Below are positions 1 to 33,138 of a DNA stretch of 33,138 nucleotides, one piece after another. Position 1 is the stretch's first letter, and every line of letters begins with the position of its first letter. Position numbers and translations under genes: made by a program. Source of the DNA: a bacterium. Its GTDB lineage: Bacteria; Patescibacteriota; Minisyncoccia; Minisyncoccales; GWA2-46-15. The stretch spans positions 1-33,138 of the forward strand of contig JAUYCZ010000011.1 in assembly GCA_030704795.1 (NCBI GenBank). Direction: 5' to 3'. The notes below the pieces were generated by a model. It had not been told where the DNA came from. It did no database searches and worked only from the letters and a program-made list of their open reading frames with translations.

Positions 1-1478
1 CCGACGGCATTGTTAGCGTTATCATAGGCATTGACGGAAACGCGGTGGCTGCCCGTGCCCAGGCTGGGCTGATAAGAAGTATTGTTGGTGTAATACTGGC
101 CCGCGCCGTTCAAGAAGATGTAATAACGATTGTTGGTTCTCATGCCCGAGGCCGCGTCGCTGGCCGCCCAATACCAGGTCGGGTCATTCTTGGTCCAGCT
201 GGTCGGACTGACATAGAAGGAAGAGAAGGAAGGCGGGTTGGTGTCCTGACAGCTGCTGCTGACACAGCCGTAGCCCGAGCCGCAAACATTGCCGCAGGTG
301 CCGCAATTACTGTTGTTGTTGGTCAAATTAATTTCGCAGCCATTACCCACGCTTTGATCACAATTACCCCAACCGGCTGAACAAGTCTGACAATAAGAAT
401 TGGGTTGGGAGCCGGCGCAGTATTTATTCTGGCCGCAGTTCTCTGAATCGGCCCAGTTGTCAGTCTTGGTATAACAGTCACTGCCCGAACAGCCATCGCG
501 ATACCAATACTGCCTCTGTTTGGTATTGCCGGAACAACGGTAATAGTCATACCAGCCCGAGGCGTAAGAACAATCTTTTTGCCATTGCCAGCTGGTATTG
601 TCGTAACAGTTGTTACTGGTGCAACCGCGGCTATGGTAATAGCGCTCCAGTTGTTTGCTGGCACTACAACGATAAGTATTTTCCCAGTAGTCGCTGCCGC
701 ACTCGGTCCAGTTTTGCCAGGAACCATTGTTATAACAACTGCTACCCGAACAGCCGCGCGAGACGTACCAGCGCTGCCTCATCGTACCACTACAACGATA
801 AGAATTGTCCCAGTAGTCACTGTTGCACTCTGACCAATTTTCCCAAGAACTCCAGTTATAGCAAGAATTACTCGAACAGCCGCGGTGGACGTACAGGCGT
901 TTCTGCATCGTCCCTGAACAGGTGTAAGAATCAGCCCAGTAATCGCCGCCGCAGTCTGACCAGTTCTCCCAGGAACCCCAGTTATAACAAGAGCCGCTCG
1001 AACAGCCGCGGTGGACATACCAGCGTTTCTGCATGTTGCCCGAACAACTGTAAGAATTTTCCCAGTAATCGCCGCCGCAATCAACGTTATTACCCCAAGA
1101 AGTACTGTAATTACAGTAGGCGGCGGAAGTGTTGCACCAGGTCGCCCAACTAGGACTACAATACATATCAACCCATTTTTGCTGACGCGTATTGCCGCTG
1201 CATTGATACTCCCCCGCCCAATAATCATCAGGACACTCTTCGTTACAATCACAATTCCGACCGGCATTATTCCAACAGCACCAGCTGTCCATGTTGTAAT
1301 CGCAACCGTCGGTCCGGCCGCAATAATTAGGATTGCAGCCGCCGCTGCCATACCAGTTGCTGCAACCGGCCAGGGTTTTTTCCGCCGGAATGAATAACAG
1401 AATAAAGAGGAGCGTCAAAATCCCCACCGTCAAGAGCGGGAAAGAAAAGAAATCTTTTTTCTGGCGGGAAAGAGTCAA
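1..1478 (-). CDS. Large secreted Cys/Trp-rich repeat protein, 3' end beyond window
   Basis: This frame is open without a stop from a TTG at 1478 to the left edge (492 codons). The ORF track lists only its shadows. An in-frame TAA lies at 1487-1485, so TTG 1478 is the only early start; no Shine-Dalgarno is seen. Residues 1-40 form a basic start, a hydrophobic segment and the sequence TLAGC, which fits a signal peptide and possibly a lipobox (LAG|C), although charged residues before it weaken the lipoprotein reading. Then come about six Cys-rich units; five are clear tandem copies of 42-45 residues with four Cys each and a SWENWSxC...CSG..Q.R..YVHRGC pattern. The W-x2-W-x2-C and spaced Arg resemble thrombospondin type 1 repeats, which is an inference. 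A second Cys-rich segment and an Ig-like domain (SPTSWTKNDPTWYWAASD...) follow. It lies 11 bases after the preceding gene at the end of the T4P locus, so a surface or pilus-associated adhesin is plausible but unproven. Confidence 0.85.
   Translation of the reverse strand, partial: MTLSRQKKDFFSFPLLTVGILTLLFILLFIPAEKTLAGCSNWYGSGGCNPNYCGRTDGCDYNMDSWCCWNNAGRNCDCNEECPDDYWAGEYQCSGNTRQQKWVDMYCSPSWATWCNTSAAYCNYSTSWGNNVDCGGDYWENSYSCSGNMQKRWYVHRGCSSGSCYNWGSWENWSDCGGDYWADSYTCSGTMQKRLYVHRGCSSNSCYNWSSWENWSECNSDYWDNSYRCSGTMRQRWYVSRGCSGSSCYNNGSWQNWTECGSDYWENTYRCSASKQLERYYHSRGCTSNNCYDNTSWQWQKDCSYASGWYDYYRCSGNTKQRQYWYRDGCSGSDCYTKTDNWADSENCGQNKYCAGSQPNSYCQTCSAGWGNCDQSVGNGCEINLTNNNSNCGTCGNVCGSGYGCVSSSCQDTNPPSFSSFYVSPTSWTKNDPTWYWAASDAASGMRTNNRYYIFLNGAGQYYTNNTSYQPSLGTGSHRVSVNAYDNANNAV
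438..1079 (-). repeat. Tandem coding repeat, five units of 126-135 bp
   Basis: Within the Cys-rich gene, units begin at a Cys codon at 1079, 953, 827, 701 and 572 and run 126, 126, 126, 129 and 135 bases. Units 1-3 are near-identical in protein (CGGDYW..SY.CSG.MQ.R.YVHRGCS...CYN..SW.NW). Units 4 and 5 are diverged, and a degenerate unit precedes unit 1. Homogeneity is highest in the N-terminal copies, as expected from recent duplication or gene conversion. Confidence 0.85.
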
Positions 1479-1489
1479 GTCAACTTAAA

Positions 1490-1984
1490 TTATTTTTCCG
1501 GAACAGGTTTGGCCGAAAAGACGGGTGACGTCTCGGGTAACGGCGAGATCGAAGCTGGCGGCGGTCCAAACGACGCGGGCATAATCGTCACGTCCGTGCC
1601 TTCCATTTCCTTGTCCTTGGTAATAGTAACAAAGACCTGGACCGGATCGCCGATCTTCAGATTGTCGAACTTGAGGCTCTGTTTGATGGGCAGGTTTTCG
1701 CCCGGCTCCGGTGGAACGAATTTACCGACGGTCGCGGCTTCACTAATAATGATCTGGGCCGTTTCGCCACCTTCTTCTAAGGTCAGTGTTCGACCGGCAA
1801 TGGCGGTAATTTTGCCAAAGGCGACGCCGTTGACGGCTTTGAGCAGTTTAAAAGGTAAAACATTGGATGAAACGCCGCTTCCACCGACCGCACCCTTCTG
1901 GCCTAAAAAGTAGCCAGCGTAAGCGGCGGCGGAAATAAGAGCCAGGCCCACGACGATGACTAAAATTAAAGTTTTCTTTTCCAT
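1490..1984 (-). CDS. Membrane-anchored small protein, DUF5666/OB-like domain
   Basis: The protein is 164 residues from ATG 1984. The track begins at a TTG six codons earlier (MKFIHY), but MEKKT followed directly by a hydrophobic helix is the more natural N-terminus. Residues 4-30 form one membrane segment ending in AGYFLGQKG; the rest is outside the membrane. The folded part has the pattern NGVAFGKITAIAGRTLTLEE...LKIGDPVQVFV, which resembles short beta-barrel DUF5666-type domains; this family link comes from pattern recognition only. The C-terminal tail is Pro-rich. It shares its layout (anchor, 'K-I-T/D' strand, 'L-K-x-G' turn) with the next two genes, so all three are probably distant paralogues. 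No enzymatic motif is seen. Its position at the distal end of the T4P locus suggests an envelope role. Confidence 0.75.
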   Translation of the reverse strand: MEKKTLILVIVVGLALISAAAYAGYFLGQKGAVGGSGVSSNVLPFKLLKAVNGVAFGKITAIAGRTLTLEEGGETAQIIISEAATVGKFVPPEPGENLPIKQSLKFDNLKIGDPVQVFVTITKDKEMEGTDVTIMPASFGPPPASISPLPETSPVFSAKPVPEK

Positions 1985-2053
1985 ATAATGAATGAATTTC
2001 AAGCTAAATGATGTCCTCGACCTTTAATGATTAAACTCTTAAGGCAGGCTCCC

Positions 2054-2515
2054 TCAAGGGAGCACCTGGATGCTTTTGACGTTGTCGAATTCGTATTTGT
2101 TGTAAATGTTTTCATTGCTTTCAATCAAGGCGTGGTTGCCCGGCTTTAAGTCATTAATGGTAATTTTGGTGTACTTGGGCGCAAAAGAGGCCTGGCTGGG
2201 GGGATTAGCCGGGTCAAAGGGGAATTCAATTTTCATAATTTCCGAACTGTCCTTGACGATGACGTTAATGTCTCTATCTTTGGTCGGGTGCCGGACGGTA
2301 ATGAGTTTGCGCTGAATGTCGATTTTGGAAATAACGGCCGCTAAACTAAAAACTTCGATGCGGGACGAGGGCGGCTCAAAGACCTCGACTTGGCCTTGGC
2401 CTGGATTCCCCGGCCTAACCAAGAAGAAAAAGGCGATCCCCGAGAGAGCGACGACGAAGAGGAAAACAAAAACGATGACTTTTGGGTTGGATTTAATTTT
2501 TTCGACGAGTTCCAT
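2054..2515 (-). CDS. Membrane-anchored protein, paralogue A
   Basis: The protein has 153 residues. One N-terminal membrane helix (about residues 13-33) is followed by a short linker and a single domain of about 95 residues. It is clearly paralogous to the neighbouring 2556-3044 gene: both have EVFSLAxVISxID, the exact stretch KIEFPFDPANPP, TKITIxDLKPGNHALIES and end in xxIQVLP. I do not recognise a named family beyond a general DUF5666-like shape. The stop codon lies inside a small hairpin (2048-2063). The shared FPFDPANPP loop is the most conserved segment and may be a binding surface. The gene continues the minus-strand run downstream of the prepilin peptidase. Confidence 0.8.
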   Translation of the reverse strand: MELVEKIKSNPKVIVFVFLFVVALSGIAFFFLVRPGNPGQGQVEVFEPPSSRIEVFSLAAVISKIDIQRKLITVRHPTKDRDINVIVKDSSEIMKIEFPFDPANPPSQASFAPKYTKITINDLKPGNHALIESNENIYNKYEFDNVKSIQVLP

Positions 2516-2555
2516 TGTTTTAGGATATCAAAATTAGGAAAAAATAAAAGCCCTT

Positions 2556-3044
2556 CTAAGGCAAAACCTGAATCTTTCTGACACTATTAAATTCAAGCTT
2601 TTGGTAAATGTTTTCATCGCTTTCAATCAAAGCGTGATTGCCCGGCTTTAAGTCGCCGATGGTGATCTTGGTCAGCTTGGGACTAAAAGTCGTCTCTCCC
2701 TTCGGGGGATTGGCCGGGTCAAAGGGGAATTCAATCTTCAGAATCTCGGTCTGGTCGCCAATCATGACCTTGATTTCTTTTGGTTCGGTCGGATGCTGAA
2801 CGAAAATTAATTTCTGTTCACTGTCAATCCGAGAAATGACCGAAGCGAGACTAAAAATCTCGATGGGCGGACTTTCGGAAAAAATAGCTAAGTCTCCGCT
2901 GGCTGTTTCGGTCTGACTTTTTTGAAATAAACAAGTTTTTTTTGGGCAAAATAGAAAGATGACCCCCGCCGTCATCACCAAAAAGACCAAAACGGTTAGG
3001 GCGACGAGATAGATTTTTTTCTTCGGTTTTGCGACCGGCTCCAT
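2556..3044 (-). CDS. Membrane-anchored protein, paralogue B
   Basis: The protein has 162 residues with a basic N-terminus (MEPVAKPKKK), a membrane helix at about residues 11-33, then FCPKKTCLFQK, which contains two Cys just outside the helix, and the same domain as the 2054-2515 gene. Identity with that paralogue is high in the second half (KIEFPFDPANPP, TKITIGDLKPGNHALIES) and low in the linker, as expected for a duplication followed by divergence of the spacer. It has no recognised catalytic residues. Its start is 36 bases downstream of the pilD stop, with a hairpin (3055-3090) in between. Confidence 0.8.
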   Translation of the reverse strand: MEPVAKPKKKIYLVALTVLVFLVMTAGVIFLFCPKKTCLFQKSQTETASGDLAIFSESPPIEIFSLASVISRIDSEQKLIFVQHPTEPKEIKVMIGDQTEILKIEFPFDPANPPKGETTFSPKLTKITIGDLKPGNHALIESDENIYQKLEFNSVRKIQVLP

Positions 3045-3054
3045 TTCTGTTTTA

Positions 3055-3090
3055 AGGAACTTAGTTCCTGTAGTAAGAAACTAAGTTCCT
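3055..3090 (-). other. Hairpin overlapping the pilD stop
   Basis: AGGAACTTAGTT and AACTAAGTTCCT are perfect 12-base arms around a 12-base loop. The left arm is itself palindromic (AGGAAC-TTA... GTTCCT). It overlaps the last codons of pilD and precedes paralogue B. There is no clear T-tract, so it could be an attenuator, an RNA-processing site or a dispersed repeat. Confidence 0.5.
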
Positions 3091-3944
3091 AAAAGGCTTA
3101 GGTAATAATTGACGACCCTTTCTCCGAAGAAAAGGGTAAAGAAAATGCCGCTGACCAGAAAGGGCCCGAAGGGCAATTCTGATTTTAAGCTCTTCTTTTT
3201 CAAGGCCATGAGGCCTATTCCTGAGGCCGCGATGAGGCCTATCCCTATTATAGCACCAGAAAAGAAGGCAAAGAATAGGGCAACGATGATTTTGGGAAAG
3301 GCTAAAACCAAACCCATTAAAAAAGCGAGTTTGACATCGCCGAAACCCAAGCCCCGGCCCTTTGAAAAATGGTAGATGGCATAGAAAAATAAAGCGGCGA
3401 GAAAGGCCGAGGCAAGAGGATTTAACAATACCTCAAAATTTCTAATTTCTAATGACGAATTTCTAATCAAATCCCAATTATCTAATTTCCAAATGTTAAA
3501 TAACCGATAAATAAAAGCAACGACTATCCCAGAATAAACAATCTCGTCCGGGATTAAATAGTGCTTTAAGTCAAAAACAAAAACAACAATCAGTAAAGCC
3601 GCCATTATAAAATAATAACTAATTACTATGGCGATAGCAGAATTAATTAGTTTTGGTTGATCTTGAAGAACGAAAAAGAAAACTAGGACAAAAACAATCG
3701 CCGTGGCCAGCTCAACCAGAGGATATTGTAAAGAGATTGGTTTTTGGCAGTAGCGGCACTTTCCTTTTAAAAAAATAAAACTCAAAACGGGAAAAAGATC
3801 CTTCAGGCCTAAAACGTGGTGGCACGCCGGGCAAAAAGATCTCCCTAGAACAAAATTCTGACTTGTTTCCAGGCGATAAATCAGGGAATTCAAAAAAGAA
3901 CCGATAATTAAGCCGAAAACAAATATTACCAGTAAAAAAATCAT
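3081..3944 (-). CDS. pilD: Prepilin peptidase (PilD/GspO family)
   Basis: This is an inner-membrane aspartyl protease that cleaves, and in many bacteria N-methylates, type IV prepilins. It has 287 residues, a normal size. The N-terminal domain has FGLIIGSFLNSLIYRL and a zinc-binding four-Cys set (CPAC at 38-41, CRYC at 63-66). Catalytic Asp candidates are D125 in VFDLKHYLIPDE and D203 in GFGDVK, the classic GxGD-type motif. Several membrane helices are evident. Residues about 151-173 (WKLDNWDLIRNSSLEIRNFE) form a polar stretch between helices encoded by TTAGAAATT-type DNA repeats, apparently an in-frame repeat insertion. The three pilins upstream are its obvious substrates. A stem-loop separates it from the last pilin. 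Confidence 0.95.
   Translation of the reverse strand: MIFLLVIFVFGLIIGSFLNSLIYRLETSQNFVLGRSFCPACHHVLGLKDLFPVLSFIFLKGKCRYCQKPISLQYPLVELATAIVFVLVFFFVLQDQPKLINSAIAIVISYYFIMAALLIVVFVFDLKHYLIPDEIVYSGIVVAFIYRLFNIWKLDNWDLIRNSSLEIRNFEVLLNPLASAFLAALFFYAIYHFSKGRGLGFGDVKLAFLMGLVLAFPKIIVALFFAFFSGAIIGIGLIAASGIGLMALKKKSLKSELPFGPFLVSGIFFTLFFGERVVNYYLSLLGT
3437..3495 (-). repeat. TTAGAAATT-type microrepeat array inside pilD
   Basis: On the minus strand the segment reads as three to four imperfect copies of a motif like TTAGAAATT / GATTAGAAATTCG, including TTAGAAATTAGAAATT. It stays in frame and encodes about 20 polar residues in a loop of the prepilin peptidase. Confidence 0.65.
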
Positions 3945-3973
3945 TATTTTATTGTACCAGATATGGCGATATT

Positions 3974-4012
3974 CTAAAACCCGACGTTACTCAATTTAAC
4001 GTCGGGTTTTAG
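3974..4012 (-). terminator. Perfect 16-bp stem-loop between pilin and pilD
   Basis: CTAAAACCCGACGTTA and its exact complement flank a 7-base loop. The stem ends in TTTTAG on both strands, so it can act as an intrinsic terminator or attenuator after the pilin genes and lower pilD expression relative to the pilins. Its core (AAAACCCGA...TCGGGTTTT) recurs in a hairpin at 17646-17689. Confidence 0.6.
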
Positions 4013-4041
4013 TCAGTTTCGCTAGAGAATTGCTTCAATCC

Positions 4042-4461
4042 CTACGGACAAGCCGCGCTGGTTGTCGTGCCGGCTCCCTTTTGGCTGACGTAGAAGTAAT
4101 TAGTGGTGACGACTTCCATTTGGAAATAAACGCAAAAAGTTTGGTTATTGCCGCCATCATACCAAAAATACGTTCTCACGCCGTTGCCCGTGGGAACGGG
4201 ATTCAGATAGGGATCAAGCAGAGTACCGCCGCTAACCGCCGTAGAAGTATCGGGCAAATTAGCATAGCCCTCGGGCAAAACGTCAGCGTATTTCAGCTCC
4301 ATGGCCGTCGCTATTTGCCGCAAATCTCCCTGTCCTCTGGCATCCCTCGCTTTCTTCCTCGCCCCGCCCATCGCCACCAGCACAATCGAAGCCAAAAGGC
4401 CGATGACGGCGATGACCACCAGCAATTCAATTAGGGTAAAACCTTTTTTCTTTTTCTTCAT
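4042..4461 (-). CDS. Type IV pilin-like protein 1
   Basis: The protein has 139 residues with a class III prepilin signal: MKKKKKG|FTLIELLVVIAVIG, i.e. a short basic leader, Gly at -1, Phe at +1 and Glu at +5. Cleavage by the prepilin peptidase downstream is expected after G7. The hydrophobic helix continues to about residue 30, followed by ARKKARDARGQGDLRQIATAMELKY, the usual amphipathic continuation. The C-terminal domain (PLDPYLNPVP-like segment, FWYDGGNNQTFCVYFQME) is short and has two Cys (in FCVYF and in the final SAACP) that could form the D-region disulfide. It lies 15 bases after pilin 2. It could be a minor pilin or pseudopilin. Confidence 0.93.
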   Translation of the reverse strand: MKKKKKGFTLIELLVVIAVIGLLASIVLVAMGGARKKARDARGQGDLRQIATAMELKYADVLPEGYANLPDTSTAVSGGTLLDPYLNPVPTGNGVRTYFWYDGGNNQTFCVYFQMEVVTTNYFYVSQKGAGTTTSAACP

Positions 4462-4476
4462 TTGGGTTTCAAATAA

Positions 4477-4902
4477 TTACGGACAGGCAACCGTCCAGCT
4501 GGTGGTGTCGCAATTCTCGGCCGTACCTTTGTGAGAAATGGCATAGTAGCGGGTCGTGGTACAAGTCCCCTTGTTCTCCATCGTCCCATAAAGGCAGAAT
4601 TTCTGATCGTCGGAACTGTTGTCCACCCAGCCGTAGGAGGCTTTGGTCTTAGGATCCTTGGGTAATATCGGCATATAGGTGCCGATGGCCGTGGGCGCGC
4701 TGGCGCCCTGAAGATATTTGTCTAAATCTCCGTAATAAAGCTCCATGGCTGATCCGACCTGGCGCATGTCGGCCTGGCGAACCGCATCTCGAGCCTTGGC
4801 TCTGGCTCCGCCCATTGATACTAAAACGATTGAAGCTAAAACGCCAATAATGGCAATAACAATTAAAAGCTCAATGAGGGTAAAACCTTGTTTTTTAGAC
4901 AT
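4477..4902 (-). CDS. Type IV pilin-like protein 2, candidate major pilin
   Basis: The protein has 141 residues from ATG 4902; the track's longer start is a TTG nine codons upstream. The signal MSKKQG|FTLIELLIVIAIIG matches class III prepilins with Glu at +5. The following helix (GGARAKARDAVRQADMRQVGSAMELYYGDLDKY) is closely related to pilin 1, and the C-terminal half carries four Cys. Unlike the other two pilins it has a long leader with an extended -10 promoter candidate (5042-5047) and three tandem UUCG hairpins (4944-5003). That points to separate, possibly strong or stabilised expression, so I favour it as the major pilin; this is an inference from arrangement only. Confidence 0.93.
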   Translation of the reverse strand: MSKKQGFTLIELLIVIAIIGVLASIVLVSMGGARAKARDAVRQADMRQVGSAMELYYGDLDKYLQGASAPTAIGTYMPILPKDPKTKASYGWVDNSSDDQKFCLYGTMENKGTCTTTRYYAISHKGTAENCDTTSWTVACP

Positions 4903-4943
4903 GTTGGTTAATTTTTTATTGTCGATCAAATTTATAATGGAAC

Positions 4944-5003
4944 TATTCTCGAAAGAGTATGGAATTACTCCCGAAGGAGTACAGAACTACTCCCGAAGGA
5001 GCA
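4944..5003 (-). promoter_or_regulatory. Three tandem UUCG-tetraloop hairpins in pilin leader
   Basis: On the minus strand three 16-base hairpins start exactly 22 bases apart (outer ends at 5003, 4981 and 4959). Two are nACTCC-TTCG-GGAGTA with a C(UUCG)G loop, one of the most stable RNA tetraloops; the third is a weaker TACTCT-TTCG-AGAATA. They lie 41-101 bases upstream of the pilin 2 start, so they would be in its 5' untranslated region. Confidence 0.7.
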
Positions 5004-5041
5004 TAGGTGATAGTTCGACCTTTTTCACTTTCACTTTCTAT

Positions 5042-5047
5042 ATTATA
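5042..5047 (-). promoter_or_regulatory. Extended -10 promoter for pilin 2
   Basis: The minus strand has TGATATAAT, a consensus extended -10. A TTGACT lies at 5070-5075, but the 22-base spacing is too long for a normal -35. The predicted transcript would start near 5035 and carry the tandem hairpins. Confidence 0.45.
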
Positions 5048-5092
5048 TCATCTTATTATCATTGATTGAAGTCAAGTCTTTACTCTACAGTC

Positions 5093-5542
5093 TTACCAGC
5101 AATCCAGACCGGAAGGCGGGTTGCTCAAAACCCGGGTGCCCTTGGGCGAGGCGGCAAAAAAGGTCCCGCTTTCCAGACAAGCCCAAAGACAATATTTTTG
5201 TCCCTGACCGGCATTTCCCCACCAGCGATAACCCTCGGGTTGGCAAGCTATTGGCGCATTGCCCGGATCAGCCGGAGCCGGATCCAGATAAGAAGCGACT
5301 TTTGCGGGCGGCTGATCGGCCACGCCAATGGCACCTTTCTCAATGTATTTTAAATGGTCGTCATAATCGAGCTCCAGAGCCAGCATGTACTGGCGGACAT
5401 CGCTGACTCTCCGGGCATCCCGGGCCTTGGCCCGCACCGACTGTAAAGAAACCAAGACAATGGTGGCCAAAATTCCAATAATGGTCAAAACCACCAGTAG
5501 TTCAATCAGAGTGAAGCCTGGTTTTCGTCGGTAGTTCATCAT
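5093..5542 (-). CDS. Type IV pilin-like protein 3
   Basis: The protein has 149 residues with the signal MMNYRRKPG|FTLIELLVVLTIIG and Glu at +5, followed by VRAKARDARRVSDVRQYMLALELDYDDHLKY. The C-terminal domain has paired Cys (QKYCLWACLE and the final LDCW) and is larger than in pilin 1. The ATG overlaps the pilC stop (ATGA), so translation is coupled to pilC and this pilin belongs to the main T4P transcript, while pilin 2 seems to have its own leader. It is likely a minor or core pilin. Confidence 0.93.
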   Translation of the reverse strand: MMNYRRKPGFTLIELLVVLTIIGILATIVLVSLQSVRAKARDARRVSDVRQYMLALELDYDDHLKYIEKGAIGVADQPPAKVASYLDPAPADPGNAPIACQPEGYRWWGNAGQGQKYCLWACLESGTFFAASPKGTRVLSNPPSGLDCW

Positions 5543-6753
5543 TGTATCGGCGTCGATCCCATCTGATAAAGAGGCAAGAGAATGGCGGCGATTAAAATGC
5601 CGACGGCGCCGCCCAGGATAATGATCAAGAGCGGTTCCATCAGGCTGAGAAGAACTTCGGCGCCTCTCTCGATTTCTTTCTGGTAGAAGTTAACAATATC
5701 CAGCAGCGTTTCCGAAAGGCGCCCCGTCCTTTCTCCGACCAAAACCATTTGACTGAAAAAGGGCGGGAAAAAATCGGGATATTTCTTCAAGGTGCGGGAA
5801 ACCGTCTCTCCCCGCCGGACCTCTTCCCGGGCTTCAATGATAATTTCCTGATAACGACGGTTATTGACGACCTCGGAGGTTATCTCCAGGGCCTTGGCAA
5901 TGGGCAGACCGCCTGAAATAAGGGTGGAAAGGTTTTCGGCGAAACGAGACAAATAGATCATTTTAAGAAGAGGGCCGATCAGGGGTATTTTTAAAAAGAG
6001 GTAGTCGAACTGTTTTTTCCCCTCCGGCGTCTTCCGATAGCGCCGCAAAGAAAAAACCAGAGTGCCGATACCCAGAATGATGAGGACGATGAACTTTCTG
6101 ACCGTCTCGGTAAAACCAACCACAATCTTGGTCAACAAAGGCAGTTCCTGGGACTCGGCCACTAAAACTGATATCAGTTTAGGAATGACGAAAATGGTCA
6201 TGACCAACAAGACGCCGGTGAAAGTAATCAGAATAAAAAGAGGATAGATGGTCATGGCCAAGACCTTTTGCAGGAGAGCGTATTCCCGCTCCAAGTGGTC
6301 GGCCAGATACTCCAAAACTTCGGACAGCTGGCCGGAAACTTCACCCGATTTGACTAAATTAACGTAAAACGAAGTAAAAAGATCGGGAAAAGTCGCCAGC
6401 GCATCGGAAAGAGAACTGCCGCCCTCAACTTCTTCGCCGATCTTCAGAATCTTTTCTTTGAAACTGGGGTTTTTCGTTTCCTCGGCGATGGCTCGCAAAG
6501 ACTCAATTAGTGAGACTTCGGACTTGAACATGGTTGAGAGTTCCCGCGAAAACAAAACCAGGTCTTTGCGGGAAACCCTTTCGAAAATCTTCAAACGCCG
6601 GGAGTAGAACGGCTCTTGGCCCGCCTTTTCCAGATAGGTGACGATCAAACGATAGTCCTGCAGGACTTTCAGAGCCGTTTCCCGAGAGGCGGCCTCAACG
6701 GCGCCAGCTTGAATATCACCCTCTTTGGTGCGAGCTTGATAATTGAACTTCAT
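5539..6753 (-). CDS. pilC: T4P inner-membrane platform protein PilC (GspF family)
   Basis: PilC is the polytopic platform on which the PilB and PilT motors act. The protein has 404 residues, the usual length. It starts MKFNYQARTKEGDIQAGAVEA, the typical GspF beginning, and has two homologous T2SF domains: residues about 70-195 (LVLFSRELSTMFKSEVSLIESL) and about 270-395 (FAENLSTLISGGLPIAKALE). Each ends in membrane helices, with a central helix at about 167-190 and a terminal one in PLLIIILGGAVGILIAAILLP. The ATG directly follows the pilT stop (TAA ATG) and the stop overlaps the pilin 3 start, so pilT-pilC-pilin are translationally linked. Confidence 0.95.
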   Translation of the reverse strand: MKFNYQARTKEGDIQAGAVEAASRETALKVLQDYRLIVTYLEKAGQEPFYSRRLKIFERVSRKDLVLFSRELSTMFKSEVSLIESLRAIAEETKNPSFKEKILKIGEEVEGGSSLSDALATFPDLFTSFYVNLVKSGEVSGQLSEVLEYLADHLEREYALLQKVLAMTIYPLFILITFTGVLLVMTIFVIPKLISVLVAESQELPLLTKIVVGFTETVRKFIVLIILGIGTLVFSLRRYRKTPEGKKQFDYLFLKIPLIGPLLKMIYLSRFAENLSTLISGGLPIAKALEITSEVVNNRRYQEIIIEAREEVRRGETVSRTLKKYPDFFPPFFSQMVLVGERTGRLSETLLDIVNFYQKEIERGAEVLLSLMEPLLIIILGGAVGILIAAILLPLYQMGSTPIQ

Positions 6754-7821
6754 TTACCTTCTCACCAATATTCTTAATTCACTGGGATTCAAAGAATAAA
6801 TCATGGCGTTTTCCAGGGAAATCTCTTTCTTTTTCACCAGATCCGCCAGAGAACGGTTGAGCGAGATCATGCCGGCCTCGCCGGAAGTCTCAATGACCAT
6901 CGGCAGTTCGTGAATCTTGTTTTCCCGAATCAAATTGGTCACCGCCGGCGTGGAAAGCATGATTTCACAGGCCGGAATCAGACCCCCTTTCAGACAAGGA
7001 ACCAGCCTTTGGGAAATGACGCCCAAAAGGGATCCGGAAAGTTGGGCCCGAACCTGGTCTTGCTGCTCGGCGGCGAACGAATCAACAATGCGATGAATTG
7101 TTTGCGAGGCCGAATTAGTGTGCAAGGTAGCAAAAACCAGGTGGCCGGTTTCCGCCGCCGTAATGGCAATGGCCATGGTTTCGGGATCTCTCATTTCCCC
7201 CACCATGATCACGTCCGGATCCTGCCGAAAAGTGGCACGGAGCGCCCGGGAAAAACTCAGCGTGTCCTGATAAACCTCTCTTTGATCGATGACGGCCCGA
7301 TCGTCTTCAAAGATGTATTCGATCGGATCCTCGATGGTGATAATGTGGTCGGCCCGGGTATGGTTGATCTCGTCGACGAGCGCGGCCAGGGTGGTGGATT
7401 TGCCGTGACTGGAAGGACCGGTCACCAGAACAAAACCCTGGCTGGGACGGGTAAACTCGTGCAGGATGGGCGGCAGATTCAGTTCGTCCACGGTCCGGAT
7501 CTTGGCCGGAATCAATCTCATGGCGACGCTGACATCACCCCTCTGCCGAAAGACATTAACCCTGAATCTGGCCCGATCTTCAAAATTGTAAGAGAAATCA
7601 ACTTCTTTGTCTTCGGCAAACCTTTTTTGCTGTTCTGGGCTGAGCAAAGCCAAACCCAGTTCTTTTATCTCTTCTCCGGTCAAAACTTTGTACTTGACCA
7701 ACGGCACTAATTTCCCGTTGATCCGCAGCAAAGGCGGATGGCCGGCGGAAAAATGCAGGTCCGAAGCCTGTTCTTTAACGGTGAGCTCCAAGTATTCTTT
7801 TAATCTGGCTAAATAGTCCAT
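6754..7821 (-). CDS. pilT: Twitching-motility retraction ATPase PilT
   Basis: PilT is a hexameric cytoplasmic ATPase that powers pilus retraction. The protein has 355 residues, the normal length. The N-terminal PAS-like domain has SDLHFSAGHPPLLRINGKLVPL. The ATPase domain has Walker A GPSSHGKST (135-143), Asp box EDPIEYIFED, Walker B VIMVGEMRD (204-212) and His box HLVFATLHTNSA (227-238). The Walker A core Gly/Lys/Ser are intact, but the middle SSH replaces the TGS common in proteobacterial PilT. It sits 3 bases downstream of the response regulator and abuts pilC. Its presence implies the pilus can retract, as needed for twitching or DNA uptake. Confidence 0.96.
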   Translation of the reverse strand: MDYLARLKEYLELTVKEQASDLHFSAGHPPLLRINGKLVPLVKYKVLTGEEIKELGLALLSPEQQKRFAEDKEVDFSYNFEDRARFRVNVFRQRGDVSVAMRLIPAKIRTVDELNLPPILHEFTRPSQGFVLVTGPSSHGKSTTLAALVDEINHTRADHIITIEDPIEYIFEDDRAVIDQREVYQDTLSFSRALRATFRQDPDVIMVGEMRDPETMAIAITAAETGHLVFATLHTNSASQTIHRIVDSFAAEQQDQVRAQLSGSLLGVISQRLVPCLKGGLIPACEIMLSTPAVTNLIRENKIHELPMVIETSGEAGMISLNRSLADLVKKKEISLENAMIYSLNPSELRILVRR

Positions 7822-7824
7822 AAT

Positions 7825-8193
7825 TTATTCCTTAAATATCTTTTTAACCTCTTCGACGACTTCGCTGGGCGTATAGTGAGCTTTAATCAGATACTGGGTC
7901 GCGCCCAGGGCAAAGGCTTTATCGATTTCTGATTTCTGACCAAGATTCGAAAGAATAACTACTTTTAAATCTGATAGTTTTTTATCATCCCTCAGGCCTT
8001 TCAGAATTTCCCAGCCATCGAGGCGCGGCAGAACAATGTCCAGAAGAATTAAATCCGGTTTCTTTTCTTCTATCTTTTTTAAAGCCTGACTGCCGTCAAT
8101 GGCGACTTCGATCGGAAAACCGGCTTCCTTAAATTTCGTCGTGTAAATATCAACCAAAAAAGGATCGTCCTCCACCAACAGAATTGTTTTCAT
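7825..8193 (-). CDS. Single-domain response regulator (CheY-like receiver)
   Basis: The protein has 122 residues and consists only of a receiver domain. The acidic pocket is in LLVEDDPF (residues 5-12), the phospho-acceptor is the Asp of LILLDIVLP (about residue 52), the switch Ser is in VVILSNLG and the conserved Lys in QYLIKAHYT. No output domain and no sensor kinase gene are present in the window. Lying between pilB and pilT it could control pilus extension and retraction, as stand-alone receivers do in some T4P chemosensory systems; this is an inference. Upstream lies a 123-base repeat-filled spacer. Confidence 0.93.
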   Translation of the reverse strand: MKTILLVEDDPFLVDIYTTKFKEAGFPIEVAIDGSQALKKIEEKKPDLILLDIVLPRLDGWEILKGLRDDKKLSDLKVVILSNLGQKSEIDKAFALGATQYLIKAHYTPSEVVEEVKKIFKE

Positions 8194-8205
8194 AGTGATT
8201 TTTTC

Positions 8206-8305
8206 AGCGGTTTTCAGCGTATAGTTCAGCGTAATTCAGCGTTACTAAGGTTTGCACGCTGAACCGCGCTGATATAGACGCTGAACCACGCAGAAATACT
8301 AATCG
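8206..8305. repeat. TCAGCG / CGCTGA microrepeat array
   Basis: About 100 bases between pilB and the receiver gene contain at least four TTCAGCG units on one side and three CGCTGA units on the other, so the two halves can fold back on each other. The right half (ACGCTGAACCACGCAGAAATAC) closely matches the array inside valS (ACGCTGAACAACGCGGAAGT...). Part of the pil transcript must cross this element. Confidence 0.7.
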
Positions 8306-8316
8306 AATTATGAATA

Positions 8317-10050
8317 TTATTTCTCCTCGGCCACTCCCAAAACCTCCTCCAGGGTCGTCATGCCGGCCAAAACTTTGAGAATGCCGTCTTGCCTCATCGT
8401 CATCATGCCCTGGCTCAAGGCTTCTTGGTAAATCCGGCTTTCAGAGGGTTCTTTTAAAACCACTTCGGCCAGGCTCTCGGTCATCTCTAGAACTTCAAAA
8501 AGGCCGGTCCGGCCCGAAAAACCGGTCGCATTGCATTTCTTACAGCCTTGAGGCTCAAAGACTTCAATCTCTGAATTAAGTTTTAATGCCCGTTTTTGGC
8601 TCTCCGGCAGAGAGTCCAGTTCCCGTAAAATTAAATCTTTTAGTTCCGGGCGGGCCTTGACTTTCTTTTTACAATCCGGGCAGAGTTTTCTCACCAATCT
8701 TTGGGCAATGGCCAATCGCAGCGTCGGCGGAATCAGAAAGGGCTTGACGCTCAAATCAATCAAGCGGGGAATAACGCCGATGGCATTATTGGTGTGCAGC
8801 GTCGACAAAACCAAGTGCCCCGTCAAAGCGGCGTGAACGGTCAAGCTGGCCGTTTCCTCATCCCGGACTTCACCGACCATGATGACATTCGGGGCTTGGC
8901 GCAAGATGTGCCGCAGACCCATGGCAAAAGTATAGCCAATTTCGGTCTTGATCTGAGACTGGTTGACGCCGTCGATAAAATACTCGACCGGGTCTTCCAG
9001 AGTGACAATATTAGTTCCTTCCTTATTGAGAAGCTGCAGGATGGTGTAAAGGGTCGTGGTTTTACCAGAACTGGTTGGTCCGGTGGAAAGAATTAAGCCA
9101 TAGGGCCTTTCGGCGGCCCGCTTGATGATTTCGGCGTTCTGACTCGACAATCCCAAATCATCCAGCTTTTTTAAGCCCTGGCTAGAATCGAGAACCCGGA
9201 TGGCCACCTTCTCTCCCAGAACGGTGGGAAAGGTGGAAACGCGAAAATCAACGCTGTTCTCGTCAAACTTGGTCGAGAAGCGGCCATCCTGAGGGATGCG
9301 AGACTCATCGATCTTCATGCCGGACAAAATCTTGATCCGGGAAACGACGGCCGGCAAAAGCCTAAGCGGCAAAAAGATGGAGGAGTGCAAAACGCCGTCC
9401 AAACGATAGCGGACTCTTAATTTATCCTGGGTGGGCTCGATGTGAATATCCGAAGCCCGGCCGTCAACGCCGTGACCAAGAATAACGGCCACGACCTTAG
9501 TGATGGGCGCCTCTTCGGCTAATCTTTCGAACTCCGCCACCGTGGGCAGGCCGCCGGGCCGAATTTTCTCTGCCTCTAAATCTCTTTCCAATTCGCCCAA
9601 GGCTTTTTCTACTTCCTTTCTCAGGGTTCGGTATTGCTTCAGAAGCTTATTAAAAGTCGTCAAAGTAATGAGGAAGACCTGGCTCTTCCATTTTCCCTGG
9701 CGAGAAAGGAACTTCAGCGCCTCCTGATTGGCCAGGTCCTCGGGATAAACCATGCCCACCTCTAAGAGATCCTCCTTTTTGGCCAGAGGAATCATCTTGT
9801 AGTACCGGGCCGAGTCCTCGGGGATCAGTTCGAGAATCTTTAAAGGCACCTCCTCGGGCAAAACTTCCTTTAAGGGAATTTTCCGCTCTTCACTTTTCAA
9901 ACTAAAAAGAAGGTTTTCTTCCAGGATATTGTTATCTAAAATCACCTCTTCTTCTTTTTTATTATTGTCTTTGACCTCGGCTTCGAGCAGGCTGGCCTTC
10001 TCGCGATCGACAATGCCCTTTTTGAGCAGTTTTTGGATTAAAGATGACAT
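8317..10050 (-). CDS. pilB: T4P assembly ATPase PilB (GspE family)
   Basis: PilB is the cytoplasmic hexameric ATPase that drives pilus extension. The protein has 577 residues, the normal size. The N-terminal MshEN-like region (about 1-140) is followed by the N2 domain with ASDIHIEPTQDKLRVRYRLDG (199-219). The ATPase core has Walker A GPTSSGKTTT (324-333), Asp box LEDPVEYFID, Walker B NVIMVGEVRD (388-397) and His box HLVLSTLHTNNA. A zinc-binding four-Cys set is present (CPDC 457-460, CKKC 503-506), as expected in PilB and GspE. It starts 5 bases after the pilP-like gene. With pilT it gives the antagonistic motor pair. Confidence 0.96.
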   Translation of the reverse strand: MSSLIQKLLKKGIVDREKASLLEAEVKDNNKKEEEVILDNNILEENLLFSLKSEERKIPLKEVLPEEVPLKILELIPEDSARYYKMIPLAKKEDLLEVGMVYPEDLANQEALKFLSRQGKWKSQVFLITLTTFNKLLKQYRTLRKEVEKALGELERDLEAEKIRPGGLPTVAEFERLAEEAPITKVVAVILGHGVDGRASDIHIEPTQDKLRVRYRLDGVLHSSIFLPLRLLPAVVSRIKILSGMKIDESRIPQDGRFSTKFDENSVDFRVSTFPTVLGEKVAIRVLDSSQGLKKLDDLGLSSQNAEIIKRAAERPYGLILSTGPTSSGKTTTLYTILQLLNKEGTNIVTLEDPVEYFIDGVNQSQIKTEIGYTFAMGLRHILRQAPNVIMVGEVRDEETASLTVHAALTGHLVLSTLHTNNAIGVIPRLIDLSVKPFLIPPTLRLAIAQRLVRKLCPDCKKKVKARPELKDLILRELDSLPESQKRALKLNSEIEVFEPQGCKKCNATGFSGRTGLFEVLEMTESLAEVVLKEPSESRIYQEALSQGMMTMRQDGILKVLAGMTTLEEVLGVAEEK

Positions 10051-10055
10051 TTTTT

Positions 10056-10349
10056 TTATTTGGTTGGTTCTTCTTGACTAGGGGCGGGCAGGAAAGGATT
10101 ATTCCTCCCAAAGGCGCCCTCAAAAACGGGAACTTCTTCAAATAATTCGAGCTCTGACAAAAGTGGCTGGTCAAAAACTTTAAAATTGATCTCTACTTTT
10201 CTAATAGACAAGGAGGGCAAGGGAGGTGATTCTGTCGGCTTTTTGAAAACGCCAAACCAAAAAACAATGGCCGTCGCCAAAATAACGATGGTAAAAACCA
10301 GGATGAGATATTGTTGCCTTTTCTTTTGCTCGGAAAAAACAATGGCCAT
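10056..10349 (-). CDS. Small PilP-like T4P alignment protein
   Basis: The protein has 97 residues with one membrane helix (about 14-34: LILVFTIVILATAIVFWFGVF) and a Pro-rich linker. The C-terminus carries FGRNNPFLP, which resembles the GRxDPF motif by which PilP contacts the platform and the secretin. It is much shorter than proteobacterial PilP and lacks the beta domain, which fits the absence of a PilQ secretin in the window. The gene order pilM-N-O-(this)-pilB supports the assignment. It starts 12 bases after the pilO stop. I call it PilP-like rather than PilP. Confidence 0.65.
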   Translation of the reverse strand: MAIVFSEQKKRQQYLILVFTIVILATAIVFWFGVFKKPTESPPLPSLSIRKVEINFKVFDQPLLSELELFEEVPVFEGAFGRNNPFLPAPSQEEPTK

Positions 10350-10361
10350 GGCGGTTACCGG

Positions 10362-10886
10362 TTACTCTTCTAAAAAATTAATGGCGCTGGTTAAGCTAAA
10401 TAAAAAAACATCTCCTTTCTCGGGCAGAGAAAACGACAATGATTCGGTCTGAATTAACCGAGAACTTTTCTCCAAACTGGCCATAAACTGACGGAAAGAG
10501 GGGTAGGTGCCCGCCATCTCGAAGAAAATTGCTTTCTTCTTGATCGGAGGATTTTCGGTGACCAATGTCGTCAGGCCAAGCTCGACGTGACGTAAAACCA
10601 AGTTTTCCTGAGAGGCCGTCTTCTGAGAAAAACCAAGCAAGGCCGGCAAGGAAGGATCCAAAGGAAGACTGGAATTAACTTTTTCCAAAGCCGCTTCGTA
10701 TTTCTTGAGCTCTAGATCGAGAGCCACGAGGTTTTGCCAATAGTCTTCCTGGCTCTTTAGATTCGCCTTTTTTTGAGCCAATTCCAGTTTAGAGCTCTGT
10801 AGGTCTTGATACTGAGGCAGGGCCAAAGAAATCAAAACAACAAAGCAAAGAAGAAAATTGGCGATGGTAATAAAGTATTGTTTCAT
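10362..10886 (-). CDS. pilO: T4P alignment protein PilO
   Basis: PilO is an inner-membrane protein that pairs with PilN. The protein has 174 residues from ATG 10886. The track extends the frame to 10949, which would overlap pilN by 53 bases; the ATG 10 bases after the pilN stop gives the expected MKQYFITIANFLLCFVVLISLALP membrane start. A coiled coil follows (QSSKLELAQKKANLKSQEDYWQNLVALDLELKKYEAALEKV), then a ferredoxin-like domain (LGFSQKTASQENLVLRHVELG, FEMAGTYPSFRQFMASLEKS). The layout and order are typical of PilO. A small palindrome (CTCGC...GCGAG) spans the pilN-pilO junction. Confidence 0.87.
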   Translation of the reverse strand: MKQYFITIANFLLCFVVLISLALPQYQDLQSSKLELAQKKANLKSQEDYWQNLVALDLELKKYEAALEKVNSSLPLDPSLPALLGFSQKTASQENLVLRHVELGLTTLVTENPPIKKKAIFFEMAGTYPSFRQFMASLEKSSRLIQTESLSFSLPEKGDVFLFSLTSAINFLEE

Positions 10887-10896
10887 GCTAGTCTCG

Positions 10897-11430
10897 CTAG
10901 GGCGAGATAAAAACCGCGGGGTTAAAGAAAATTTCGAACTCAAATTCAACCCAACCGCCCTTGCCGATTCCGGCCTGTTCCAAACTGCTTTCCTGGATCA
11001 ACGGCTCGGCTCGGAAAAGCCGGGCCTGCTGGCCAAGAACCTGGAAATTATCCGCCTTGCCGCCCAGCCAAACCTTATTCTCTTTGGCATTAAAATCCAT
11101 CTTGGTGAAAAAAACTTGAGGATGAGCCAGCTTCTCGATCTGATCCAGAACCCGGGAAACCGGCTGCCTCTGGCTCGCCAAAAGGGAAAAACCCGTGATT
11201 CTTTTTTGAGTTCTTAAAATGTTCTTTTCCAAATTGATTTCTTCTGTCGTTCTTTCTTGGTTGAGTTCCTGGCTAATCCGTTTAATCTCCAAACCGGCTT
11301 TTTTATTCGACCGGCTGAGAAAAAAAAGGCTCAAAAAAGAAATAATTAAAAAAACAAAAGAAAGATAGAAGAGAGTCGTTTGCCAAAACGGTTTCTCAAC
11401 CGGTTTTTTAGGGATTAAATCAACTTCCAT
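10897..11430 (-). CDS. pilN: T4P alignment protein PilN
   Basis: The protein has 177 residues. The N-terminal cytoplasmic tail MEVDLIPKKPVEKPF contains the IN/DLxP-type motif by which PilN binds PilM. A membrane helix (about 18-44) and a coiled coil (SNKKAGLEIKRISQELNQ) follow, then a ferredoxin-like domain (SRVLDQIEKLAHPQVFFTKMDFNAKENKVWLGG). The length and the position between pilM and pilO fit. It starts 12 bases after pilM. With PilM and PilO it builds the alignment ring around the PilC/PilB motor. Confidence 0.88.
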   Translation of the reverse strand: MEVDLIPKKPVEKPFWQTTLFYLSFVFLIISFLSLFFLSRSNKKAGLEIKRISQELNQERTTEEINLEKNILRTQKRITGFSLLASQRQPVSRVLDQIEKLAHPQVFFTKMDFNAKENKVWLGGKADNFQVLGQQARLFRAEPLIQESSLEQAGIGKGGWVEFEFEIFFNPAVFISP

Positions 11431-11442
11431 GCCATTGGTGTG

Positions 11443-12528
11443 TTATTCTAGCCCCCTCAGGGCGGCGCCGACGGCGATAATATAAGAAGGGGACAGCTCT
11501 TTTAAAGTTTTTTCCAGAATGGGCGGATAAAAAATATTTAAGCTAGAAAAGGGGTTGGCGACTTTAACTTCTTTGCCTAATTTTTCGGCGAAATATTCTT
11601 TCAGGCCAGGAATAAGGGCGACGCCGCCGGACAAGATGATCAGGGTGGGAGACTTGTTTTCGGCCATCAAGAAATTCTGTATGGTTTTGTCAACTTCCAT
11701 CAGAATACTGTCGACAATGGTGGAAACGATCTCGCGGATGCTTTCTTTGCCGGGCTCGGCCACGGGCAATAAGCCGTATTTTTGCTTGAGGGCTTGGGCT
11801 TCTTTGAAATCAATCTGCAAGGCCTTGCTCAAGACCTCGGTTATTTCGTTTCCGGCGGGCTCAAAACTGCGGCTTTGCCTCAAAACTCCTTTATCAATGA
11901 TGCTGCAAGTCGTGCTCTGGGCGCCGATATCAATAATGGCGACGGTCTTGGTTTTATCGGGATTGACGGCTCTCAAAAAGCCAAAAACTTCCGCTTCCAG
12001 GGCATAGAGATCAAGCTTGGTAATCTTGCTGATCTCCTGATACTGGTTAATGACCTCGTTGGGAACGGCGACCAGCAGAACTTTAATATTCGCGCCGGGC
12101 TGGTCCGGCCGCTCTCCTTGGATGATGGACCAGTCGAGACTTACTTCATTTAAAGGCACGGGGATTTGTTGCCGGGCCTGAAAACGAATGGCCTGAGGCA
12201 ACTCCGGGAGCGACATAGACGGCAGTTCAAAGGTCGTGTAGAAAGTCGAGAAATCCGGGATCGAGAAAACGACTTTCCTTGATGACATCTTCGCTTCATT
12301 AATGATGCCCGAAATGGCGCGGGCAATATCCATCGTCTGAAATAGAAGCGTGTTCTTTTCGAGAGTCCGGAAGGGCTTGTCGTAAATGGCCTCGGCCTGG
12401 ATTTGTCCGTAAGCCTCGAGTTTGACTCTTTCTCCGACCCGCGAAAGTTCCACAATCTTGATTGAGGAAGAACCGATATCAATCCCTAAACAATTTTTCT
12501 TAACCAGGCCAAAGGGGGTAAAAGCCAT
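11443..12528 (-). CDS. pilM: T4P actin-like ATPase PilM
   Basis: PilM is a cytoplasmic actin/FtsA-like protein that forms a ring and binds the PilN tail. The protein has 361 residues, the normal length. Nucleotide-binding motifs are visible: phosphate 1 CLGIDIGSSSIKIVEL (residues 12-27), phosphate 2 AIIDIGAQSTTCSI (about 198-211) and the adenosine motif ILSGGVALIPGLKEYF (about 298-313). It is the first gene of the minus-strand T4P operon. A -10-like TACTAT ends nine bases upstream of the ATG, so one transcript may be nearly leaderless; a stronger promoter lies 80 bases further out. Confidence 0.94.
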   Translation of the reverse strand: MAFTPFGLVKKNCLGIDIGSSSIKIVELSRVGERVKLEAYGQIQAEAIYDKPFRTLEKNTLLFQTMDIARAISGIINEAKMSSRKVVFSIPDFSTFYTTFELPSMSLPELPQAIRFQARQQIPVPLNEVSLDWSIIQGERPDQPGANIKVLLVAVPNEVINQYQEISKITKLDLYALEAEVFGFLRAVNPDKTKTVAIIDIGAQSTTCSIIDKGVLRQSRSFEPAGNEITEVLSKALQIDFKEAQALKQKYGLLPVAEPGKESIREIVSTIVDSILMEVDKTIQNFLMAENKSPTLIILSGGVALIPGLKEYFAEKLGKEVKVANPFSSLNIFYPPILEKTLKELSPSYIIAVGAALRGLE

Positions 12529-12536
12529 ATAATCAT

Positions 12537-12565
12537 ATAGTATCGCATTTCCCCGAGATGGACAA
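12537..12565 (-). promoter_or_regulatory. Proximal pilM promoter candidate
   Basis: On the minus strand, TTGTCC and TACTAT (12537-12542) are separated by 17 bases. The predicted start falls within about two bases of the pilM ATG, so it would give a leaderless or nearly leaderless mRNA. Confidence 0.35.
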
Positions 12566-12609
12566 ACTTTGGTTCGCTGTTAAAGAACTGGAAAAACCGA
12601 ACTGATTTA

Positions 12610-12638
12610 ATTATAGCATTCCCTCGGTGACTGTCACC
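12610..12638 (-). promoter_or_regulatory. T4P operon promoter with overlapping palindrome
   Basis: The minus strand has GTGACA (12632-12637), a 16-base spacer and TATAAT (12610-12615), the latter preceded by TGC as in an extended -10. The -35 lies inside the perfect inverted repeat GGTGAC-A-GTCACC (12626-12638), which would suit a repressor or activator site. It faces pilM. Confidence 0.6.
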
Positions 12639-12724
12639 TTTTCTCGCCGAACAAATTTGAGAACAAATCTGTGATTTGGCACGATTTTCGCGTATTTTGC
12701 CAATTGGCCACCCCTTTTTCGAAT

Positions 12725-12814
12725 TGGCGGCGGGAGCAGGATTCGAACCTGCGGTACCCTTGCGGATACAATGGTTTTCAAGACCATCCGAATAAACCGC
12801 TCTCGCATCCCGCC
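12725..12814 (-). tRNA. tRNA-Ser(UGA)
   Basis: Acceptor arms GGCGGGA/TCCCGCC with discriminator G and an encoded CCA (12725-12727). The anticodon loop CTTGAAA in a 5-bp stem gives anticodon TGA. The long variable arm (GTATCCGCAAGGGTAC) is typical of a class II tRNA-Ser, and the TTCGAAT T-loop is intact. It is the only tRNA here with an encoded CCA. It lies six bases downstream of tRNA-Ser(GCU). Confidence 0.95.
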
Positions 12815-12820
12815 AAAAAG

Positions 12821-12906
12821 CGGAGGAGGTGGGAGTCGAACCCACTTGACCTCTTTCGAAGTCAAAGTTTAGCAAACTTTTGCACGAGCCGTTATGCGTC
12901 TCCTCC
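12821..12906 (-). tRNA. tRNA-Ser(GCU)
   Basis: Acceptor arms GGAGGAG/CTCCTCC with discriminator G and no encoded CCA. The anticodon stem AAAGT/ACTTT holds the loop TTGCTAA, anticodon GCT. The extended variable arm (TTGACTTCGAAAGAGGTCAA) and the T-loop TTCGACT confirm a class II serine tRNA. It is cotranscribed with the next tRNA-Ser. Confidence 0.95.
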
Positions 12907-12921
12907 CGAAAATCTGGTTAC

Positions 12922-12950
12922 AGCATACTTCATTCTCATTGTTTTTTCAA
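12922..12950 (-). promoter_or_regulatory. Promoter of the tRNA-Ser pair
   Basis: TTGAAA (12945-12950), a 17-base spacer and TATGCT (12922-12927) on the minus strand, ending 16 bases before tRNA-Ser(GCU). Confidence 0.55.
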
Positions 12951-12952
12951 GA

Positions 12953-12981
12953 TTGAATTTAGGCCGGATTCGTGCTAATTT
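12953..12981 (+). promoter_or_regulatory. Promoter of tRNA-Arg/recG
   Basis: TTGAAT (12953-12958), 17 bases and TAATTT (12976-12981) preceded by TGC. It is back-to-back with the tRNA-Ser promoter, and its predicted start is about six bases before the tRNA. Confidence 0.5.
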
Positions 12982-12993
12982 TAATTCAGTTTC

Positions 12994-13066
12994 GTCCCCG
13001 TAGTTCAACGGATAGAATGCAAGGTTGCGGACCTTGAGATTGGAGGTTCGAATCCTCCCGGGGACA
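12994..13066 (+). tRNA. tRNA-Arg(GCG)
   Basis: Acceptor arms GTCCCCG/CGGGGAC with discriminator A and no encoded CCA. D-arm GTTC/GAAT, anticodon stem CAAGG/CCTTG with loop TTGCGGA (anticodon GCG), T-arm GGAGG-TTCGAAT-CCTCC. Most bacteria use an ACG anticodon, read as inosine, for these codons, so GCG is unusual. recG follows after 27 bases. Confidence 0.93.
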
Positions 13067-13093
13067 CAACGTACAAAATTCTAAAGAAATTTC

Positions 13094-15232
13094 ATGGATC
13101 TCTCTATCCCCATCGGCCAAGTCCCGCGGATCGGCGAGGTCTTGGAAAAAAGATTAAAGAAACTCGGAATTAAAACCGTCCGGGACCTCCTCTATCATCT
13201 GCCTTTGAGATATGAGGATTTTTCTAATTTTGTGCCTCTGAACCAGTTGAGACCACGAACCAACGTTTCTATAAGAGGGAAGATTCTAGAGATAAAATCC
13301 CGCCTGGCCTGGAGAAAACGGATGACCCTAACTCAGGCCGTGGTCGGTGATCAAACGGGCGCCGTTCGAGTTGTCTGGTTTGCCAAACCTTATATCATCG
13401 ACGTCTTAGAGCCCGGCAGCGAGGTCATCATGGCCGGCCGGGTTAGTCAAGGCAAAAATGGCCTTTATTTGAACAATCCGACCTACGAAAAAATTACGGA
13501 GAGCGGGTCTCCGGTATCTCTGCAAAAATCAAAAATAGCCGGGCTGATGCCGGTTTATCCGGAAACCGAAAGGCTTTCTTCGCGCTGGTTGCGTAGCATC
13601 ATCCGGCCCATTTTGGCCAACTTTAAAAATCAGGTTCAAGAATTTCTGCCGGAAAAGGTTTTGAAAGAATTTAATCTCCTTTCTTTTCCCCGGGCCATCT
13701 GGCAGATTCATTTCCCCGATTCTTTGGCTTTGGCCGAGAAAGCGAGACTCCGTCTCGCTTTCGAAGAACTCTTTTTGATTGAGCTTTTTGTCTTAAAAGA
13801 AAGAGTTAAGATCCTGCAAACCAAAGCCTATCCGATTCCCATTGACCTGCCCTCAATCCAAAGGTTTGTCAAAAGTCTGCCTTTTACCTTAACCAATGCC
13901 CAAAAAAAATCCGCCTGGCAGATTCTCAAAGACCTGGAAAAATCTCATCCCATGAACCGGCTTCTGGAAGGGGAGGTGGGATCGGGCAAAACCGTGGTCG
14001 CTGCCCTGGCGGCCCTCAATACTGCCCGCGCCAAATTTCAAGTGGCTCTGATGGCGCCAACCGAAATCTTAGCCAAGCAGCATTTTAAGGAAGTGGCCCG
14101 ACTTCTCTTTGACTTTAAATTAACCATTGCCCTCTTAACCGGCCAGGAAGACAAAATCATGGCCAAAAAATTAAAAGGAGAGGTGCTAGAGGCTTCGCGG
14201 CAAAAAATATTAGCCAAATGCCTCGATGGCCAGATCGACATTCTCATCGGCACGCACGCTCTGATTCAAAAAAGTGTCCGGTTCAAAAACCTGGGACTGG
14301 TTATCATCGACGAACAACACCGATTCGGCATCGAACAGCGGGCACGACTTTGCCAAAGACGACATTCTTCAGAAAAAACTGTTCCCCATTTGTTATCAAT
14401 GACGGCGACGCCCATTCCCCGCAGTCTGGCCCTAACCATTTATGGGGATTTGGACCTTTCCATTATCAATGAATTGCCCCAAGGCCGGAAAAAGATTCTA
14501 ACGGAAATCGTTCCGCCCCGAGAAAGACAACGGGTCTATGACTTTATCCAAAGCCAAGTCGAATTAGAAAGACAGGCTTTTGTCATCTGCCCGAGAATAG
14601 AACCAGCCTCATCGGCGGGGTCGCGACGACCCACGTCTTGGAACGACGTTAAAGCGGTGGCAGAGGAAAAAGAAAAATTGGCCAAAGAGGTTTTCCCTGA
14701 TCTGAGAGTCGAGATGCTCCATGGAAAAATGAAACCGAAGGAAAAAGAAAAGATCATGAAAGATTTTAAGAATAATAAAATCAAGGTTCTGGTGGCCACG
14801 TCGGTGGTTGAAGTCGGAATTGATATCCCCAACGCCTCGGTCATGGTCATTGAGGGAGCCGAAAGATTCGGCTTAGCCCAACTCCACCAGTTGAGAGGCC
14901 GAGTGGGCCGGGCGGAACACCAATCCTATTGTTTTTTGCTGACTGATTCTCCGGCCAGAAAAACCCAGCAAAGGCTGAAAGCGATGGTTAAGGCCGAGGA
15001 TGGTTTTGAGTTGGCCCAGAAAGACTTAGAAATTAGAGGACCGGGCGAGTTCTCGGGTAGAAAACAATGGGGGTTGCCCGACCTAGGAATGGAATCACTA
15101 AAAGACTTAGTTTTGGTGGCCAAGTGTAAAACCGCGGTCAAGGAAATTTTGGAACAAGACTTTTCTCTAAAAAAATACCCTCTTTTGAGAGAAAGGCTGG
15201 AGAGATTTAAGGAAAAAATCCATTTAGAGTAG
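13094..15232 (+). CDS. recG: ATP-dependent DNA helicase RecG
   Basis: RecG is a branch-migration helicase that remodels stalled forks and Holliday junctions. The protein has 712 residues, slightly longer than usual. The N-terminal wedge/OB domain (about 1-150) has TQAVVGDQTGAVRVVWFAKPYI. Helicase motifs: Walker A EGEVGSGKT (292-300), DEQH box (406-409), MTATPIPRSLALTIYGDLD, then ATSVVEVGIDIPNAS and QLRGRVGR in the second RecA domain, and the RecG tail DGFELAQKDLEIRGPGEFSGRKQWG. Residues about 504-517 (ASSAGSRRPTSWN) interrupt the CPRIEP...VKAVAEE region and are encoded by a palindromic repeat. It is downstream of tRNA-Arg and convergent with the glycosyltransferase; the two stops are only 3 bases apart. 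Confidence 0.97.
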   Translation: MDLSIPIGQVPRIGEVLEKRLKKLGIKTVRDLLYHLPLRYEDFSNFVPLNQLRPRTNVSIRGKILEIKSRLAWRKRMTLTQAVVGDQTGAVRVVWFAKPYIIDVLEPGSEVIMAGRVSQGKNGLYLNNPTYEKITESGSPVSLQKSKIAGLMPVYPETERLSSRWLRSIIRPILANFKNQVQEFLPEKVLKEFNLLSFPRAIWQIHFPDSLALAEKARLRLAFEELFLIELFVLKERVKILQTKAYPIPIDLPSIQRFVKSLPFTLTNAQKKSAWQILKDLEKSHPMNRLLEGEVGSGKTVVAALAALNTARAKFQVALMAPTEILAKQHFKEVARLLFDFKLTIALLTGQEDKIMAKKLKGEVLEASRQKILAKCLDGQIDILIGTHALIQKSVRFKNLGLVIIDEQHRFGIEQRARLCQRRHSSEKTVPHLLSMTATPIPRSLALTIYGDLDLSIINELPQGRKKILTEIVPPRERQRVYDFIQSQVELERQAFVICPRIEPASSAGSRRPTSWNDVKAVAEEKEKLAKEVFPDLRVEMLHGKMKPKEKEKIMKDFKNNKIKVLVATSVVEVGIDIPNASVMVIEGAERFGLAQLHQLRGRVGRAEHQSYCFLLTDSPARKTQQRLKAMVKAEDGFELAQKDLEIRGPGEFSGRKQWGLPDLGMESLKDLVLVAKCKTAVKEILEQDFSLKKYPLLRERLERFKEKIHLE
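13738..13762. repeat. Perfect palindrome inside recG
   Basis: GAAAGCGAGAC-TCC-GTCTCGCTTTC has perfect 11-base arms and a 3-base loop. It lies within codons for KARLRLAF, which aligns without a visible insertion. The related core CTCGC...GCGAG(ACTA) occurs at 10887-10905 and 17441-17460. Confidence 0.5.
14605..14650. repeat. Palindromic insertion in recG
   Basis: GGGTCG-CGA-CGACCC (14618-14632) is a perfect stem, followed by ACGTC/GACGT arms (14633-14649). The segment encodes about 13 residues that I do not expect in RecG between CPRIEP and VKAVAEE. Confidence 0.55.
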
Positions 15233-15235
15233 AGT

Positions 15236-16759
15236 TTACTCTTTCCGCACCTTTTCGGTTGGCCAAAAGCCCATATATTTGCCCCGCATCAATTTAGTCT
15301 GAGCATCCAGGGCCGGCACGGTCCAGAAGAAAAGCATGGCCAAGGGTAAAACCAGCCACTCAAAGATAAAAACTAGATATTTTAACCGGCCGGTTGCCTT
15401 GGGCCGGGGCGGCAAGAGAAAAAAACTGAGATAGATCGAACTGAAAAGACCGATCATGGCAATGGTCATTAATCGGGAGGTGGTGTGGGGCAGATTATGG
15501 GCCATCAGAGTTTGGGAAAATCTTTCGCCGCCCAAAGCAATGGGCAGCCAGCCCAGAAGAAAGATCAACAAGGCGCTGGTCGCCCAAGACCAATGCGACT
15601 CAAAAAGAAAAAAACCGTGAAACAATTTCTTTGACAAAGAAATTTTTTTGTTCTTCAGAAAGTTGAAAAAGACGTAAGGGATTTCGTCCACCCCATAAGC
15701 CCATCTTCTCTGCTGTTTATAAACATTGACTAAAGTACGCCGAAAAGTCTGGGCGACGTTGGCATCCATTCCCACGGGATAATAAAGCGGTTGGACTTGG
15801 TAATCACCGTTGTATTTCAAAAAACTCTGCCAGAAAATACGGGAGTCGTCCGAAACGACATTTTCTTGTTTAAAACCAACATCCACTAAAGTTTTAAAGC
15901 TCATGGCGTGCGAGGAAAAAGTGATGAGCTTTTCCGGCCGTTCCTGGCTCAGGCTGTTCCAGAAGGTTGAAGAAAGGGCAAAACTCCGGGAAAAGATCGG
16001 CGCTTGCCAGATGTTGTTGATAAAAAGAGGGATGGGTTGGAAACTGGTCCGAAAGGGTTTAGCCGCCGTTAAATAGTGCCAGGTCAGACAGCTAAAGTAT
16101 TTGGGGAAAAGACAGGTATCAACGTCAAAAAAAGAAACGATGATTTTTTCGTAGGGGATTTTGGCGACATCGATGATTTCTTCCTTGGCCTTGATCTCGG
16201 CCCAGCGGTCGTTCGAACCCTTGCCCGGTATCTCTCCGGCCAAACCCGGGGGATGCCAGGTGACTAAAAACTGGTAAAACTGATGACCAAATTCAGCTTG
16301 AATTTTATTTACCGCTTCTTGAGTTTCCGACCGATAACCTTCTTCAGCGGAAAGAACGACGATAATTTTTTCTTTGGGATAATCACTCTGACTCAAAGAC
16401 AAAAAGGCGTCCCGCACGATCGGCCAGGGTTCTTGGCAAAGGGTAAAAAGACAAAGATGATAAATCTCTTCCCAATCTCGTATTTGTTTAACTCGAACCA
16501 GCCAGTCAATCTTTTTGTGCTCTTCCATTTTCCGATAACTCGAGTGCAGATGGAAAGAAAAATAGATGGCGCGGAAAAACCAATAAAGATCGAAAACGAG
16601 GATAAAAACGGCGATGAGAAAAGGTTGCTGCCAGGAGAGAAAAATGGCCAAGAGAATGGTCAGCCAAGAAACGGCCCCGGGCAAAATTTCCAGAAACCGA
16701 AAGAGCCTTCTTTCGGAGAGATCGGTCAAATCTTGAGCGGTGGCGATTTTAAGATTCAT
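15236..16759 (-). CDS. Membrane family 2-like glycosyltransferase
   Basis: The protein has 507 residues. Two N-terminal membrane helices (about 31-70), a cytosolic GT-A domain and a C-terminal set of helices (about 390-490) give the layout of processive family 2 glycosyltransferases. The nucleotide-sugar region has LSQSDYPKEKIIVVLSAEEG, a metal-binding FFDVDT (DxD), the acidic VVSDDSRIFWQ and QQRRWAYGVDEIP, which matches the QxxRW motif of cellulose synthase-like enzymes. The likely product is a surface glycan or glycolipid; substrate unknown. The start MNLKIATA overlaps the PIN gene stop (ATGA). The same first codons recur at 17817, just after the dehydrogenase, so this gene probably once followed the dehydrogenase directly. 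Confidence 0.85.
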   Translation of the reverse strand: MNLKIATAQDLTDLSERRLFRFLEILPGAVSWLTILLAIFLSWQQPFLIAVFILVFDLYWFFRAIYFSFHLHSSYRKMEEHKKIDWLVRVKQIRDWEEIYHLCLFTLCQEPWPIVRDAFLSLSQSDYPKEKIIVVLSAEEGYRSETQEAVNKIQAEFGHQFYQFLVTWHPPGLAGEIPGKGSNDRWAEIKAKEEIIDVAKIPYEKIIVSFFDVDTCLFPKYFSCLTWHYLTAAKPFRTSFQPIPLFINNIWQAPIFSRSFALSSTFWNSLSQERPEKLITFSSHAMSFKTLVDVGFKQENVVSDDSRIFWQSFLKYNGDYQVQPLYYPVGMDANVAQTFRRTLVNVYKQQRRWAYGVDEIPYVFFNFLKNKKISLSKKLFHGFFLFESHWSWATSALLIFLLGWLPIALGGERFSQTLMAHNLPHTTSRLMTIAMIGLFSSIYLSFFLLPPRPKATGRLKYLVFIFEWLVLPLAMLFFWTVPALDAQTKLMRGKYMGFWPTEKVRKE

Positions 16760-16760
16760 C
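16737..16760. repeat. 24-bp direct repeat, copy R (glycosyltransferase start)
   Basis: GCGGTGGCGATTTTAAGATT... matches 23 of 24 bases at 17795-17818. On the minus strand it encodes MNLKIAT, the start of the intact glycosyltransferase. The two copies are 1058 bp apart and flank the AbrB/PIN pair and the hairpin element. Confidence 0.8.
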
Positions 16761-17172
16761 GTAAGAAGATCTTGAATAATTCTCCGGGCGAAACAATTCT
16801 TGTCCAGTGGATCTTTCTCTGTAAGACCAAAATGTGCTTTTTGTCGAGCGTGACCAAAAAATCAGCACCAGCTCCCTTAGCCGAAGTTAAAATGTGAACA
16901 TCGTCTGGGTCAACGACCAATTTTTTGAATCTTTTTAATTCCTTGCCCGCCGGCGCTTTTTCTATCCGAAAAGAAATAACAGTTTTTTTCAAAAACGCTT
17001 CACTAATGTCGAGCTTTCTGCGATTGCGCCAGACCTCATCTAAAACCACTTCGCTGACCACGGCTTTAATCTTGCCTTGTGCCGCCCATTCTAAAAGTTT
17101 CCTTGAAGCGCCCGTCGATGATTTTAGGCCAGCCAGAATAACCGAGGCGTTGAAAAAGACAAGGGGAGACAT
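16756..17172 (-). CDS. PIN-domain toxin-like protein
   Basis: The protein has 138 residues from ATG 17172, which overlaps the antitoxin stop (TGATG). The PIN-family pattern is visible: SEVVLDEVWRN with the second acidic position, VVDPDDVHILTSAKGAGADFLVTLDKKH with the last acidic residues and the T-x-D motif, then a C-terminal SPGELFKIF. The first catalytic Asp, usually in a VLDTNV-type strand, is replaced: the protein reads VFFNASV with Asn at residue 8. It may therefore be a weak or inactive nuclease, or use other ligands. Its stop overlaps the glycosyltransferase start. With the upstream AbrB-like gene it forms a type II toxin-antitoxin layout. Confidence 0.85.
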   Translation of the reverse strand: MSPLVFFNASVILAGLKSSTGASRKLLEWAAQGKIKAVVSEVVLDEVWRNRRKLDISEAFLKKTVISFRIEKAPAGKELKRFKKLVVDPDDVHILTSAKGAGADFLVTLDKKHILVLQRKIHWTRIVSPGELFKIFLR

Positions 17173-17429
17173 CAAATTAAGCCTTTCTTTTTGAGTTCTC
17201 TGGTTTCTTGACGATCAAATTCGAGAAAATCTTTCAAGTCTTCATCGGTATAGCGCCGGACAGGATAATCCAGGATACGCAAAGGCTCGATGATTAATCT
17301 GTTCTTTTCTTTTCTCACTCTGACCATCGACTTTTCTTCAAAACCAAGGTCGCGGCGAAACCTTTTGGGAATCGTCAAAAGGCCTTTGGGCTGGATTTTA
17401 ACGATTTCTTCTTGGGTGGTTGATGACAT
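17172..17429 (-). CDS. AbrB/MazE-type antitoxin
   Basis: The protein has 85 residues. The N-terminal half is a SpoVT/AbrB swapped-hairpin domain: EEIVKIQPKGLLTIPKRFRRDLGFEEKSMVRVRKEKNRLIIEPL. The charged C-terminal tail (VRRYTDEDLKDFLEFDRQETRELKKKG) probably wraps the PIN partner. Its promoter has a near-perfect consensus (17487-17514) and the leader contains a 14-base palindrome (17443-17456) suited to autoregulation by the complex. It overlaps the PIN gene, giving antitoxin-first coupled translation. Confidence 0.9.
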   Translation of the reverse strand: MSSTTQEEIVKIQPKGLLTIPKRFRRDLGFEEKSMVRVRKEKNRLIIEPLRILDYPVRRYTDEDLKDFLEFDRQETRELKKKGLI

Positions 17430-17442
17430 GGTTATTTTTAAC

Positions 17443-17456
17443 CTCGCTTTAGCGAG
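17443..17456. promoter_or_regulatory. Palindrome in antitoxin leader
   Basis: CTCGCT-TT-AGCGAG is a perfect 6-bp inverted repeat between the predicted transcription start and the antitoxin ATG. It is a candidate operator, but a related CTCGC...GCGAG palindrome also occurs near pilO and in recG, so it may be a dispersed repeat. Confidence 0.4.
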
Positions 17457-17486
17457 ACTAAGGTTTCCTTATTTCTAACTTTCTAC

Positions 17487-17514
17487 ATTATAGAAAATCG
17501 GATTATTTTGTCAA
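17487..17514 (-). promoter_or_regulatory. Consensus promoter of the toxin-antitoxin pair
   Basis: TTGACA (17509-17514) and TATAAT (17487-17492), both exact consensus, are 16 bases apart on the minus strand. The predicted start near 17480 leaves a 50-base leader. It is the strongest promoter match in the window. Confidence 0.8.
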
Positions 17515-17518
17515 CCCC

Positions 17519-17727
17519 GTGTACTGGTCCAATACATGTGATACACTTGGCGCTTCATGAAAGTCGCGGAGAACAGTTCTCCGCTAAATCTAAATTCTGA
17601 TAAATTCGGTCTGGGACCTAGATCATCGGAGACCCGCTCTCCGTGGTTTAAAACCCGATATTCCAAAAGTTTAATGTCGGGTTTTAAACTTCTACAAAGC
17701 GTATCAGATGTATATGGACCCAGACAC
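17519..17727. mobile_element. MITE-like or structured-RNA element with inverted ends
   Basis: The intergenic stretch 17430-17832 holds no plausible gene. Its core has imperfect terminal inverted repeats: 17519-17544 (GTGTACTGGTCCAATACATG...) and 17701-17727, whose complement reads GTGTCTGGGTCCATATACAT..., matching but for one mismatch and a few one-base gaps. Inside are three stems: GCGGAGAAC-A-GTTCTCCGC (17566-17584), CGGAGA-5-TCTCCG (17627-17643) and a perfect 13-bp stem GTTTAAAACCCGA/TCGGGTTTTAAAC (17646-17689). It could be a non-autonomous transposable element or a multibranched RNA closed by a long end stem. No transposase is present in the window. Confidence 0.6.
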
Positions 17728-17740
17728 TCTTAACGAACAT

Positions 17741-17792
17741 GGGCGTTGCCCGGATTGTGCTTAACTTAGTTAAGCACAGCCGTTCTGAACGG
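17741..17792. other. Cluster of three short hairpins
   Basis: Immediately beyond the inverted-end element are GGGC-GTT-GCCC (17741-17751), GTGCTTAAC-TTA-GTTAAGCAC (17757-17777) and CCGTTC-T-GAACGG (17780-17792). They run up to the 24-bp direct repeat. Any transcript continuing from the dehydrogenase would pass through them. Confidence 0.55.
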
Positions 17793-17817
17793 TGGCGGTG
17801 GCGATTTTGAGATTCAT
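17770..17817 (-). pseudogene. Orphan 5' end of the glycosyltransferase gene
   Basis: ATG at 17817 opens MNLKIATATVQNGCA and stops. The first seven codons (MNLKIAT) match the start of the intact glycosyltransferase at 16759. It begins 15 bases after the dehydrogenase stop, the position expected for the next gene of an operon. I read it as the severed original start left when a 1058-bp segment was inserted or duplicated here. Confidence 0.6.
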
Positions 17818-17818
17818 C
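17795..17818. repeat. 24-bp direct repeat, copy L
   Basis: GCGGTGGCGATTTTGAGATT... differs from the copy at 16737-16760 at a single base (a synonymous third codon position). The flanking sequence is unrelated on both sides. Confidence 0.8.
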
Positions 17819-17832
17819 AATACGTCTGATAG

Positions 17833-18777
17833 CTAAACGATCCTGTTCCGAGGGTTGCCCTTGGCCGCAGCGATGATGTTGTCGGTAAAAATCTGATAGA
17901 GATTAACTAACGTTTCTCTTGTATGCCAACCAAAGGGCTTCAATCCGATACTATTATCCAAAGCCGTTAGTGAGCTCTCCTCGAAATTCTTCGATTCCCA
18001 AGCATAAGCGCCAACCTGGCCAGATTTTAAGGCTTCGACCATAGCTGATTCCTCAACTAGATCGGGATCAACTAGGTTAACAAATAATACCCCTGGTTTC
18101 ATCTTGGCTGTCTGATCCTTATTAATCAAATTGCGGTTGCTATCTTCATGGTTCGCATGCAAAGAGATCGCATCCGATTCTCGTAAAACCTCTTCGAACG
18201 TCTTCATCTCAACGCCTGATTGCTGTTTTGGCTTTCGATCGCAGGCAATCACTTTCATGCCAATGCCTAATGCCATTTCGGCCACCCGGCTGCCGATATT
18301 TCCCAGTCCGATGATTCCCAGGGTCTTCCCTTTTAACTCTGAGCTCGTTTCTAGCTTATATTGACCTCTTTGAGTTTGGCGGTCATAAAAGATGATTTTC
18401 TTGGCCAGGCAAAGAAGCAAGGCCAAGGCGTGCTCGGCCACCGCCTCTCTTGAATAACCCGGAATATTACTGACCGGCAGATTCCTGCTCTTACAATAGT
18501 CCAGGTCAATCCAACCAAAAGAGGTGGTGGAAAGACAGATACCTTTTAGTTTAGGCAAAGACTCAATCAACTTCATCAATGGCGGCCGGGATTTGGCAAA
18601 ACCACCGAAAACATCAGGATCGGGCGCGATGATTTCTGCACCCGCGGCCAGGGCCAAAAGTTTATCTAGGGGCATTTCTTCACGACTGGGCGTATAAACA
18701 ACTTCGCCGAGCTTGACTAATTCAGCCTGCTGACTCGGCGTAAACTCTGTTTTGGGAAGGAAAACAGCGATTTTCAT
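17833..18777 (-). CDS. D-2-hydroxyacid dehydrogenase homologue, atypical active site
   Basis: The protein has 314 residues with the family fold: substrate domain (about 1-95 and the C-terminus), then VSNIPGYSREAVAEHALALLL, and the NAD-binding Rossmann motif GLGNIG (157-162) with Asp at about residue 180 (IACDR), which suggests NAD rather than NADP. The catalytic residues are not standard. The strand normally reading N-T-x-R-G is NLVDPDL (234-240), so the substrate-binding Arg is absent; the segment normally reading P-H-I-G-W is PFGWHT (281-286), so the general-acid His is replaced by Phe with a His shifted three positions on. Activity may be altered or lost. Substrate unknown. Confidence 0.85.
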   Translation of the reverse strand: MKIAVFLPKTEFTPSQQAELVKLGEVVYTPSREEMPLDKLLALAAGAEIIAPDPDVFGGFAKSRPPLMKLIESLPKLKGICLSTTSFGWIDLDYCKSRNLPVSNIPGYSREAVAEHALALLLCLAKKIIFYDRQTQRGQYKLETSSELKGKTLGIIGLGNIGSRVAEMALGIGMKVIACDRKPKQQSGVEMKTFEEVLRESDAISLHANHEDSNRNLINKDQTAKMKPGVLFVNLVDPDLVEESAMVEALKSGQVGAYAWESKNFEESSLTALDNSIGLKPFGWHTRETLVNLYQIFTDNIIAAAKGNPRNRIV

Positions 18778-18786
18778 AGCTTGTGG

Positions 18787-19485
18787 TTAATTTTTAATTT
18801 TAGTTTGTTGAGCCAAGCCGTTAATCCACCCTTGAATTTTGAAAGCGTTCATCCTATCACAAACATTTATTTGTATAGTTCCGAACGGTAAGAAATTCTT
18901 TGGTCGTTTTCCATTCCCCGCCTTGCTAATAGCAAAATAGACATGAAATCTTTCTGGAGAAATAAAAAGAATTCGTGACCAAAACTTTACAGCATCTTTT
19001 GCTTCGATGTTGCCAAATATCTGCACCCTCGGCCTAATTTTCTTTTCCGGGATTTTCAGAATCTCTCGCAAAAAACGGAGAAACAGAACGACCATATTGG
19101 GGTCGGAGTTAGCAAAACTTATTGTTGGAGAACGTTTTTGAATTTCAATCCTATATCCTTCTCCCCAATACAGCGCGGTACCAATAAGCATTAATTCTCG
19201 TTCTGATAATTGACCGATATCTTTTAGAGACTTTTCTTTAATGTTTTTGTTCTCTGATTTAATCAATAAAGTTCTTCGCCGATTAAAGTCCATCAGCTGT
19301 TTTCGAGTCGTTCTCCCTTTTTCCTCCAATAGTTTTCTTGCTTTCAATGGTAAAACAAGATTTTTAAACCAACCACTAAGAGTGCTCTTAGGGACGCCCA
19401 GGGCCTTTTTAATCTCTCCCTCGCTGTTGCCTTTAAGTCTCAGCTCTAAGGCGCGCTGATATCTTGGTATGGAAGAAGTGCGCAT
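18787..19485 (-). CDS. HTH plus LAGLIDADG-like protein next to tRNA-Glu
   Basis: The protein has 232 residues. The N-terminal helix-turn-helix reads RALELRLKGNSEGEIKKALG followed by VPKSTLSGWFKNL, then a basic linker and a domain with LMLIGTALYWGEGYR and SFANSDPNMVVLFLRFLREIL. The G-x3-Y/W-G-E-G helix resembles a LAGLIDADG-type motif of homing endonucleases; that is an inference. The ATG (19485) is one base from the tRNA-Glu discriminator (19487), so RNase Z cleavage of a joint transcript would release a nearly leaderless mRNA. No Shine-Dalgarno fits except inside the tRNA. A truncated homologue with the same order follows tRNA-Ile at 32679. It could be a mobile or tRNA-targeting element or a DNA-binding regulator. 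Confidence 0.8.
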   Translation of the reverse strand: MRTSSIPRYQRALELRLKGNSEGEIKKALGVPKSTLSGWFKNLVLPLKARKLLEEKGRTTRKQLMDFNRRRTLLIKSENKNIKEKSLKDIGQLSERELMLIGTALYWGEGYRIEIQKRSPTISFANSDPNMVVLFLRFLREILKIPEKKIRPRVQIFGNIEAKDAVKFWSRILFISPERFHVYFAISKAGNGKRPKNFLPFGTIQINVCDRMNAFKIQGWINGLAQQTKIKN

Positions 19486-19486
19486 A

Positions 19487-19558
19487 TGGCGCTAACGGGA
19501 GTCGAACCCGTGTCGCGGCCTTGAAAGGGCCGTGTCCTAACCACTAGACGATAGCGCC
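19487..19558 (-). tRNA. tRNA-Glu(UUC)
   Basis: Acceptor GGCGCTA with 3' arm TAGCGCC and discriminator A, no encoded CCA. D-arm GTCT/GGAC, anticodon stem CGGCC/GGCCG with loop CTTTCAA (TTC), T-loop TTCGACT. The HTH gene start codon begins two positions after its last base. Confidence 0.95.
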
Positions 19559-19569
19559 AAATCAAGTTG

Positions 19570-19598
19570 ATTTTAACCTAGAAATTGAAAAAAATCAA
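19570..19598 (-). promoter_or_regulatory. tRNA-Glu promoter
   Basis: TTGATT (19593-19598), 17 bases and TAAAAT (19570-19575) on the minus strand. The predicted start is about five bases before the tRNA. It overlaps the divergent valS promoter. Confidence 0.6.
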
Positions 19599-19613
19599 TC
19601 GGTGAGATATAAT
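19585..19613 (+). promoter_or_regulatory. valS promoter
   Basis: TTGAAA (19585-19590), 17 bases, TATAAT (19608-19613). The predicted start near 19620 leaves only about six bases before the ATG. An AGGG at 19614-19617 would lie upstream of that start and so might not be in the mRNA. Confidence 0.7.
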
Positions 19614-19625
19614 AGGGAATTGACC

Positions 19626-21677
19626 ATGGAACTGCCTAAAGCCTACGATCACAATCAAGTCGAAGACAAAATCTCCCGCCTCTGGGAAAAGGGCGGTTTT
19701 TTCAAGGGCCGGATCACCCGCGGCCAAAAGCCTTTTATCATTACTCTGCCGCCGCCCAATGTCACGGGCAATTTGCACGCCGGCCATGCCATGTATGTTA
19801 TTGAAGACATTATCATCCGTCAGCAAAGAATGGCCGGTAAACCCAGTCTCTGGCTGCCCGGCTTTGATCACGCTTCCATTGCCGTGGAATACCTGGTCTC
19901 AAAACAGATAAAAAAAGAGGGCAAAAGAAAGCGAGAAGTGGGCCGAAAAGAGTTTTTAAAAAGAGCCAAGGTTTTTGCGGCCAACTCTAGAAAAAACATC
20001 AAGCGCCAACTGCGAAAATTAGGTTTTTCTTTGGATTGGAGCCGGGAAGCCTATACCATGGATAAAGTTAGATCTGAGGCGGTCAAGGCGGCTTTTAATA
20101 ACCTTTATAAAAAAGGTTTAATCTACCAGGGAGAATATATTGTTAACTGGTGCCCGGCCTGCCGAACAGCCATCTCCGATCTGGAGAACGAATACGAAGA
20201 GGAAGAGGGAAAACTCTATTATATGAAATACGGACCTTTTGTCTTGGCGACGACTCGCCCAGAAACTAAATTCGGCGACACGGCCGTGGCCGTCCACCCG
20301 CAGGATGAACGTTACCAGTCATGGATTGGAAAAGAATTTGTCTACGAATCACTAATCGGTCCTAAGAAAATGAGAGTCGTCGCCGATGAAGCCGTTGACC
20401 GGGAATTCGGCACCGGCGTGCTTAAAGTAACGCCGGGGCACGACCAGACGGACTTCGAAATCGGCCAAAGGCATAACCTGCCGACGATAAAAGTCATCGA
20501 CGAAAACGGCCGCCTGACCTCGGTGGCCGGCAAATTTGCCGGGCTCAAAATTCTGGAAGCGAGAAACTTAGTCGTAGAAGAATTAAGGACCCGGGGGGAC
20601 CTCATCAAAACCGAAACTATCACTCATTCGGTCGGCCATTGCCAAAGGTGTCATGCAACGACCGAACCGTTGATTTCCAAACAATGGTTTGTAAAAACCC
20701 AGCCCTTGGCTAAAAAGGCGATTGAAGCGGTCAAGTCGGGGAAAATTAAAATTATCCCTAAATATTTCGAAAAAACATATTTCCACTGGCTAAAAAACAT
20801 CAAAGACTGGTGTATTTCCCGACAACTTTGGTGGGGCCACAAGATTCCTTTAAAAGGAGTTGATGACACTCTGGACACCTGGTTTTCTTCCAGCCTTTGG
20901 CCGATTTCGGTTTTTGGCTGGCCTAAAAATACGAACGACCTTAAATACTTTTATCCGACCGATATCAGAGAAACGGGCTATGACATTCTTTTTTTCTGGG
21001 TCATCAGAGAAATTATGATGTGTCTGGAAATGACCGGAAAAGTTCCCTTCAAAACCGTTTATCTTCATGGGCTCGTCAGAGATCAGCAGGGACGAAAGTT
21101 TAGTAAGACGGCGGGCATTGGCTTTGATCCTTTAGATATGACGGCAAAATACGGCACGGACGCTTTAAGAATTTCTCTAGTTTACGGCAATGCGGCCGGA
21201 GCCGATTTAAAAATCGGCGAAGATAAAATCAAAGCGATGAGAAATTTTACCAACAAGATATGGAATGCGGCCAGGTTTATCCTGGCCACGCCGAACAACG
21301 CAGAACCAAACGCTGAACAACGCGGAAGTATCAGCGCAAATCAGCGTTTAAATCAGCGCAAATCAGCGGGTTCAAACGATAAATGGATTCTTAAAGAATT
21401 GGATAAAACCATTAAAGAAACCAATAATCTGTTTGAAAAGCATGGTTACGGTCAGGCGGCAGAGTTGCTTTACCAGTTTTTCTGGAAAAAATTCTGCGAC
21501 AAATACATCGAGTCAACCAAAGACCGAAGAAAACAGGCTCAGCCAATTCTGCTTTATGTCTTGGCCACTTCATTAAAACTATTGCATCCTTTTATGCCTT
21601 TTATTACTGAAGAAATCTACCAAAAACTACCATTAAAGAATAAAAAGAAGAGCTTAAGTATTGAGAGTTGGCCATGA
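19626..21677 (+). CDS. valS: Valyl-tRNA synthetase, compact form
   Basis: This enzyme charges tRNA-Val. The protein has 683 residues from ATG 19626; the track begins at an upstream GTG that overlaps the -10 box. Class I motifs: HAGHAM (51-56, the HIGH motif) and KFSKT (491-495, the KMSKS motif). The editing domain is present (LATTRPETKFGDTAVAVHPQDE), as are zinc-type Cys in WCPACRTA and CQRCH. Compared with typical ValRS (880-950 residues) two regions are short: WWGHKIPLKGVDDTLDTWFSSSLWP lacks the usual insert after the WWGH segment, and the protein ends after the anticodon domain without the C-terminal coiled-coil arm. Residues about 557-582 are encoded by a TCAGCG repeat array. The stop overlaps the next gene (ATGA). 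Confidence 0.95.
   Translation: MELPKAYDHNQVEDKISRLWEKGGFFKGRITRGQKPFIITLPPPNVTGNLHAGHAMYVIEDIIIRQQRMAGKPSLWLPGFDHASIAVEYLVSKQIKKEGKRKREVGRKEFLKRAKVFAANSRKNIKRQLRKLGFSLDWSREAYTMDKVRSEAVKAAFNNLYKKGLIYQGEYIVNWCPACRTAISDLENEYEEEEGKLYYMKYGPFVLATTRPETKFGDTAVAVHPQDERYQSWIGKEFVYESLIGPKKMRVVADEAVDREFGTGVLKVTPGHDQTDFEIGQRHNLPTIKVIDENGRLTSVAGKFAGLKILEARNLVVEELRTRGDLIKTETITHSVGHCQRCHATTEPLISKQWFVKTQPLAKKAIEAVKSGKIKIIPKYFEKTYFHWLKNIKDWCISRQLWWGHKIPLKGVDDTLDTWFSSSLWPISVFGWPKNTNDLKYFYPTDIRETGYDILFFWVIREIMMCLEMTGKVPFKTVYLHGLVRDQQGRKFSKTAGIGFDPLDMTAKYGTDALRISLVYGNAAGADLKIGEDKIKAMRNFTNKIWNAARFILATPNNAEPNAEQRGSISANQRLNQRKSAGSNDKWILKELDKTIKETNNLFEKHGYGQAAELLYQFFWKKFCDKYIESTKDRRKQAQPILLYVLATSLKLLHPFMPFITEEIYQKLPLKNKKKSLSIESWP
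21298..21370 (+). repeat. TCAGCG-type microrepeat array inside valS
   Basis: The segment contains ACGCTGAACAACGCGGAAGT followed by ATCAGCG units spaced about 10-11 bases apart (four copies). It is translated in frame as NAEPNAEQRGSISANQRLNQ... between the catalytic and anticodon domains. It matches intergenic arrays at 8206-8305 and 25925-25965. Confidence 0.7.
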
Positions 21678-22387
21678 TGAACTATCTTCTCTTAGCCATC
21701 TTCGGATTAGCGCCAAGTATTATCTGGTTGCTGTATTTTCTCAGAAAGGACGTTCATCCTGAAGACAATCGCCAAGTCGTCAAAATTTTTATCTATGGCT
21801 CTCTGGCTGTTTTCCCGGCCGCCCTGATTCAGTTCGGCATCTTTGATACTTTGAGTTTCTGGGAACCATCCATCTGGAAAACAACTTTCGTACTTTTCCT
21901 GGGCGTCGCTTTGGTCGAAGAGGTTTTGAAATATTGGGTGGTTAAAGATAAGATTTTAAAAAGCTCGCATTTTGACGAGCCGACCGACCTGCCTCTTTAC
22001 CTCATCATTTCGTCCCTGGGCTTTGCCGCCTCAGAAAATATCCTGGCCATAGTTGGCCCGGGATTGCTCACTCTTTCTCCGGCCCGGACGATCGCCATCA
22101 GTCTCTTCCGCTTTGTTTCGGCCACCTTTCTTCACGCCCTGGCCTCCGGCACTCTGGGAATCTTCCTGGCTCTCGCTTTGTACCAGCCAAAAATGAAAAT
22201 TAGACTGGCCCTCATCGGTTTTGCCTTGGCGATTTTCTTGCATGGTCTCTATAATTTTTCTATAATGATAATTGAGGGGAATGTTCGGTTTTTAATCCCC
22301 GTCCTCATTTTAACTAATTTAGCCCTGGTTCTTTCTCTGGGTTTCAGAAAGCTGAGAGAGATAAAGGGCATCTGCGAGATTCAATAG
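21674..22387 (+). CDS. PrsW-like intramembrane metalloprotease
   Basis: The protein has 237 residues with about seven membrane helices. The track start is a TTG; the ATG at 21674 overlaps the valS stop, and a second ATG follows at once. PrsW/CAAX-type protease residues are present: VALVEEVLKYWVV (EE-x2-K), a helix with GFAASENIL, a conserved His in FVSATFLHALASG and another in AIFLHGLYNF. In Bacillus PrsW starts anti-sigma-factor cleavage, but no sigma or anti-sigma gene is seen here, so the substrate is unknown. It lies between valS and hsp20 in one plus-strand operon, which may tie it to envelope or protein stress. Confidence 0.85.
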   Translation: MMNYLLLAIFGLAPSIIWLLYFLRKDVHPEDNRQVVKIFIYGSLAVFPAALIQFGIFDTLSFWEPSIWKTTFVLFLGVALVEEVLKYWVVKDKILKSSHFDEPTDLPLYLIISSLGFAASENILAIVGPGLLTLSPARTIAISLFRFVSATFLHALASGTLGIFLALALYQPKMKIRLALIGFALAIFLHGLYNFSIMIIEGNVRFLIPVLILTNLALVLSLGFRKLREIKGICEIQ

Positions 22388-22410
22388 CTAAAATAATTAA
22401 CTTTACTCAC

Positions 22411-23037
22411 ATGGCTTCGTTTTTCGAAAAACTAATCGGCGGGCAGGATCAGGATCAGCCCATTAAGGAAAAGAAAATGGTTTCACGAAAACCGGCAAGA
22501 AAGGTTGTTAAAGCATCTCAATCAGAAGAAAACCCGGAAGAAAAAGATGAATTTCTGCGAAAGTTGGAAGTTAAAAAACCCCAGCCCCAATTTAAGGTTG
22601 AGGAGGAAATTGAGACGGAGCCAGAAGGAGAGGAAGAGGAAAAAGAAGAGGAAGAAATCGAAGAGAAAACCGAAAAGAAAAAACCAACTCCGGAAAAAGA
22701 TTGGTCCAGGGCCGAAGGACAACTCTCGATTGATGTTTACCAAACCGACGGGGAGGTGGTTATTGAATCAACCATCGGCGGAGTGAAACCAGAAAATCTA
22801 GAAGTCACGATTGAAAACGGCATGGTTCAGATCAAGGGCAACCGCGAGAAAGTAGAAACGGTGGAAAAAGATGATTACCTTATCCAGGAATGTCACTGGG
22901 GTTCTTTCTCGAGACAGTTTGTCCTGCCTTCAGAAGTTGATGCTTCCCGGGCCGAGGCAACCTTGAAAGACGGCATCCTCACGGTTAGAATACCCCGGAT
23001 CCAGAAGGAAAAAGTGACAAAACTAATGATTAAGTAG
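22411..23037 (+). CDS. Small heat-shock protein (Hsp20/alpha-crystallin)
   Basis: The protein has 208 residues. The C-terminal half (about 100-208) is an alpha-crystallin domain: LSIDVYQTDGEVVIESTIGGVKPENLEVTIENGMVQIKG..., HWGSFSRQFVLPSEVDASRAEATLKDGILTVRIPR, with the A-x-x-x-n-G-I/V-L signature. The N-terminal half is unusual: a low-complexity Glu/Lys-rich stretch (about residues 38-95) with long acidic runs, probably disordered. It lacks a clear C-terminal IxI motif. It binds unfolding proteins without ATP. It is the last gene of the valS-prsW-hsp20 run, ending 13 bases before a terminator. Confidence 0.93.
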   Translation: MASFFEKLIGGQDQDQPIKEKKMVSRKPARKVVKASQSEENPEEKDEFLRKLEVKKPQPQFKVEEEIETEPEGEEEEKEEEEIEEKTEKKKPTPEKDWSRAEGQLSIDVYQTDGEVVIESTIGGVKPENLEVTIENGMVQIKGNREKVETVEKDDYLIQECHWGSFSRQFVLPSEVDASRAEATLKDGILTVRIPRIQKEKVTKLMIK

Positions 23038-23050
23038 AAAAAACTGCAAC

Positions 23051-23080
23051 CAAAGCCCCGCTTTGAAAGGCGGGGTTTTG
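23051..23080. terminator. Bidirectional terminator
   Basis: CAAAGCCCCGC and GCGGGGTTTTG pair over 11 positions with one G-T wobble around an 8-base loop, with T-rich sequence on one side and A-rich on the other. It lies between convergent hsp20 and the CorA-like gene and can serve both. Confidence 0.8.
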
Positions 23081-23092
23081 AATTTACTGGGT

Positions 23093-24265
23093 TTACTTTA
23101 TGTCTTTCTCTATATCTTCACTTTTAATGCTATACTTTTTGTTTTTGTAGAATTTTGAAACAACGCTATTGATAAACCAGGTCATGACCATCAACAGAAA
23201 GAAATATATCAGTCCCGCTGACGTAAATTTCGGTAAAGTATCCCGGCCAAGGTAACCTAAGATTGCCGCCACGACGCCAATGGTGGTGATTAACTGCAGA
23301 GACGAAATAGTATTCTTTGTGCTTTTGGCTTGAAGCTCGGAGAAAATCTCGATCGCAGAAGTAAGATAATTTTTCGTCATTCCCCAAAGATGTTTAATAT
23401 ATTCGTGAGTATCTAAAAGGGTTTCGAACTTAAATTGAAACAACGGTTGTAGGTAATCGTCAATTTTTGCTACATCAGTAATCTTTTGTCTTGTCTTCAC
23501 ATAAGCGGGCATTTGATCAATTCTCGCGCCAATTAAGTTAATTGTCTTTTGATAAACGGATAACTCGTTCCTCAACGAGTCTATGTCGGTCCCCTTTATT
23601 TCTCCTCGCTCTTTAATTGTTTTGATTTTTTCCCACAATATTCGGTGAATTGCCAAGTATCTGTGAAGTTGGGATTTAAACTCTCTGAAAAATATTTGCG
23701 ATTCGATAATTTCCCTTGTTAAGTTTTCGTCTCTCAAATTATTTATTAGAATTATCCCCGGACTACGATACACCTCTATATTTTTGGTCGCCAGCACTGA
23801 ATAGATATCTTCAGACGAGTCCCTAAATATTTTTTCCGCCTCCTCTTTTGTGGTATCCGAAACAGTCATAATATAAGGCAAAATAGTTTTGATACTGGCT
23901 AGTTCTTTTGGAACAGGAGCGCCCTTACTAAAAATCAGGGAAAGGGCTTTCGAGAGCTTGTTATCATAATAATTCCTAATGGCCTCAAAATCATTCTTTA
24001 GCGACTTAAACTCTTTTTCTAAGATTATTAGGCCGTCTTCGTATATTCTGTAACTGATTTCTTTATCGGTTTTGACAAGAATGTACTCTAAAGGACCGCT
24101 TTCTCGGCTAACCTCAGCAAGCGATAAAACACTCCTTGCCTCATCAAGTTTTTCTTTTGGAAAATCTAGATTAGATTTTCCGTGTTTAAGAAAATCCCAA
24201 GTTTCCGTCAAGTGTAAGGTGGTTCGTTGAAACCATCCACCAATATAAATTTTCTGTATTGTCAT
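23093..24265 (-). CDS. CorA-like predicted membrane protein, function unknown
   Basis: The protein has 390 residues. The N-terminal alpha/beta part is followed by a long helical region (about 180-330) and two C-terminal membrane helices (LQLITTIGVVAAILGYLG and LIYFFLLMVMTWFINSVVSKFY) with a basic tail. That layout resembles CorA-type ion channels, but the GMN signature after the first helix is absent (GYLGRD instead), so transport of Mg2+ should not be assumed. The coding sequence is more AT-rich than neighbouring genes and it lies 58 bases downstream of tRNA-Leu, both hints of acquisition. It has an AGG about nine bases before the ATG and a possible promoter right after the tRNA. Confidence 0.7.
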   Translation of the reverse strand: MTIQKIYIGGWFQRTTLHLTETWDFLKHGKSNLDFPKEKLDEARSVLSLAEVSRESGPLEYILVKTDKEISYRIYEDGLIILEKEFKSLKNDFEAIRNYYDNKLSKALSLIFSKGAPVPKELASIKTILPYIMTVSDTTKEEAEKIFRDSSEDIYSVLATKNIEVYRSPGIILINNLRDENLTREIIESQIFFREFKSQLHRYLAIHRILWEKIKTIKERGEIKGTDIDSLRNELSVYQKTINLIGARIDQMPAYVKTRQKITDVAKIDDYLQPLFQFKFETLLDTHEYIKHLWGMTKNYLTSAIEIFSELQAKSTKNTISSLQLITTIGVVAAILGYLGRDTLPKFTSAGLIYFFLLMVMTWFINSVVSKFYKNKKYSIKSEDIEKDIK

Positions 24266-24291
24266 AATAATTAACCTGACTCGTTTTCTTT

Positions 24292-24321
24292 AGTCTAATT
24301 GGACGACTCTTGTTTTATCAA
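24292..24321 (-). promoter_or_regulatory. Promoter candidate of the CorA-like gene
   Basis: TTGATA (24316-24321), 18 bases and TAGACT (24292-24297) on the minus strand, starting just after the tRNA-Leu 3' end. Confidence 0.4.
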
Positions 24322-24323
24322 AA

Positions 24324-24405
24324 TGCCGAGAGTGGGAGTCGAACCCACAAGCCTTGCGGCACGAGATCCTAAATCTCGCGCGTTTACCAGTTTCGCCACC
24401 TCGGC
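24324..24405 (-). tRNA. tRNA-Leu(UAG)
   Basis: Acceptor GCCGAG(G)/CTCGGC with discriminator A and no encoded CCA. Anticodon stem CGAGA/TCTCG with loop TTTAGGA (TAG), long variable arm (GTGCCGCAAGGCTT) as in class II tRNA-Leu, and T-loop TTCGACT. Confidence 0.95.
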
Positions 24406-24480
24406 CCCGTCTCTTAATTATCTTTACCCCATTTCAACAGAGATGGAAAGACAACAAAATAAGCCTTTTGAAAAAGATAA

Positions 24481-24511
24481 AACAAAGACAGCGCTCGTCG
24501 CTGTCTTTGTT
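24481..24511 (-). terminator. Terminator after the VirB2-like gene
   Basis: AACAAAGACAGCG and its exact complement form a 13-bp stem with a 5-base loop; on the minus strand a T-rich tail (TTATCTTTTTC) follows. It closes the gyrA-side minus-strand run before tRNA-Leu. Confidence 0.8.
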
Positions 24512-24544
24512 GTCACTTTCAAAGCTAAGAAATTTCTCTATTCT

Positions 24545-24982
24545 CTATGTATAACCCAGGATCGCCTTGACAATTGACGGCACCGCCCGAGAAATCAAAG
24601 CCACTAAAAGGCCAATGGCCGCGTACATGATTTTGTCTCGGCCCTCTTTCACCTTCGCGGCATCGCCCGACGACACCATAATCTGGAAAGCGCCGAAAAT
24701 AACCAGTAAAATCACGATCAGAACCAGGAAAAGAAAGACCCAGTCGGTAATGGCATAGATGGTGTTCATGGCGCAAAAAAGGCCCCATTTTTCGGTGACG
24801 CAGTTGATTCCCATAGAGCAGGTTCCGCCCGTCGGTCCGACAACCGTACCCGTGGCGCAAGGCGTGCCGTCAATGGTGATATTCCTTCTGATTTTGCAGC
24901 AATCTTCCGGGCCGGCTTGGGCCAGGCCCACCATCGGCATGATTAAACTGGCAAAAAGCAGAACAAAAAGGATTTTTTTCAT
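24545..24982 (-). CDS. VirB2/TrbC-like small membrane protein, Cys-rich N-terminus
   Basis: The protein has 145 residues. A signal peptide (MKKILFVLLFASLIMPMVGLAQA) is followed by an extracytoplasmic segment with six Cys (EDCCKIRR, TPCATG, GTCSMGINCVTE, GLFCAMN), then two membrane helices joined by a short basic loop (VSSGDAAKVKEGRDKIMYAAIGLLVALISRAVPSIV). The hairpin and the A/S-G-D-x-x-K-V-K-x-x loop match the VirB2/TrbC-type pilin family common in CPR genomes. No VirB4, VirB6 or coupling ATPase is in the window. It could be a pilus subunit of a partial type IV secretion-like system or a stand-alone membrane protein. Confidence 0.75.
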   Translation of the reverse strand: MKKILFVLLFASLIMPMVGLAQAGPEDCCKIRRNITIDGTPCATGTVVGPTGGTCSMGINCVTEKWGLFCAMNTIYAITDWVFLFLVLIVILLVIFGAFQIMVSSGDAAKVKEGRDKIMYAAIGLLVALISRAVPSIVKAILGYT

Positions 24983-25060
24983 TATTTTGTTTTCTTGTTA
25001 TCTCGAAAACTGATTTGAAACTACTCGTCGACCTTTAGATTGTAATTAATCTTCAAATTA

Positions 25061-25387
25061 CTATAGTGTCACGCCCATGGCCGATCGGATTAAAGCCACC
25101 AGACCGCGAGCGAGGAAAATGACGAAAAGGCCAACCGCGGTATAGAGAAAAATGGTTTTCGCGGTTTTGACTCGGCCCGGATCGCCCGCCGCCGTCATGA
25201 GATAAAAGGCGCCAATGATGATCATTAGGGGAGAGACAACTAAGGCGATCAAAAAGATGAACTTGATGACGGCGTCGATCAATTCCTGAATGCTGGCATA
25301 TCTCAGCGGGTTATCAATGACAATTTGGGCTCCCGCGAAAAGGGGTAGGCCGAAACCAAGGATCAAAAGAAGAAGAATTGGTCTCAT
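25061..25387 (-). CDS. VirB2/TrbC-like small membrane protein
   Basis: The protein has 108 residues with a signal peptide (MRPILLLLILGFGLPLFAGA), a short N-terminal segment and two helices with the linking loop MTAAGDPGRVKTAKTIFLYTAVGLFVIFLARGLVALI. It is the same family as the downstream gene (24545-24982), with the shared G-D-x-x-x-V-K signature, but without Cys. The two genes are separated by 78 bases and probably form a pair. VirB2-family proteins are pilus subunits in conjugation systems; here the role is unknown. Confidence 0.78.
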   Translation of the reverse strand: MRPILLLLILGFGLPLFAGAQIVIDNPLRYASIQELIDAVIKFIFLIALVVSPLMIIIGAFYLMTAAGDPGRVKTAKTIFLYTAVGLFVIFLARGLVALIRSAMGVTL

Positions 25388-25401
25388 GGAGTTAGTATAA
25401 A

Positions 25402-25926
25402 CTAGATTTTAGTAAAAAGCAAGCCCCAATGATATTTACCCACGGCTAGTTCCTTTTCCAGCTTAAAGCCCCGCTCTTCAATCATCTCGCTGGCCTCTTT
25501 AAGAGAAATTCGGTTCTCCTGTGGGCCAAAGGACGAATCCGTCTTCCAGTCAGTCACCAGCAGCTGGCCCGAGGGCCGTAAAACTCTTTTGGCTTCGGTA
25601 ATGATCTGGCTTTTGTCTTGAATCTGGAACAAAAGATTGGTCAGTAAAACCAAGTCGAGCAGATTATTCTGAACCGAAGAGCCCAAGCCCATTTCCAAAT
25701 CGGCCCGGATGGGTCGGATATTGTTCATCTTGCCCATTTCCATTTTTATTCTGAGGGCCGCCAAAGCCTCGGCCTGGATATCCACCGCATAAACCTTGCC
25801 CGTTTTTAATTTCTTGGCCAGAGGAATAGCCCAACCCCCGACACCACAGCCAAAGTCCGCCGCCATCATATCTTCGCGAAGCTCGAGTTGGTTTAATACT
25901 TGTTCGGGGTTAAGAAAATCAATCAC
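25402..25926 (-). CDS. Class I SAM-dependent methyltransferase
   Basis: The protein has 174 residues. It has the SAM-binding motif MAADFGCGVGGWAIPLA (about 21-37), then VYAVDIQAEAL (motif II acidic residue), LDLVLLTNLLFQ, and EAKRVLRPSGQLLVTDW (post-motif). It is a small UbiE/Methyltransf_11-like enzyme without an added substrate domain, so the substrate cannot be told. The GTG start at 25926 lies inside the last unit of an ATCAG repeat array, so the N-terminus may have been set by the repeat; no better start is seen. It is downstream of gyrA. Confidence 0.82.
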   Translation of the reverse strand: MIDFLNPEQVLNQLELREDMMAADFGCGVGGWAIPLAKKLKTGKVYAVDIQAEALAALRIKMEMGKMNNIRPIRADLEMGLGSSVQNNLLDLVLLTNLLFQIQDKSQIITEAKRVLRPSGQLLVTDWKTDSSFGPQENRISLKEASEMIEERGFKLEKELAVGKYHWGLLFTKI

Positions 25927-25965
25927 ACTGATTTATGCTGATTAGACTGATTTATACTGATACTC
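25925..25965. repeat. ATCAGT/ATCAGC microrepeat array
   Basis: On the minus strand: ATCAGTATAA-ATCAGTCTA-ATCAGCATAA-ATCAGTGTG, four units of 9-10 bases. It fills the spacer between gyrA and the methyltransferase and overlaps its start codon. It is close to the valS array (ATCAGCGCAA-ATCAGCG...). Confidence 0.7.
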
Positions 25966-25967
25966 CT

Positions 25968-28505
25968 TTATATACAGGCGGCTGAGGCCACCTTATCTCC
26001 TTCTCCCAGCTTCATGATGCGGACTCCCTGAGTGGCCCGGGATAATTTCGGAACCGAGGCAATCACCGCTCTAATCACCTGACCTTTTTGAGAGATAACA
26101 ATCAGGTCTTCTTCGTCAGAAAGGACTTTGGCGGCCATGATCTCGCCGGTCTTGGACGTGATTTTTCCCGCTTTGATCCCGCTCCCGCCTCTCTTTTGTA
26201 TTCGATAATCATTAACTTCGCTTCTCTTGCCATAGCCATTCTCGGTAATAATCAGCAGGTATTTTTTCTCGTCTTTTTTAGAATTTTGCTTGCCCGCCGA
26301 AGCCCCGCCTGCCGATTGGCGGGCAGGTTTAGCGGAGGCGGGTATAACGGTCATGCCCACCACCTCATCTCCCTTCTTTAATCTGATTCCCCGGATGCCC
26401 GAGGCCTGGCGCCCCATTTCCCTTAGATCTTTTTCTTTAAAACGGATGGCTTGGGCCTTTCGGGTGACAATGATGATTTCATCCTCGCCCGTGCTCTTGG
26501 CCACCTTTCTTAAAGTATCTCCCTTTTTCAGGGTCATGGCAATCAGGCCTGATTTCCTGACATTGGCAAAGGCGTCAATGGCAGTTTTCTTAATGATGCC
26601 GTTCCGGGTCACCATGACCAGATAACGATATTGTTCTTGATCTTTCTTGCTCGAGGCAATCAAAGAAAAAACCTTGTCCTGAGAAGAAATCTCTAAGAAA
26701 TTGAGCAGGCCCCGACCCCGCGCCACCCGGGTTCCTTCGGGAATTTCAAAAACCTTGGTGCAAAAAACCTTACCCGAATCGGTAAAGAAAAACAGGTCGT
26801 CGTGAGTCATTCCGGAAACAAAATGATCAACAATGTCTTCCTGCATCGTTTTCATTCCCAGAATGCCCTTGCCGCCTCGTTTCTGCAGTTTATAGACCGA
26901 AGGATTAATTCTCTTGATATAACCGCCACGGGTGAGGGTGATGATGGTTTCTTCGTGAGGGATCAAATCGGCTTCCGCAATTTCTTCGATTTCCCGAACC
27001 ACCACCTTGGTTCTCCTTTCGTCGCCAAACCTTTCTTTAATCTCCGCCAGCTCCTTCTTGACCACTCCTTTAATTCTTTCCGGGCTCTTAAAAATAACGG
27101 TCAGTTCCTTAATTCTAAGCTGCAGGGCTTTTAACTCTTCTTCGATTTTCTTTCTTTCCAGTTTAGCCAGAGCGGCTAATTTTGTCTCGAGAATGGCGTT
27201 GGCCTGAATCTGGCTTAACTTGAAGCGCTTCATCAAATTCTTTTCCGCCTCCGGGCGGCTGGCCGAATTCTTGATGATCCGGATGACCTCGTCGATGTTA
27301 GCCAAACATTTGTGCAAGCCCTCTAAAATGTGGGCTCTTTCTTTGGCCTTTTCCAAATCATATTTAGTTCTTCGGAAAACCACTTCGCGGCGGTGGAGCA
27401 AAAAATAGCTTAAAAGCTCCGCCAAAGACAAAACCTTGGGCTGGAGACCGTCAACCAAAGCCAAAAGGTTGATATGAAAAGTTTTTTGCAGATCGGTAAA
27501 TTTGTAAAGATAGTTTAAAATCTTTTGCGGATAGGCCTCTTTTTGCAGATCAATGACGACTCTCAGCCCTTCTTTGTCTGACTCGTCGCGGATGTCCCGG
27601 ATGCCCTCAACCTTCTTTTCTGAGACCAGACTGGCCAATCGCTCAATTAGAGTCGATTTCTGAACCTGGAAGGGGATTTCGGAAATGATGATCTGGAAAC
27701 GGCCGCTCTTTTCCTGTTCCACGATTTCGGCCTTGCCTCGCATCAAAACCGGCCCCTTGCCCTGGGAATAGGCGGCGATGATCTCTTTCAAATTAAAAAT
27801 CTGGCCGCCCGTCGGGAAATCCGGTCCCTTGATAAATTGGAAAAGGTCTTGAGTATCCGCCTTGGGATGATCAATTAAGTAGGCGAGAGCGTCACAAACT
27901 TCGGTCAGGTTGTGCGGCGGCATGTTGGTGGCCATGCCCACGGCAATGCCCAGAGACCCATTCAAAAGCAAACTAGGCAAAGGCGAAGGCAAAACCGCTG
28001 GCTCTTTCCGGGTGCCGTCGTAATTATCGATGAAATCTACCGTGTCTTTGTCGATGTCCCGCAGCATTTCTTCCCCGATTTTCGAAAGCCGACTTTCCGT
28101 ATACCTCATTGCCGCCGCCTCGTCCCCGTCGACATTCCCAAAGTTTCCTTGACCCTGGATTAAAGGATATCTAAAAGAAAAATCCTGCGCCATTCTGACC
28201 ATAGCGTCATAGATGGCCACGTCGCTGTGAGGATGGTAACGGCCCAAAGTGGAGCCGACGACGGTCGCCGACTTGCGGAACTTAGCCCCAGCCGTCAGCC
28301 CCTCTTCTTTCATGGTAAAAAGGATTTTGCGCTGGACCGGCTTTAGCCCGTCGCGAATATCCGGCAGGGCCCGCGAGACGATGACCGACATGGCATAGTC
28401 AATATAGGAATCCTTCATCTCTTCGACGATTTCCCGCGACTCAACCTGGCCAATGTCAAAACCGGCCTTTTCTCCCTGGATTATTTTTTTTGGTTTCTTT
28501 TTCAT
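25968..28505 (-). CDS. gyrA: DNA gyrase subunit A
   Basis: GyrA is the breakage-reunion subunit of gyrase. The protein has 845 residues, the normal length. The winged-helix domain has the catalytic Tyr135 in [10 protein letters not shown], and the numbering is offset by +13 from E. coli. The quinolone-contact segment reads [11 protein letters not shown], where E. coli has Gly81 and Ser83: here Ser94 and Val96, with the Asp87 equivalent kept. The C-terminal beta-pinwheel has QKRGGKG, which matches the GyrA-box (QRRGGKG) and separates it from ParC. Residues about 721-737 ([17 protein letters not shown]) are encoded by a GC-rich palindromic repeat within the pinwheel. It starts 7 bases after a small membrane-protein gene; gyrB is not in the window. 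Confidence 0.96.
26293..26342. repeat. 50-bp GC-rich palindromic element inside gyrA
   Basis: Outer arms CCCGCC/GGCGGG (26293-26298, 26337-26342) and inner arms CCTGCC/GGCAGG (26308-26313, 26322-26327). It adds 17 codons rich in Ala, Ser and Gly, in frame, between two blades of the GyrA C-terminal domain. The composition differs sharply from the surrounding gene. Confidence 0.7.
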
Positions 28506-28512
28506 GGCCGAG

Positions 28513-28791
28513 CTAAGGGGTGACCGCCTCTTTCTGGAAAAGCTCTTCTAATTGCTTTAACTGATCTACCCCAAGATTCAGTTCCGGCTTGGGCAAGTCG
28601 TTGATCTGCTTTTCTAATTCGGGCAGCTTTAATTCCTGGCGCAGCTGGCCCTGATTTAAATTAACCAAGCGATGCTTAACCACGGCCAGCCAGCCGCCGA
28701 ACAAAACAAAACCGATAACGATGACTAAAATCCAGAAGATTATCCTTCTTTCGTCCTCTGATTTCTCTTGAATTTTTTTTAAGATATTCAC
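28513..28791 (-). CDS. Small single-pass membrane protein
   Basis: The protein has 92 residues. A charged N-terminus ([16 protein letters not shown]) precedes one membrane helix (about 18-40: [22 protein letters not shown]); the external C-terminal half is helical and leucine-rich ([24 protein letters not shown]). I do not recognise a family. It sits 6 bases after the MBL-fold gene and 7 before gyrA, so the three are cotranscribed. Confidence 0.75.
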
Positions 28792-28797
28792 GGTAAA

Positions 28798-29466
28798 TTA
28801 CTGGGCTCGGAGAATAATCGTCTTCATTCCCTCGGCCGGCAAGTCTTTCTGCTTAATCGTCAGCTTGGGCAGGGGCTCGGAAGCTTTCTCTCCCATGACT
28901 TTGAGAAACTTATCCAGACCATCAAGTTTTCCGCCAGCTGGCAGGCGCAGCTTCGGCAATTGATAGTGCATGGGGATAACGATTTTGGGTTCGATCTGGC
29001 CGATGATTTTGGAAGCTTCCTGGCTGTCAATGGTATAGTTTCCGCCCACCGGAATCAGAAGAATATCCACCAAGCCTAAGTCTTCAATCTGCTCCGAGAA
29101 AAGCTCTTTTTGACCAAAGTCGGCTAAATGACAAACCCTTATATCCTCGCTTTCAATCGTGTAAATCGTTACCCGGCCCCTTTCCCGGCCTAATGATTTG
29201 TCGTGGAAGGCCGGGATCCCCTGGATGTGAACGCCTTTGATCTCGTACTCTCCGGGGCCGTCAATGACAAAAGGCGAACCTTGGACGGCCTTAACATTAT
29301 TGTGATCGTTGTGGTCGTGAGTAATCAAAAGAACGTCCGCGGAAACCGACGGGACCCTTAAGCCCAGATCATCAGAGAAAGGATCAATGGCTAAAGAAAC
29401 TGGGGCATCTTTCGCCTGAGCGGTAATGATCTGGAAGAAAGATTGACCGCGCCAAATGATTTGCAT
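28798..29466 (-). CDS. MBL-fold metal-dependent hydrolase (UlaG-like)
   Basis: The protein has 222 residues from ATG 29466; the track starts at a TTG two codons earlier. The metal motif is THDHNDHNN (HxHxDH), with further ligands in CHLADFG and a terminal IPMHYQ. It begins with IIWRGQSFFQI and AIDPFSDD, as in the UlaG-type / L-ascorbate-6-phosphate lactonase-like branch (COG2220). The substrate is not evident; many members of this branch are uncharacterised hydrolases. It heads the run MBL - small membrane protein - gyrA - methyltransferase and is divergent from the S1 gene, with about 80 bases between starts. Confidence 0.9.
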   Translation of the reverse strand: MQIIWRGQSFFQIITAQAKDAPVSLAIDPFSDDLGLRVPSVSADVLLITHDHNDHNNVKAVQGSPFVIDGPGEYEIKGVHIQGIPAFHDKSLGRERGRVTIYTIESEDIRVCHLADFGQKELFSEQIEDLGLVDILLIPVGGNYTIDSQEASKIIGQIEPKIVIPMHYQLPKLRLPAGGKLDGLDKFLKVMGEKASEPLPKLTIKQKDLPAEGMKTIILRAQ

Positions 29467-29513
29467 GTACAATAAATTTAGGCGGAATAAACTATACTAC
29501 ATGATATCAAAGA

Positions 29514-29542
29514 TTGATTTTTTCCTCAAGTTATGATAAATT
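29514..29542 (+). promoter_or_regulatory. Promoter candidate of the S1 gene
   Basis: TTGATT (29514-29519), 17 bases and TAAATT (29537-29542). The predicted start coincides with the ATG at 29550, i.e. a leaderless mRNA. Confidence 0.45.
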
Positions 29543-29549
29543 CAAGCGT

Positions 29550-30638
29550 ATGAATATGAATACCACCATGGAAGAAATCGCAAAAAATAGGAGTGAGCTA
29601 TTGAAGCCGCCAAAAGCCGGCGAAATTGTGAGAGGAAGAATTATTGGCCGCGGCCGATCCTCTATTTTCGTTGATCTCGGCAGCTGGGGAACCGGCATTA
29701 TTTATGGCAAAGAGTTTCTCCTGGCCAAGGACCTCCTGAAAAAAGCCAAAGAGGGAGACGAGCTTTTTATTAAAATAGTTGACCTGGAAAACGAAGAAGG
29801 ATTCATTGAGGTTTCGGCTCTGGAAGCGGATCGTGAAATCTCCTGGTTAAAATTGAAGGAAAAAAGAAACACGGCCGAAAATATCACAGTCAAGATTTTC
29901 GGCGCCAACAAAGGCGGCCTCCTAACCACGGTCATGGGAGTCGATGCCTTTTTGCCTGTCTCTCAGTTAAGCTCGGCCAATTACCCCCGCGTCGAAGATG
30001 GCGATGCGATGAAGATTTTGAAAGAACTGCAAAAATTCGTTGGCCGGGAAATGGAAGTCAAAATTCTGGATCTTGATCCCCGAGGCGAAAAACTGATTCT
30101 CTCGGAAAAAATCAAGGAGACAGAAAAGATCAAAGAGATTCTCAAGGATTACAAAGTCGGGGATATTGTTGAGGGCGAGATAACCGGGGTGGTGGACTTT
30201 GGCGCCTTTGTTAAGTTCGGGGCCGATAGCCTCGAGGGACTCGTTCATATTTCCGAACTTGACTGGCAACTAATCGAAAATCCCGGCGACGTGGTTCAGA
30301 TTGGTGAAAAAGTCAAATTGAAAATCATTGATATCAGCAACGGTAAAGTCTCCTTGTCCTTGAGGGCTCTAAAAGAAGACCCTTGGAAAACCATCGAGAA
30401 AATCTATGAAAAAGGCAAAGTCACCCGGGGAAAAATCACCAAATTCAACCCCTTTGGCGCCTTTGTTGAGGTCGCCACGAAAATCCAGGGACTCTGCCAC
30501 ATCTCTGAATTCGGCACCCGGCAGAAAATGGAAGAATTACTTAAAATTGGATCCGAATACGATTTTGAGGTCCTCTTGCTGGATATAAAAGAACACCGCT
30601 TGCTCTTGAAGCTAATTTCTTTACCAGAATTGACTTGA
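29550..30638 (+). CDS. rpsA: S1-domain RNA-binding protein (ribosomal protein S1-like)
   Basis: The protein has 362 residues from ATG 29550; ATGs at 29556 and 29568 are alternatives, and the track's TTG start overlaps the -35 box. Four S1 (OB-fold) domains are visible: about residues 22-90 ([21 protein letters not shown]), 105-180 ([24 protein letters not shown]), 198-270 ([22 protein letters not shown]...EGLVHISEL) and 285-358 ([20 protein letters not shown]). Domains 3 and 4 are the best conserved. Bacterial S1 has four to six such domains and brings mRNA to the 30S subunit; with few Shine-Dalgarno sites here its role may differ. It is followed by ftsH 13 bases on. The gene symbol is a best guess by domain count. 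Confidence 0.88.
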
Positions 30639-30651
30639 AAAGAATAAAAAA

Positions 30652-32544
30652 ATGAGCCAATTGTTGAAAAATTTTGTTTTCATTGTCTTGATCTTTTTAG
30701 GAATCTCCGCCGTTTTTGCCTTGTTCATGCAACCCGGACGCCCTCCTTCAGAATTGTCTTTATCCCAGCTAGTGGAACAGATTAATCAGGATAAAGTCAA
30801 AAAAGTCATTGTCCAAGGAAACGAACTGCAGGTTCTTCTCTTAGACGAGACAAAAGCAGTTGCCCTAAAAGAGCCCGAAACCGCCCTCTCGCAAACCCTG
30901 GTTAATTATGGCGTTGATAAAGAAAAGTTCAAGAACATTGAAATTGAGGTCAAAAAAGAGGGCGGAAGCCTTCTGGCTATCGGGCAAATCTTGTCCTTTA
31001 TCCTACCCTTGATTCTTTTTGGCGCTTTCTTCTGGTTTATGTTCCGTCAAGCCAAAGTCGGCGCCACTCAAGTTTTTGACTTTACCAAAGCTAAGGCTAA
31101 ACTCTTCGGCGCCGAAGGCCACCCCCAGGAAAAGATTAGCTTCAAGGACGTGGCGGGTCTCAAAGAAGCCAAGGAGGAGTTAAAAGAAGTGGTTGATTTC
31201 CTGAAAAACCCGAAGAAATTCCTGGCCATGGGCGCCAAAATCCCTCGCGGGGTTTTACTGCTGGGCCCGGCCGGGGTCGGTAAAACCCTCTTGGCCCGAG
31301 CCGTGGCCGGGGAAAGCAACGTTCCTTTCTTTCATTCTTCCGGATCTTCTTTTGTCGAGCTTTTCGTCGGCGTCGGATCGGCCCGGATTAGGGATTTGTT
31401 TACCATCGCCAAAAAACACGTCCCGAGTATTATCTTTCTTGATGAGCTTGATGCCATTGGTAAAAACAGGGGTACGGGCCTGGGCGGGTCGCATGACGAA
31501 AGAGAACAAACTCTGAACCAGTTACTGGTGGAAATGGACGGCTTTGAGAGAGATACCAACGTCATTGTCATCGCCGCCACCAACCGCCCCGATGTCTTAG
31601 ATTCGGCTCTTTTGCGGCCCGGTCGGTTTGATCGCCGGGTCGTCCTCGACCTGCCGGACATTAATGACCGGGAAGAAGTTTTGAAAATCCATGCCCGCGG
31701 CAAACCCCTGATGGCCAATCTCGACTTGAGAGAAGTGGCCGAAAGAACACCGGGCTTTTCCGGAGCCGATTTAGCTAACGTCGCTAATGAGGCCGCCATC
31801 TTGGCCGCCCGGAAAAACAAAACTCAGATCTCCCAAGAAGATTTCCTGGAATCAATTGAAAAAGTCCTCTTGGGCCCCGAAAGAAAAAGCCACATCTTGT
31901 CAAAAAGAGAAAAGGAAATCACCGCCTTCCATGAAGTGGGCCATGCTTTGGTGGCGGCTTTTTCTCCGGACGTCGAGCCGGTCAGGAAAATATCCATTAT
32001 TGCCCGGGGAATGGCGGCCGGCTACACTTTAAAGGTACCTTCCGAGGAAAGGAGAATTAAAAGCAAAACCGGGTTTCTGGCCGAAATGGCTGTTTCTTTA
32101 GGCGGTTATTGCGCCGAACAGATAAAGTTCGGTGAAATCACCACCGGCGCCAGTAATGATCTCGAGAAAGCCTCGATCTTGGCCCGAAAGCTCGTCAAAG
32201 AATATGGCATGTCTTCCTTGGGACCAATTAATTTCAGCGAGGAAGAGAGTGAATTTTTCTGGGGCCAAGACGTCTCCGGTCAAAGGCCATATTCCGAAGA
32301 AACGGCGGTCAGAATTGACAAAGAAGTAGAAAAGTTTATTAATCAAGCCAAGCAAACCGCGGATAAAATCCTGATCCGAAAAAAGAAATTAATGGAGAAA
32401 GTGGCCCGGGTTTTGATCGAAAAAGAGATCATTGAGAGACAGGAATTCGAGGAACTGATCGGCCTCAAGGAAGAAAAGAAAGCCCTGCCACCGAAGCTTC
32501 GGACCAAAAACGCCAATTTAAAAATAAAAGTGAAGGCCCTCTAG
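30652..32544 (+). CDS. ftsH: ATP-dependent zinc metalloprotease FtsH
   Basis: FtsH is a membrane-anchored AAA+ protease that removes misassembled membrane and regulatory proteins. The protein has 630 residues, the normal length. Two membrane helices (about 7-26 and 108-131) flank a periplasmic-side domain. AAA motifs: Walker A GPAGVGKT (205-212), the pore-loop region [21 protein letters not shown], Walker [12 protein letters not shown], and the second region of homology [19 protein letters not shown]. The zinc site is HEVGH (427-431) with Asp503 in GASNDLEKA. The tail is short and basic. tRNA-Ile starts 3 bases after the stop. Confidence 0.97.
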
Positions 32545-32547
32545 CTC

Positions 32548-32619
32548 GGGCGCGTAGCTCAATGGCGGAGCAAGGTCCTTATAAGGCCGAGGTTCCTGGT
32601 TCGAATCCAGGCGCGCCCA
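32548..32619 (+). tRNA. tRNA-Ile(UAU)
   Basis: Acceptor GGGCGCG/CGCGCCC with discriminator A, no encoded CCA. D-arm GCTC/GAGC, anticodon loop CTTATAA with U33 and A37 giving anticodon TAT, T-arm CCTGG-TTCGAAT-CCAGG. The first anticodon-stem pair is an A-G mismatch. The loop equals that of the usual CAU-type tRNA-Ile2 except for position 34. It reads AUA without needing lysidine. It lies 3 bases after ftsH and may be cut from its mRNA. Confidence 0.9.
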
Positions 32620-32643
32620 CGAAAATCTAAAGCGGGCTTGCTC

Positions 32644-32672
32644 TTTCCAAATCGAATGATTGAGTGTATAAT
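32644..32672 (+). promoter_or_regulatory. Promoter of the second HTH gene
   Basis: TATAAT (32667-32672), with a weak TTTCCA -35 at 32644-32649 (17-base spacer). Seven bases separate the -10 from the ATG, so the predicted start is the A of the ATG: a leaderless mRNA. Confidence 0.5.
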
Positions 32673-32678
32673 TTATAC

Positions 32679-33138
32679 ATGAAATCAAAATGGTACGAAT
32701 TCAAACCAGTTGCAAGAGAACTCCGCAAAAAGGGCCTTTCTATCGGCAATATAGAACACCGTTTAAAAATACCCCGTTCGACCCTGAGTGGTTGGTTGAA
32801 GGATATAAAGCTTACTCCCAGGCAAAGAAAAAAGTTGTTGGTGAATTGGAAACAAGGACTGGTAAAAGCGCGCCGAAAAGCCGTACTTTGGCATCACGCC
32901 CAAAAAGAAAAAAGGTTAGAAGAAGCAAAAAACAAGGCTTTTAAAACTCTGGCGGAAATCGATATTGAAAACAAAGAGGTCCTTGAGCTAGCGTTAGCGA
33001 TCCTGTATATGGGAGAAGGAACTAAAAAGAAGGTAGAAACCTCTATTGGTAGCTCTAACCCTCTAATCCTAAAATTTTTTCTGGCTCTTCTAAAAAAGCT
33101 TTATAAATTGGATTCAAGTAAAATAAAATGTCAGTTGA
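32679..33138 (+). CDS. HTH plus LAGLIDADG-like protein, 3' end beyond window
   Basis: This frame is open from ATG 32679 to the right edge (153 codons) and is missed by the track, which lists only another frame. The N-terminal helix-turn-helix reads VARELRKKGLSIGNIEHRLKIPRSTLSGWLKD, then a basic helical linker, then LALAILYMGEGTKKK and SSNPLILKFFLALLKKLYKL. The order and motifs match the 18787-19485 protein (STLSGW in both; LYWGEG against LYMGEG; NSDPNMVVLFLRFL against SSNPLILKFFLALL), so they are clear paralogues. This copy follows tRNA-Ile by 59 bases and has its own -10 box. The function is unknown; a homing or tRNA-associated mobile gene is possible. Confidence 0.8.
   Translation, partial: MKSKWYEFKPVARELRKKGLSIGNIEHRLKIPRSTLSGWLKDIKLTPRQRKKLLVNWKQGLVKARRKAVLWHHAQKEKRLEEAKNKAFKTLAEIDIENKEVLELALAILYMGEGTKKKVETSIGSSNPLILKFFLALLKKLYKLDSSKIKCQL

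Follow-up and report, generated by a model that had tools for sequence, protein, structure and literature searches.

An HTH and LAGLIDADG-like gene abutting tRNA-Glu belongs to a family of tRNA-associated, probably mobile genes in CPR-like bacteria and Actinomycetes

The window analyzed here, a stretch of 33,138 nucleotides forming contig JAUYCZ010000011.1 of assembly GCA_030704795.1, carries on its minus strand a tRNA-Glu(UUC) gene (19487 to 19558, anticodon TTC in the gene) and, immediately behind it, a gene encoding a 232-amino-acid helix-turn-helix (HTH) and LAGLIDADG-like protein (18787 to 19485, minus strand). The acceptor stem of the tRNA is formed by 7 bp between 19558-19552 and 19494-19488, with A19487 as the discriminator, and a single spacer base, T19486, lies between this and the ATG at 19485; discriminator and ATG are exactly where the original prediction had placed them. 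Its further claim that no ribosome binding site exists except within the tRNA also held, as the 18 nt in front of the ATG are tRNA sequence devoid of a Shine-Dalgarno motif and none was present outside the tRNA. Neither a separate promoter nor a later start was seen for this gene. The closest promoter upstream of tRNA-Glu is the sigma70-like sequence TTGATT-17-TAAAAT (19570 to 19598, minus strand), presumed to drive both the tRNA and the gene; since it lies on the same strand, a joint transcript is plausible. The tRNA is intron-free, and no other Glu(ttc) tRNA was found in the genome of 637 kb, whose second tRNA-Glu is of the ctc type. The slot is bounded on the left by a valine tRNA ligase-like gene (valS; 19602 to 21677, plus strand), kept across the genus, and on the right by a 2-hydroxyacid dehydrogenase-like gene (17833 to 18777, minus strand).

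Two further copies of the gene are present in the same genome. One starts downstream of tRNA-Ile(UAU) (32548 to 32620, plus strand) and is cut off by the contig end (32679 to 33138, plus strand). It has a TATAAT box 6 nt 5' of its ATG and, judging from the gene order in two relatives (G003 and G023), is expected to run into tRNA-Val(gac). The third copy lies on contig C6, between tRNA-Phe and tRNA-Gly; both were located by searching the genome with the protein. The window gene is a member of a clade linked to tRNA-Glu(ttc), in which six genomes have distances of 0, 1, 1, 1, 2, and 2 nt between tRNA and start codon, and two others have 6 and 14 nt. One additional member starts 41 nt past the tRNA and has its own TATAAT box, and one disrupted copy starts about 45 nt past it. 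Because near-zero distances recur in this clade, the start in the window is not an artifact of open reading frame calling.

The encoded protein combines an N-terminal HTH (residues ~8 to 39; 19369 to 19464, minus strand), for which most members have Pfam HTH matches, with a C-terminal LAGLIDADG-like domain (residues 92 to 232; 18790 to 19212, minus strand) marked by a conserved NSDP, W169, and G202. Profile alignment placed the LAGLIDADG-like helix, GTALYWGEG, at residues 95 to 110 (19156 to 19203, minus strand). Both the HTH and this helix ending in GEG agree with the original prediction. An AlphaFold2 model based on a 23-row alignment (pLDDT 89) comprises a three-helix HTH (helices 3-17, 22-29, and 33-39) followed by a long helix and a C-terminal domain of alpha/beta type, with an order of helices and strands compatible with a LAGLIDADG fold. 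Among PDB sequences, the profile of the C-terminal domain (124 sequences) matched only I-DmoI (E=0.003), pairing LYW-EG-K with the segment LYVAEGDK in motif 2 of I-DmoI, which includes E117 and K120. E109 of the window protein (codon 19161-19159) aligns with E117, a catalytic residue of I-DmoI. Position 109 is acidic throughout (E in 123 of the 124 aligned rows, D in the remaining one), and position 112 is K in 109 of the 124 rows and R in the window copy. In hhalign comparisons with PF14528 domains from CPR genomes, the profile scored 24.1 in register, versus at most 12.8 for 60 column-shuffled controls and 10.7 for the reversed one. The family resembles I-DmoI and single-motif LAGLIDADG endonucleases in having motif helix, catalytic acid, and following lysine in register, and the order of sheet and helices is compatible with that of I-DmoI. 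It differs from I-DmoI in its N-terminal HTH and its location outside introns and inteins; the similarity is weak by sequence and comes with no confident fold match. The proposed LAGLIDADG-likeness stands as a distant relationship, whereas the structure search did not bear out the fold: Foldseek, run with two models against PDB and BFVD, returned no significant match, so that we regard a LAGLIDADG fold as probable but not proven.

No Pfam LAGLIDADG or NCBIfam homing model matched the window protein or appeared among the family matches listed, and PADLOC defense families gave no match to the window protein. Sequence searches of Pfam, NCBIfam, PHROGs, and PDB yielded no entry naming the whole protein, single members matching HTH families only. 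The family has no name, and no description of it was found in our search of open-access journal articles in full text. It comprises presumed DNA-binding and probably DNA-cutting proteins. dN/dS values of ~0.05 to 0.13 between near relatives point to strong purifying selection. One copy (L130:4001-4654) has its catalytic EG replaced (LYWAGCGK) and no tRNA within 200 nt, and is possibly decaying. A small open reading frame (L240; G070:C5:355-570) shows the reverse order, with an HTH-like segment at the C-terminal side of a LAGLIDADG_3-type domain.

Among 60 relatives, 30 have family members, up to four per genome and some with in-frame stops. The CPR-like class to which the organism belongs consists of tiny, uncultured bacteria, and 123 of its 238 genomes contain members, with up to nine copies each. 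Homologs also occur in Chloroflexi (1 positive among the 151 genomes of the group searched) and in Actinomycetes, where about 14 of 150 genomes gave full-length or nearly full-length matches. Further homologs reside on phage contigs of IMG/VR, many of them 150 to 527 kb in size and thus from huge phages, and none was detected in a phage GenBank collection.

Scanning the retrieved loci with a profile, and calling tRNAs both with introns allowed and without, provided 147 usable members; tRNAs and start codons in the counts given below are predictions. A tRNA lies within 200 nt of 141 of the 147 genes. A same-strand tRNA starts between -30 and +20 nt of the stop codon in 92/147 family genes versus 11/281 neighboring open reading frames (Fisher p ~1e-41), and this control is conservative because its reading frames were drawn from regions chosen for holding a family gene. 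Association with tRNA genes is therefore far above chance. In the main layout, represented by 111 cases, the gene is situated directly 5' of a same-strand tRNA; in 95 of these the stop codon and the first base of the tRNA are no more than 15 nt apart, and in 55 the stop codon is within the tRNA, with 28 stops at offset -9, where they coincide with T8-A9-G10, and 15 at offset -14. In the tRNA-Glu(ttc) clade this layout is mirrored, most members starting 0 to 14 nt past the tRNA. All 13 newly found actinobacterial members adjoin a gene for tRNA-Lys, Gln, Asn, or Met; in 12 cases the family gene is directly upstream and on the same strand.

Most loci that at first seemed free of tRNAs hold an intron-bearing or truncated tRNA. 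Intron-bearing tRNAs of the Asn, His, Thr, Phe, and Met types, with introns of roughly 130 to 280 nt, adjoin family genes at L018, L022, L049, L097, L100, L106, and L114, and Rfam identified group I introns at L049, L114, L097, and L100. Tandem pairs of family genes were noted beside tRNA-Lys in a CPR-like genome (L133:3998-5298, minus strand) and beside tRNA-Met in Chloroflexi (L041:3422-4758, plus strand).

Each branch of the family is tied to one tRNA, which gives it the look of a selfish gene copying into tRNA genes. A tree of 144 proteins required 38 switches in tRNA identity for 138 labeled members and 26 states, compared to 95 to ~106 on label-shuffled trees, and within-clade purity was complete for Gln(ttg) (15/15), Ile(tat) (15/15), Ala(ggc) (9/9), and Val(gac) (6/6). 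Family distances track those of rpoB in part (Mantel r of 0.56 for the Gln clade and 0.54 for the Ile clade), which indicates that much of the descent is vertical and inheritance mixed. Hence, the clades are tRNA specific, spread over many hosts, and partly vertically inherited.

Comparison of syntenic sites revealed occupied and empty versions. The valS/tRNA-Glu/dehydrogenase site is without a family gene in four congeners (G001, G002, G003, and G005), so the pair is not universal and the gene comes and goes at this tRNA, as a synteny check proposed with the original prediction was meant to find out. In G005, tRNA-Glu directly adjoins the dehydrogenase gene, with 25 nt between them; the slot is filled by a GIY-YIG gene in G002 and by a GNAT gene in G001. 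Similarly, the dnaX/tRNA-Gln site is empty in G000, G003, and G010, with 7 to 34 nt between the genes, and is occupied in G002 and G004 by a family gene plus promoter placed exactly in between, an insert of ~760 bp consisting of one gene and its promoter. At both sites, the family genes are intergenic and outside any intron or intein. In G001, G005, and G008, the dnaX/tRNA-Gln slot contains a GIY-YIG nuclease gene preceded on its 5' side by a tRNA-Gln piece of 13 to 15 nt; because tRNA-Gln pieces precede these three genes, invasion of tRNA genes seems not to be restricted to one nuclease family. In total, solo GIY-YIG genes (Pfam PF01541), the three at tRNA-Gln among them, were observed in tRNA-flanking slots of relatives at L305:1560-1874(-), L305:1094-1537(-), L303:1124-1390(+), L299:1167-1493(+), and L149:1749-1985(+). 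Past tRNA-Glu in G002, a direct repeat, TTTCGCTAAAGCTTCAGGTGGCC, occurs twice (L149:1575-1645), and in G001 a piece resembling the tRNA-Glu 3' end lies ~65 to 85 nt past the intact tRNA (L171:1640-1660), possibly a scar of a lost insertion.

Truncated tRNA copies were detected at some of the occupied sites. At L062, an intact tRNA-Glu is followed by the gene and then by a tRNA-Glu 3' end, and at L093, a member of the tRNA-Glu clade with no intact tRNA beside it, a tRNA-Glu 3' piece lies 10 nt past the stop codon. In the upstream layout, pieces comprising tRNA-Gly 1-26 (L019), tRNA-Val 1-33 (L032), and tRNA-Lys ~1-32 (L051) precede genes that are followed by the respective intact tRNA; L051 is the weaker case because its piece also resembles a tRNA-Arg. 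We take such a far-side copy as the probable footprint of an insertion into the tRNA. Clear footprints were present at only ~5 to 7 of the 147 loci, and a tRNA 5' fragment as a general feature 5' of upstream-type genes was rejected, since it occurs at few loci. A search for a perfect target palindrome identified none. The notion that tRNA genes are targets of integrating elements is thus upheld by footprints and empty sites as far as entry into tRNA genes is concerned, but no integrase is involved.

Most family members are located upstream of a tRNA, have their own promoter, and read into the tRNA 5' end; the promoter often includes a TATAAT placed 6 nt from the ATG, a leaderless arrangement as well. 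With tRNAs removed, 61 of 136 upstream regions contain GGTTC/GAACC, versus 8.9 expected from shuffling (maximum 15 in 100 shuffles), and in several clades an inverted repeat of these motifs at about -45 and -8 encloses a TATAAT box. The idea that the operator matches the T-stem of the adjacent tRNA itself was rejected, as only the universal GGTTC is common to both. Between the -10 box and the start codon, a spacing of 6 nt is the most frequent (16 genes), which fits the expectation for leaderless mRNAs, and Shine-Dalgarno-like sequences precede only 17 of the 147 genes. In the 3' ends of upstream-type genes, no clear hidden tRNA promoter was found. For the tRNA-Glu clade, in most of which the layout is kept, near-leaderless expression following an RNase Z cut is plausible; this route, put forward for the window gene, does not extend to the rest of the family, most of whose members have their own promoters. 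The leaderless idea as such fits the family more widely, since two routes could lead to it, a promoter abutting the start codon and, in the tRNA-Glu clade, tRNA 3' processing. In upstream-type transcripts, RNase P cutting is predicted to remove the stop codon in half of the cases.

Considering these data, we find it likely that the family represents a free-standing single-gene mobile element whose homing-endonuclease-like protein targets a specific tRNA gene. The protein, presumed to act as a homodimer because it has one LAGLIDADG-like motif, would cut within the tRNA sequence of a target gene copy that has not yet been invaded. Repair from a donor carrying gene and tRNA would then use the rest of the tRNA as a homology arm on one side and a nonhomologous or flank join on the other. 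After repair, the gene would be flanked by an intact tRNA and, across from it, by a truncated piece that later decays. Such one-sided repair would give the footprint pattern described above. Expression would depend on a promoter that the gene's own product represses through the inverted GTTC repeats flanking the -10 box; members of the tRNA-Glu clade would instead rely on the promoter of the tRNA, with RNase Z releasing an almost leaderless mRNA. Counting against this interpretation are the partly vertical descent, the small number of loci with clear footprints, the R at position 112 of the window protein, the negative palindrome search, and the negative Pfam LAGLIDADG and Foldseek results.

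An alternative is that the protein is a domesticated, tRNA-linked regulator controlling its own operon and the linked tRNA to the benefit of the host. WhiA, a conserved single bacterial regulator, provides a model, in that a LAGLIDADG-derived domain is combined with an HTH in a bacterial protein. Strong purifying selection, partly vertical descent, operator-like inverted repeats, and the co-directionality of most members with the tRNA, which makes cotranscription probable, would all suit such a role. However, whereas WhiA is conserved, single, and equipped with a C-terminal HTH, the family is patchy, multicopy, and tRNA bound; half of the relatives lack the gene, among them congeners having the same tRNA, the clades are specific to ~20 different tRNAs, truncated tRNA footprints exist, and the acidic catalytic position, dispensable for a pure regulator, is kept in every aligned row. 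We therefore judge the regulator role unlikely.

Distinctly less probable is a role in trans as nuclease or maturase for an adjoining tRNA group I intron lacking its own reading frame: several members do flank intron-bearing tRNAs, with Rfam group I introns at four loci, but nearly all other adjoining tRNAs, including tRNA-Glu in the window, are intron-free. tRNA genes are the usual attachment sites of integrase-type elements, and this, together with the incomplete tRNA copies beyond the gene, could suggest a fragment or cargo of a larger element of that type. The insert is confined to one gene and its promoter, though, the protein resembles no integrase, and isotype-specific clades are unexpected of passive cargo, which makes this origin slightly more improbable still. 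Finally, an ordinary host gene could come to lie beside a tRNA by chance in a small, compact genome; given the 92/147 versus 11/281 in controls and the same arrangement in actinobacterial genomes of several megabases, we attach almost no weight to this explanation.

A homing-endonuclease-like element of this kind has parallels among known nucleases. LAGLIDADG proteins in CPR rRNA introns, e.g., I-ShaI, form site-specific clades of mixed vertical and horizontal descent (PMC11270868), and the family shares with them the hosts, the single motif, the site-specific clades, and the mixed descent. They differ in being located inside rRNA introns and in belonging to LAGLIDADG_1 to 3, and tRNA is not mentioned in the main text of that study (PMC11270868). 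The T-even phage protein SegB, a GIY-YIG nuclease, is free-standing and encoded in a tRNA region; its homologs cluster with phage tRNAs without isotype preference, and microhomology between segB and the tRNA-Tyr 5' end was reported (PMC2988022, PMC13096335). As with SegB, whose target is the tRNA region, and other Seg/Mob proteins, a free-standing nuclease or nuclease-like gene lies among tRNA genes. In contrast to the phage-borne GIY-YIG protein SegB, the family has an HTH and a LAGLIDADG-like domain, resides mainly on bacterial chromosomes, and is fused to the tRNA end in an isotype-specific manner by clade. I-TevI represses its own promoter by operator binding (PMC2988022), and an operator in the own promoter is likewise predicted for the family, from inverted GTTC repeats alone; what operator and target have in common here is no more than the GGTTC found in the T-arm of the tRNA.

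It is tempting to speculate that the tRNA serves this selfish gene as target, homology arm, and expression switch at once, with homing gated by tRNA processing across phyla, although we consider this broader proposal doubtful at present. In the tRNA-Glu type, RNase Z maturation of the tRNA would create the leaderless mRNA. In the upstream type, removal of the stop codon by RNase P would render tRNA maturation and nuclease synthesis mutually exclusive, and the nuclease would thereby be kept low.

If our main interpretation is correct, these genes would constitute an extensive class of single-gene elements, as yet without a name, that specialize on individual tRNA genes of bacterial chromosomes and are carried by roughly half of the genomes sampled from one CPR-like class as well as by Actinobacteria and phages. 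Their activity would help to account for the variability of the slots flanking tRNAs in streamlined genomes, and the family would offer new site-specific DNA-binding or DNA-cutting proteins with ~20 different natural tRNA targets. Gating of selfish-gene expression by tRNA processing, through RNase P or RNase Z, would become testable.
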